Below are positions 1-49,082 of a DNA stretch of 49,082 nt, piece after piece. A program made the translations under genes and the position numbers. Every line of letters begins with the position of its first letter. The first letter of the stretch is position 1. The stretch is from Mesoaciditoga lauensis cd-1655R = DSM 25116 (GTDB lineage Bacteria > Thermotogota > Thermotogae > Mesoaciditogales > Mesoaciditogaceae): positions 1 to 49,082 of the forward strand of contig NZ_JQJI01000015.1 in assembly GCF_000745455.1 (NCBI RefSeq). The letters run 5' to 3'. A model generated the notes under the pieces. It did not search any database, was not told where the DNA came from, and saw nothing but the letters and a program-made list of their open reading frames with translations.

Positions 1-222
1 GTGATAAAACGCTACGACAAAGCCACCACTCCATATGAAAGAGTCTTGAATTCCAAAGATGTGTCTCAAGAGAAAAAAGAAGCTCTCAGAGCAATCCATG
101 AAAAACTGGATTTATACGACTTAAAACGTAAGATAGTTAAATGCTCGAACGAGCTTCTGGTGATTCATGAAAAAAAGAAGGCAGAAAGGAGGCGTCTCGA
201 TTCCGTCAAATCACAAATGTAG
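1..222 (+). CDS. Integrase/transposase, C-terminal fragment (cut by window edge)
   Basis: The reading frame is open from base 1 and ends at TAG 220-222, giving 73 residues. The segment TPYERVLNSKDVSQEKKEAL resembles the C-terminal tail of IS481-type integrases, where a TPYQRLL-like motif is followed by a charged helix and a Lys/Arg-rich end. The catalytic DDE core would lie upstream, outside the window, so activity cannot be judged. The stop codon lies inside the first copy of the IS end repeat, as is common for compact insertion sequences. The GTG at base 1 is probably internal and not a start. Confidence 0.6.
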   Translation: MIKRYDKATTPYERVLNSKDVSQEKKEALRAIHEKLDLYDLKRKIVKCSNELLVIHEKKKAERRRLDSVKSQM

Positions 223-274
223 ATTTTATTTTGAGGCAACGAATGCTACTTCCTGTAGATTTTATTTTGAGGCA
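218..274 (+). repeat. Two direct 21-bp IS-end repeats
   Basis: An identical 21-bp motif beginning TGTAGATTTTATTTTGAGG occurs at 218-238 and 254-274, 36 bp apart in the same orientation. Its place directly after the transposase frame suggests tandem transposase-binding sites at the element end. Confidence 0.7.
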
Positions 275-301
275 TCACGGTTCTTTTTGATTGGCAATAG
301 A

Positions 302-331
302 AAAGCGGACTCTCGGGGGAAAGTCCGCTTT
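302..331 (+). terminator. Rho-independent terminator-like hairpin after the IS
   Basis: A perfect 10-bp stem, AAAGCGGACT (302-311) with AGTCCGCTTT (322-331), encloses a G-rich loop and is followed by a short T/A stretch. It could stop transcription leaving the insertion sequence. Confidence 0.55.
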
Positions 332-619
332 CTTAAAAAGATTGTTTAAGGGGGATAGGGGGGTATTTCAATACATTAGACGATGGTTTTTTAAATTGGT
401 TCAAAAATTTTGTTTCTTTTCTAGAATCCCTGATGTGTGTGAAAGTAGCGGCTTGGTTCTCTTCATTTTTATGTGGGTAAAACATGACAAATCTCTATTC
501 TGTCCTTGTAAGTTTGAACAAAGTCATTCAAAGACACCTTGTTATCAAGTAAAAGAACAAGCATACTCGAAGCACTGTCAGGACATATGAACTCATTGTT
601 TTTTCGTTTCTATCAACCC
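332..619. other. Intergenic stretch without a supported gene
   Basis: Short open frames here lack ribosome binding sites and family similarity. The only structure seen is the left arm of the inverted repeat near 455, plus a degenerate match (about 555-590) to the inner part of the 357-bp element at 42792. Confidence 0.5.
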
Positions 620-881
620 TTGAAGCCTTCGTCAAAACATATGAAGACGCCATACAAGATGCGAAATAACAGAGTTGGAGGCACAGGACGTGCCGAGAAA
701 GCGAATCTAACAGGATGTTAGTATGCAGCGGGCTCTGTTATGAGCATCTTGTATGGATATACGTCTGAATCAGTTTTGACAAGGCTTCAAAAAGATTACA
801 CTCACCGCTTGTAAAGCGGTACTAAAATGTCAAAGAATGTCGCTATTCGAAAATAATACCCACACTATCGTGAAGAGAACC
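455..881. repeat. Imperfect inverted repeat flanking structured repeat copy A
   Basis: GGTTCTCTTC followed by GTGTGGGTA-like sequence at 455-478 recurs inverted at about 857-881. A second short inverted pair, ACCTTGTTAT near 537 and ATAACAAGGT near 890, lies nearby. Together they bracket the structured repeat at 620-795 and may be the termini of a decayed element. No target duplication was found. Confidence 0.4.
620..795 (+). repeat. Structured dispersed repeat, copy A
   Basis: Long arms pair at 651-661/745-755 (CATACAAGATG/CATCTTGTATG) and 668-674/733-739 (AACAGAG/CTCTGTT). Inside are hairpin 1 (680-694, GGCAC stem, loop AGGAC), linker GAGAAAGCGAAT (695-706) and hairpin 2 (707-721, CTAACA-GGA-TGTTAG). 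The same architecture recurs at 17891, 24111, 24321, 42792, 47976 and 48366. No open reading frame is implied. Confidence 0.85.
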
Positions 882-1035
882 TTATTTAATAACAAGGTAT
901 TTTGGGATGATTTTTTCAGAACCACAACAACAGGCAAAATAAAGAATTGGCATGTTTTACCCGCGCTAAACTGATGAAAACTATAAATAAACTTAAGGCA
1001 CATCAAGAGTTAAAAGAGTTTGTTAGAGTTCTGTT

Positions 1036-1064
1036 TTGCGTTCAGATTGATTTCTTGCTAATAT
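1036..1064 (+). promoter_or_regulatory. Sigma-70-type promoter for the dusB operon
   Basis: TTGCGT (1036-1041), a 17-bp spacer and TAATAT (1059-1064). The predicted transcript would start about 30 bases before the TTG start of dusB. Confidence 0.55.
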
Positions 1065-1100
1065 ATGTGCAGAAGAATTCTAGAAAAAGGAAGGATAAAT

Positions 1101-2084
1101 TTGAAGATAGTGCTTTCTCCCATGGCAGGTGTTAACGATAAAATTTTTCGAGAACTATGCCTATCCACGGGTGCAGACATAGCTTTCACGGAGATGATAA
1201 GCGTAAACGGCTTAACAAGCAAAAATCGAAAAAGCTATGCGATGATCCCTGATGATCCAAATCACATTGTTCAACTTTTTGGAAAAGATCCAGAGCTTTT
1301 TTTAAAAAGTGCGGAAATGGTGAGAAACAAAAACGGCTCAAATTGGATCGATATAAACGCCGGGTGTCCTGTGAAAAAAGTTGTTAAGCATGGCTACGGT
1401 GCTGCCTTGATGGAAGAACCAAAAAAGATAAGAGAGATCGTTGAAACTTTATCAAAGAACGGATTTAAAGTTTCCATAAAGATCAGGCTTGGGAGAGAAA
1501 AAAATGAAAATTACATTCAAGTGGCACAAGCCGCCTCTGATGGTGGAGCCTTTCTTATTTCCATACATGGGAGAACCGTTGAGCAAGGATATGCAGGAAA
1601 AGCAGATTGGGAAAGTGCGAAGATATTAAAAGAGAAATTTCCAAATGTTAAAATTGGGCTGTCTGGGGATATCTTCACTTACCTTGATGCTTATCATGCG
1701 ATTAAGCAAACGAAAGCTGACTTTTTGCTTGTTGCCAGAGGGGCAATAGGAAATCCATGGATATTTGGAAATATAAAAAGATATTTTGAATCTCAAAACC
1801 CACCTCATGTTGACTTAGAAGAAAGAAAAAGAATATTCAATATTCATTTTGACAAAACAATTGATGAATACGGGATTCATGGTATAATATTTTTCAGGAA
1901 ATTCCTGGTTGCTTATCTTAAAGGCCTACCAAACTCTCATGAAGTGAAGATTGATGCCCTAAAAGAGAGCAACGCCAAGAACGTTAAAAGGATAGTTAAC
2001 AGTTTTTTTGATAAACTCATCTCATGCGAACAAGGAGGCGTTGAACGTGGAAACATTGAAGGTCAGTTCAAAATCCAATCCTAA
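1101..2084 (+). CDS. dusB: tRNA-dihydrouridine synthase, DusB type
   Basis: Flavoenzyme that reduces uridine to dihydrouridine in tRNA loops using NAD(P)H. The start is TTG at 1101, behind GGAAGGA at 1089-1095; an upstream ATG at 1065 lacks such a site. This gives 327 residues, normal for the family. The protein begins MKIVLSPMAGV, the typical FMN-barrel opening. The active-site motif INAGCPVKKVV carries the catalytic Cys (about residue 89). SIHGRTVEQGYAGKADW, GLSGDI and LLVARGAIGNPW are the usual phosphate- and tRNA-contact motifs. It is the first gene of a four-gene unit, and its last 38 bases overlap spoVS. The exact target uridine cannot be read from sequence. Confidence 0.93.
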   Translation: MKIVLSPMAGVNDKIFRELCLSTGADIAFTEMISVNGLTSKNRKSYAMIPDDPNHIVQLFGKDPELFLKSAEMVRNKNGSNWIDINAGCPVKKVVKHGYGAALMEEPKKIREIVETLSKNGFKVSIKIRLGREKNENYIQVAQAASDGGAFLISIHGRTVEQGYAGKADWESAKILKEKFPNVKIGLSGDIFTYLDAYHAIKQTKADFLLVARGAIGNPWIFGNIKRYFESQNPPHVDLEERKRIFNIHFDKTIDEYGIHGIIFFRKFLVAYLKGLPNSHEVKIDALKESNAKNVKRIVNSFFDKLISCEQGGVERGNIEGQFKIQS

Positions 2085-2340
2085 CTCAGTGGCGGGAGCA
2101 ATTGCAGGTGCACTGGGAAAGGAGCCTATGGTCGAATTGCAGGCTATCGGGGCAGGAGCCGTAAACCAAGCGGTTAAAGCCGTAGCGGTAGCACGCCGCT
2201 TTTTGAACGAAAGCGGTAAGGACATCGGAATGATTCCAGGCTTCGTCGATATCGAAATAGGAGGAGAAAAAAGAACGGGTATATCGATAAAAGTTTTTGT
2301 CGTGGGAGAGGAAAACGAATCATCCAGCGAAGAAAAGTAA
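2047..2340 (+). CDS. spoVS: Stage V sporulation protein S (SpoVS/Alba-like)
   Basis: Small Alba-fold protein, 97 residues. In Bacillus SpoVS affects septation and spore coat assembly; in non-sporulating lineages such as Thermotogota and Deinococcus its role is not settled, with nucleic-acid binding presumed. The sequence METLKVSSKSNPNSVAGAIA and the following IGAGAVNQAVKAVAVAR are near-consensus for SpoVS. I chose GTG 2047 because AAGGAGG (2032-2038) precedes it by 8 bases and the product then begins at the family N-terminus. A longer start at 2008 lies deep in dusB. The C-terminal 12-residue acidic tail (ENESSSEEK) is an extension beyond the core fold. Confidence 0.92.
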   Translation: METLKVSSKSNPNSVAGAIAGALGKEPMVELQAIGAGAVNQAVKAVAVARRFLNESGKDIGMIPGFVDIEIGGEKRTGISIKVFVVGEENESSSEEK

Positions 2341-2346
2341 TTAAAG

Positions 2347-2607
2347 ATGGAAGTTCTTCAAAAAGAGATAAATGAAATTGTAAGATCCTGCGCCGAGGAT
2401 GAAAACCTGCGGCGCATTGTTTTAAGCATCCATAACATGAAAAAAGCGGAAAGGGAAGAATTTTCCCAAAAAATGAAGGTCTATTTCTCAACACAAAAAT
2501 CTTCTGTGGATGCCCAAGCATATAGGTTTTTCAGTCTTTTGTTAAAAGATGACGTGAGAATTTTAGTTGTAGAACGACTAAAAGGAAAGTTAGAGAAAGG
2601 AAGTTAA
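2347..2607 (+). CDS. Small conserved-looking protein of unknown function
   Basis: An 86-residue soluble, charged, mostly helical protein starting MEVLQKEINEIVRSC. I recognise no family. It begins 6 bases after the spoVS stop with only a weak ribosome binding site, so it is probably translationally coupled, and it ends 4 bases before the DUF1385 gene. The tight packing and good codon texture support a real gene. Residues 18-60 contain regularly spaced charged and hydrophobic positions suggesting a helical hairpin. No Cys-pair, nucleotide-binding or membrane motif is visible. Confidence 0.7.
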   Translation: MEVLQKEINEIVRSCAEDENLRRIVLSIHNMKKAEREEFSQKMKVYFSTQKSSVDAQAYRFFSLLLKDDVRILVVERLKGKLEKGS

Positions 2608-2611
2608 AGAA

Positions 2612-3577
2612 ATGCCAGATTATCCAAAAGGCTTAAGCGTCGGTGGACAAGCCGTGATAGAAGGCGTCATGATGAAAGGGCTTAAAACCGTTGTGGCCGT
2701 GCGGAGGCCTAGCGGGGAGATAGTTGTTTCGGATTATGGCGGAATGGAAAGGCCGAAGGGATGGAAGGGTTGGCCGTTCATAAGGGGAAACTTTGTACTC
2801 TACGATGCGCTGGTAACCGGCATAAGGGCTCTGAATTTTTCTGCCAACATGTCTGGTGAAGAAACTGAGAAATTGACCACAAAAGATATCATCTTATCGT
2901 TGCTGATTGCCTTTGCTTTTGCGGTAGGGTTATTTTCTATTTTACCCGTGTTGGTGACTTCGCTGTTTAAACCGTTGAGAGAAAATGGAATGCTGTTCGC
3001 CCTTGTAGAAGGAACCATTCGAACGGTCATTCTCTTGTTGTATATATGGATCATAGCTTTTATTCCAGACATAAAACGCGTTTTTCAATATCATGGAGCT
3101 GAGCACAAATCCGTTTACACTTACGAAGCCAACGAAGAGTTAACCGTGGAGAATGCTAGAAAGTATTCCACTTTGCATCCAAGATGCGGAACTAGTTTTC
3201 TGATGATCACCATGGTTGCCGCCATAATAGTTTTTAGCATACTTGGTGCTTTCGGTCCTATGTCCATTTGGTGGAAAATGTTCTGGAGGGTCGTTCTCAT
3301 TCCGGTGGTAGCTGGGTTGGCATATGAATTTCAGCGTTTTACCGCCAAACATTTGGACAACATTTTCGTAAAACCTTTAGCCATGCCAGGTTTATGGCTT
3401 CAAAAGCTGACAACAAAAGAACCGGATGACAGTCAGTTAGAAGTTGGATTAGTTTCGCTTAAAGCCGCTTTAAACCTTGAGTGGAGAGATAAAAAAGGCG
3501 AAAACGAAACAGATGATGAAAAAGAAAAGATAATAGAAATAGAAAGCTCCGTTGAAAAAGAAAAAGAGAACGCGTAA
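2612..3577 (+). CDS. DUF1385 family membrane protein (YqhQ-like)
   Basis: Integral membrane protein of 321 residues, function unknown. Family landmarks are present: GGQAVIEGVMMKG near the N-terminus, YHGAEHKSVYTYE in the middle and HPRCGTSFL after it. The conserved His/Glu/Cys residues have suggested metal binding, but no reaction is established. Hydrophobic segments lie at about residues 88-152 and 193-240, and the C-terminus is a long charged Glu/Lys tail. The start ATG follows AAAGGAAG. The stop codon lies in the loop of the downstream terminator, so this gene closes the dusB operon. Confidence 0.88.
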   Translation: MPDYPKGLSVGGQAVIEGVMMKGLKTVVAVRRPSGEIVVSDYGGMERPKGWKGWPFIRGNFVLYDALVTGIRALNFSANMSGEETEKLTTKDIILSLLIAFAFAVGLFSILPVLVTSLFKPLRENGMLFALVEGTIRTVILLLYIWIIAFIPDIKRVFQYHGAEHKSVYTYEANEELTVENARKYSTLHPRCGTSFLMITMVAAIIVFSILGAFGPMSIWWKMFWRVVLIPVVAGLAYEFQRFTAKHLDNIFVKPLAMPGLWLQKLTTKEPDDSQLEVGLVSLKAALNLEWRDKKGENETDDEKEKIIEIESSVEKEKENA

Positions 3578-3590
3578 ACGTTCTCTTTTT
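3561..3590. terminator. Bidirectional intrinsic terminator between DUF1385 gene and gdhA
   Basis: A perfect 12-bp stem, AAAAAGAGAACG (3561-3572) and CGTTCTCTTTTT (3579-3590), has a 6-base loop and T/A tracts on both sides. The DUF1385 stop codon is in the loop. It separates converging genes. Confidence 0.85.
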
Positions 3591-3610
3591 CTTTTGATAT
3601 TTAACCTCAA

Positions 3611-4861
3611 TCAAGGGAAAATTCCACGGAGTCTGGTAGCAGTGGCAACCTTGTTGATAGCCACTATGTAAGATGCCGTCCTCATATCTGTTTTGTATTC
3701 TTCACGTGCTGTTGCGCTGTCTTTGAAAGCGTTCTTCATTGCTTTGTCAAGTGCCTTTCTGACATCTTCGAGATCCCAGAAGTAGGAATAAAGGCCTTGT
3801 ACCCATTCAAAGTAAGAAACGGTAACGCCACCTGCGTTTGAAAGAAAATCTGGAACGAGGTGAATACCTTTCGATCTCAAAATCGCATCTGCTTCAGGAG
3901 TGGTTGGACCGTTTGCTGCTTCGACTATGAGTTTTGCTTTCACTTTATCAGCGTTATCTTCTCTTATGGTTCTTTCCAAAGCTGCTGGGATAAGTACATC
4001 AACGTCTAATTCAAGCAATTCTTCATTTGTTATCTTTTGAGCGTTGAATCCTTCCAAACTCTTATGGGCTGTAACGTATTCAAAGGCTTCCTTAACGTTT
4101 ATTCCATCTGGATTGTAGTATCCACCGGTTATATCGCTTATCGCGACTATTTTTGCGCCGTATTCTTCACCGAGGATAAGCGCGGTGTAAGAACCAACGT
4201 TACCAAAACCTTGTACGGCAACCGTTTTTCCTTTTATTTCATCACCCAAGAAGTATTTGCTTGCTTCATTTGTAATAATGCTGACGCCTCTTCCTGTTGC
4301 CTCTGGCCTTCCAAGAGAACCTCCCAATTCCAGTGGCTTTCCGGTAACTATTCCCAATGTTGAGCGTCCTTCTCCCATGGAATAGGTATCAAGGAACCAG
4401 GACATAATTTGAGCGTTGGTGTTGACATCTGGAGCTGGTATATCCGTTTCAGGGCCAATGAAAGGTGAAATTTCAGAGAAGTACCTTCTGGACATTCTTT
4501 CAAGTTCACCAGTGGATAATTCGTTAGGATCAACCTTAACTCCACCTTTTGCTCCGCCATATGGTATGCCAGCAACCGCACATTTCCATGTCATAAGGAA
4601 GGAAAGAGTTTTTATCTCGTCTTCGTTTACGTTAGGATGATACCTAACTCCTCCCTTTGCTGGTCCTCTTGCTATGTTGTGTTGATAGCGGTATCCTGTG
4701 AAAACTCTTATGGAACCGTCATCCATTTTCACTGGAAATTGAACTCTTATTCCTCTTTTGTGCGAGGACAACACTTGACGCATTCCGTCGTCCAATTTCA
4801 TCAAGTCTGCCGCCCTGTTGAATTGGGTCAAAGCATCCTCGAATAAACCTTTGTTTGCCAT
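3611..4861 (-). CDS. gdhA: Glutamate dehydrogenase
   Basis: Interconverts glutamate with 2-oxoglutarate and ammonia using NAD(P). At 416 residues it matches the hexameric Thermotoga/Bacillus class. The substrate-binding segment GIPYGGAKGGV contains the catalytic Lys (about residue 105), PAPDVNT carries the conserved Asp, and the Rossmann loop GFGNVG is at about 218-223. The ATG start is preceded by GAGGAGG. It appears monocistronic: convergent on the DUF1385 gene and separated upstream from the decarboxylase gene by 600 bp. Coenzyme preference cannot be settled from sequence. It probably supports nitrogen assimilation or amino-acid fermentation. Confidence 0.97.
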   Translation of the reverse strand: MANKGLFEDALTQFNRAADLMKLDDGMRQVLSSHKRGIRVQFPVKMDDGSIRVFTGYRYQHNIARGPAKGGVRYHPNVNEDEIKTLSFLMTWKCAVAGIPYGGAKGGVKVDPNELSTGELERMSRRYFSEISPFIGPETDIPAPDVNTNAQIMSWFLDTYSMGEGRSTLGIVTGKPLELGGSLGRPEATGRGVSIITNEASKYFLGDEIKGKTVAVQGFGNVGSYTALILGEEYGAKIVAISDITGGYYNPDGINVKEAFEYVTAHKSLEGFNAQKITNEELLELDVDVLIPAALERTIREDNADKVKAKLIVEAANGPTTPEADAILRSKGIHLVPDFLSNAGGVTVSYFEWVQGLYSYFWDLEDVRKALDKAMKNAFKDSATAREEYKTDMRTASYIVAINKVATATRLRGIFP

Positions 4862-5026
4862 TGCGCAACCTCCTCATTCAGTTGGTGAATTCCAAGTTCA
4901 CATTGATTTTAACGCTTTTTGAATAAAAAAACTCTAACTTAGGGATTACTTTATAGTAAGAAGGGTTTTCACTTTCAGCAAAAATTAACATGAACATCTT
5001 TTTTTGGAAATAAATAAGAAGAGGGA

Positions 5027-5098
5027 ATGGTGAACAGTGAGCCGTAAGTAGTGAGAAGTGAAAGTTGTAAATAGCGAATATAGTGAATGACGAGTGTT
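5027..5098 (+). repeat. Degenerate heptad tract (GTGAACA/GTGAGYA-like)
   Basis: Tandem, imperfect 7-base units such as GTGAACA, GTGAGCC, GTAAGTA and GTGAGAA run for about 70 bp with no coding frame. Similar tracts occur beside the structured repeats elsewhere in the window. The rest of 4862-5195 shows nothing I can support. Confidence 0.55.
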
Positions 5099-5195
5099 AG
5101 GAAACAAGAAACTGTGATATCCTGGCATTCAGTATCCTCTCAAGCCTGGCTTGGAATTAACAGAGTTGCTTTCCAAATAATTCTGTTCCTAGAAA

Positions 5196-5276
5196 CTCAT
5201 ATGTTCTGACAAGTACTTCGAGAGTGGGATTTAACCCCTTTTTGAAATACCTTGTAACATTGACGCACAACATGAG
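5196..5276 (-). mobile_element. Truncated end of the 357-bp inverted-repeat element
   Basis: On the minus strand this is the left 80 bp of the element found at 42792-43148: it reads inward from CTCATGTTGTGCGTCAATG through TACTTGTCAGAACATATGAG. The other end is missing and I see no target duplication, so it is a relic. Confidence 0.7.
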
Positions 5277-5394
5277 TTAAAAGCAGAAACACAAAAAGCC
5301 GATATTTACCGCACTTTCCTTACGCAAAGTTGTAAAAATGTGGCCTTTCAACCAATGGAAATGGATTTTTCTTACAAAATTAACCCAAAAGCGA

Positions 5395-5424
5395 TTAAAG
5401 TCGTAACACATCTAATACTATGAT
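5395..5424 (+). promoter_or_regulatory. Candidate promoter for the decarboxylase gene
   Basis: TTAAAG (5395-5400), an 18-bp spacer and TATGAT (5419-5424), about 40 bp before the start codon. The -35 box is weak. Confidence 0.4.
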
Positions 5425-5463
5425 TTGTCGAATTCTTATCATTAGCAAGCGAGGTGGGGCAAG

Positions 5464-6627
5464 ATGAAAATCACGGAAAAAGTACGTTCTATATCCAGAA
5501 AGGCAAAAACACCATTTGTACTCATGGATCTTGGCATCGTTGAAGACAACTATCGCAGGCTGAAAAATGCCATACCGGATGTTAGGATTTTTTACGCCGT
5601 TAAGTCTAATTCTCATGAGCGTATTGTGAATAAACTCCATGATTTAGGCTCATCTTTTGATGTTGCTTCAAAAGGCGAAATAGAAAAACTGCTTGGCTTA
5701 GGTATAAATCCATCTATGATGAGTTTTGGCAACACGATAAAGAAAGAAGAAGATATAAAGTTCGCATATGAGAACGGCATAGACCTTTTTGCGGCTGATG
5801 CTGAAATGGAACTTGAAAAAATAGCAAGAAATGCCCCACATTCCAAGGTTTATTTCAGACTTGCAATGGGAGAAACGGACAGCGATTGGCCTCTCTCAAA
5901 GAAGTTTGGTACAAACATAGAGCATGTTAAAGATCTTGTGGTTTACGGAGCCAAATTGGGATTACAACCTGTTGGTGTTTCATTCCACGTTGGTTCACAA
6001 TGCTACGATAAATACAGTTGGCAAGTTGCCCTTATGAAAGTCGCCGACATTTTTTGGTTTGCCCGCCTTCAAGGGATAAAAATGAACATCATAAATTTGG
6101 GCGGTGGAATGCCTGTAAAGTATATACGTAACATCCCAACTGTTGAAGAAATAGGAGAAGTCATCAACGAAAGTATAGAAGAATACTTCAACTTTATGGA
6201 TAGGCCCACCCTTTTCATAGAACCGGGAAGATCAATGGTTGGAAATGCAGGCATACTCGTTTCACGCGTCATCTTAAGATCCAAAAAAGATATGACAAAC
6301 TGGGTTTACTTGGATGCAGGTGTTTTTCATGGGCTGATGGAAACAATTGAAGACTTAAGATATAAGATTGTCGTTGACGGTAAAGAAGATCACGCCAAAA
6401 GAGTCTTCACCTTGGCAGGTCCAACTTGCGACAGCGTCGATGTCATCTACGATGAAGTAGAGCTACCAGAAGATATAACGCTCAATGACATTGTGTACTT
6501 TGTGAACGCAGGGGCTTACACGGTGGATTACAGCACCAACTTCAATGGCATCGAAGGGCCAAATGAAATATTCATGGAAGATCTGCCCGAAGTAATAGAA
6601 GAAGAACTTGTTGAAGAAAACGTGTAA
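5464..6627 (+). CDS. PLP-dependent ornithine/lysine-type decarboxylase (fold type III)
   Basis: Alanine-racemase-fold decarboxylase of 387 residues, probably making putrescine or cadaverine from ornithine or lysine for polyamine synthesis. PLP Lys47 lies in YAVKSN, the phosphate-binding EPGR starts at residue 253, and the catalytic Cys322 from the partner subunit is in GPTCDSVD. GAYTVDY near the end matches eukaryotic-type ornithine decarboxylase rather than diaminopimelate decarboxylase. The ATG start follows AGGTGGGG. It appears to be transcribed alone. Substrate choice depends on the specificity helix and cannot be fixed here; carboxynorspermidine decarboxylase is less likely. Confidence 0.85.
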   Translation: MKITEKVRSISRKAKTPFVLMDLGIVEDNYRRLKNAIPDVRIFYAVKSNSHERIVNKLHDLGSSFDVASKGEIEKLLGLGINPSMMSFGNTIKKEEDIKFAYENGIDLFAADAEMELEKIARNAPHSKVYFRLAMGETDSDWPLSKKFGTNIEHVKDLVVYGAKLGLQPVGVSFHVGSQCYDKYSWQVALMKVADIFWFARLQGIKMNIINLGGGMPVKYIRNIPTVEEIGEVINESIEEYFNFMDRPTLFIEPGRSMVGNAGILVSRVILRSKKDMTNWVYLDAGVFHGLMETIEDLRYKIVVDGKEDHAKRVFTLAGPTCDSVDVIYDEVELPEDITLNDIVYFVNAGAYTVDYSTNFNGIEGPNEIFMEDLPEVIEEELVEENV

Positions 6628-6661
6628 AATTTGCGTTTTCTGGCTTAATGAGTTAAAATAG

Positions 6662-6967
<306 letters not shown>

Positions 6968-6974
6968 CAACTCT

Positions 6975-6999
6975 AAGGGCGGGAATATTTCCCGCCCTT
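6975..6999 (+). terminator. Hairpin after ferredoxin
   Basis: An 11-bp perfect stem, AAGGGCGGGAA (6975-6985) and TTCCCGCCCTT (6989-6999), with a 3-base loop. There is no clear T-tract, so it may act as an mRNA 3' stabiliser as much as a terminator. Confidence 0.6.
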
Positions 7000-7072
7000 C
7001 ACATGAAAAAACAAATTCATAAATAAATTTTTCAAGTAGGATATGCTTGAGTTAGGAAAGGAGAGCAACACG

Positions 7073-7264
7073 ATGTCAAAGAAATGTGATATATGCGGTA
7101 GAAGCGTTTCCACAGGAAACAACGTTAGCCACTCCCACAAGAAAACCAAAAGAACTTTTAAGCCAAACCTTCAGCCCGTCAAAGTTGTTGGAGAAGACGG
7201 GAAAATAAAGCGTTTAATGGTTTGCACAAGATGCCTTAAATCTGGTAAAGTCCAAAGGGCTTAA
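7073..7264 (+). CDS. rpmB: 50S ribosomal protein L28
   Basis: Component of the large ribosomal subunit, 63 residues. [20 protein letters not shown] is diagnostic. The two CxxC pairs (CDIC near the start and CTRC near the end) make this the zinc-binding form. ATG 7073 is preceded by AAAGGAGAG; the longer open frame from 7043 would add residues outside the family. It heads the run of same-strand genes to 15502 and ends 2 bases before alr, suggesting coupled expression. Confidence 0.96.
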
Positions 7265-7266
7265 TC

Positions 7267-8403
7267 TTGGCCAAAGGTATGTCTGAAAGAAATTTGAGAA
7301 ATACGTATGCGGAGGTAAATGTTACACGATTCCTCCGCAATATTTTTAAACTCTCAAAGAAAATCAACATGCCGCTGGCACCTGTATTGAAAGCTAATGC
7401 CTACGGGCATGGAGCAATACAATTGGCCAAAGCTTGCGAAGAAAGTAAGGCGGGATTTATCATAGTTGCATTTTTAGAAGAGGCCATTCAATTGAGAGAA
7501 GCTGGCATTGCCCTTCCCATCCTCGTTTTGAATTATTTTGATCCGAAATATGCACGGGAGGCTTTAAAATACGATATTTCTATAACGTCTTTTTCCATGG
7601 AGCAAATGAGGGAGATCGTCAAATACCTTGACGGTTCAGCTAAAAAGTTGCGTGTCCATATGAATGTAGATACCGGCATGTCGCGATTGGGAACAAGGGA
7701 AAAAGCTTTGGAATTGTACGATTTTCTCCTCAGCAAAGATGAGGTACTTCTTGAAGGGGTTTACACTCATCTCGTGTCAGCAGACGATCCGGATGATCCC
7801 ATGAATTCTCAACAAGTAACGGAATTCAAAGCTTTTTTGAAAAAATTGCCTCAAAAGCCTCAATACGTGCATATGTGCAACAGCGCAGGAAGCGCTTTTC
7901 TAAATGAATGCGTCGGAAATATGGCAAGAGTTGGAATAGCTTTGTACGGTCTTCAACCTTCATCTAAATTTTTCATCGACTACATTCAACCTGTTATGAG
8001 TTTACATTCCACGATCGCTGAGATAAAAACTCTGAAAAAAGGTCAAGGTGTGGGATACAATCACATATACATTGCCGAAATCACGAAGAAGATCGCGGTG
8101 ATACCCATAGGGTACGCCGATGGTGTACCGCGAGCCCTTTCAAACAAGGGGGAAGTTTTAATAAAAGGGAAAAGGGCAAAAATACTGGGAAGAGTAAGTA
8201 TGGATCAAATGACGGTAGACATTTCTCAAATAGATGATGTTAGAATTGGTGATGATGTGGTAATATTTGGAAAAAGCGGGGATGAAGAAATAAGGGTAGA
8301 AGAAATTGCCGAAAAAGCCGGTACCGTCAACTACGAAATCGTGTGTGGCATATCCCCAAGAGTACCGAGAATATATGTAAGGGAAAGCGGTGTTTCAATG
8401 TGA
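7267..8403 (+). CDS. alr: Alanine racemase
   Basis: PLP enzyme interconverting L- and D-alanine for peptidoglycan, 378 residues. PLP Lys42 lies in VLKANAYGHG. The second catalytic residue, Tyr264, is in GVGYNHIY. IPIGYADG and GRVSMDQ are conserved phosphate and active-site motifs. I chose TTG 7267 because AAAGGG lies 7 bases upstream, whereas ATG 7279 lacks a spaced ribosome binding site. It follows rpmB by 2 bases and overlaps the next gene by 4 bases (GTGA). Confidence 0.95.
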   Translation: MAKGMSERNLRNTYAEVNVTRFLRNIFKLSKKINMPLAPVLKANAYGHGAIQLAKACEESKAGFIIVAFLEEAIQLREAGIALPILVLNYFDPKYAREALKYDISITSFSMEQMREIVKYLDGSAKKLRVHMNVDTGMSRLGTREKALELYDFLLSKDEVLLEGVYTHLVSADDPDDPMNSQQVTEFKAFLKKLPQKPQYVHMCNSAGSAFLNECVGNMARVGIALYGLQPSSKFFIDYIQPVMSLHSTIAEIKTLKKGQGVGYNHIYIAEITKKIAVIPIGYADGVPRALSNKGEVLIKGKRAKILGRVSMDQMTVDISQIDDVRIGDDVVIFGKSGDEEIRVEEIAEKAGTVNYEIVCGISPRVPRIYVRESGVSM

Positions 8404-9437
8404 AATTTGGAGAACTTTTCAGCGAAGAGTACCTTGAAAAACTTGGATTTTCCAAAGATGATATATACGGTCAAAAAAGAGTGGCAGATGTCCACGAGAA
8501 CGATTCTGTGGACATGAAACTCAAAGTCGTAAGCAAAAGATTGCAAGAATCAAAAGATGGAAAGAAATTCCTTCTTCTTACCTTGTCGGATAAAACAGGG
8601 GAGATAAGGGCAGTAGACTGGTTCAACGCCGCAGAAAACGATTCCAAAATAAAGATCAATTCAATAGTTAAAATTCAAGGCAGAGTTTCATCGTACATGG
8701 ACAGGTTGCAAATAAACGTGGATAAGGCACGGGATGCTTTGATCGTCCTTAAGGAAGGGGAATACGATCCTGAACTTTTCATTTCCACAACGAAAAAAGA
8801 TGTGAAAGATATGTACTCAGAATTCAAAGCCCTTATGGACAGCATAAAAACCGATGCGTTGAAAGATCTGCTTCGTATTCCATTTACAGATGAAAGTTTT
8901 GTGGAAGAGTTTATAAAATCTCCCGCTGCCATAGTTGTTCATCACGCTTATCGTGGCGGACTACTGGAACATACGTTGGGGGTTATGAAACTCTGCGACG
9001 CAATATCCCACCTTTACGGGGATGTTGATAGAGATCTGTTGCTTGTAGGAGCTGCTTTGCACGATGTTGGAAAGATAAAAGAATACAAGATGGAATCTTA
9101 CGGAATAGAGAGAACAACCGAGGGGGAACTCATTGGTCACATCGTCTTGGGAGTCGAAATGCTGAACGAATGGGCAAAAAAGGTTCCAAATTTCCCCAAG
9201 AAGTCTCTTTATCACTTAAATCATATGATTCTTTCTCATCACGGCGAGCTTGAATGGGGTTCTCCAACGGTCCCGAAAACCTTGGAAGCCATGATACTCC
9301 ATCATGCCGATGATCTGGATTCCAAGATAGGACAAATAAATTCCCTAAAGGAAAAAAGCTCAAAATCCACCTGGAGTGATTACGATAGATATCTCGGTAG
9401 GAAAGTTATACTCAATTGGAACGATTTTGATCTGTGA
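8400..9437 (+). CDS. OB-fold/HD-domain 3'-5' exoribonuclease, YhaM-like
   Basis: Protein of 345 residues with an OB nucleic-acid-binding domain (about 35-115) and an HD hydrolase domain (about 175-310). This is the layout of Bacillus YhaM/CbfA, a 3'-5' exonuclease on RNA and DNA. Metal-site motifs are VVHHAYRGGLLEHT and the HD pair in ALHDVGKIKEY (His221-Asp222), followed by HHGELEWGSP and LHHADDLDSK. The GTG start at 8400 overlaps the alr stop as GTGA, a sign of translational coupling. The assignment to exoribonuclease is by architecture. Confidence 0.88.
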   Translation: MKFGELFSEEYLEKLGFSKDDIYGQKRVADVHENDSVDMKLKVVSKRLQESKDGKKFLLLTLSDKTGEIRAVDWFNAAENDSKIKINSIVKIQGRVSSYMDRLQINVDKARDALIVLKEGEYDPELFISTTKKDVKDMYSEFKALMDSIKTDALKDLLRIPFTDESFVEEFIKSPAAIVVHHAYRGGLLEHTLGVMKLCDAISHLYGDVDRDLLLVGAALHDVGKIKEYKMESYGIERTTEGELIGHIVLGVEMLNEWAKKVPNFPKKSLYHLNHMILSHHGELEWGSPTVPKTLEAMILHHADDLDSKIGQINSLKEKSSKSTWSDYDRYLGRKVILNWNDFDL

Positions 9438-9466
9438 TCAACGAAACAAGAAAAAAGGAGAAGAAA

Positions 9467-11704
9467 ATGTCCGAAAAACTGGTTATAGTTGAATCGCCTT
9501 CAAAGGCAAAAACCATTCAAAAATATTTGGGAAAAGGTTACAAAGTTTTATCATCACAGGGTCACATAAGAGACCTCCCAAAATCAAAATTTGGAATAAA
9601 GATGAATGGGAAATTCGTCCCAGAATTTGAAATATTGAAGGGAAAAGAGAAAATAGTAAGAGAACTTAAAGAAAAGGCGAAAGATAGAGAAGTGCTTCTC
9701 GCAAGCGATAACGATCGCGAAGGTGAAGCGATTGCCTGGCATCTTTCTTACATATTGAAATTAGATCCAAAAAAGAAGAATAGAATCGTCTTCAACGAAA
9801 TAACGGAACGTGTTATAAAAGAATCTATCAAAAGTCCAAGGAATATAGATATCAACATGGTGAATTCTCAGCTTACGAGGCGTATGCTGGACAGAATAGT
9901 TGGATACAAAGTCAGTCCTGTGTTGTGGAAAGTTTTTCAATACGGCCTGAGTGCAGGAAGGGTTCAGTCGGCCGCATTGAGAATACTGTGCGAACAAGAA
10001 AAGAAGATCCTGAAATTCAAACCCAAAAAGTATTACGAGATATCGGCTGAAATATTGAAGGAAAAGACAAAATTAAAATCCTTCAACGGCGAAGATCTTT
10101 CAAAAAATCCATTTAAAGATCTTAAAGAGGCACAGGAAGCTTTGAAATACATATCTTCTTCAACCTTTAAGATTGCGGATGTGAAAAAATCGGAACTCAC
10201 GATAAAAGCTCCTCTTCCATTTAAAACAAGTACGCTTCAACAGGCTGCTTCTTCGTTGCTGGGCTTTTCAGTTGCCAGAACGATGAAAATCGCTCAAAAA
10301 TTGTATGAAGGTGTCAACATAGACGGAGAAAACGTTGCTCTTATAACTTATATGAGGACAGATTCGTACAGAATTTCGGATGTGGCTCGCGAAAAAGCTA
10401 AAGAGTTTATCGAATCCTCTTTTGGAAAGGACTACGTTGCAAAAAAGAGAATGGTGAAGAAGGGTAACTTAACGCAAGATGCTCACGAAGCAATTCGTCC
10501 CACTTACCCAAATATAACCCCAGATTCTCTAAATGGAAAGATAGCAAAAGAAGAATATGCCCTTTACTCTTTGATATGGAAAAGGTTCATCGCTTCCCAA
10601 ATGAAAGACGCAGTTTATTCCAAAGAGGTTGTAAAAATAGCGGATGAAGCGCAAAAAGCCATATTTGAAATGAGTTTCAAGAAGCAAACATTCGACGGAT
10701 TTGAAAAAGTTATGCCGACGAAGAATGAAACTCCTACTTTTCCCAACGTTAAGGTTGGCGATGAAGTTGAAGTGAAAAATCCTGAACTCTTGGAATTGGA
10801 AACAAAACCACCTTCAAGGTACACGGAAGCCTCGTTGGTAAAAAAGATGGAAGCGGTTGGAATAGGAAGGCCTAGCACTTACGCTACGATAATCCAAACT
10901 TTGATAACCAGAAAATACGTGAATAAAGATAAAAGGAGCTTGGTCCCCACTTTTTTAGGGATGCTCGTCAACGATTTCCTCACAAAAGAATTTTCAAAGA
11001 TAGTCAACTTAAAATTTACCGCTTCGATGGAAAAAGCTTTGGATGGAATAGAAGAAGGAAAAAGCGATTGGCAAAAGGTCTTGAAAGAGTTCAACAATGA
11101 TTTTTCAAAGAATCTCGAGAGAGTTTTGACGGAGGTAAAAACCGGAAAATACAAGGTTTCAATACCAACGGATGTTAAATGCTCCAAATGTGGTACGCTC
11201 ATGGAATTGAAATATGGAAGATATGGTGCCTACCTGGAATGCCCAAAATGCGAAGAAAGAAAGAAGATTCCATCTGGTTCTACTATCACGTATGATGGAA
11301 AGATGGCACACGTTGAAATAAAAGAAGCGGAAGTTTTAGATGAAAAATGCCCAAAATGTGGGGCTCCTTTGGTGAAGCGGCACGGTAGATACGGCGATTT
11401 CATATCTTGTAGCAGGTACCCTGAATGTGATTACATAAGATCCATAGATACTTATGCAAGGGGAAAATGTCCAAAATGTGGTGGAAAAGTTATAAAACGA
11501 AGGAGCAAAAAAGGGAAAACCTTTTACATCTGTGAAAACAATCCAAAAAGTTGTGATTTCATAAGCTGGTACGAACCTTCGAATTTCAAATGCCCCCAGG
11601 ATGGGGAAACGCTCTACTACAAAAAGAAAAAAAATGGAACTGAGGTGCTTTTTTGCCAAAAATGCAAAAAGGAATACGACATTTCGGATTTCTCAAAAGA
11701 ATAG
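9467..11704 (+). CDS. topA: DNA topoisomerase I
   Basis: Type IA topoisomerase relaxing negative supercoils, 745 residues. The Toprim domain opens with VIVESPSKAKTI and holds the acidic DNDREGE motif (about 81-87). The DNA-cleaving Tyr295 is in YMRTDSYRIS. The C-terminus has three four-cysteine zinc ribbons, each starting CSKC or CPKC, and a fourth with CPQD in place of the first CxxC, so probably only partly metal-binding. ATG 9467 follows AAAAGGAG with 6-base spacing. It is not a reverse gyrase: there is no helicase module. It overlaps lnt by 52 bases. Confidence 0.96.
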   Translation: MSEKLVIVESPSKAKTIQKYLGKGYKVLSSQGHIRDLPKSKFGIKMNGKFVPEFEILKGKEKIVRELKEKAKDREVLLASDNDREGEAIAWHLSYILKLDPKKKNRIVFNEITERVIKESIKSPRNIDINMVNSQLTRRMLDRIVGYKVSPVLWKVFQYGLSAGRVQSAALRILCEQEKKILKFKPKKYYEISAEILKEKTKLKSFNGEDLSKNPFKDLKEAQEALKYISSSTFKIADVKKSELTIKAPLPFKTSTLQQAASSLLGFSVARTMKIAQKLYEGVNIDGENVALITYMRTDSYRISDVAREKAKEFIESSFGKDYVAKKRMVKKGNLTQDAHEAIRPTYPNITPDSLNGKIAKEEYALYSLIWKRFIASQMKDAVYSKEVVKIADEAQKAIFEMSFKKQTFDGFEKVMPTKNETPTFPNVKVGDEVEVKNPELLELETKPPSRYTEASLVKKMEAVGIGRPSTYATIIQTLITRKYVNKDKRSLVPTFLGMLVNDFLTKEFSKIVNLKFTASMEKALDGIEEGKSDWQKVLKEFNNDFSKNLERVLTEVKTGKYKVSIPTDVKCSKCGTLMELKYGRYGAYLECPKCEERKKIPSGSTITYDGKMAHVEIKEAEVLDEKCPKCGAPLVKRHGRYGDFISCSRYPECDYIRSIDTYARGKCPKCGGKVIKRRSKKGKTFYICENNPKSCDFISWYEPSNFKCPQDGETLYYKKKKNGTEVLFCQKCKKEYDISDFSKE

Positions 11705-13167
11705 CATTGACGGAAATCGCGGCCATCTTGTTGGCCGTTTCAATGCCGGGGATGATCTCAAATTTCTTCATATGGATAGGGCTCATCCCTTTCTTTTTTG
11801 CGCTCAAAGATACAAAATCATGGTCATCGCTTTTATACGGTTGGGCGTTGGGGATCACCTTTCTTGGTATTTCACTTTATTGGCTGCTTTCCACCTTAAC
11901 AACCAACATATCTTCTTTTAACGGCTTTCCATCTTATCTTGGAGCAATGGCTTTTTTCGTATCCATTGGTATAGAAGGTTTTTTCTGGGCTTTCTTTGGA
12001 TTTGCCTATGCCTTGATATCGAAGAGTAAAGCACATTGGATTGTAAAAGCCCTTTCAATTTCAAGCGCTTACACACTTATGGAATATTTAAGAGGAATTG
12101 GAGATATAGGCTTTACGGGAGCTCGCCTTTCAAATGCGCTTTATTCTCAGATAGGTGTCATCCAACTTTCCAGTTTTTTCGGAACATTGGGGTTGGTCTT
12201 CATCATCGTTTTCATGAATTACCTCCTTTACAACTCCCTTGAGAAAAAAGACAAATGGCTGTTGGTGGGAGGAATATCGTTTGTATGTTTTCTATACACC
12301 ACGTCCCTTTTCGTTCCTCAATCTATTCATGATAAGATCGTAAAAATAGGTGTGGTTCAGCCGAACGTTTCGGTTGCTCAAAGGTATAAAATGAGTGAGA
12401 ATGCTATATTGAAAGATGTAAACGCCTCTATTGAAAAGTTAAGCGGAAAAGCAACGTTGGTCGTTTTTCCGGAAGGAACATTTGAATACGATCTGAGCGA
12501 AAGTGCTCTTTCATCTTTGACGCATACTTTGAAAGAAAACGATATGAACGCTTTGATCGGATATCCGTCTTTTTCAAAAGGAAAGGCGTACAACGCAGTA
12601 GGGCTTTTCAGCCCGACCGGAATTGAAAGTGTCTATTATAAGCACATACTCGTCCCATTTACGGAAATCCTACCATATCCTGAGATATTTGGACTTTTCA
12701 AATTTTTAAAGCTTGCCAATTTCTTTACTCCTGGCAAGAAATACACGCTTTTTAAATGGGATGGCATGAAGTTCTCAGCACAGATATGTTTTGAAAGTTA
12801 TTTCGAGAGGCTTTCAAGAAAATTCACAGATGAAGGTTCTGAATTTTTGGTAACGGTGACGAATGATAGCTGGTTTATTCAACGAACGGCATTGGAGCAG
12901 CATTTTGCCCAAAGCGTATTTAGGGCAGTGGAAAACAGAAAATGGACCATTCAAGTTGCAGATACGGGAATAACAGGGGTTATAAATCCATATGGGCGCG
13001 TGATAAAGAAACTGCCAATTCACAAAAAAGTATTCGATGTTTTTTACATAGAGCCAAATGACGTTAAAACTTTTTACGATAGATTTGGAAATTGGATCAA
13101 CTGGCTTTCGATATTTTTCTTGGTTTTTAACGTGATTTATGATGTTAAAAAAAGACGCAAGGAGTGA
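11653..13167 (+). CDS. lnt: Apolipoprotein N-acyltransferase
   Basis: Inner-membrane enzyme adding the third acyl chain to lipoproteins, 504 residues. The first ~220 residues hold about six hydrophobic helices and the rest is a nitrilase-like domain. The catalytic triad is visible: Glu274 in FPEGTFEYD, Lys330 in YYKHILVPFTE and Cys379 in AQICFESY. TNDSWF follows, as in characterised Lnt. TTG 11653 is preceded by GAGGTG inside the topA coding sequence, giving a 52-base overlap. A final hydrophobic helix closes the protein. Its presence agrees with a diderm envelope carrying triacylated lipoproteins. Confidence 0.93.
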   Translation: MPKMQKGIRHFGFLKRIALTEIAAILLAVSMPGMISNFFIWIGLIPFFFALKDTKSWSSLLYGWALGITFLGISLYWLLSTLTTNISSFNGFPSYLGAMAFFVSIGIEGFFWAFFGFAYALISKSKAHWIVKALSISSAYTLMEYLRGIGDIGFTGARLSNALYSQIGVIQLSSFFGTLGLVFIIVFMNYLLYNSLEKKDKWLLVGGISFVCFLYTTSLFVPQSIHDKIVKIGVVQPNVSVAQRYKMSENAILKDVNASIEKLSGKATLVVFPEGTFEYDLSESALSSLTHTLKENDMNALIGYPSFSKGKAYNAVGLFSPTGIESVYYKHILVPFTEILPYPEIFGLFKFLKLANFFTPGKKYTLFKWDGMKFSAQICFESYFERLSRKFTDEGSEFLVTVTNDSWFIQRTALEQHFAQSVFRAVENRKWTIQVADTGITGVINPYGRVIKKLPIHKKVFDVFYIEPNDVKTFYDRFGNWINWLSIFFLVFNVIYDVKKRRKE

Positions 13168-13169
13168 TT

Positions 13170-14798
13170 ATGATGGAATGGTGGAAAGAAGCGGTTTTTT
13201 ACCAGATATATCCCAGAAGCTTCATGGATTCAAATAGTGATGGTATAGGAGATCTCAAAGGAATAACGGAAAAATTGGATTATCTTTCATGGCTGGGTGT
13301 AGACGTGCTGTGGATATCTCCTTTTTTCAAATCCCCCATGGCTGATTTTGGTTATGATATAAGTGATTACACGGATGTTGATCCCATATTTGGAAACATC
13401 TCTGACTTCGACGAATTGATAGATCAGGCGCACGAAAGAAAGCTGAAAGTTATCATAGATCAAGTTTACAATCACACTTCAGATCAGCATCCTTGGTTCG
13501 TAGAATCGAGAAGTTCAAGGGACAATCCAAAGGCGGATTGGTATATATGGAAAGACGCAAAAGAAGATGGTACGTCTCCAAACAATTGGGTTTCTCTCTT
13601 TTCAGGGACCAAACCCGAAAGTGCGTGGGAATGGGACGAAAACAGGAAACAATACTATCTCCACCTTTTTGGAAAAGAGCAGCCGGATTTGAATTGGAGA
13701 AACCCACAGGTAAAAGAAGAGATCTTTAAATCCATGAAATTCTGGTTGGATCACGGCGTCGATGGATTTAGGTTTGATGCCGCTTCCCACTACTACAAAG
13801 ACCCGAAGTTCAGAGATGCTTTAACCGGTATTCAAATAAAAGAAAGCCTCTTTAAAAGTGTAAGAGATATTTATTATTGGGATAGATTCACTGCCAGACC
13901 TGAAACCCTATTGGCTGTTGAGGAGATAAGAGAGTTTTTGGACACATATCCGGGCAAAAAAGTAAGCGTCGGTGAGATATCTGCCGATATGGGCTTGTGC
14001 CTTTATTTGCTTTTTACCCTTCCGGATAGATTCAATATGGCGTTCAACATAGATTTCTTGGAAAAGCTTTCCATGGACGCTTCAAAGGTAAAAGAACTTG
14101 CTGAGAATGTGGATAAAACATTTGGGGATAGAGCATGGCCAAGCTACGTTTTGGGAAATCACGATAACTCCAGAATACTCACAAGGTTAACAGAAGGAAT
14201 AAACGTCAGCGACGAAAATAAGAAAAAAATAGCAAAACTCGCAGCCGCTTTGCTTTTAACGTTAAGGGGAACACCTTTCATCTATTACGGTGAAGAGATA
14301 GGAATGGAAGATACGAACATCCCTTACGACAGGATAATGGATCCATGGGGAAAAGCGTTGTGGCCTAAAAAAGGAAGAGACGTTTGCAGAACCCCTATGC
14401 AATGGGATTCTGCCCAACATGCCGGCTTTTCCACCGTTGAGCCATGGCTTCCTGTTAACGAGAACAAGTCAAAAATCAACGTAAAAGACGAAATGAACGA
14501 TGAAAATTCAGTTTTGATCTTCTACAAACACCTTTTAGAAGCTAGAAAAAGAAGCATAGCTTTAAAGAGAGGTAAAATGGACTTTTACCAGGAAGCCCCT
14601 AATGGTGTGTTATTCTACAGTCGCACTTTCTTCTCTCAAAGAGCTTCTGTGATTTTGAACATGACGGATTCTGAAAAAATCATTGAAGTTAACGAAAATA
14701 GCAAAGTGCTGGTGGCAAGTGATAGAAAAAATGGGGAGAAGATAAGTGGAAAGATAACACTTTCACCTTTTGAATCCATGGTTTTGGAAGTACTATAA
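13170..14798 (+). CDS. GH13 alpha-glucosidase (oligo-1,6-glucosidase type)
   Basis: Cytoplasmic glycoside hydrolase of the alpha-amylase superfamily, 542 residues. The N-terminus MEWWKEAVFYQIYPRSF and the calcium/loop region DSNSDGIGDLKG are typical of oligo-1,6-glucosidase and trehalose-6-phosphate hydrolase. The nucleophile is Asp203 in VDGFRFDAA, the acid/base Glu269 in VSVGEIS, and the transition-state Asp332 in GNHDNSR. There is no signal peptide. ATG 13170 or 13173 both fit the AAGGAG site. It follows lnt with 2 bases between. Substrate (alpha-1,4, alpha-1,6 or phosphorylated sugar) is not decided by what I can see. Confidence 0.9.
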   Translation: MMEWWKEAVFYQIYPRSFMDSNSDGIGDLKGITEKLDYLSWLGVDVLWISPFFKSPMADFGYDISDYTDVDPIFGNISDFDELIDQAHERKLKVIIDQVYNHTSDQHPWFVESRSSRDNPKADWYIWKDAKEDGTSPNNWVSLFSGTKPESAWEWDENRKQYYLHLFGKEQPDLNWRNPQVKEEIFKSMKFWLDHGVDGFRFDAASHYYKDPKFRDALTGIQIKESLFKSVRDIYYWDRFTARPETLLAVEEIREFLDTYPGKKVSVGEISADMGLCLYLLFTLPDRFNMAFNIDFLEKLSMDASKVKELAENVDKTFGDRAWPSYVLGNHDNSRILTRLTEGINVSDENKKKIAKLAAALLLTLRGTPFIYYGEEIGMEDTNIPYDRIMDPWGKALWPKKGRDVCRTPMQWDSAQHAGFSTVEPWLPVNENKSKINVKDEMNDENSVLIFYKHLLEARKRSIALKRGKMDFYQEAPNGVLFYSRTFFSQRASVILNMTDSEKIIEVNENSKVLVASDRKNGEKISGKITLSPFESMVLEVL

Positions 14799-14821
14799 AA
14801 CTGTAAAGAGAGTGAAGAAAA

Positions 14822-15502
14822 ATGCTTAATGTGGGGGTATTGGTAAACACGGTCGCCGTGATACTTGGAAGCCTTTTGGGCATTCCCATCGGTTCAAAAC
14901 TTCCGGAAAAGTACAAAAATGTGCTCTTTTTGTCCATCGGAGCAATAACCACTTTTTTAGGCTTAAAAATGGGACTTGGTGCGGACAATTTTTTGGTCGT
15001 GTTGATAAGCTTAGCCATAGGTGGGTTGTTGGGAGAATGGTGGAAGATAGAAGAGCGCATCACATCGTTGGCAGATCGATTCTCAAAAACGGATGAAACT
15101 ACGTTTGCCAGCGGTTTTGTCTTTGCAACGGTTTTGTTTACCATTGGCCCTATGACCATTTTAGGGTGTGTAAACAGCGGATTGACAGGAGATAACCAAC
15201 TTCTATATGTGAAATCAACAATGGATGGCATAAGTTCTATCATATTAGCATCTGTTTACGGAAAGGGAGTTCTCATGTCGGCAATAGGTGTTTACCTTAT
15301 AGAAGGAAGTTTGGTGTCACTTTCATCCGTTCTTCATTTTTTAACTCTTCCGACTTATATAAACGATTTTACCTCCGTTGGGGGAGCCATATTACTCATG
15401 ATAGCCATCAAACTTTTCAATTTGAGAGAAATAAAAGCCGGGAATTTTCTCCCGGCGCTTGTCGTTGTGCCTTTTTTGGATCTCATCAAAATAAGCTTCT
15501 GA
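14822..15502 (+). CDS. DUF554 family membrane protein (YdfK/YqgA-like)
   Basis: Polytopic membrane protein of 226 residues, glycine-rich, with about six hydrophobic segments and the motif FTIGPMTILGCVNSG typical of the family. It starts MLNVGVLVNTVAVILGSLLG. The family is widespread and a transport function has been guessed but not shown. It begins 23 bases after the glucosidase gene and closes the same-strand run. Confidence 0.85.
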   Translation: MLNVGVLVNTVAVILGSLLGIPIGSKLPEKYKNVLFLSIGAITTFLGLKMGLGADNFLVVLISLAIGGLLGEWWKIEERITSLADRFSKTDETTFASGFVFATVLFTIGPMTILGCVNSGLTGDNQLLYVKSTMDGISSIILASVYGKGVLMSAIGVYLIEGSLVSLSSVLHFLTLPTYINDFTSVGGAILLMIAIKLFNLREIKAGNFLPALVVVPFLDLIKISF

Positions 15503-15615
15503 TCCCATTCTTACGTGTCCATTTTGAAACCAAGTGATTTATTATTCTTTAACACTCATTGCCATTCCCAGGGATGTATTGAATAATATGCTTTAATTTG
15601 TTCTTCTCATTCCCT

Positions 15616-15637
15616 TGAAGTTTTTGACAAAACTTCA
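15616..15637. repeat. Small hairpin matching the outer arm of the structured repeat
   Basis: TGAAGTTTT (15616-15624), a TGAC loop and AAAACTTCA (15629-15637). The sequence TTTTGACAAAACTTCAAAAA is the same as the outer end of structured repeats B, C and E. It may be a solo relic, or serve as terminator between convergent genes. Confidence 0.45.
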
Positions 15638-15665
15638 AAAATCATTTTTCAAAGATGCCAAAGAA

Positions 15666-16631
15666 TTATCTTAAAATGCCTCTTATTATGAATTCTGTGG
15701 CTTCGTCTTCTGACATTCCTTTTGCCATCAAGGTGTTGAGTTGGTTCGAGTTAACACGCCCAATCGAGGCTTCGTGAGTCAATTCTGACAGATCGTTTGT
15801 AACCTTCAAAACCGGTAAAGTGGAAACATCCACTTTATCGCCCTTGGTTATTTCGTTACACTCTATGTGTCCTTTAGAATAAGGTGCATTCCCAAAGGCC
15901 TCATTTATTATCCTGGCTCTCGTTCTGTCTGTGGCAACGACTGTGGATTTTGCTATGCCGTGAGCACCTTCACCGTTTAAGCCTAAGCTTTCCACAATGG
16001 ATATTTCGTCGTCTTCTTTCCCGCGAATTTTGCTGTCAAACTTTGCAACGGCATCTTTCTTTAAATCAACATCCATTCTTACTTTCAGAATTCCAACCCT
16101 TGTTTTGGTCAACTCAAAGCTATTTTCATATTTTCCTCCGTCTTCCACTACGGCATGAGTATCTGAAATGAGTGTAATACCACCCGCTTCAGAGTGAAAA
16201 TGCTCATCGTTGTAGGTCATGACAGCATTCTTTCCAATATGAATGTTCGCGACCATTTTATGCGTTAACTTGGTTGACCATGGGAAAGAACAGTGTGAAA
16301 TAAAATCAACTTGTGCCCCATCTTCGATGAAAAAATCGAAGTTAACGCGTTGTTCACCTTCTTTTCCCAAAAATCCAGTACAAAGATGGATGGGCTTTTC
16401 TATTTTATAGCCTTTTAAAATTCTTATCTTCGCCCAAACACCTTTTTCTCGTGTTCCAGATTCTATTTCCACACCTTTAACGGTGTTGAGTCCTATTATC
16501 TTATCTCCACTTATTATTATGGAAGATATGCTCTTATCAAGAAGGTTAGAAGCATCTCCTCCGCTTTTTTCATAAGCTTCGGCTATCTTTTCAAACTCTT
16601 TTGCGTAGTTCGCGGCGATCTGCATGCTCAT
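15666..16631 (-). CDS. SufB/SufD-family Fe-S scaffold, short single-subunit form
   Basis: Scaffold partner of the downstream-listed SufC ATPase in Fe-S cluster assembly, 321 residues. This is much shorter than SufB (about 470) and resembles the archaeal-type single SufBD proteins called SmsB in the minimal SMS system. The right-handed beta-helix core runs about 60-270. The Asn/Glu/His-rich segment around IECNEITKGD and the C-terminal LTHEASIGRVNSNQLNTLMA are strong SufB landmarks, with the invariant HEAS. ATG 16631 overlaps the sufC stop as TGATG; GTG 16634 and ATG 16625 are alternatives. No cysteine desulfurase or SufU lies nearby. Confidence 0.88.
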   Translation of the reverse strand: MSMQIAANYAKEFEKIAEAYEKSGGDASNLLDKSISSIIISGDKIIGLNTVKGVEIESGTREKGVWAKIRILKGYKIEKPIHLCTGFLGKEGEQRVNFDFFIEDGAQVDFISHCSFPWSTKLTHKMVANIHIGKNAVMTYNDEHFHSEAGGITLISDTHAVVEDGGKYENSFELTKTRVGILKVRMDVDLKKDAVAKFDSKIRGKEDDEISIVESLGLNGEGAHGIAKSTVVATDRTRARIINEAFGNAPYSKGHIECNEITKGDKVDVSTLPVLKVTNDLSELTHEASIGRVNSNQLNTLMAKGMSEDEATEFIIRGILR

Positions 16632-17362
16632 CACCTACTTTCTCCAAGTTTTAAAAGATCGTTCGGATGATCGCAACGATCGCATAGCTCTTTGTAATAA
16701 TTTGCCATCTTATCGGGGGTACCTTCGTTGAGAACTCTGCCCGCGCATACAAGATAAGCGTAATCGCTATTTTGGGCTATTTCTTCACGATGGGTAATTG
16801 TTATGGTTGTAATTCCCCTTGAGTTAAGAGTGTTTATTATGTTGGAAATGGTCTCAAGAGACATCATATCAATACCTGAATCAGGTTCATCTAAAATCAC
16901 ATATCTCATATCAAGCATCAAAATGGAAGCTAACTCTATTCTCTTTCTTTCACCACCGCTCAGAGACTCATCAACGCGCCTTCTCAAATAGGTGTCATTT
17001 AGTCCGGCAAGTTCCAAAGCCTTCTTGGCATCTTCAAGAGAAGCTTTGATCTTTCCACCAAGCGTTAGATAATCAAATGTTGTTATACCTTCAAATCTCA
17101 CGCTGTCCTGGAAAGCAATGGTTATTCCCAATTTTGCCCTTTCATACACGCCAAGATCTGTTATATCTTTTCCATCCAAAATGACTTTCCCTTCTTGTGG
17201 ATGGTACTTGCTTATGCCAATCATCAAATTGGCAATGGTGGATTTACCTGTTCCATTGTTACCAAGAATAACGTATCTTTTTTCATCTTCAAAGCGCATG
17301 TTCAAGTTATTCAAAATTTGCTTATCTTCTATCTTCAACGATATATCTTTCAGTTCCAGCAT
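16631..17362 (-). CDS. sufC: Fe-S assembly ATPase SufC
   Basis: ABC-type ATPase, 243 residues, energising the SufB-like scaffold. Walker A is GNNGTGKST (about 34-42), the signature is LSGGERKR, and Walker B plus catalytic Glu is YVILDEPD, followed by SGIDM, the usual SufC variant of the D-loop. The ATG start follows AGGAAG. It is the first gene of a two-gene unit with sufB, with stop and start overlapping. No membrane subunit is present, which fits SufC and argues against a transporter. Confidence 0.94.
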   Translation of the reverse strand: MLELKDISLKIEDKQILNNLNMRFEDEKRYVILGNNGTGKSTIANLMIGISKYHPQEGKVILDGKDITDLGVYERAKLGITIAFQDSVRFEGITTFDYLTLGGKIKASLEDAKKALELAGLNDTYLRRRVDESLSGGERKRIELASILMLDMRYVILDEPDSGIDMMSLETISNIINTLNSRGITTITITHREEIAQNSDYAYLVCAGRVLNEGTPDKMANYYKELCDRCDHPNDLLKLGESR

Positions 17363-17378
17363 ATTTTTTCTTCCTTTC

Positions 17379-17423
17379 TTAATTCTGAATTAAAAGTCTC
17401 CTTTTTTAGTCGACAATATTATA
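17379..17423 (-). promoter_or_regulatory. Candidate sufC promoter and palindromic operator
   Basis: On the minus strand a perfect TATAAT (17423-17418) is followed downstream by a 15-bp palindrome, TTAATTC-T-GAATTAA (17379-17393), just before the ribosome binding site. The -35 box is not convincing. The palindrome could bind a repressor; which one is unknown. Confidence 0.4.
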
Positions 17424-17719
17424 AATCTTGTTCTTTTAATATTTATTTCCTTTCTTTTAATTTTCACGTACACCTTGTAACCCTAATTGCAAGAGAACCC
17501 GTGTTTTTCCCTTACCAATATAACATAAATCGTGGCCTTCATTTATATGGACGAAAAAGTGGTTTCTTTGGTGGAGTTCAAATTGTGCAAGTCTGAATTC
17601 GTTACCTCTTTTCTTTAGCCTCGCATCAAAACTTTGCCCCTTTGTCGACTCCGCCAACACTTCCCCCGCTTGTGGGGGCAGAGTTATGTGAAGCTTCATC
17701 ATTGCTTCACCTTTGAGGA
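17424..17719. other. Intergenic stretch, no supported gene
   Basis: A 92-codon minus-strand frame (17457-17735) exists, but it has no recognisable family and runs into repeat sequence at its start. I do not annotate it as a gene. It may be the remnant of a mobile or repeated segment. Confidence 0.4.
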
Positions 17720-17797
17720 GCAGAGTTGGAAGCACAGGATGTGCCGCTTATGAGTAAATAGTGAACAGTAAGCAGTGAGTAGTTAAAAATGAGTAAA
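17720..17797 (+). repeat. Half structured repeat (left half only) plus heptad tract
   Basis: 17720-17745 carries the left arm CAGAGTTGGA and hairpin 1 (GCACA-GGA-TGTGC) of the copy A type, then stops before the GAGAAAGCGAA linker. It is followed at 17748-17797 by GTGAACA-like heptads (AGTAAAT, AGTGAAC, AGTAAGC, AGTGAGT). Confidence 0.6.
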
Positions 17798-17890
17798 AAC
17801 AAATAGGATTTTCTCCAAGTTCCCCTCAAATTGGATACTTGAACTTCCTCGTCGGCAGTAAAAAATATAGAACTGCTTCCCCTTCTCCTT

Positions 17891-18070
17891 TATCGAAACA
17901 CAAGCCAGCACTTATAAACTCGCCATCTGGAGACTCATAAAACGAGGTTGGGAAACACACGGATGTGTTGAGAAAGCGAATCTAACAGGATGTTTGTATG
18001 CAGCGGGCTCTGTTATGAGCATCTTGTATGGAGATACGTCTGAATCAGTTTTGACAAAACTTCAAAAAAT
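17891..18070 (+). repeat. Structured dispersed repeat, copy B (mixed halves)
   Basis: Hairpin 1 at 17954-17969 (AACACA-CGGA-TGTGTT), linker GAGAAAGCGAAT (17970-17981) and hairpin 2 at 17982-17996 (CTAACA-GGA-TGTTTG). The left arm (through AACGAGG) matches copy D and the right arm (CTCTGTT to TTTTGACAAAACTTC) matches copies A and C, so the arms do not pair well with each other. Confidence 0.8.
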
Positions 18071-18117
18071 CTTTTTCTGCACCTTGACCAAACTTTACTT
18101 TTACATGCATCAAAAAT

Positions 18118-18148
18118 GGAGGCCAATTGAGAAAAACAATTGGCCTCC
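18118..18148 (-). terminator. Intrinsic terminator of the ferritin-like gene
   Basis: A perfect 12-bp stem, GGAGGCCAATTG (18118-18129) and CAATTGGCCTCC (18137-18148), followed on the minus strand by ATTTTT. Confidence 0.88.
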
Positions 18149-18185
18149 AAAATTTTAAACAATTTTACGAAAGAACAAAGCTTTT

Positions 18186-18767
18186 TCAGAACAATGGAGT
18201 GAATCCCATCTCATCCCAATATTCTTTAGATCTTTCTTCATACATGGAATAAAGCATGTCCCTATGTTCTTTTTCCCACGAAGCCAGGGCTTTCAAAATC
18301 TTCTTTGCATCTTCATCTTCAACTTTTTCCGCAGAATTATCGTAAAAGTGCATGAAGTCGTCTTCTATTAGATAAGCCATCCTCAATATTGAGAGTTCAG
18401 AGGCTATATCATCTATCTTTCCAGTTGTAAGTTCTTTCTTCTCTCGATCATTGAAAAAACTTACATCCTGCTCGGGAGCTTTCACCTCAGAAATAGGATT
18501 CCCATTTTCAACGTTTTCTATGAGTTTTTTGATGTAATCAACATGTCCTGTTTCCATTTCAGAAAGCTGTTCCAACACTTCCTTCACTTCTCGATCTTTA
18601 ACGTCCTTCACCTTTTCTCTATAAAAATTCATTCCTTCTATTTCTCTAGAAAGTGCAAATTTCAAAATTCCCAACACGCCTTTATTCATATGATTCATAG
18701 CGATCAAATTTTTTTCTTGAAGAAATGTCGCTATGTCCACCTCCTTCTTTAAAGTTTGGAAAGACAA
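18186..18767 (-). CDS. Ferritin-like/rubrerythrin-type diiron protein
   Basis: Four-helix-bundle protein of up to 193 residues, probably oxidative-stress or iron related. Diiron ligand motifs are visible: ALSREIEGMNFY, LSEMETGHVDYI (ExxH), AYLIEDDFMHFY and LASWEKEHRDML (ExxH). There is no C-terminal rubredoxin domain. The start is unclear. TTG 18767 has only a distant AAGGA. A much stronger AAGGAGGTG lies inside the frame at 18746-18738, but the only in-frame codon at proper spacing after it is ATA (18734-18732); the next ATG (MNHMNKG) is about 40 bases from that site. It lies 12 bases after the GGDEF gene. Confidence 0.85.
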   Translation of the reverse strand: MSFQTLKKEVDIATFLQEKNLIAMNHMNKGVLGILKFALSREIEGMNFYREKVKDVKDREVKEVLEQLSEMETGHVDYIKKLIENVENGNPISEVKAPEQDVSFFNDREKKELTTGKIDDIASELSILRMAYLIEDDFMHFYDNSAEKVEDEDAKKILKALASWEKEHRDMLYSMYEERSKEYWDEMGFTPLF

Positions 18768-18779
18768 ATCATGAATTCC

Positions 18780-20522
18780 TTAATGTAATTTTCTATTTTC
18801 CCCATTTCCAGCCACAACGACCATATTTTTTCCGCGTAGCTTAGCGGTGTACAAGGCTTTATCTGCAACCGATACAATTTCATTGGAAGTGCTTGCATCC
18901 ATTGGATAACAAGCTATTCCTACACTTATGGTAACCTTAACTGGGGAATTTCCTCCTCCAATTGAAATTCTTAATCTTTCGGCAATCGTTTTTGCGGTTC
19001 TCTTGCCTATGCCTTTGAGAATTATAACGAATTCTTCTCCGCCGTATCTGGCCGCTATATCTCCATGCCTTATTGAACGCTTTATCGTTTCAGCTATGTA
19101 CTTTATAACCTCATCTCCGGTTTGGTGACCGTACGTGTCGTTGACGAGCTTGAAGTCGTCTATATCCATCATGGCAAGGCAAAATTTCTCATCTTTCTGG
19201 ATCACACCTTCCAATTTGTTGTAAAATTCGGTGTGGTTGTAAAGGCCCGTTTGACCATCTCTGATGGCTTTTTCTTGTAGCTTTTCAAATTCTGTGGAAT
19301 TTTCCAAAGCTATGAAGACTTGGTTGGCAAATATCTCCAAAATCGTCACATCTTCCCAGTTTGGTCTTTTCCCATTTTTGGGCTTATCTGGAGAAATGAG
19401 AGCCACCATTTTACCCGTTCTATCTGTTATTGGAATCCACAACAAATCCATATCGCGCCAGGCATTTTCATCTTTTATTTCGCCATATTCACCCACAAAT
19501 GAAGACTCTGCGGGTAAGACTTCCTTTGCCTCTTCTGGAACAAAATAAGAATTAGATATTTTGTATTCTTCTTTCATCAGCTTTTTCACGAATTCCAAAG
19601 ATGGAGGATTTTTTCTCAACCTTTCAAATTCCTTTTCATCTATGCCAGCGTACGCGATTCTTTCTATCTTACCGTCAGGCGTTATCATACTGACCAAGAC
19701 GTATTCCCACCCTAAATCCTTATGAATTATCTCGGCCACTCTCATCATAAGCTCACGCAACGGTATGTTTGCCTTTAACAGCTGCGAAACTTCTAATATT
19801 CTTTTTAATTTTTGCACGCTTTGAAAAAGCTGCGTTTTTTCTTTCTTTAACTCTTCGTTTGATTTGTTTTGAATGGATAAAAATTTTACGAATATCGGCG
19901 GGAAAGTAAGCGTGTATATCACGAAAATTTGCAACATCACATTGTGGATAGTGTAAGGGAGGACCAAAACCATTGGAATAGTCAAAGAAAAGAAAGCTAA
20001 TTCCATAAAAAAACCCTTTATTGCCGCTTTTAGACTTCTAAATCGTATTCTCAAATAATCATACCAAAGATCGACCAAAACGAAATTGACTATTTTAAAC
20101 ACCAAGAGAGCTAAGATGATACCGTACCAACTACAACCTATTCTTTGAATGACAACTCCCGCAACGTAATATGAAATAGCGTATTGCACGCTGCCGTACA
20201 AGCGTGCACGCATATCGTAATTTTTCCTATAAGAAAAAACAACGCTTAAGTACGCGACAATCGAAGTTGAAAGTGGATCGAAGAGCACGAGCATCGGAAA
20301 GATGGCAAAGAAATGGGGAACAACTCTGAAGTTATTCGAAAATGTGGAGATCGCAAAAGAACCCATTCCATAGGCCACAAGTGACAAGGTGAAAAACAAA
20401 GGATAATTATCAATAGGATGAAATGGCCCCTCGAATAACACCCAAATGTAAAAAACGTTTAGCACCACTATCGAAAGTGTCAATATTTTATTGTATCCCG
20501 TTTTTTTCAAAGATGACTGCAT
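18780..20522 (-). CDS. Membrane GGDEF diguanylate cyclase with GAF-like domain
   Basis: Makes cyclic di-GMP. 580 residues: about six to eight N-terminal hydrophobic helices (to about 220), a coiled linker, a GAF-like sensor (about 245-400) and a C-terminal GGDEF domain. The active site is intact as GGEEF in RYGGEEFVI (about 494-498). The inhibitory I-site RHGD is present five residues before it, suggesting product inhibition. I chose ATG 20522, which follows GGGGGAG; ATG 20534 has no such site. It is separated from the upstream phosphoesterase gene by a terminator. The signal sensed is unknown. Confidence 0.93.
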   Translation of the reverse strand: MQSSLKKTGYNKILTLSIVVLNVFYIWVLFEGPFHPIDNYPLFFTLSLVAYGMGSFAISTFSNNFRVVPHFFAIFPMLVLFDPLSTSIVAYLSVVFSYRKNYDMRARLYGSVQYAISYYVAGVVIQRIGCSWYGIILALLVFKIVNFVLVDLWYDYLRIRFRSLKAAIKGFFMELAFFSLTIPMVLVLPYTIHNVMLQIFVIYTLTFPPIFVKFLSIQNKSNEELKKEKTQLFQSVQKLKRILEVSQLLKANIPLRELMMRVAEIIHKDLGWEYVLVSMITPDGKIERIAYAGIDEKEFERLRKNPPSLEFVKKLMKEEYKISNSYFVPEEAKEVLPAESSFVGEYGEIKDENAWRDMDLLWIPITDRTGKMVALISPDKPKNGKRPNWEDVTILEIFANQVFIALENSTEFEKLQEKAIRDGQTGLYNHTEFYNKLEGVIQKDEKFCLAMMDIDDFKLVNDTYGHQTGDEVIKYIAETIKRSIRHGDIAARYGGEEFVIILKGIGKRTAKTIAERLRISIGGGNSPVKVTISVGIACYPMDASTSNEIVSVADKALYTAKLRGKNMVVVAGNGENRKLH

Positions 20523-20590
20523 TTTCTCCCCCATTTTTCTATCTCTTTTATGACATTTCTACAATTTGTATTTTACAATTTTTAATAAAA

Positions 20591-20620
20591 AAATAAAAGG
20601 GCCATTCGGCCCTTTTATTT
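20591..20620 (-). terminator. Intrinsic terminator of the phosphoesterase gene
   Basis: A perfect 13-bp stem, AAATAAAAGGGCC (20591-20603) and GGCCCTTTTATTT (20608-20620), with a 4-base loop and a T-rich run on the minus strand. Confidence 0.9.
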
Positions 20621-20633
20621 ATCTTAAAGAGAT

Positions 20634-22823
20634 TCAATGTGATTCTATCGTGAACTGATCCAAAATACCAGAATACGGTTTGAAAGCGTTTTCCTGTTTA
20701 TCGTTAATTTGTTTCAAAACGCCTTTCACAGTTATGACCATCTTGTTTCCCTCGACATGAATGACGGTATAGTGATGGATATCTGCTATAGATTTAACCG
20801 TGAATGGCCACCATTTATCCTTCGGCTTCAACTGGTACATTGGCGCTCCTCCACCAGCTGTCGTTATGTATGTAACACCATTGACTTCAAATCTTTCATA
20901 TGCGTGATAATGGCCGTTGAAGACTATGTTAACACCGTATTTTTCAAAGACATCTTTCCAGTATTTTACCAATTCTGGATTTCCAGTTTCAGATGTAGTG
21001 TTTGTCCAGAATGGTTGATGGAATATGACCACCTTGAATTTAGCATCTTTGTTAGCTTTGAGATCTTTTACAAGCCAATCTGTCTGTTCTTGCATCTTGG
21101 CAGCATCTTTTTCCATCAAAATAACGTCTGCATCCAAAACGACGAAGTGAACTGGTCCATAATTAAAGCTGTACCATTCTTCTTCATCCGTTCCTCCACC
21201 TTTTGGAAGCGGGAACGCATCGTAGAAGTAAGAAGAATTATATTCGTGGTTTCCAAGTATTGGATAGTAAGGCACGTTGGCTGCCAAATTATGAATAGCC
21301 CAGAAGAATCTATCCCAATTTGCTAATACCCTTCCATCCATTGTTAAATCACCAATGTTGAACACCAATCTGGGATGAGATGGATCTTTAGCTATGGCAT
21401 CACAAACGAGCTTGTTCCTGAGCTGGAATGTTCTCGTATCGCCGTAAACCACAAATGAGAAGTCTTTCAAAGAATCATCAGTTGGTGTCGTAACGAAGGA
21501 GAATACCTTCGATTCCATCGTACCCGTAAGAGGATCTTTTGAAACTACCATGTAAGAGTACCTGGTGTTTGGCTCCAAATTCTGAAGCATTATGTGATGA
21601 TAAACTTCTGGAGCACTCTCCGAGACGGACTTATCGAAAGTGTTGTTCTTTTCGTAATCTGTACTCTTGGCGTATTTCACCGTTATCTGGGAAGGAAGCA
21701 AGGTTTTAAGGTTTACATAAACGGAATTTGTGGAGATGTTTGTAAGGTAAACCGGCCATACGAAAGAATTCTTTTTGACGTAATTTACAATGTAAGTTGG
21801 AAGGTTTCCGCTTGCCGTTACGGCGAACGATTTTGCTGGCATGACGTATCCAGCTTGTTCCACATTCAAACTGTAATTGCCATTTTGAAGGTAGAGGGTG
21901 TACTCACCAGCGGCGTTTGTTCTTGTTTCACTCACGGTTAAGCCTTTGTCATCTTTAACAACCAATTTTACGAAAGGAACTGTATTTCCAAAAGTGTCTA
22001 CTATTTTCCCCTTTAAGGTTGAGTAAGATATGTTTCTCAGATCAAAGACGGTCTTTTCAACATCGGAAAGGGTTGGGGCAACCACGAATTCTCTTTCATA
22101 AGTTATCGTTTGTCCTGCTTTTAAGACGGTTTTTGGAAGTATTTCAGGATCGCTGTAAATGTAAGCGATGTGAACTGGCCTCATTTTACCGCTTGCAGGA
22201 TCAACCTGGGTGGTGGTGAATCCATACGAAACACCGTCTCCCACTCCACCTACAAGTGGAGAGTTAAAGTTTTTGAATGAGAAACCGTTTCCGTAAAGGA
22301 ATGGACGTGCATATCCGAAAAATGCAGCGTCTCCGAAGACAAATGGTCCTACATCTTTGTCAGAAGTGTTAGTGAGGCTAGTCCTAATGACAACGTAATT
22401 TGCATTACCACTTAGTGTGTATGTGGTGTCTATTTTGACAGATGGCATGTCGCTCTTATATCCAACAGCTTCTATCACAGCATTTCCAGTTTTCTTTCCG
22501 TCATCTTTTACGAATATCTTGGTGTACATAGCTTGTTTTGGCCATCCGTAATAAGTATGAACTTCGTCAAAAAGATCGTTGTTCACATCTGCAAGTGAAG
22601 CATCTAGGATGTTACCTCCACTTTTCATGTAACCATGGAAGTTATCTTTCGCACCTATCAAAACTTTGATTGCAGAGTTTTGAAGAATGTAGTCTCCAAC
22701 ACGTCCAGAAGCTGCCGGGCCTCCGATCAGTTGTGACGGAGTTGAAACTTGAAAAGCCACCGCAGCAAACAGGCTGATTGCCATTGCTAACAGTGCAACC
22801 AGCACAATACCTTTTCTAAGCAT
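20634..22823 (-). CDS. Secreted multidomain metallophosphoesterase
   Basis: Exported protein of 729 residues. A signal peptide is visible (basic MLRKG, hydrophobic core, cleavage near LFAAVA). Residues ~25-265 form a beta-rich domain I do not recognise. About 275-345 is a carboxypeptidase-regulatory-like beta domain (GKIVDTFGNTVPFVKL, TNAAGEYTLYL). About 360-445 is a fibronectin-III-like domain of purple-acid-phosphatase type (LQNLEPNTRYSYMV). Then comes the calcineurin-like phosphoesterase domain with all metal motifs: YGDTRT, NIGDLTMDG, LGNHEYN, FHQPFW and NGHYHAYER. The start ATG follows AAAGGAGGG. Probably a periplasmic or surface phosphatase; the substrate is unknown. Confidence 0.92.
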   Translation of the reverse strand: MLRKGIVLVALLAMAISLFAAVAFQVSTPSQLIGGPAASGRVGDYILQNSAIKVLIGAKDNFHGYMKSGGNILDASLADVNNDLFDEVHTYYGWPKQAMYTKIFVKDDGKKTGNAVIEAVGYKSDMPSVKIDTTYTLSGNANYVVIRTSLTNTSDKDVGPFVFGDAAFFGYARPFLYGNGFSFKNFNSPLVGGVGDGVSYGFTTTQVDPASGKMRPVHIAYIYSDPEILPKTVLKAGQTITYEREFVVAPTLSDVEKTVFDLRNISYSTLKGKIVDTFGNTVPFVKLVVKDDKGLTVSETRTNAAGEYTLYLQNGNYSLNVEQAGYVMPAKSFAVTASGNLPTYIVNYVKKNSFVWPVYLTNISTNSVYVNLKTLLPSQITVKYAKSTDYEKNNTFDKSVSESAPEVYHHIMLQNLEPNTRYSYMVVSKDPLTGTMESKVFSFVTTPTDDSLKDFSFVVYGDTRTFQLRNKLVCDAIAKDPSHPRLVFNIGDLTMDGRVLANWDRFFWAIHNLAANVPYYPILGNHEYNSSYFYDAFPLPKGGGTDEEEWYSFNYGPVHFVVLDADVILMEKDAAKMQEQTDWLVKDLKANKDAKFKVVIFHQPFWTNTTSETGNPELVKYWKDVFEKYGVNIVFNGHYHAYERFEVNGVTYITTAGGGAPMYQLKPKDKWWPFTVKSIADIHHYTVIHVEGNKMVITVKGVLKQINDKQENAFKPYSGILDQFTIESH

Positions 22824-22875
22824 TTAATTCCCTCCTTTGTTTTTTATAAAATCGGTGAAACACGTACGTATAATA

Positions 22876-22904
22876 ATTGTATCATTTTTTCATTTCTTTG
22901 ACAA
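22876..22904 (-). promoter_or_regulatory. Promoter of the phosphoesterase gene
   Basis: On the minus strand TTGTCA (22904-22899), a 17-bp spacer and TACAAT (22881-22876). Its -35 box overlaps that of the divergent promoter by five bases. Confidence 0.75.
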
Positions 22905-22926
22905 TACGGTTTAGATGGGTTATGAT
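22898..22926 (+). promoter_or_regulatory. Promoter of the EEP-family gene
   Basis: Consensus TTGACA (22898-22903), a 17-bp spacer and TATGAT (22921-22926), 45 bp before the start codon. It shares its -35 bases with the minus-strand promoter. Confidence 0.8.
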
Positions 22927-22970
22927 ATTCTTAGATTCTTGCAATACCAAAAAAGAAAGGGAGGGTTAGA

Positions 22971-24044
22971 ATGGAATTCGTATCGCAAGTGGTAATATGG
23001 ACGTTAATTGGAGCGATAGGAGTGTTGGGGGCGTTTTTGCTCTTCTCAACGATGACGATTTATTCTCCACCCAAGGTTATGGAATTAAGCGCTATAAGTA
23101 CACCAGTGAACTTTGAAAATGCTGTTTCCACAAAATTCTCCGTTTTAACATGGAATATTGGATACGCAGGACTAGATGCGTCAGAAGACTTTTTCATGGA
23201 CGGTGGTACCATGTCAATGCCGCCCAATAAAGAAGTCGTAGAAAAAAATATGAAAGGCATTAAAAGCTTTCTGAATGCACACCAAACGGATTTTATCTCT
23301 CTTCAAGAAGTTGATGAGAACTCTGCGAGAAGTTATGGAATCAACGAAATAAGTGAAATTTCGAATATGTTGAAAGATCGTTTTGGATATTACGCTTTGA
23401 ATTACAAAGTGAATTTTGTTCCCGTACCGCTGTCCCATCCAATGGGAAATGTTAAATCCGGCATTGCACTTTTCACAAAGTACAAACCTTTAAAAGTTGA
23501 AAGATGGTCTTTCCCAGGCGATTACAGTTGGCCAGTTAGCCTTTTCCAATTAAAGAGATGTTTTATTGCAAGCTGGTACAACGTGGAAAATTCAAACAAA
23601 AAACTGGTATACGTGAACTTGCATCTTTCCGCTTTCGACAAAGGTGGAACGCTGAGGAAAACACAACTGGATTATTTGAAAAGATTCATGTTGTTGGAAT
23701 ATGAAAAGGGAAATTACGTAATTGTTGGAGGAGACTGGAATAACATGATGCCAGGCATAACCCTTCATCACTTCAAATTCACAACGCCTTTGAAATACCT
23801 TGATATATACATGAACTTCCCAAAAGATTGGACACCAAAAGGATGGAAATGGGCATACGATCCTTCAACACCAAGTTTGCGTTCTGATGAAAAACCTTAC
23901 GTAAAAGGTGAAAATTTTACCACCATCATAGATGGATTTCTCGTTTCTCCAAATGTGAACATTTTGTCGGTAAAAGCTTTTGATCTGGGATTCAAAAACA
24001 GCGACCATAACCCTGTTGAAATGGAAATAGAGTTGGGAAAATAA
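22971..24044 (+). CDS. Membrane-anchored endonuclease/exonuclease/phosphatase-family protein
   Basis: 357 residues. An N-terminal hydrophobic helix (about 6-32) anchors an EEP-fold hydrolase domain facing outside. Catalytic motifs are LTWNIGYAG, LQEVDENS, NLHLSAFDKGG, GGDWNN and the terminal SDHNPVEME. The family includes DNases, sphingomyelinases and inositol phosphatases; the extracytoplasmic location here argues for phospholipid, phosphodiester or extracellular DNA substrates but does not decide. GGGAGGG precedes the ATG. Its divergence from the secreted phosphoesterase with a shared promoter region suggests a common role, perhaps phosphate scavenging (inference). Confidence 0.9.
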   Translation: MEFVSQVVIWTLIGAIGVLGAFLLFSTMTIYSPPKVMELSAISTPVNFENAVSTKFSVLTWNIGYAGLDASEDFFMDGGTMSMPPNKEVVEKNMKGIKSFLNAHQTDFISLQEVDENSARSYGINEISEISNMLKDRFGYYALNYKVNFVPVPLSHPMGNVKSGIALFTKYKPLKVERWSFPGDYSWPVSLFQLKRCFIASWYNVENSNKKLVYVNLHLSAFDKGGTLRKTQLDYLKRFMLLEYEKGNYVIVGGDWNNMMPGITLHHFKFTTPLKYLDIYMNFPKDWTPKGWKWAYDPSTPSLRSDEKPYVKGENFTTIIDGFLVSPNVNILSVKAFDLGFKNSDHNPVEMEIELGK

Positions 24045-24110
24045 AAAGTGAACTCCCGTTTAGGTGTGAAAGTAAGAATTTTAAGAGAAAAGGCGATCAT
24101 TGAAAAAGAA

Positions 24111-24288
24111 TTTTTGAAGTTTTGTCAAAACTGATTCAGACGTATCTCCATACAAGATGCTCATAACAGAGCCCGCTGCATACAAACATCCTGTTAGATT
24201 CGCTTTCTCGGCACATCGTGTGCCTCCAACTCTGTTATTTCGCATCTTGTATGGCGTCTTCATATGTTTTGACAGAAACTTCAAAAAA
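24111..24288 (-). repeat. Structured dispersed repeat, copy C
   Basis: Best-paired copy of the A type. Outer arms pair over most of 60 bp, including TTGAAGTTTTGTCAAAAC and CATACAAGATG (24149-24159) with CATCTTGTATG (24243-24253). On the minus strand hairpin 1 (24224-24210, GGCACA-CGA-TGTGCC), linker (24209-24198) and hairpin 2 (24197-24183, CTAACA-GGA-TGTTTG) follow. Confidence 0.85.
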
Positions 24289-24320
24289 GGAGAGAGAAAG
24301 GCAGAGAGAAGGATGATTAA

Positions 24321-24497
24321 TTCGAAACGCAAGTCAGCACGAATTCACTCTTTTATCCATTTTACGATTCAAAAAACGAGGCACGCTCAGACACTCATCC
24401 ATGAGTACTTTGCTTTCTCAACACATCCGTGTGTTTCCCAACCTCGTTTTATTAGTCTCCAGATAGAGAGTTCATAAGTGCTGGCTTGTGTTTCGAA
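24321..24497 (-). repeat. Structured dispersed repeat, copy D
   Basis: Adjacent to copy C in the same orientation but with different arms: AAAACGAGG (24450-24442) pairs with CCTCGTTTT (24381-24373), and outer TCGAAACACAAGCCAGCAC pairs with GTGCTGACTTGCGTTTCGA. Hairpin 1 at 24435-24420 (AACACA-CGGA-TGTGTT), linker GAGAAAGCAAAG (24419-24408), hairpin 2 near 24407-24392 (ACTCAT-GG-ATGAGT). Confidence 0.83.
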
Positions 24498-24517
24498 GAG
24501 GCGAAAAGCTTTGGCTA

Positions 24518-24575
24518 GAAATGCTCATAACTTCTTACTATTCACTTCTTGATATTTACTGTTTACTCATATGTT
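24518..24575 (-). repeat. Degenerate heptad tract
   Basis: On the minus strand GAGTAAA, CAGTAAA, AGTGAAT and AGTAAGA-like units, as at 5027 and 17748. Between 24576 and the CDF start I see no gene; a plain A/T-rich leader fills it. Confidence 0.45.
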
Positions 24576-24763
24576 TTGATAGAAACTTCAAAGGGAAATG
24601 GAAAGGCAAATTGTTTGAGTTTATAAGTATTGGTACGAGCTTCAGAGGGGTATAATAAGAGAGCGCTTATCGATGAAGTTTTTTATTCCGGTTAGTTTCT
24701 TAAAATCCGCCGTATATAAAAATTAATTCAAAAAAGCGATAAAACGACAAAAAGGTGAAAAAA

Positions 24764-25648
24764 GTGGAAGAACAAAGAACCACACGCAGTTTGAGAGCAA
24801 TAAAAATAGGAATATACGGAAACGTAGCTCTTGCCCTGTTGAAAGTTGTGCTGGGAATAGTCGGATTTTCCGTCTCTTTAATAGCAGATGGTATTGACAC
24901 CACAGCAGATGTTGTAAAGTCCGTTTTTGTGTACAGAGCTGTTAAGATCGCTTCACAGCCACCTTCCGAAGAGTACCCGTATGGATATGGAAGGGCAGAA
25001 ACGGTTGTAACGAACATCGTTGGAATGTCGGTTATCTTTGCTGGCATTCTTATTCTCATGGAATCGATAAAAGACTTTGGGCAAACACATCCTTTGGGAA
25101 TTCTCATGATAATCGGTGCCCTTGCAAGTATTTTGGGTAAGATAGCGCTTTCCACTTACATGTTTGTAATCGCAAAGAAGGTTAACAGCCAAGCCTTGCT
25201 TGCCAACGCAAAAGATTATCTCAGCGATGTTTTTGCATCGGCAGCTGTGCTTGTGGGTGGGCTGTTGGTGACTTTTACGCATATGTCTTACTTCGACCCA
25301 CTTGCTTCCATAGTGGTTTCAGGCATAATTGGATATGTGGGAGTAGAAATAGTTAAGTCAGGAATTCCGGAAATAATGGAGAAAAATGAAAACGCCGAAA
25401 TGCTTGAAGAAATTTACAGTATAATCAAAAAGGCCCCTTACACTTTTCACCCTCACAAAGTGAGAATAAGAAAATTAGGCCCTTATTATTTGGTAGATAT
25501 GCATGTGGAACTGCCGGGGAACATGAGCGTAAGAAGGGCCCACGAAACCGTTAGCCATATCGAAAAAGTCATAAAAGAGAGATTTCCAAACGTGAAAGAA
25601 GTTACCATTCATGAAGAACCCATAGGGGGTGGAAAGGACGAATGGTAA
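24764..25648 (+). CDS. Cation diffusion facilitator, predicted Mn(II)-type
   Basis: Inner-membrane proton-coupled metal exporter, 294 residues, with six predicted helices and a cytoplasmic ferredoxin-like domain (about 200-290). Transport-site residues form DxxxD in helix 2 (ADGIDTTAD, Asp45/Asp49) and DxxxD in helix 5 (NAKDYLSD, Asp151/Asp155). Zinc CDFs usually have His at the first position of one or both pairs; the Asp-only pattern is the one linked to manganese. GTG 24764 is chosen since AAAGGTG lies 6 bases upstream; GTG 24755 overlaps that site. The C-terminal MHVELPGNMSVRRAHE is typical of the family. Confidence 0.92.
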   Translation: MEEQRTTRSLRAIKIGIYGNVALALLKVVLGIVGFSVSLIADGIDTTADVVKSVFVYRAVKIASQPPSEEYPYGYGRAETVVTNIVGMSVIFAGILILMESIKDFGQTHPLGILMIIGALASILGKIALSTYMFVIAKKVNSQALLANAKDYLSDVFASAAVLVGGLLVTFTHMSYFDPLASIVVSGIIGYVGVEIVKSGIPEIMEKNENAEMLEEIYSIIKKAPYTFHPHKVRIRKLGPYYLVDMHVELPGNMSVRRAHETVSHIEKVIKERFPNVKEVTIHEEPIGGGKDEW

Positions 25649-25735
25649 TATTGAGAAGTTTTATGGTAAAATACAAGAAATATGAATGTTATGTTTTAAA
25701 TTAAAAAAGTTGAGCCAATTAAGGAGGATGAAGAG

Positions 25736-26377
25736 ATGTCTGTTGGTAATTTCATTCAAGGTGGAGGGCCGATTCTGATCGTTGTTTTGCTTTTAGGACT
25801 TGTAGGACTGCTTTTCTTTTTCGAAAGACTTTTTGTGATATTGAAAGAAAAAGCAGAATTAAGAGTCCTCTCTGTGAAGGTTAGAAACTCCATTGCGCAA
25901 AAGAATATCACAGCCTCAAAGCAACATTGCAGGGCTTCTTCAAGCATTTTTGCCTCTGTGATGCTGAAAGCCTTTGAGTACTACGAGAAACGGCAAATAT
26001 CTGAATTTGAAAGCGTTCTTCAAGGTTTCGTTGAAGATGAGACTTTCAAACTTGAAAAGAATTTCAGGTATATAAGCATGTCAATATCTCTTTCGCCTCT
26101 GCTTGGTTTCTTTGGAACAGTTATAGGGATGGTACAAGTTTTCAGTGGAATACAAGCTGTGGGAGGGATTTCTGGTCTGCAAGGCCAAGCTTCTCTTGCA
26201 CAAGGTATAAGCGTTGCGCTTTACACCACCGTTGGTGGTCTTGCTGTGGCAATAGTTATGGCAATTCTTATGACGGTTTTAAGAGAACTCGAAGATAGGT
26301 TGCTTGGAAACACCATCGAAGAGATTCGCACCTCCGTTGGAAAGTTGAAAGCTATCCCCGCGGAGGAGGTGCACTGA
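25736..26377 (+). CDS. exbB: ExbB/TolQ/MotA-family proton channel
   Basis: Inner-membrane stator subunit that converts proton flow into force on TonB or Tol partners, 213 residues. There are three hydrophobic segments (about 12-32, 118-142, 160-185) with the conserved family stretch SPLLGFFGTVIGMVQVF in the second. The ATG follows AAGGAGG. It is immediately followed by exbD and tonB-like genes, which fixes the family member as ExbB/TolQ rather than MotA. Confidence 0.93.
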   Translation: MSVGNFIQGGGPILIVVLLLGLVGLLFFFERLFVILKEKAELRVLSVKVRNSIAQKNITASKQHCRASSSIFASVMLKAFEYYEKRQISEFESVLQGFVEDETFKLEKNFRYISMSISLSPLLGFFGTVIGMVQVFSGIQAVGGISGLQGQASLAQGISVALYTTVGGLAVAIVMAILMTVLRELEDRLLGNTIEEIRTSVGKLKAIPAEEVH

Positions 26378-26379
26378 AA

Positions 26380-26796
26380 TTGAGAAAGAGGTCGCTTAAC
26401 GGCGCAGAAGATTTTAGAATAGAACTTACATCCCTTGTGGATATTATGTTCCTTCTCATACTTTTCTTGGTCTTAACCACAACTTTCACGGTAAGCCAAG
26501 GAAAATTCAACGTGAAATTACCAGGCGCCGTTACAAGTACCTCTCAAACTCAACAAAACAAAGTCCTTACCATTATCGTCACATCCAACGATGACGTATA
26601 TCTTGGAGACAAAAAAGTGGGCCTTGAAGGCTTGTTGACCTCTGTTTCACAATACGTCCAGCAAAACGGTACGCCGACGGCTGTTTATTTGAAAGCGGAT
26701 AAAGATGCCAGGTATGGAATCATTGTGAAAGTTATGGACGTTTTAAGAATGCAAAAGGTTTTCAACATCAATTTGATCGTGAAAAAGCTCCAATGA
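26380..26796 (+). CDS. exbD: ExbD/TolR-family protein
   Basis: Partner of ExbB, 138 residues, one N-terminal transmembrane helix. The essential proton-carrying Asp21 is in LTSLVDIMFLLILFLVL. The periplasmic domain runs about 50-138 and ends in the usual VMDVLRMQKV. The TTG start at 26380 lies after a strong GGAGGAGGTG and 2 bases beyond the exbB stop. Confidence 0.93.
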   Translation: MRKRSLNGAEDFRIELTSLVDIMFLLILFLVLTTTFTVSQGKFNVKLPGAVTSTSQTQQNKVLTIIVTSNDDVYLGDKKVGLEGLLTSVSQYVQQNGTPTAVYLKADKDARYGIIVKVMDVLRMQKVFNINLIVKKLQ

Positions 26797-26815
26797 ATTT
26801 GGAGGTGAACCGATT

Positions 26816-27577
26816 TTGAGATACGTGACGTCCGGTGTTTTAGCAGTGGTGATAGAACTTCTGTTGCTCGTGGGAGTAGTTGGAATGGTTAATTCTTCCC
26901 CCAAGAAGGTCGTGTCATATCCCAAAATGATTTCCATAAACCTTACAGCAGCGCCAACAGTTTCTGTAAAGGCATCTACAAAACCCAAGGCCGTAAAAAA
27001 AGGTGAGGGCGGTACAGCTCCTTTGAGTGAAGAAGATGTGAAAATCATTTCCGCTTTAGAAAAGCTTCCAAGTAAGCCCAAAAAGAAAGAAGGAAATCCT
27101 CAAGGAAGTGCACGTGTTGAACTATATAGAGAAAGTGCCACTTCAACCGTAAACGCATCGAATGTTGAATTTTCAGTTGCCGGTAACGTGAACCCCACAA
27201 TACCAAAAAGTTTCAACCCTCAGATCGCTCAGGTGAATGCGAGCGTTACGTCAGTTTACGCTTTTTCTCAATTGATAAACCTTGGCATTCCGAACTTTCA
27301 AGAAATAGAAGGAAGCATGAGAAGGGATTATGAAATCGCCCTTGCTAAGCTTCCCACAGAGGAAGCTTACACCCTTAGCGGAATGGTAAAAGGAATTGTG
27401 GAAGTGCAGACAGATGGAAGTGTCAAGGTTCAAAAGATAATAAGCTCTCCAAGCGTAAAACTCACCGACATTTACATAAGAAACATAGAAAAAATGGTTA
27501 CCTTTCCACGCAGTTTCGCCCTTAAAGATATAGAAATAGACGCTTTATTCAATTCATCATCTAAAAGTGTAGAGTGA
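26816..27577 (+). CDS. TonB-like energy transducer
   Basis: 253 residues with an N-terminal membrane helix (about 6-26), a Lys/Pro-rich linker (about 50-90) and a C-terminal domain whose GMVKGIVEVQTDGSVKVQKI segment resembles the TonB C-terminal fold. The context, third gene after exbB and exbD, supports the call. GGAGGTG precedes the TTG start by 8 bases. The linker is shorter and less proline-rich than in enterobacterial TonB. No TonB-dependent receptor is encoded in the window, so the outer-membrane target is unknown. TolA-like function is the alternative. Confidence 0.78.
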   Translation: MRYVTSGVLAVVIELLLLVGVVGMVNSSPKKVVSYPKMISINLTAAPTVSVKASTKPKAVKKGEGGTAPLSEEDVKIISALEKLPSKPKKKEGNPQGSARVELYRESATSTVNASNVEFSVAGNVNPTIPKSFNPQIAQVNASVTSVYAFSQLINLGIPNFQEIEGSMRRDYEIALAKLPTEEAYTLSGMVKGIVEVQTDGSVKVQKIISSPSVKLTDIYIRNIEKMVTFPRSFALKDIEIDALFNSSSKSVE

Positions 27578-27601
27578 ACTCTCACTTTAGATGTCAATTA
27601 T

Positions 27602-29041
27602 CTACCATCTGGTTGTAAGTTGAGTGGTGTTAAAAGGGATAAAATCGTACTTTGCCATCAAATCCCTTACATCTTCTTTAGCGTATATTCTTACCAACTG
27701 AAGCATGTTGCCCGACATCAATTTATAGGTAGGATAAGCCTTTTCGAATTCTTCAAAGGTCATGACTTTCCCGTTTCCATCGTTTATGTATACACTGTTA
27801 GAAAGAAATTCATCTGGATGAACTAAGGTTAGTTTGTAAGGCGTGTCCACGATGAAAATATCGTCAAAATTTTTCAGGATGTGTTCAACTTTATCTTTGT
27901 CCTCTACGTTTACTTTCCCGAGTTCTAAAGAATTTTGGATCTTCTTCCTTATTTCTTCTAATTTTTCTTCACCCAGGGATTTGGAAATCGTACTTGGATC
28001 GATGCCAGTTGTAGAAAATGGAATTTCAACCACCAGTTTCCAAAGATCTCTCCTTTTAAGCCTTTGAATTATTTCGTGCGCTTCTCTCAAGTTTTTGGAA
28101 GGCTTGTCGGTTTGATGAAAAAGCATTTCAGTTCTTTCTATAACATAACTATCGGTAAGCTGGAGAAATTCATCTAAGTTATTCAGAGATTTTTCGAAGT
28201 TCAAAAAATTCATGGATCTTTTCAGCAGTTCCTGTATCATCATATCAGCAGCTCTCGATGTTTTATGAAAATAGACGTTTTTGTACATCATAAACCTTCC
28301 AAAAAGTACGGTGTAAATGTCATCAACAACCTTCAAATTGTAAGACAGCACATCTTTTCCAGTGGAATCTTTCAAAATGGAGGAGTTCCTTATTATCCTA
28401 TCAAGTGGAACTGTACCATAGTGTTTTACGCCACTAAAATAGGCATCTCTCAAAACGAAGTCCATCCTATCGGCACCCAAGGGACCTTGAACTATGTTAA
28501 AAAGAGGATCACCGAATTTTTCTCCTTTAAATATCTCGTTGATTTTTATCACAATTTCTTCAAAAGGTTTTTTTGGCATCTTTTCAAAAACTAACTCCAA
28601 ATCTTCCATAACATGCTTTTTAAAGATTTGGGGAGAATTTTCAAACTTTTCTTCCATGTACTTCGGTAATTTCTCTAAAAGCAAATGCTCCCTGAACTGA
28701 TCATGGCCTTCATCGTACCCAAGGCCCGAATAAACCACATCATCGAATTGATGGCTAAAAGGTCCGTGTCCCGCATCATGAAGAAGGCCAGCAAGTCTAC
28801 ATAACCTGAATTCGGGTGAATTTTCTCCAAAAAGATGTGCGGCATACAATCCTGCTACATGCATCACCCCAAGAGAATGGGAGAATCTCGTATGTGTGGC
28901 GGAAGGGTAGCTCATTTGTGCTCCAGCCAATTGTGAAAGCATTCTCAGTCTTTGAATCACTGGTGAATCCACCGCAAGTATTTCCAAAGGAAACAAAAAT
29001 ATTTCCGAATAAAGAGGATCTCGAGATACTTTATGATACAA
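27602..29041 (-). CDS. HD-domain phosphohydrolase (dGTPase/SAMHD1-like)
   Basis: 479 residues. The HD metal site is clear: HTRFSHSLGVMH supplies His, LLHDAGHGPFSHQFDD supplies the HD pair and its downstream His, and a Asp in GADRMDFVLRD closes it. This group hydrolyses dNTPs or other nucleotides; the exact substrate is not predictable. The first 25 residues (VSRDPLYSEIFLFPLEILAV) and VIQRLRMLSQLA match the family N-terminus. The TTG start at 29041 is preceded by a weak GAGG. Divergent from the CaCA gene with only about 60 bp between. Confidence 0.88.
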   Translation of the reverse strand: MYHKVSRDPLYSEIFLFPLEILAVDSPVIQRLRMLSQLAGAQMSYPSATHTRFSHSLGVMHVAGLYAAHLFGENSPEFRLCRLAGLLHDAGHGPFSHQFDDVVYSGLGYDEGHDQFREHLLLEKLPKYMEEKFENSPQIFKKHVMEDLELVFEKMPKKPFEEIVIKINEIFKGEKFGDPLFNIVQGPLGADRMDFVLRDAYFSGVKHYGTVPLDRIIRNSSILKDSTGKDVLSYNLKVVDDIYTVLFGRFMMYKNVYFHKTSRAADMMIQELLKRSMNFLNFEKSLNNLDEFLQLTDSYVIERTEMLFHQTDKPSKNLREAHEIIQRLKRRDLWKLVVEIPFSTTGIDPSTISKSLGEEKLEEIRKKIQNSLELGKVNVEDKDKVEHILKNFDDIFIVDTPYKLTLVHPDEFLSNSVYINDGNGKVMTFEEFEKAYPTYKLMSGNMLQLVRIYAKEDVRDLMAKYDFIPFNTTQLTTRW

Positions 29042-29102
29042 TTGGATCGCCTCTTTTCGTTTTTTAAGCGTCTTTGTTTAATTTTACCACGGAGGGATGA
29101 AA

Positions 29103-30050
29103 TTGTACGTACTTTTGCAAATAGGAATTTTAGTCATATCACTGGTACTTCTTGAAAGAGGAGCCGATTGGCTCGTCGAAGGTGCCTCATCTCTTGGAGA
29201 AAGATTTCACGTCTCGGAGCTATTTATAGGCTTAACCGTAGTTGCTTTTGGAACGAGTGCACCAGAATTTGCCGTAAGTCTTGTGGGTGCTCTTCAACAC
29301 AAAGGTGGAATAGCGATAGGAAATGTCATCGGTTCTAACATAGCAAATATCGCTTTAATACTTGGAATAACCTTAATGATGGGGAAAATAGTGACAAAAA
29401 AGAAAACCCTCATGTATGAAATTCCTTTTTTAATCGCAGTTCAGCTGTCTGCCACCATGCTTTTTTTGAAAGATGGTTATTTTGATTACCACGACGGCAT
29501 CATTCTCTTGGCTTTTCTTGCCATATTTCTTGTATATGCCGTAAGCACTTCCAAATCGGAATTTATAGAAGAAGTTAAAGAAGTTGAAGCCCCTAAAAAG
29601 AGTTTATTATCGGCATCTCTTCTCACGATCGTAGGTTTAGCAGGCGTAACAGCAGGCGGAGAACTGGGAGTTTACTCTGCTGTGAATATTGCAAGGAGTC
29701 TCCATGTAAGTGAAACGTTAATAGCCACCACCATAGTGGCCTTTGGAACAAGTGTTCCAGAACTTGCCACTTCCTTAAAAGCCGCTTCAAAGTCAAAAAA
29801 GGATTTGGCTCTTGGCAACGTTATAGGTTCTAACATGTTCAACATTCTTGGCGTGTTGGGAGTTTCATCGCTTTTTTCAAGGATAAGTCCTGACAGAAAC
29901 GTGAATGTAGATCTTCTCTTCATGAACGGCATCGGAATCTTGCTTTTCCTCATATTCTTAAATAGGCATAGGAGTGCGAAAGGCTGGAAGGGCGTTATAC
30001 TTGTGGTCTCATACGTGCTGTACATAGTATATGGAATAATGATGAGATGA
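29103..30050 (+). CDS. CaCA-family Na+/Ca2+ (cation) antiporter, YrbG-like
   Basis: Inner-membrane antiporter of 315 residues with about ten hydrophobic helices in two inverted halves. The alpha repeats are plain: VAFGTSAPEFAVSL with GNVIGSNIANIALILG, then VAFGTSVPELATSL with GNVIGSNMFNILGVLG, holding the paired Glu ion ligands. GGAGGG (29091-29096) abuts ATG 29097 with no spacing, so TTG 29103, 6 bases further on and in frame, is the better start. The ion pair is inferred. Confidence 0.92.
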   Translation: MYVLLQIGILVISLVLLERGADWLVEGASSLGERFHVSELFIGLTVVAFGTSAPEFAVSLVGALQHKGGIAIGNVIGSNIANIALILGITLMMGKIVTKKKTLMYEIPFLIAVQLSATMLFLKDGYFDYHDGIILLAFLAIFLVYAVSTSKSEFIEEVKEVEAPKKSLLSASLLTIVGLAGVTAGGELGVYSAVNIARSLHVSETLIATTIVAFGTSVPELATSLKAASKSKKDLALGNVIGSNMFNILGVLGVSSLFSRISPDRNVNVDLLFMNGIGILLFLIFLNRHRSAKGWKGVILVVSYVLYIVYGIMMR

Positions 30051-30068
30051 ATATGCCACTTTTGCGTA

Positions 30069-30185
30069 TTTTTTGAATCGTAAGATGGATAAAAGAGTGA
30101 ATTCGTGCTGGCTGGGTTTCGATAAATATTTTTTCGCTCATTAGCCTCTTCACTATTTACCATCCATTTCTTATTTCTCTTTTGA
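30069..30185 (+). repeat. Right-half relic of structured repeat plus heptad tract
   Basis: 30069-30122 (GAATCGTAAGATGGATAAAA through GCTGGGTTTCGA) matches the right arm of copy D only. It is followed at about 30126-30185 by the heptad tract in minus orientation (CACTATTTAC-like units). Confidence 0.6.
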
Positions 30186-30200
30186 CATTTCAAAGTATCT

Positions 30201-31208
30201 TCACTTCAAACTTTTATACAGAGTGAATATCCTTTCGGAAATTTTCACAAAGGCATCCACTATTTTGGGATCAAACTGAGTACCTGAATTCCTTTTCAAT
30301 TCTTCGATTCCTTCTAAGTAGGATCTAGGTGGCTTGTATGGCCTGGCGCTGACAATGGCATCAAATGAATCGGCAACGGTTACAATCCTTGCCTCAATGG
30401 GAATATCTTCTCCCTTTAATCCCGCTGGATATCCATTACCATCATATTTTTCATGATGGTAAAGTGCTATTCTCTTGGCGCATTTCAATATGTCCAAATC
30501 ACTTTCCAATATTTTAGCCCCTATTTCAGTGTGTTTCTTCATGAATTCCCACTCTTTTTCATCCAAGCTTCCCTTTTTCATCAAAATAGAATCTGGTATT
30601 CCTATCTTGCCTATGTCATGTAAAGGGGCAGTTAGCCTTATATCTATAACTTCTTGAGGGGACAATCCTATTTCCTCGGCAAGCATCTCTGAAACTTTGC
30701 CTACCCTTTGTGTGTGCTCTGCTGTATCGTTATCTCTAAAAGAAGCTACTTGTTGAAGCTTTTCCAGCAACGTAAAGCCCAATCTTTCGTTTTCTTTCAG
30801 CGATTTCACCATTCTTTTGACATGATCTATGAAATCCGAAATTCTTCCCCTTGAATACCCTCCACCCATCTTGTAAGCTGCAAAAAGTGAAGGAAAAAGG
30901 GTTTTCACTTCTTCCTCATCAAATGGAAAATCCAGGATTTCATCCGCTCCCGCATCAAAAACTGCATTTTTCAGCACTTCATCTTTATGGGGAAGCAAGC
31001 CAAAAATGATTGCTCTGCCATTTCTCTCTCTTATCTTTCTTATGTTTTCCAAATCGTCTTTTTTTCTAACATCAACAATGGCAATCTCAACCAACTTACT
31101 TTTTTCTATATCAAATGGTACCAGTTCTATTCCTTCATCTTTCAAACTTTTCTCTAATATGCTTTTCAAAAATATATCCTGGGAGTCGAAAAATAATTTC
31201 ATGCTCAT
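30201..31208 (-). CDS. HD-GYP domain protein with receiver-like N-terminus
   Basis: Predicted cyclic di-GMP phosphodiesterase, 335 residues. Residues 1-115 resemble a response-regulator receiver with an Asp at IVDVR, but acidic-pocket residues are poorly conserved. The HD-GYP domain (about 145-335) is intact: AEHTQRVG, PLHDIGKIGIPDSIL, HHEKYDGNGYPAGLKG with the GYP signature, and VTVADSFDAI. Two ATGs (31208 and 31202) both follow AAGGGGG. It ends 8 bases... in the same direction as, and downstream of, the Ig-like/pilB pair, so may be co-transcribed with it. Acts opposite to the GGDEF protein at 18780. Confidence 0.9.
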   Translation of the reverse strand: MSMKLFFDSQDIFLKSILEKSLKDEGIELVPFDIEKSKLVEIAIVDVRKKDDLENIRKIRERNGRAIIFGLLPHKDEVLKNAVFDAGADEILDFPFDEEEVKTLFPSLFAAYKMGGGYSRGRISDFIDHVKRMVKSLKENERLGFTLLEKLQQVASFRDNDTAEHTQRVGKVSEMLAEEIGLSPQEVIDIRLTAPLHDIGKIGIPDSILMKKGSLDEKEWEFMKKHTEIGAKILESDLDILKCAKRIALYHHEKYDGNGYPAGLKGEDIPIEARIVTVADSFDAIVSARPYKPPRSYLEGIEELKRNSGTQFDPKIVDAFVKISERIFTLYKSLK

Positions 31209-31216
31209 TATCCCCC

Positions 31217-32467
31217 TTAAAAGCTTTCTATTTTTTGTCGATACTCCAGGTATTTTCCTTTTACAGACACGATGGCATCAAAAAGATAAGTTCCAGTTGA
31301 AGGCAAGCTAATTCTCTTCCAACTTTCGGAATTTACAAGTAACCGTGTACCTCTGGAAGGTATTATGATGTTGTGAGAAGATCTATCCGAAAAACGATAC
31401 AATTCGTCTTCTCCCTTTTTTATCCGTATTGTTATGGAATTGATCGTGACGAATTTCTTTTGAATTGCTGTGTTTAACATCCAGAGAGAAAAAGATACTG
31501 GTTCATTCTTTGAAACCACCATTGGCACATCTGAATTCAATTTCAATTCGTCTATGTTTCCAATTTTGGAAGGATCGATAACTAAAAACGAAGAAGTTGC
31601 GTTCAGGCTTTTGCTTCCCACAACGCTAGCCCTTAATTGATATTCTCCAGCTGAGCTTATCGGCTGCATCTTAAAACTGTAAAGAAGTTTGCTTTCCGTG
31701 GGCGTGAGAAAAATTTCAGATGGTACATCGAAGAATTTTCTATAAAGAACCTTTTTTGATTGCGTGTTAACCAGTGTGAAAGTCACGTTTTTCGTTTTGA
31801 AATTCAAAGGTTTTGGTGTGTTGTTCTTAACATATAAGTTGAATTTCCCACCTTCATTTACCATGAAGAAATCTTGTCCGGATACAAGAAGGGCCTGCAA
31901 TTTCGAAAGATATTTGAATTCTTTTACCAAATGAACAGCTTTCCCCTTGAAGTTCATTAAAATATCAACGGTGTAAGTGCCGGCTGGTAAAGTTGAAAGG
32001 TTTACCTCTCTTTTTAGGTCGTAAATGAGTACGCTTCTTTTTCCTTCCACGGAAGAATTTATCGTTTTATCAAAATGGAATGCGTAAACATCCGGACTTG
32101 CTTTTGAACTTATCCTTACGTTGAAGGAATAAATCAAAAACTCTTCTTTTTTATCAGAGATATTTGTAAGGAAGACTTTGAAGTCTAGAGGTTCTCCACA
32201 AAGGAAATTCGTTTTGGGGCTTTTTATATAAATTTGGAAATTTCCGATTGTCTTCAAAGATTGGCTTACGATGTTCCTTTGCTTCTGTGTGACAAAATAC
32301 ACCAAAACTATAACGACAACCAGCGCTATGTTAAAAAAAAGCAACAATCTACCTCTTTTTGGCATTCGAGAAGGGGTTTTCTTTTTCTCCTTTTCCTTGT
32401 CGATCTCTTCCCACTCTTCAGGAGAATGGGAATGGTATTGGTAATTATTTTGTTTGTTTTGCTTCAT
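31217..32467 (-). CDS. Membrane-anchored protein with Ig-like beta domains, unknown function
   Basis: 416 residues. A charged cytoplasmic N-terminus (about 40 residues, rich in Lys/Glu), one transmembrane helix (about 42-62), then an extracytoplasmic region of three similar ~110-residue beta-sandwich segments. Each has a GE/NEP-type strand, a polar middle and a closing GTYTVDI, GEYQLRA or GTYLFDA strand, resembling BsuPI-like or bacterial Ig-like domains. I do not recognise a named family. Its ATG overlaps the pilB stop (ATGA), so the two are translationally coupled. An envelope or pilus-related scaffold role is possible. Confidence 0.72.
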   Translation of the reverse strand: MKQNKQNNYQYHSHSPEEWEEIDKEKEKKKTPSRMPKRGRLLLFFNIALVVVIVLVYFVTQKQRNIVSQSLKTIGNFQIYIKSPKTNFLCGEPLDFKVFLTNISDKKEEFLIYSFNVRISSKASPDVYAFHFDKTINSSVEGKRSVLIYDLKREVNLSTLPAGTYTVDILMNFKGKAVHLVKEFKYLSKLQALLVSGQDFFMVNEGGKFNLYVKNNTPKPLNFKTKNVTFTLVNTQSKKVLYRKFFDVPSEIFLTPTESKLLYSFKMQPISSAGEYQLRASVVGSKSLNATSSFLVIDPSKIGNIDELKLNSDVPMVVSKNEPVSFSLWMLNTAIQKKFVTINSITIRIKKGEDELYRFSDRSSHNIIIPSRGTRLLVNSESWKRISLPSTGTYLFDAIVSVKGKYLEYRQKIESF

Positions 32468-34155
32468 TCATCTCTCACCACGCGCGTGATTTCCTCGTAA
32501 GATGTTATTCCTCTCAAGATTTTTTCTATTCCATCTTCAAACATCGTTCGCATTCCGCTACGCCGTGCTTCTTCTCTTAGTTCTGTATCAGATGCTCCTC
32601 TGTAAAGCAACTCTCTTATTCCAGGCGTAACGATCATAACTTCGTTGATAGCCGTTCTTCCACTGTAACCGCTTTGGCACGTTGGGCATCTACCGGCGGC
32701 GTACATCTTGGGTTCCATGTGTGGATAAAGCTTCTTAGCCACTTTCAAGACCTCTTCGTTAGGTTGAACTTCCGTTTTACACTCATTGCAGAGCTTTCTG
32801 ACAAGCCTTTGACCTACCACACCTATGAGAGAAACTCCTATCATGTGAGGGTCCAAACCTAAATTCACAAGCCTTGAAATGGCCGATGGAGCATCGTTCG
32901 TATGAAGAGTGCTGAAAACCAAATGACCTGTCATCGAAGCCTCCATGGCCAATTGTGCGGTTTCTCTGTCCCTGATTTCACCAACCATTATGATGTTAGG
33001 ATCTTGCCGTAAGATGGCGCGCAAAAATCTTGCGTAAGTAAGACCAATTTCTGCATTCACTTGACATTGATTAACTCCGTCGATGTTGTATTCAACAGGA
33101 TCTTCAACCGTTATTATGTTTTTAGTGACGTCTTTGATCTCGTTTATAGCGGCAACCAGCGTTGTTGATTTTCCACTTCCAGTCGGCCCTGTTAGAAGTA
33201 TGATACCGTAAGGATAATTTATAAGTTCCATGAATCTCTTCGTGTTGTACTCGCTGAATCCCAAGTCGGATATTCTCTGTTGAGAAGCCGAAACCTTTAA
33301 AATTCTCATAACTATCTTTTCACCATACACCGTTGGCATGGTAGAGACCCTGAAATCGTATTGCTCATCTTTAAATCTCATGAAATATTTTCCGTCTTGA
33401 GGAAGCCTTTTCTCAGAAATATCCAATCCAGACATGATCTTTATTCTTGAAACTATGGAAGAATGGGTTTTTATGGGGTAAGAGGTAACTTTCTTCAGTA
33501 TGCCGTCAATTCTGTATCTAACACTTACAATTGTTCGTGAAGGTTCTATATGTATGTCACTTGCGCCTTGAACTATTCCGCCTTCGATTATTGCTCTCAC
33601 CAACCTCACGGCTGGCGCTTCTTCGCTTTCTTCCTCTTCCTCTTCTTCCTCCTCGGTCGGCATCTCTATTTCTCTTTCACGAGGTATTTCTTCAAATTCT
33701 GGTGCGAATCCTGTATCTATTTGAGAACCGTAAATGCTCTGATAAACGGCATCAAACATATCCGTGGGTATTATGGAGACCTTCACGTTCATTCCTGTCA
33801 CAAAGCGTATCTCCCGCACAACCTGTGTGTAATTCAACACACTATCGGTTGCCACGAAAATGGTATTTCCTTCTTTTTTGTAAGGGATTATTCTATACGT
33901 AGATACTAAATTTCTAGGAATGGCATTCAAAACATCGTACGGAACGTTGGGAGGAAGTTCTTCCAATTTTGGAAGACCGTATTGAGTGGCAAGTGCTTCC
34001 GCTATATCATCCCAAGTAACGAAGTTATTCTCGACAAGTACCCGCCCCACAGGTTTTCCAGTTCTTTTTGACACTTCAAGTGCCCTCTCAAGAGTTTCTG
34101 TTGTTATATATCCCTTTGAAACAAGTATTTCACCTATTCTTTTATAAGATGCCAC
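32464..34155 (-). CDS. pilB: Type IV pilus assembly/type II secretion ATPase
   Basis: Cytoplasmic hexameric ATPase driving pilin polymerisation, 563 residues. The N-terminal MshEN-like region has the paired motif RIGEILVSKGYIT and GRVLVENNFVT seen in c-di-GMP-binding ATPases. A glutamate run (EEEEEEEEE) at about residue 170 forms the hinge. The ATPase core has Walker A GPTGSGKST, Asp box ITVEDPVEY, Walker B MVGEIRD and His box TGHLVFSTLHTND. Two CxxC pairs (CNEC and CPTC) form the zinc clip. GspE cannot be excluded by sequence alone. A prepilin gene occurs 9 kb away. Confidence 0.93.
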   Translation of the reverse strand: MASYKRIGEILVSKGYITTETLERALEVSKRTGKPVGRVLVENNFVTWDDIAEALATQYGLPKLEELPPNVPYDVLNAIPRNLVSTYRIIPYKKEGNTIFVATDSVLNYTQVVREIRFVTGMNVKVSIIPTDMFDAVYQSIYGSQIDTGFAPEFEEIPREREIEMPTEEEEEEEEESEEAPAVRLVRAIIEGGIVQGASDIHIEPSRTIVSVRYRIDGILKKVTSYPIKTHSSIVSRIKIMSGLDISEKRLPQDGKYFMRFKDEQYDFRVSTMPTVYGEKIVMRILKVSASQQRISDLGFSEYNTKRFMELINYPYGIILLTGPTGSGKSTTLVAAINEIKDVTKNIITVEDPVEYNIDGVNQCQVNAEIGLTYARFLRAILRQDPNIIMVGEIRDRETAQLAMEASMTGHLVFSTLHTNDAPSAISRLVNLGLDPHMIGVSLIGVVGQRLVRKLCNECKTEVQPNEEVLKVAKKLYPHMEPKMYAAGRCPTCQSGYSGRTAINEVMIVTPGIRELLYRGASDTELREEARRSGMRTMFEDGIEKILRGITSYEEITRVVRDE

Positions 34156-34192
34156 AATCTATCCCTCATTTCATCTTAACTTCAACATAAAA

Positions 34193-34237
34193 CCCACAAG
34201 AAACAGTTCGTCGAAAGAACCGGGTATATCTTGTGGG
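34193..34237 (-). terminator. Terminator or attenuator between ftsZ and pilB
   Basis: CCCACAAGA (34193-34201) pairs with TCTTGTGGG (34229-34237), with an inner GTTC/GAAC stem; on the minus strand TTTTAT follows. It may limit read-through from ftsZ to pilB. Confidence 0.6.
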
Positions 34238-34267
34238 AAAAAGAAATGAAAAAACACTTTCTTCTTG

Positions 34268-35317
34268 TTATTTCAAAAATTCATCTAGGCCGGATCTGTA
34301 TATAGCCGGAATATCGTTATCGTTGAAAAGCAATTTATCCGCTTCTTCGAAGCCGGTAGCTATGAGAGTTACTCTCATTTCATCATCTGGTATGGAGTCG
34401 TCTATTATAAGTCCAAATTTCACATCCGCTTCTTCGCTGCAACCCTGGCGTATTACAGACGCTGCCACATGCATTTCTTTCATGGTGACATTCTTAGGAG
34501 CGGAAACGTTCAAGATTATGGCAGAAGCGTTGTTAACGGGCTGATCCAGCAATCTCGATTCCATAGCCATCTTCGCAGCTTCTTCGGCTCTATTCTCGCC
34601 CTTGCCTATTCCTATTCCCAGCATGGCTGGTCCAGCGTCTCTCATTACGGATTCAACATCTGCGAAGTCAAGGTTGATGTATCCGCGTTTGGTGATCAAT
34701 TCTGAAATTCCTTTAACGCCTTGGTGAAGAGTTTCGTCTGCTTTAAGGAATGCCTCGGGAATGGTTATATCCACAGGCAACTCTTCCAACAATTTGTTGT
34801 TCGAAATGCGGATGAGTGTATCCACTTCATTTTGAAGCTTTTTCAGTCCTTCCATGGCTATTCTCCATCTGTTATTGCCTTCAAAGTAAAATGGTGTTGT
34901 CACTATTGCGACAGTCAATATTCCAAGTTCTCTCGCAACTCTGGCAATAACAGGAGTTGCACCGGTGCCTGTGCCTCCTCCCAAACCAGCCGTTAAGAAG
35001 AGTAAATCTGTATCATCGAGCACTTTTTCTATCTCTTCAACGCTTTCTTCCGCAGCCCTTTCTCCTATTTCGGGATACCCTCCTGCGCCCAATCCTCTCG
35101 TTGTTTCAGCCCCAAGTTGAATGGTAACGTCCGCTTGACTGGCCTCCAACACTTGAAGATCGGTGTTAGCAGAGACAAAGATAACGTCTTTTATCCCGAC
35201 TTCGATCATTCTTGTTATGGCATTATTACCGGAACCACCCACTCCCATCACTTTTATAGTGGGTATCCTTTTAACTTTCCTTTCACGTCTACCTTCTTCT
35301 TCAATTTCAAAAGGCAT
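34268..35317 (-). CDS. ftsZ: Cell division GTPase FtsZ
   Basis: Tubulin-like GTPase forming the division ring, 349 residues. G-box [10 protein letters not shown] begins at about 25, the tubulin signature GGGTGTG is at about 113-119, and the T7 catalytic loop is [11 protein letters not shown]. The C-terminal conserved peptide [11 protein letters not shown], which binds FtsA, is present after almost no linker (the usual 50-residue disordered linker is very short). AAGGGAGGT precedes the ATG. It lies 24 bases after ftsA and before pilB, the order known from Thermotoga. Confidence 0.97.
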
Positions 35318-35341
35318 TTGCTTACCTCCCTTTTGAAGAGC

Positions 35342-36643
35342 TCATACCAATTTCTTCAAAAATTCCCATATTTTTTTGAACACACCATCAGCCACTTCAC
35401 TTTCTTCTTCCATTTCGTCAGAAGTTGAAGTGACAGTTGCCTTGGAAAAGCTCTCAGAAACTTTTAACCTTTTCCCTTCTATAAAACTATATCTATACCT
35501 GTGAACAAGTGCTCCAAAAAGCGTGGTGTAAAGCGGGGAAGAAATAATATCTTCCGCACCACTTACTATAACGTTATTCGAAGAAGCATAAGTACCTATT
35601 CTACAAGTCATGTTGAAAACAGACGCACCCACCTGAGATATGCCAGGTATCGCGGCACCTCCACCCGTTATTACGATGCCAACGGGACTAAAAGTGGGAA
35701 TATTCAAAAGCTTGGCAATGCTTCTTCTGGAAATGCTCAATATTTCCCTTGCCCTGGCGAAAGCCGTCAAAGAAAGCGACTGCTTTTTTATTTCCTTTTT
35801 CGTTTTATTGTCAAAATCTGTAGTTTCGACCATTTCCTGCTCATCTATGTTTTCATAATCAAGATTCGAATGATAAAAGATAAGCCGTTCGGCTTCCGTG
35901 TACGAAACCTTGAAAACTTTGGCAACATCTTTCACGATGTTCTTTACTCCCAATGGAACAAAATGAAATCCCACTGGTATATCGTTAACATAGGCAATTA
36001 TTTTTGTTGTGCTGTAGCCCATATCTATACAAAGTATTCCCCTGTCTTTTTCACTTTCGTTAAGTACACCCTCACCGGAAAGAATCCCAGGATGAGCCAT
36101 AAAAACAGATGAAAAACCGTATCCGTTAAAAAGGCTTAAGAGTTCTTCGCGCGCTTGGGAATCGATTTTGACCACAAGCATATCTCCGGTTAACTTAGAA
36201 GTCATCATTGAGATCGGATTTATGACGGTTCTACCATCATCTAGTTTGTACTTCGTTGGAATGACATCCACTACATCCTTTTCCTTCATCAAAGATGAAA
36301 AGATGTTACGAATATGGCTTTCCCTAACTACTTCTTTCTTCTCTTCCGAGAACGCTTTTTCCACCTTTTGATGTTCTATGGCAAAAACATCGGAAGAAAT
36401 CGTAACCACCAGATCGCCAAACACGTTTTTCTTTGTGATCTGGGATTGCAATTCTCCCAAAGCTTCTCCAATACTGGCTCGCAAGCCAAGCGCATCCACT
36501 ATCCCATCGGAGGTAAAACCGTTAGATTTTACAGTGGAATATCCCAATATTTTGTAACCGTCGCTTACTCTTTCTCCCAGAGCAGCTTTTATGTTGTAAG
36601 TTCCAACGTCGACAACTGTTACCATTTCACCTATCTTTGCCAT
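35342..36643 (-). CDS. ftsA: Cell division protein FtsA
   Basis: Actin-fold membrane tether for FtsZ, 433 residues. ATP-binding motifs are VVDVGTYNIKAALGE, CIDMGYSTTKI and ITGGGAAIPGI. The C-terminal amphipathic helix VFKKIWEFLKKLV is the membrane-targeting sequence. ATG 36643 is used; AGGAGCTGG lies somewhat far upstream, and ATG 36625 behind AGGTGAA is an alternative. First gene before ftsZ in the division pair. Confidence 0.95.
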   Translation of the reverse strand: MAKIGEMVTVVDVGTYNIKAALGERVSDGYKILGYSTVKSNGFTSDGIVDALGLRASIGEALGELQSQITKKNVFGDLVVTISSDVFAIEHQKVEKAFSEEKKEVVRESHIRNIFSSLMKEKDVVDVIPTKYKLDDGRTVINPISMMTSKLTGDMLVVKIDSQAREELLSLFNGYGFSSVFMAHPGILSGEGVLNESEKDRGILCIDMGYSTTKIIAYVNDIPVGFHFVPLGVKNIVKDVAKVFKVSYTEAERLIFYHSNLDYENIDEQEMVETTDFDNKTKKEIKKQSLSLTAFARAREILSISRRSIAKLLNIPTFSPVGIVITGGGAAIPGISQVGASVFNMTCRIGTYASSNNVIVSGAEDIISSPLYTTLFGALVHRYRYSFIEGKRLKVSESFSKATVTSTSDEMEEESEVADGVFKKIWEFLKKLV

Positions 36644-36778
36644 CTATTCAGCCAGCTCCTGCCAGCCCACACCTCCTTGTTTTGGGGTGTAAATACCTTT
36701 CACACCCTTGTTTTACAAAAGACACAGAAGTGAAAGGTTGTTCATTTCCATTTTTTGAAATTCTTCTCATGTTAGGTT

Positions 36779-36784
36779 ATTATA
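36779..36784 (-). promoter_or_regulatory. -10 element upstream of ftsA
   Basis: A perfect TATAAT on the minus strand about 135 bp before ftsA, just after tmk. The corresponding -35 falls in a T-rich run and is weak. Confidence 0.4.
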
Positions 36785-36809
36785 CAACACCATCCTAAAA
36801 AAAAAGAAA

Positions 36810-37415
36810 TCAAAGAGCAAAATGCTTTTCAAATTCTTCTATTATCACCTTGAATATCTCATTTTCTCCCAATTTTCCATCAACGGTGACAAATCTTTTT
36901 GATCTTTTTAAAGAATTATAACCCTCAATAACCCTCTCCATAAAGAGCCATCCTTCCGATTCAAGTCGATCTTTTTTAGGTTTCATTCTTTTTTCAAAGG
37001 TCTCCTTATCTATTTCAAAGTAAAATGTCAGATCGGGGTAGAGCATATCCGTTGCAAATTCATTTACAAGCATGACGATTCTCTTTCCCAATCCTCTCCC
37101 AAAACCCTGGTAAGCTACAGAGGAATCTATATATCTGTCAAGTATCACATATTCTCCCTTTTCAAGCTCTGGCTTTACTTTCTCTTTTACCAATTGTGCA
37201 CGTGACGCGGCATAAAGCAAGAATTCCGTTTTTGGATCCATCGACGTATTTGATTTATCCAGCAGTATGTTCCTTATCTGTTCACCTATCTTCGTTCCAC
37301 CCGGTTCCCTGAAAATTGAGTGTTTAATCCCCTTAGATTTTAAATATTCGCTTAGCTTTTCTATCTGTGTGGTCTTCCCGCATCCATCTATTCCCTCAAA
37401 AGTTACAAGCGGCAT
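36810..37415 (-). CDS. tmk: Thymidylate kinase
   Basis: Phosphorylates dTMP to dTDP, 201 residues. P-loop GIDGCGKTT (8-16), REPGGT, the DRY-type motif DRYIDSSVAYQG and the LID segment KKDRLE are all present. AGGTG precedes ATG 37415. It starts 12 bases after the dnaB stop, so DNA precursor supply and replication genes are transcribed together. Confidence 0.95.
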   Translation of the reverse strand: MPLVTFEGIDGCGKTTQIEKLSEYLKSKGIKHSIFREPGGTKIGEQIRNILLDKSNTSMDPKTEFLLYAASRAQLVKEKVKPELEKGEYVILDRYIDSSVAYQGFGRGLGKRIVMLVNEFATDMLYPDLTFYFEIDKETFEKRMKPKKDRLESEGWLFMERVIEGYNSLKRSKRFVTVDGKLGENEIFKVIIEEFEKHFAL

Positions 37416-37427
37416 ATGACACCTCCA

Positions 37428-38789
37428 TTACTCATGTGTTTGATCTTTTTCGTAAAAGCTTGCAAATCTTGGAAAGAAACTCACAACGATACTGCCTATT
37501 GGCCCATTTCGTTGTTTGCCTATTATTATTTCAGCGTCCTTTGGAGCGTTAAAATCGAATTGCTCTTCTTCCTCATCTTCACCCTTATGTCTCTTCTTGA
37601 AATAGTCTTCTCTATGAATGAACATTACCACATCTGCGTCTTGTTCAATTGCTCCAGACTCTCTTAAATCGCTGAGCCTTGGGCGTTTTTCATCCCTTTG
37701 CTCAACAGCTCTTGAAAGCTGTGAAAGTGCAACCACACAGACATCCAATTCCCTTGCAAGAAGTTTCAGCGATCTTGATATTTCAGATATTTCCTGTTGC
37801 CTGTTTTCGTGCCTCGATCTTGTATGCATGAGCTGTAAATAGTCTACAAACATCACATCCATACCATACTCTTTTTTTATCTTCCTTGCCTTGGTTCTCA
37901 ACTTCATTATGTCCAATGAGGGATCGTCATCGATGATCATGCGTGCGTTTCTCAAGCGTGCCGCGGCATCTGTCAACCTTCTCCAATCGTCCGGGCTTAT
38001 CGATCCGGAACGTATGTTTTTAAGATCCACAAAACCTTCTGCGCACAGCATTCTTTGGGCCAGCTGCTCTGCCGACATTTCCAAACTGAAAAACGTTACG
38101 TCATGATCATAACGCAACGAAATATTTCTTGCAAGCGTAAGGGCAAGAGACGTTTTTCCCAAAGATGGCCTTGCCGCCACTATAACTAAATCTGATTTGT
38201 GAAGCCCTGCGGTCATTCCATCCAACTCTCTAAAACCAGTTGGTATTCCGGAAACGTATATTCCTCCTTCGGGTGATTCCTTTTCAATTTTAAGCTTTTC
38301 TATGTTCTCAAAGGAAGAATTTATGACTTTCTCCAACGGCATGTAGCTTCGTGTTGTCCTATCTTCTGCTATTTTGAATATCATTCTTTCCGCATCGTCA
38401 AGTATATCTTCAACCTCTCTTTGTTCGTAAGATAGGTTGGCAATCTTTGAAGCCGTACTTATCAGCTGGCGAAGAATCGATTTTTCTTTCACCATTTTGG
38501 CATAGTATTCCACATTGGAAACTATGGGAACGGCATCCGCGAAATGCATAACCCCTATTTCTCCGCCTACCAATTCCAACTGTTTCTCAACTTTCAATTC
38601 TTCAACGACAGAGAGAACATCTATGGGCTTTGAATCTTGAAAAAGTTTCTCCATCGCTTTAAACACCAATTTGGTTGGTGTGAAATAAAAATCGGAAGAC
38701 GTTAAAATTTCAAACACCGAATCAGCCACTTCCGGATCTAAAAAGATAGCTCCAATTACAGCCTCTTCAGCTTCCCTGCTTTGAGGCAA
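37428..38789 (-). CDS. dnaB: Replicative DNA helicase DnaB
   Basis: Hexameric 5'-3' helicase at the fork, 453 residues. The N-terminal helical domain begins PQSREAEEAVIGAIFLDP. The RecA-like core has Walker A ARPSLGKTSLAL, FFSLEMSAEQL, the Walker B-like FVDYLQLMH and ALSQLSRAVEQRDEKRP. No intein interrupts the P-loop. The TTG start at 38789 follows GAAGGT; an upstream ATG frame stops after five codons. The segment EDEEEEQFDFNAP near the C-terminus is a short acidic insertion. Confidence 0.96.
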   Translation of the reverse strand: MPQSREAEEAVIGAIFLDPEVADSVFEILTSSDFYFTPTKLVFKAMEKLFQDSKPIDVLSVVEELKVEKQLELVGGEIGVMHFADAVPIVSNVEYYAKMVKEKSILRQLISTASKIANLSYEQREVEDILDDAERMIFKIAEDRTTRSYMPLEKVINSSFENIEKLKIEKESPEGGIYVSGIPTGFRELDGMTAGLHKSDLVIVAARPSLGKTSLALTLARNISLRYDHDVTFFSLEMSAEQLAQRMLCAEGFVDLKNIRSGSISPDDWRRLTDAAARLRNARMIIDDDPSLDIMKLRTKARKIKKEYGMDVMFVDYLQLMHTRSRHENRQQEISEISRSLKLLARELDVCVVALSQLSRAVEQRDEKRPRLSDLRESGAIEQDADVVMFIHREDYFKKRHKGEDEEEEQFDFNAPKDAEIIIGKQRNGPIGSIVVSFFPRFASFYEKDQTHE

Positions 38790-38817
38790 AACTTTACCTT
38801 CTATTGCTCATCACCTC

Positions 38818-41800
38818 TTAGAAGAATGAAAATCCAAAATTGCCGTTTACCGGATCAACGGATACGTATTTCTCAGGGAAAGCCGTTATGTAAAGGGTAA
38901 GAGAAAACTTGGAAATTTTAAATCCATTTGAGGGGGACATATCCAAACTTCCTTTTAATCCAAGGCAGTCTAAGTTTTTATAAAAATTCAAGCTTAAACT
39001 CTGAAGGCCACCGTTTGAAAAGTTTCCTTTTGAAGATATTGACATACCTATTTCTTTTATGCTTCCAGACGCTTCAAAATTTAAATTGTCCACTGAAAAA
39101 TTATCCGTTCTTATCACAAATTTAGAAGACCATTTGAAATTGGAAAAAAACAAAAACTTTCCCATAGATGCCTCTAATTTACTTGAAATATTGGAAAGTT
39201 TACTGGAGCCGTAATCGTAAATTGTTTCACCATGATATGAAATTCCTCCGTACTTTGAATCAAAAGAAAATTTGGTGTTTATTGGCGTAAAGGATGGTTT
39301 TATGATCGTAGTTGTGTTAACAGCATTTGAAACGCTGAAGATTTTGAATTTGGATGAAGTTACCAAACTGATATTTGACCACGGATTGGTAAGATTGTTG
39401 AAATTATAGGAAAATTTTGCTGACGCATTCAAAGGCACAAATGGAACTTTATATGACAATGCAAATGCCAAATTGTTTTCAAAGTTATGCGTATCAAATT
39501 TTGAGATATCCTGCCCTCCAACACCAACTAATGTGTGAACTACTGACGTTTTCACTCCAAATATATCCTTAGAAATGGATGTTTTCAAAATGCCTGCAAA
39601 GCGATCGGAAAATCCCGCACTGCTACTTGTTTTTTTAATCCCTGTTTTTGCGCTATAAGATAAATTCAAGGCTGTTCCCCATAATTTATACGAAAATGAA
39701 TCAAACGCATAACTCGCATCCATGAATAATGAATAACCTAACGGTTTCTCATTTTGAAGTGAAATGTTACCGTTGTAATTACCGCTTATGGACTTCAACG
39801 TGAAAAATCTATATGGAAAGGAAAACTTTCCATTTAAGGAATCTGAGATGGAAAAATTCTGCGACGGAAGATAGAAGAGATTATCTCCTTTCAATTCGCT
39901 GACAGCGTTGAACTTGCCAAGTCGGGTTTTCAAATCCTTAAGGGAATAAGGAAGCTCATATTTCTGATTCCCACCGTTAACAAATTGAAGAGCTTTCAAG
40001 GATAAACTTCCACCACTTAACGGGCCATTCAAAGAAATAGAAGTAGTTTGGGAGTCACCTTTTACGTTAGTTTGATAAGAAAAAGCACTTTTGTACTTGG
40101 AAATACTCAACGAACCTCCGAGTTTAGCATTTTCCGCAGAGATCTTGCCATCTTGAACCGTTTTGGAATACGAAAAGTAAAAAGGTATGCCTGCCAGTTT
40201 TGCATTCACATCAAATCCTTGAGACGATGGTCCTTTTTCATAGGACGAAAAAAAAGCATCTCCGCTTACGTCTTTTGAAGGCGAGAAATTGAATTTTACC
40301 GCTGTGTACCAACCTTGCGTGGGGGAATGGCTGAAAGACACTTCCATTGGCTGTTTTCCCCCAGCAAGAGAATAGTAATACTGAGGAAGGTAAAGAACTG
40401 GCAAACCAAACAGATACATCACGATGTTGTAAGCCACCAAATGATCTTCTGGAACTAAGTATATGCTTTCAGCTTGTATTTTGTAATGAGGAGGGTTAAA
40501 CTTGCAAGTCGTTATGTATCCAGGCTTTATGATACTTGTTCCACTCTTCGTGTCGTAGATGGAATGTTTCCCATAAAAATAAACGTCTTTCTTCTCACCT
40601 TTTGCGTTTTTTATCTTTTCTATTCCACGGAGGTTATCTATAATGGCGGTGTCTTCTTGAAGCTTAACTTTTATCGTAGAAGCCATTATTTTCCTTTCAC
40701 TCTCAATAAAAACGACGTTTCCTTCAAAAAGCGCCAATGTAGCTCTTCCATGGTCGTTAAAAAAAATCTTCAGTGTGGAAGCGTCAACGGTATAATTTTC
40801 TGTTTTAACTTGAACTCCTTGCGTGTAAACTATTTCCGTAGCCGAAATGGTGTTCATCTGACCAGCTGTTATTTTAAAAAGCTGTGCTCCAAAGGTCCTT
40901 CCACCTATTGTGAAGATGAAGATTATCAAGAGAACAGGCATTATTCGAACAAAAAATTCTTTTATCTTGAACATCAAACGGCTGTCTAAAAGCAAGAAAA
41001 ATGTCAGCCCAAGTACCGCAAATATCACGTCAGGTGCCCACGAAGCCAGGACTGGCGATAACAATCCGTTTTTTCCCATCGCACTTAGCCATGCCCCCGA
41101 ACCCTGATAAAGCACGACTAAAACAAAAGTGATGATGACTCCCCAGGATTTGCTTTTTATGCCGAAAAATAGAGAAAATGGTACGCCCAAGAATGCGATT
41201 ATCAGCGCTCCTATGGCATTGGCGAATCTCGTGTTGAGTTCTACAATGTAAATTCTAGGATCCAGCCCAAGTTTCTTAAACAGTTTTATGCGATCCATAA
41301 GCTCGCGCGAGCTCATTGATTGAGCCGTCTTTTGTGATCTTATAAACCTTATGATGTCTTCCGTTATATTCAAATTCATCGTTTTGAAGTTCATGTCAAA
41401 ACTCATGAGACCGTTCTTAAGAGTGTAAATTCTTCCGTCTTTCAGGATCCACTTTCCCTTTTGGAAATAGGCATGTTTTGCATAAGTAACGGTAAAATCG
41501 TTGCCTTTTACCTTGTATATGAGAACGTCATCGAATTCTTCGGTTTGAGGGTCGAATTTTTCCACATAAAAATAGCTGTCTCCAGCTTTGAAGAATGTGT
41601 TGGTTTTTACTTGTGGCATCCCGGAATGCCACACCGTCTTTTGAAGGTATTCTGAAGCTTTCGAATTGTAGTTAGGAACCACAAAATCCTGAATCAAGTA
41701 CGTGGCCACGCTTAGCACAAGGCCCATTAAAAGAAAAGGAAGAACGATTTTTTTTAAATTGATCCCATGAACCTGTAATGCCATTAACTCTCTACGTGTT

Positions 41801-42042
41801 GAAAAGTTTGAAATTTCCCAGAATATGGCCAGCAACACTCCGACAGGTATACCCATTACTATGAATTCCGGAAGGTTGTAATAAACCAATATTATAAGGC
41901 TCCAAAAGCTCACGTGATTTTGTACTATAACATCAGAAAGCTGGTATAAAAGCTCAACGCTGACGAATATTATAAATCCTATCAATCCTATGAAAAAAGG
42001 CAAAATGAATTCCTTAGACACGTATTTGCAAAGTGTTTTCAA
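38818..42042 (-). CDS. Fusion of LptF/LptG-type permease with LptA/LptD-type outer-membrane module
   Basis: A single 1074-residue protein. Residues 1-355 are an LptF/LptG (YjgP/YjgQ) permease: N-terminal helices with VSVELLYQLSDVIV, then a periplasmic jellyroll domain and three more helices. At about 367-384 a further hydrophobic helix ending GGRTFGA-Q looks like a former signal peptide. About 395-510 is an OstA/LptA-like domain. About 510-560 carries the LptD landmark TTCKFNPPHYKIQ, then VMYLFGLPVLYLPQYY. The remainder to residue 1074 is a Ser/Asn/Lys-rich, alternating beta pattern ending FGFSFF, consistent with a beta-barrel. The start is TTG 42042 behind GGAGGTG; a frame start at 42093 would overlap phoU. 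Canonical systems encode these as separate proteins. Confidence 0.88.
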   Translation of the reverse strand: MKTLCKYVSKEFILPFFIGLIGFIIFVSVELLYQLSDVIVQNHVSFWSLIILVYYNLPEFIVMGIPVGVLLAIFWEISNFSTRRELMALQVHGINLKKIVLPFLLMGLVLSVATYLIQDFVVPNYNSKASEYLQKTVWHSGMPQVKTNTFFKAGDSYFYVEKFDPQTEEFDDVLIYKVKGNDFTVTYAKHAYFQKGKWILKDGRIYTLKNGLMSFDMNFKTMNLNITEDIIRFIRSQKTAQSMSSRELMDRIKLFKKLGLDPRIYIVELNTRFANAIGALIIAFLGVPFSLFFGIKSKSWGVIITFVLVVLYQGSGAWLSAMGKNGLLSPVLASWAPDVIFAVLGLTFFLLLDSRLMFKIKEFFVRIMPVLLIIFIFTIGGRTFGAQLFKITAGQMNTISATEIVYTQGVQVKTENYTVDASTLKIFFNDHGRATLALFEGNVVFIESERKIMASTIKVKLQEDTAIIDNLRGIEKIKNAKGEKKDVYFYGKHSIYDTKSGTSIIKPGYITTCKFNPPHYKIQAESIYLVPEDHLVAYNIVMYLFGLPVLYLPQYYYSLAGGKQPMEVSFSHSPTQGWYTAVKFNFSPSKDVSGDAFFSSYEKGPSSQGFDVNAKLAGIPFYFSYSKTVQDGKISAENAKLGGSLSISKYKSAFSYQTNVKGDSQTTSISLNGPLSGGSLSLKALQFVNGGNQKYELPYSLKDLKTRLGKFNAVSELKGDNLFYLPSQNFSISDSLNGKFSFPYRFFTLKSISGNYNGNISLQNEKPLGYSLFMDASYAFDSFSYKLWGTALNLSYSAKTGIKKTSSSAGFSDRFAGILKTSISKDIFGVKTSVVHTLVGVGGQDISKFDTHNFENNLAFALSYKVPFVPLNASAKFSYNFNNLTNPWSNISLVTSSKFKIFSVSNAVNTTTIIKPSFTPINTKFSFDSKYGGISYHGETIYDYGSSKLSNISSKLEASMGKFLFFSNFKWSSKFVIRTDNFSVDNLNFEASGSIKEIGMSISSKGNFSNGGLQSLSLNFYKNLDCLGLKGSLDMSPSNGFKISKFSLTLYITAFPEKYVSVDPVNGNFGFSFF

Positions 42043-42059
42043 GAAGTGCACCTCCAAAT

Positions 42060-42677
42060 TTAAAGGGGTCGTTTGGGTATGACCTTTAAACAAAGATCAG
42101 CGATATCTTCTATATGCTTAGAGATAAACATGAGACTCAAAGCCCTGCTGACGTTCTTAGGCGATTCCATCATGTACAATTTCAATTCGTCTTCTATAGA
42201 AATGTTTAATTCGTCCACATACTCTTCCATCTTTAACAACTCTTCTATAGCATAGGCGTTACTTTCATCTTTGTAAACATCCAAACTTATTCTCATCATC
42301 TTTTCGGCTGTAGAAGCCATTTTAGGCAAATCCACCAATGGTTTCAATGACGGTTCCTTCAGTAATTTCAACGTTTCTACCGCTATTTGAACTGATTTAT
42401 CTCCTATCATTTCCAACGCATTTTCTAAAATAAATCCATTAACGCTTTCGACCAGTTGCTTTCCCACTGGGGCATATTCGCCTATCATTATAATGGTTTT
42501 TTCATTCAATTCGTCCCTCATTTTATCTGCTAATTTATCGTCTTCTATGACCTCTTTTGCCATGTCAGCATTTCTATCCACAAGGGCATAAACAGATCTA
42601 TCAAACATGTCCTCTACAAAACGCCCGAATTTCATAACGGACTCTTTGTAGGAATTTATCATCTCTTTTGGAATCAC
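42060..42677 (-). CDS. PhoU-domain protein
   Basis: 205 residues, all-helical, with two PhoU repeats: a first around MKFGRFVEDMFDRSVYALVD and a second around MRISLDVYKDESNAYAIEEL, including a late HIEDIADLCLKV. PhoU proteins regulate phosphate or other Pi-linked transporters. No pst genes are present, so this may be a stand-alone regulator, and its target is unknown. The GTG start at 42677 follows GAGGTGG. It ends 17 bases before the Lpt fusion start. Confidence 0.88.
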   Translation of the reverse strand: MIPKEMINSYKESVMKFGRFVEDMFDRSVYALVDRNADMAKEVIEDDKLADKMRDELNEKTIIMIGEYAPVGKQLVESVNGFILENALEMIGDKSVQIAVETLKLLKEPSLKPLVDLPKMASTAEKMMRISLDVYKDESNAYAIEELLKMEEYVDELNISIEDELKLYMMESPKNVSRALSLMFISKHIEDIADLCLKVIPKRPL

Positions 42678-42791
42678 TCTACCACCTCGACGGTATTATA
42701 ACATTCTATAAATTTTAAGTGGCGAAAAGTGAATGGTGAAAACGCCACCACTTATTTCTCTCTCATTTCTTCCTCATTTAAGAGTTAAGCG

Positions 42792-43148
42792 CTCAACCTG
42801 TGCGTCAATATTACAAAGTATTTCAAGAAAGGATTAAACCTCACCCTCGAAGTACTTGTCAGAACATATGAGCTCGCCGGCTGAGGATTCAAAATATGAG
42901 GTTGAGAGGCACAAGGACGTGCCGAGAAAGCGAAGCACTCATGGATGAGTGTCTGAGCGTGCCTCATATTTTGAATTAGGAAGACGGAAAGAAGAGCGAA
43001 TCCGTTCTGACAGGACTTCGAAAAAATTGCCTTGACCGCTTGGAAAGCGGGTTTTAAATCAAAAATTGTTGTCAAATGTTGCTCACATGTTCTCATAGAA
43101 ATTTTTGTCTCTTGTAATACTTTTCGTAATGTTCACGCACGACATGAG
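42792..43148 (+). mobile_element. Non-autonomous inverted-repeat element (MITE-like), 357 bp, with 7-bp target duplication
   Basis: Imperfect ~37-bp terminal inverted repeats begin CTCA and end TGAG, with a GTGCGTSAAYATTAC core at each end. TTAAGCG is duplicated exactly at 42785-42791 and 43149-43155. Inside, CAAAATATGAGG (42890-42901) pairs with CCTCATATTTTG (42962-42973), enclosing hairpin 1 (42908-42923, GGCAC-AAGGAC-GTGCC), linker GAGAAAGCGAAG (42924-42935) and hairpin 2 (42936-42951, CACTCAT-GG-ATGAGTG). No transposase is encoded. Confidence 0.9.
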
Positions 43149-43156
43149 TTAAGCGA

Positions 43157-43162
43157 TATAAT
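43157..43162 (+). promoter_or_regulatory. -10 box of the prepilin gene, next to the element end
   Basis: TATAAT begins in the base following the target duplication, 24 bases before the start codon. A -35-like TTCACG (43132-43137) inside the element end lies 19 bp upstream, so the element may contribute to the promoter. Confidence 0.4.
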
Positions 43163-43185
43163 ATGTACGAAAAGAAGGTGATATC

Positions 43186-43584
43186 ATGAAAGGTTTCACC
43201 CTTATAGAGCTTTTGATAGTTTTGGCTGTGATAACGGCCATCATTTCAGCTTTAGTGCCACTGGGAGTAAACGTGATAAGGCATGCACGTGCCTTAACAG
43301 TTGCGTTTAACCTCTCAGAAATATCAAAAGCCGCCATGAGCAATTTTTACCTGGATCACAACACTTCTATTTCAATAGACAGCATAAAAAGCTACTTTTC
43401 TCAGCATGAAGAGCTGAAAGACTATCAAATAAAGTCATCACTTGCTTCAACGTTAGAACACGTGTACATATGGTACACCGGGAACGACATAACAGCTTCA
43501 CAAGTGGAAAAGGTCTTTCCAGATGTTGAAGCTACGCAGGGAAACAAACCTATGATTTCTATTGAACTTAGAAAATATTGGTAA
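43186..43584 (+). CDS. Type IV prepilin-like protein (pseudopilin)
   Basis: 132 residues. The prepilin peptidase site is textbook: basic leader MKG, then FTLIELLIVLAVI, with cleavage after Gly3 and Glu at mature position 5. A hydrophobic helix to about residue 30 continues into a short globular domain with no disulfide pair. The leader is extremely short (3 residues). Probably assembled by the PilB at 32464. The single-gene unit has its own promoter candidate and terminator. Major or minor pilin status cannot be judged. Confidence 0.9.
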   Translation: MKGFTLIELLIVLAVITAIISALVPLGVNVIRHARALTVAFNLSEISKAAMSNFYLDHNTSISIDSIKSYFSQHEELKDYQIKSSLASTLEHVYIWYTGNDITASQVEKVFPDVEATQGNKPMISIELRKYW

Positions 43585-43608
43585 ACGGCTGCTAGGCAGC
43601 CGTTTACC
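43580..43608. terminator. Bidirectional terminator between prepilin gene and argF
   Basis: A perfect 13-bp stem, GGTAAACGGCTGC (43580-43592) and GCAGCCGTTTACC (43596-43608), with loop TAG. The prepilin stop codon lies inside the stem. Confidence 0.85.
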
Positions 43609-43638
43609 TGTTAAATGCTTCCTTTTAATATCTTAAAC

Positions 43639-44571
43639 TTATCTTGTAACATGAACCAACATGGCTTTTATGGAGTGAAGCCTATTTTCCGCTTCCTGGA
43701 AAATTGCACTTTGTGGACCATGTCCCACTTCCTCTGTGACTTCATCTCCATAATGAGCTGGGAGGCAATGCATGAAGATGGCTGTTGGTTTGGCAGAGGA
43801 CATCAACTTGGAATTCACCTGGTAAGGAGCAAATATCCTTTTCCTCTCTTCAGCTTCATCTTCCTGGCCCATAGATGCCCATACATCTGTGTATATAACA
43901 TCTGCATTTTCGGCTGCTTGTTGAGGATCGTTGAGCGCTTCAACCTTGGCGCCAGTTTCTTTTGAAATTTCCGCGCATCTATCCAAAACCTTTTGGGAAG
44001 GCTCGTATCCTTTAGGTGAAGCCACAACCACATGCATTCCCAACTTGGCTCCTGCTAACATCAAAGAGTGAGCAACGTTGTTTCCGTCACCTATGAATGA
44101 CAATTTCAATCCGTTAAAACCACCAAATTTTTCTTTTATCGTCAACATATCACCGACGATTTGTGTGGGGTGCTCAAAATCTGAAAGGGCATTTATAACC
44201 GGAACTTTTGAATACTTTGCCAGATCCTCAACGGTCTTATGAGCGAATACCCTCGCCATTATGACATTTACCATACTTGAAAGTACTCGTGCGATATCTT
44301 CCGTTGTTTCCCTTTTTCCGAGCTTTATATCATTTGGCCCTAGGTAAATGGCATGTCCTCCCAATTGAGTCATGGCAGTTTCAAAAGCAACTCGCGTTCT
44401 CAAAGAAGGTTTTTCAAATATCATTCCCAAAGTCTTTCCGTGTAATACTTCATGGGATTGGCCAACGTACAACTCGTCTTTAAGTCTCATAGATGTGTCT
44501 ATTAGTTGGATGAGTTCTTCCCGACTTAAATCATCGATGCTGACTATGTTTCTTCCTTTCAGATCGATCAT
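43639..44571 (-). CDS. argF: Ornithine carbamoyltransferase
   Basis: Forms citrulline from ornithine and carbamoyl phosphate, or the reverse, 310 residues. The carbamoyl-phosphate loop is EKPSLRTRVAFE, the ornithine site DVWASMGQE, and HCLPAHYGDEVT carries the catalytic Cys. ATG 44571 follows AAAGGAGGAAG; an upstream TTG (44589) includes that site in the coding region. Third gene after fba and ackA. The direction (biosynthetic or catabolic) is not fixed by sequence. Confidence 0.95.
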   Translation of the reverse strand: MIDLKGRNIVSIDDLSREELIQLIDTSMRLKDELYVGQSHEVLHGKTLGMIFEKPSLRTRVAFETAMTQLGGHAIYLGPNDIKLGKRETTEDIARVLSSMVNVIMARVFAHKTVEDLAKYSKVPVINALSDFEHPTQIVGDMLTIKEKFGGFNGLKLSFIGDGNNVAHSLMLAGAKLGMHVVVASPKGYEPSQKVLDRCAEISKETGAKVEALNDPQQAAENADVIYTDVWASMGQEDEAEERKRIFAPYQVNSKLMSSAKPTAIFMHCLPAHYGDEVTEEVGHGPQSAIFQEAENRLHSIKAMLVHVTR

Positions 44572-44594
44572 GGTGCTTCCTCCTTTCAAAAACT

Positions 44595-45803
44595 TTATTT
44601 CTTCAAACTCTCCACGATCTTTTTGGTGTCCCTAGCTATGACAAGCTCTTCATTGGTTGGAACAACCAGAACTTTTACTTTTGAATCTTTCGTTGAAATG
44701 ATCTCTTCTTTTCCACGCATGTTGTTCTTTTCATCGTCTATGTGGATACCCAAGAATTCAAGGTAAGAACAAACGTCTTTTCTCGTGTAAGGTGAGTTTT
44801 CTCCCACACCACCTGTAAACACTATGGCATCTACACCGTTCATCGCAGCAGCGTACGCCCCAACGTATTTGGCAATACGATAATCATACATTTCCAACGC
44901 GATTTTTGCCAAATCGTTTGTTCCCTCCAATGCCGCATCTTCAATGTCTCTCATATCGCTGCTGAAACCGTTGGTAATGCCGTAAACACCGCTTTGTTTG
45001 TTGAGAATATCGTTTATTTCCTTAGATGTGAGCCCTTCTTTTTCTTGGAGGAACGTGACGATGGCCGGATCCATGTCTCCAGATCTTGTGCCCATCACAA
45101 GCCCTTCAAGAGGGGTGAATCCCATAGAAGTATCCACACTCTTACCATGTTTCACGGCCGTAATCGATGCACCGTTTCCTATATGGCAGGTTATCGTCTT
45201 AAGCTTTTCAACTGGTTTTCCCAAAATTTCAGCTGCCCTTCTTGAAACGTAGAAATGAGAAGTACCGTGAAATCCGTATCTTCTTATCTTGTACTTTTTA
45301 TAGTATTTCATTGGTATGGCATAAAAATACGCTTTTTCGGGCAACGTTTGATGGAAAGCTGTATCAAAAACGCCAACCTGGGGTGCATCTGGAAGGAGCT
45401 CTTTTGCCGCAACGATTCCCGTTATATTAGGTGGATTATGAAGAGGCGCCAATTCGACGTTGTCTTCCAACGCTTTCATAACCTTTTCATCTATAAGGAC
45501 GGAACCGGAGAATGTTTCTCCACCGTGCACAACCCTGTGGCCAACTGCCTCTATCTCATCCATCGATTTGATCACGCCTTTTTCTGGATCTAAAAGCGTA
45601 TCAAGAACTATTTTCAACGCCACCTTATGATCTTTAACAGGCGTTTCAACCACGTATTTTTTTGAATTAACTTTATGAATAAGCCTCGAGCCATCGAGTT
45701 TTATTCTCTCAACTATTCCACTACACAAAACTGATTCGTCTTTCATGTCAAAAAGCTGGTATTTAAGGGAAGAACTTCCCGAGTTTATCACGAGTACTTT
45801 CAA
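44595..45803 (-). CDS. ackA: Acetate kinase
   Basis: Makes ATP and acetate from acetyl phosphate, 402 residues. [17 protein letters not shown] opens the ASKHA fold. [28 protein letters not shown] and [14 protein letters not shown] are the substrate and ATP motifs. TTG 45803 lies 6 bases after GGAGGTG; the frame start at GTG 45818 would place the site inside the gene. It starts 20 bases after fba. Confidence 0.95.
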
Positions 45804-45823
45804 AACATCCACCTCCACTGCTA

Positions 45824-46768
45824 TTAAGCTTTTCCAACGGAACCCAAAACTTCCATTCTTTCCATGACCACTTCTTTTATAGCAGCCATAGCGGGTTTGA
45901 AAAGCTTCCTTGGATCTATTTGAGCTTTATCGTCGTGCAAAACCTTTCTTAACTCGGCAATGAACGCCACCCTCAAATCTGTATCTGTGTTGACTTTGTT
46001 TATACCGTATTTAACGGATTCTTTCAAAACATCATATGGAACGCCTTTTGCTCCTTGAATATCTGCACCGTACTCATTTGCGAGCTCAACGTATCTTGGA
46101 AGTACGGTGGAAGCACCGTGGAGCACAAGAGGTAATTTCGTCAGTTCTTTGACCTTTTTCAACCTTTCAAAATCCAATTTTGCTTCGCCCTTGAATTTGA
46201 AAGCACCGTGGCTTGTTCCGATAGCAGGCGCCAAGAAGTCAACACCCGTATGCTCAACAAAGTCTTTTGCCTCATCAGGATCTACCAGTGTTGCGTCTCT
46301 TTCAGAAACGGAAACGTTGTCTTCTATCCCAACAAGCCTTCCAAGTTCCGCTTCAACAGATATTCCGGCTGCATGAGCTATTTTCACCACTTCTGCCGTG
46401 AGTTCCATATTTTCTTTGTACGGCTTTGCGGAAGCATCTATCATAACAGAAGAATAACCTGCTTGAATAGCTGCCACAACATGTTCTATATCGTGTCCGT
46501 GGTCCAAGTGAAGCGCCACCGGAACCGAAACGGTTTCCGCAAATTCTCTCACCATGTTAGCCAAAACTTTTGCACCTCTTCTGAAGTCCCCACCTCCGGC
46601 GTATGACATGGCACCTTCACTCGTTTCGATTATAACTGGGGATTTTTTTTCAACAGCGGCATCAATTATCGCCTCTAAAAATTCCAGATTATTGATGTTG
46701 AAAGCCCCCACTCCGTAGTAACCCTCATTTGCTTTATCCAATATTTCTTTAGTGCTTTTAACATACAT
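45824..46768 (-). CDS. fba: Class II fructose-bisphosphate aldolase
   Basis: Zinc-dependent glycolytic aldolase, 314 residues. Zinc ligands are in [17 protein letters not shown] and LHGAST; the phosphate-binding [11 protein letters not shown] and NVNTD-like KVNTDTDLR are present. AAAGGAGG precedes ATG 46768. It is the first gene of fba-ackA-argF, grouping glycolysis and substrate-level phosphorylation. Tagatose-bisphosphate aldolase is the alternative within this family. Confidence 0.94.
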
Positions 46769-46896
46769 GCTAAATCCTCCTTTCGCTTGATTAAAAGTAT
46801 ATCATACCCACTTTCTAAGTTGTTCCATCGAAATCTTTTGGAAATCTGAAAAACCAGCATGTTGAAAAGAGAAGTTAAAACTTCCTTATTAAACAA

Positions 46897-47213
46897 CTCA
46901 TCATGTGCATGAGCGTAAGGAAATTTTTTCAAAGTTCTGTCCTGTCAGAACGGATTCGCTCTTTTTCCCATCTTCGCGTGTAAAATATGTCGTAAGTACT
47001 CCGAACATGAGATTTATTTTCTTTTTGCCTAACTTTGTTCTTTGTAGTTTTTTCACGCGTTTTTAGTCTCATTTTACTTCTTATTTCATTCGGTTATCCG
47101 CAATGTTTAGCATTTATAATGCCTTGTAACGTCGACGCACAACGTGAGTTTTGTCTTAGCTCATTCGATTTTAACATTGATAGTGCTTTGTAATATTGAC
47201 ACACACAACGAGT
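46897..47213 (-). mobile_element. Decayed copy of the inverted-repeat element
   Basis: CTCATCATGTGCATGAGCGTAA at 46897 resembles one terminus, and 46925-46990 (CTGTCAGAACGGATTCGCTC) matches the element interior. Two tandem copies of the opposite terminus follow at 47119-47148 (TTGTAACGTCGACGCACAAC) and 47186-47213. Most of the central hairpin region is lost. Confidence 0.6.
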
Positions 47214-47223
47214 AACAAAAAAT

Positions 47224-47245
47224 AACATCCTCAATTGAGGATGTT
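47224..47245 (-). terminator. Intrinsic terminator of lemA
   Basis: A 22-bp perfect palindrome, AACATCCTCAA/TTGAGGATGTT, followed on the minus strand by ATTTTTTG. It adjoins the lemA stop. Confidence 0.88.
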
Positions 47246-47808
47246 CAAAAATTAAGATCGACTTTAGGAACATTTCTGGCCTCTTGAGGCACTTCAAAAA
47301 GAGGCAATTCTTCAAAATGGAAGATATTAGCCACTATATTCGCCGGAAACACAAGCAATTTGGTGTTATAGCGTGTAACGATATCGTTGTAAAACTGCCG
47401 TGCATATGCGATCTTGTTTTCAGTATCCGTTAATTGTTGCATGAGATCGGCAACATTCTGGTTGGCTTTCAATTCAGGATATCTTTCAAAAACTGCGATA
47501 AGCCTTCCCAACGCTCCTGTTAACTGATTTTCAGCGTTCATCTTGTCTTTTATGTTTGCGGAAGAAAGTGCTTTTGATCGAGCATCTATAACCTTTTGAA
47601 GTGTCTCCTGCTCAAATTTCATATATCCTTTAACGGAATTGACAAGGTTTGGAATCAAATCGTGTCGCCTGTTAAGCTGAACGTCTATCTGGGCCCAGGC
47701 GTTTTGCCCTCTTTTCTTAAGAGTTATCAGGGAGTTGTAAATAGCTATAAACCATACTACTAAGATGATGAGGATAACCCCAACCGATATTCCTATTATC
47801 CATCCCAC
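47245..47808 (-). CDS. lemA: LemA family protein
   Basis: 187 residues with one N-terminal membrane helix (about 3-23) and a long helical domain. The family core is RGQNAWAQIDVQLNRRHDLI, followed by PNLVNSVKGY and ARQFYNDIVTRYNT. Function is unsettled; LemA proteins are membrane-anchored and often linked to envelope processes. GGAGGG abuts ATG 47814 directly, so GTG 47808 with 6-base spacing is the more likely start. A single-gene unit. Confidence 0.92.
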   Translation of the reverse strand: MGWIIGISVGVILIILVVWFIAIYNSLITLKKRGQNAWAQIDVQLNRRHDLIPNLVNSVKGYMKFEQETLQKVIDARSKALSSANIKDKMNAENQLTGALGRLIAVFERYPELKANQNVADLMQQLTDTENKIAYARQFYNDIVTRYNTKLLVFPANIVANIFHFEELPLFEVPQEARNVPKVDLNF

Positions 47809-47975
47809 AGCCATCCCTCCTCTCAGGGAAGTTTTTAAAATCGATGGCCTTCTTTACGAAAAAGCAAGTCGATTTATCATTATCTTTCAAAGATGCCTCT
47901 CTCGCTTACACGGTGGAGACGAATTTTGAAAGGTGTCGTAAACAACACTGTAGTATTATATCATCTATTGGATCA

Positions 47976-48339
47976 CTCACGTCGTGCGTCAATGTTACAA
48001 AGCATTTCAAAAAAGGATTAAACCTCACCCTCGAAGTACTTGTCAGAACATATGAGCTTGCCATCTGAAGATTCACAAATATGAGGTTGAGAGGCACAGG
48101 ATGTGCCGAAAAAGCGAAGCACTCATGGACGAGTGTCTGAACGTGCCTCATATTTTGGATTGTAAGATGGAAAAAAGAGCGAATCCGTTCTGACAGGACT
48201 TCGAAAAAATTGCCTTGACCGCTTGAAAAGCGGATCCTAAATCAAAAACGTTGTACTCAAATGTTGCTCACATGTTTTCATAAAAAATTTTTGTAATGTC
48301 TCCTGTAATGTTTTTCGTAATGTTCACGCACAGTATGAG
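47976..48339 (+). mobile_element. Second MITE-like inverted-repeat element, 364 bp, with 7-bp target duplication
   Basis: Close relative of the 42792 element. It begins CTCACGTCGTGCGTCAATG and ends with the inverted counterpart ATTCACGCACAGTATGAG-like sequence. TGGATCA is duplicated at 47969-47975 and 48340-48346. Inside are CAAATATGAGG/CCTCATATTTTG arms (48076-48086/48146-48157), hairpin 1 (48093-48107, GGCACA-GGA-TGTGCC), linker GAAAAAGCGAAG (48108-48119) and hairpin 2 (48120-48135, CACTCAT-GG-ACGAGTG). Confidence 0.9.
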
Positions 48340-48365
48340 TGGATCACTTAATATGCGAAAAAGAA

Positions 48366-48512
48366 TTTTTTGAAGTTTTGTCAAAACTGATTCAGACGTA
48401 TATCCATACAAGATGCTCATAACAGAGCCCGCTGCATACAAACATCCTGTTAGATTCGCTTTCTCAACACATCCGTGTGTTTTCCAACCTCGTTTTTAGA
48501 GTCTTCAGATGG
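48366..48512 (-). repeat. Structured dispersed repeat, copy E (mixed halves)
   Basis: On the minus strand: left arm AACGAGGTTGG (copy D type), hairpin 1 (48481-48466, AACACA-CGGA-TGTGTT), linker (48465-48454), hairpin 2 (48453-48439, CTAACA-GGA-TGTTTG), right arm of the A/C type ending TTTTGACAAAACTTC. Same mixed arrangement as copy B. Confidence 0.8.
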
Positions 48513-48517
48513 TGCAG

Positions 48518-48562
48518 CTTTTCGATATTCACCGCTTACTATTCATTACTTCCAACTTACTT
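48518..48562 (-). repeat. Degenerate heptad tract
   Basis: Minus-strand units such as AGTAATG, AATAGTA and AGCGGTGAAT adjoin copy E and reach the end of the MFS fragment. Confidence 0.4.
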
Positions 48563-48790
48563 CTCTTCAATTGACCCCAAAACCTTCACGCTGCTTTGTT
48601 TTCTTTCTTCTATTGGTATTCTCTTGATCATCACAGCGGCAGCAATTGCCAACACAGAAGCCAACATGGCGATGAAAAAGGCATCTGTTATAGCTCCAGC
48701 TAACCATTTTGACATATCCGCAAAAACTCCTACCAGTATTGCATGAACACTTGCGGGAGTCTTTTTGAGTATGATGTTTTTATTAGACTT
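48557..48790 (-). pseudogene. C-terminal fragment of an MFS (DHA2-like) efflux transporter
   Basis: About 75 residues remain. The hydrophobic run ITDAFFIAMLASVLAIAAAV followed by IKRIPIEER is the last transmembrane helix and tail of drug:H+ antiporter-2 transporters. The preceding ~13 helices are absent because the neighbouring transposase starts within 100 bp. The exact breakpoint is uncertain. Confidence 0.65.
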
Positions 48791-48858
48791 TATTCGAAAT
48801 TGAGCAAAGAGATTCAAGATGGTAAAATAGGTTAATCTCAACAAATGGAGTGAATAGG

Positions 48859-49082
48859 ATGCTCAGGTACAAAAATATTATCAACAAGCCAAATATTCTC
48901 CGTGCTTTCACGGGCTTATCATCAAAAGGATTTGAATCGTTGCTGCCAGCGTTTCAAAAAGCATATGAAGAAAGTCTAGATGAGCGTGACAGGCGACGCA
49001 AAGAAGCGAGAAAACGCAAAAGAGGTGCTGGAAACAAAGCGCGTTTACTCAGCATAGAAGACAAACTGCTGTTCATCCTGTT
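48859..49082 (+). CDS. IS5-like transposase, N-terminal part (cut by window edge)
   Basis: The frame is open from ATG 48859 to the window end, 74 residues. The segment RAFTGLSSKGFESLLPAFQK followed by the basic RDRRRKEARKRKRG and LLSIEDKLLFILF matches the N-terminal DNA-binding region of DDE_Tnp_4/IS5-group transposases. The ribosome binding site is weak. Catalytic residues are outside the window. Confidence 0.75.
   Translation, partial: MLRYKNIINKPNILRAFTGLSSKGFESLLPAFQKAYEESLDERDRRRKEARKRKRGAGNKARLLSIEDKLLFIL

Follow-up and report, generated by a model that had tools for sequence, protein, structure and literature searches.

In the canonical Lpt machine for lipopolysaccharide (LPS) export, the pump of the inner membrane and the exit port of the outer one are usually separate proteins. 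LptD requires a disulfide between its N-domain and the C-terminal region of its barrel, and a C-terminal aromatic residue is typical of BAM substrates. In FbcH, the cytochrome b/c1 polyprotein of Bradyrhizobium, an internal signal peptide connects a polytopic membrane protein with the protein that follows it, and signal peptidase severs the two. The outer membrane of the Thermotogota is the toga. For the Lpt orthologs of LPS-free diderms, including Thermotoga maritima, a glycolipid cargo has been proposed in the part of PMC10353723 that cites Putker 2015, and in Thermotoga this cargo was argued from the unique glycolipids of the genus and its lack of surface lipoproteins (PMC10353723). According to a survey of outer-membrane genes from 2022, the Thermotogae are without nearly all genes examined except bamA (PMC8871954). 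In the open-access literature that we searched, we found no published account of a fusion between an LptF/G-type permease and LptD, and no described system that loads lipid into the outer leaflet of the toga.

The window analysed here is a stretch of 49,082 nucleotides from Mesoaciditoga lauensis (contig NZ_JQJI01000015.1), in which one gene encodes, in this order, an LptF/LptG permease, a signal-peptide-like segment, an OstA/LptD-N domain and a predicted LptD-like barrel (Table 1). The initial annotation, which named no strand, had described a single polypeptide of 1074 residues with these modules; the frame is indeed open on the minus strand and the order was upheld by profile and fold matches. 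A ribosome-binding site, GGAGGTG, lies about 7 nt upstream of the TTG start, the position of which is conserved in relatives, and phoU ends 17 nt before. Near phoU the window also encodes a small protein whose N-terminus is of the prepilin type (KGFTLIELLIVLAV, 43186-43584). Directly 3′ of the fusion gene lies dnaB (37428-38789, minus); the fusion of a distant relative (L181) likewise has a DnaB-like frame behind it, and such frames are present in other fusion loci, L090 included, which suggests that this linkage is conserved.

Table 1. Features of the fused permease-LptD gene, in window coordinates.
Feature	Coordinates	Strand	Remarks
Complete fused gene	38818..42042	minus	1074 aa; TTG start at 42042, stop at 38818; open throughout
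LptF/LptG-type permease, aa 1-355	40978..42042	minus	Pfam match, predicted model
Seventh hydrophobic segment, aa 366-386 (VRIMPVLLIIFIFTIGGRTFGA...)	40885..40947	minus	Candidate internal signal peptide or anchor; signal-peptide-like stretch at about aa 369-384
OstA / LptA-like / LptD N-terminal module, about aa 394-547	40402..40863	minus	TTC..PHY motif, Cys513
Predicted LptD-like beta-barrel region, about aa 548-1074	38821..40401	minus	Cys1026, C-terminal Phe

In order to place the gene within its phylum we surveyed 103 Thermotogota genomes, the contig scan returning Thermotogota only. The permease family PF03739 was present in 100 of them, nearly always once, and by our count from the survey table 89 genomes have it in a single open frame exceeding 880 aa, with typical lengths of 1050-1490 aa. 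Six of the 14 exceptions (G001, G021, G030, G033, G061 and G097) are consistent with a fusion truncated at a contig end, as overlapping contig ends demonstrate directly for G097; in two more, G005 and possibly G053, the gene is split; and three (G004, G031 and G054) gave no permease match, G004 and G054 nevertheless retaining the outer module or part of it. In the remaining three (G040, G043 and G093) the gene carries a frameshift or a stop. These few broken frames would fit a merging of two genes by an artefact of assembly or annotation, but the same fusion recurs in 89 of the 103 genomes, finished single-contig ones among them, and because of this recurrence, which is beyond chance, we consider an artefact ruled out for all practical purposes. 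The fused gene is thus real and phylum-wide in the Thermotogota.

The permease half matched PF03739 (LptF_LptG) over residues 6-349 with an E-value of 6.7e-79 and 265.9 bits against a cut-off of 27.9. Its layout is that of six transmembrane (TM) helices, of which TM3 and TM4 are separated by an inserted beta-jellyroll (about aa 145-224), and the half also carries a conserved REL-A-Q-HG loop in the region of the LptF/G-LptB contact. The NCBIfam scores, which fit the LptG model better than the LptF model, fell below both equivalog cut-offs (135.5 vs 230 bits for TIGR04407, 163.9 vs 240 bits for TIGR04408). The second LptF/G homologue that the initial annotation had proposed to look for did not turn up: the genome holds one PF03739 gene, and not the distinct F and G pair expected of an LptB2FG exporter. 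The family is single-copy in almost all Thermotogota, with two full-length copies in G005 only among the 103 genomes, implying that the permease probably pairs with itself as a homodimer. A single permease is not unique in itself, because diderm Firmicutes, too, possess just one LptF/G (PMC5007114); the unusual part is the fusion.

Taken alone, the outer half gave weak scores, reaching 13 bits with PF03968 (under the cut-off of 20.4) and 17.5 bits with the NCBIfam LptD model (E-value of 9e-4), and 31 of 49 relatives gave a PF03968 match at E-values up to 1. The LptD barrel model PF04453 never exceeded its cut-off in any of the 103 genomes; the 2022 survey (PMC8871954) appears to have missed the fusion, just as this standard model fails on its barrel. 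A phylum profile built from 49 outer modules and compared with PDB chains matched LptD (8h1r, 4e-6; 7omm, 2e-5) from the OstA region into the first part of the barrel, and it matched LptA at 2e-5. We then searched an AlphaFold model, built from six input sequences, with Foldseek. For the outer half alone the best 36 PDB matches were all LptD, with top E-values of about 1e-17 to 4e-17, and LptD chains outranked ushers and TonB-dependent barrels; the match had a TM-score of about 0.44 on a model with a low pLDDT of 56. For the full chain, the structure prediction of which the initial annotation had suggested, LptD came first, with LptG structures lower down, on a model with a pLDDT of 48. The profile and fold matches together bear out the OstA domain of the initial annotation and lend support to its LptD-like outer region, the predicted barrel being read as LptD-like from the ranking of folds and not from an accurate model. 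In family f6 (L062-L067) the fused proteins are longer, at about 1430-1470 aa, with a barrel half about 350 residues longer than in other Thermotogota.

Only two cysteines occur in the outer half of the window protein. Cys513 falls in the TTC..PHY motif and aligned with a cysteine of PDB LptD chains, and Cys1026 lies 49 residues before the C-terminus, in a stretch where 42 of 51 proteins have a cysteine. Judged from the alignment, the two are placed like the disulfide cysteines of LptD and may form the corresponding bond. Of 49 proteins, 36 have Phe as their last residue and 12 have Met, which is compatible with folding by BAM.

This one protein is nevertheless not the complete export machine: genes for LptB and for a secreted OstA protein lie elsewhere in the genome. 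The initial annotation had found no separate lptB, lptC or lptE in the window; LptB does exist outside it, as one gene (C1:139516-140214) scoring 291 bits against an equivalog cut-off of 240, while for LptC nothing exceeded the cut-off and for the LptE plug (PF04390) there was no match in the genome. Across the survey LptB exceeded the equivalog cut-off, one per genome, in 98 of 103 Thermotogota. The secreted OstA protein, of 211 aa, is encoded on contig C25, and OstA-like frames of 200-340 aa occur in most of the phylum. A third PF03968 match of the genome was considered as LptA and rejected, since it is a phage capsid-like protein; its locus (L046:85-3092, contig C65) carries phage capsid-like genes and is likely a prophage. 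At L104:7514-13602, a secreted BamA-like protein, assigned by eye, is encoded a few genes away from LptB; between the two are a gene for a penicillin-binding protein and an rsmH-like gene.

We then asked whether the chain works whole or is cut at its seventh hydrophobic segment. In an alignment of 50 fused proteins of relatives with the window protein, the linker shows a positive stretch, a hydrophobic core and a small-residue edge (such as THVYA-NE, TGFS-EK or AFG-S), and it resembles the N-terminal signal peptides of the phylum in having a polar or small edge after a short core. The candidate cleavage site of the window protein lies near aa 384-387 (TFG|AQ or TFGA|Q). A signal-peptidase weight matrix, trained on the N-termini of Thermotogota proteins, gave an equivocal outcome: segment 7 scored higher than TM1, TM3, TM5 and TM6, not higher than TM2, and slightly lower than true signal peptides. 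Its length sets it apart from the longer TM1-TM4 but not from TM5 and TM6, and so speaks only in part for cleavage. In family f5 (L051, L052) an insert of about 40 residues, rich in Pro, Thr and Ala, follows immediately after the signal-like segment.

The halves also occur apart. G005 has two adjacent stand-alone permeases (L047:7410-9743) and, on another contig, a stand-alone LptD module of 849 aa whose N-terminus is a signal peptide of the ordinary type (L132:7753-10302). The tree places both permeases in the fusion clade, beside fused members of their family (support 97/92), on long branches, and from this position the fusion appears to be older and to have been secondarily undone, with a duplication of the permease that gave an apparent re-evolved F/G-like pair. 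Because these free permeases, accompanied by a free LptD, lie inside the fusion clade, separate halves exist in at least one lineage. In G053 (L182:1762-5476) the permease ends at a TGA and an ATG 4 nt later opens a signal peptide and LptD frame, which may be a second independent split or a frameshift error of the draft genome.

These observations bear on the possibility that the protein remains an uncut bridge, with segment 7 as a permanent anchor and a fused dimer whose two barrels would weld the membranes together at contact sites. The frame is unbroken phylum-wide, segment 7 is as long as TM5 and TM6 or longer, and the cleavage site of the window protein itself scores weakly (0.9 bits), all of which would suit such a bridge. 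Against it stand the split genes of G005, by which the join is dispensable in one lineage, the separate secreted OstA protein, which suggests a longer bridge of several pieces, and the reach of the chain. By microscopy the periplasm of T. maritima measures about 50 nm between the membranes (PMC5082667), whereas in the AlphaFold model the stretch between helix 7 and the first OstA strand counts about 25 residues. With a reach of about 9 nm at most, to which OstA would add a few nm, the chain looks too short to span it. We regard an uncut bridge as unlikely, and give the same low odds to its functional corollary, in which the permease-LptD homodimer together with LptB would be a covalent, ATP-driven lipid exporter running from the inner to the outer membrane and opening at the surface of an LPS-free phylum. 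The intact chain across both membranes that the initial annotation had envisaged is consequently disfavoured by the signal-peptide-like linker, the split in G005 and the short reach, and signal peptidase may well cut the chain.

The explanation that we prefer, at a probability of roughly 0.57, is that the gene encodes a precursor of a permease and an LptD translocon, cut by signal peptidase, for the export of an amphiphile other than LPS. One precursor would thus supply both membrane-embedded ends of the Thermotogota Lpt lipid-export machine. The LptF/G-type permease would form a homodimer and associate with two LptB subunits encoded elsewhere, and segment 7, re-entering the membrane from its cytoplasmic side, would serve as an internal export signal by which the second half reaches the periplasm. 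There the second half would become an LptD-type translocon, with an OstA slide and a large barrel folded by BamA and stabilised by one long-range disulfide. Signal peptidase I would most likely cut near aa 384-387, so that permease and translocon would be made in equal amounts and work apart, bridged by the secreted OstA protein. Along the OstA modules the cargo would pass to the toga's outer leaflet; a membrane glycolipid is the likeliest candidate.

LpxC, a marker of LPS synthesis, was found in 0 of 103 Thermotogota genomes, which agrees with the remark of the initial annotation that the phylum is not known for classical LPS, and the cargo is therefore probably something other than LPS. The absence of LpxC would equally suit an exporter of the same architecture that carries a lipoprotein or a surface polysaccharide precursor and no outer-leaflet lipid, and LPS-free diderms such as Borrelia do retain Lpt proteins whose cargo is debated (PMC10353723). 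All module homology, however, is to lipid-handling Lpt proteins, and the same paper favours glycolipids in Thermotoga on the grounds given above, making a non-lipid cargo quite improbable and less credible than the uncut bridge.

The fusion is a variant of the Lpt system new to the literature searched, and a phylum-wide candidate for lipid export to the toga, the biogenesis of which becomes testable through a single gene. If the precursor is cleaved, one message would yield an inner- and outer-membrane pair at a fixed 1:1 ratio. The fusion is also relevant to the debate on diderm ancestry and LPS loss.

Compared with FbcH, the Thermotogota fusion differs in kind, as the parts of FbcH are respiratory and its second product remains at the inner membrane. 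The Lpt machine of Borrelia burgdorferi likewise serves an LPS-free diderm with a proposed glycolipid cargo, but it consists of six separate proteins with no reported fusion (PMC10353723). With LptF and LptG of LptB2FG(C), the permease half shares the Pfam family, the six TM helices with an inserted jellyroll and an LptB partner in the genome, whereas it is single-copy with no F and G pair, stays under the NCBIfam equivalog cut-offs and runs into an LptD module. The outer half departs from LptD in sitting on the permease chain, in an organism without LpxC and with no LptE found, and in scoring under the PF04453 cut-off; it resembles LptD in its OstA N-domain, its TTC motif, the cysteine of its C-terminal region, its barrel-type strand content and its best fold match.
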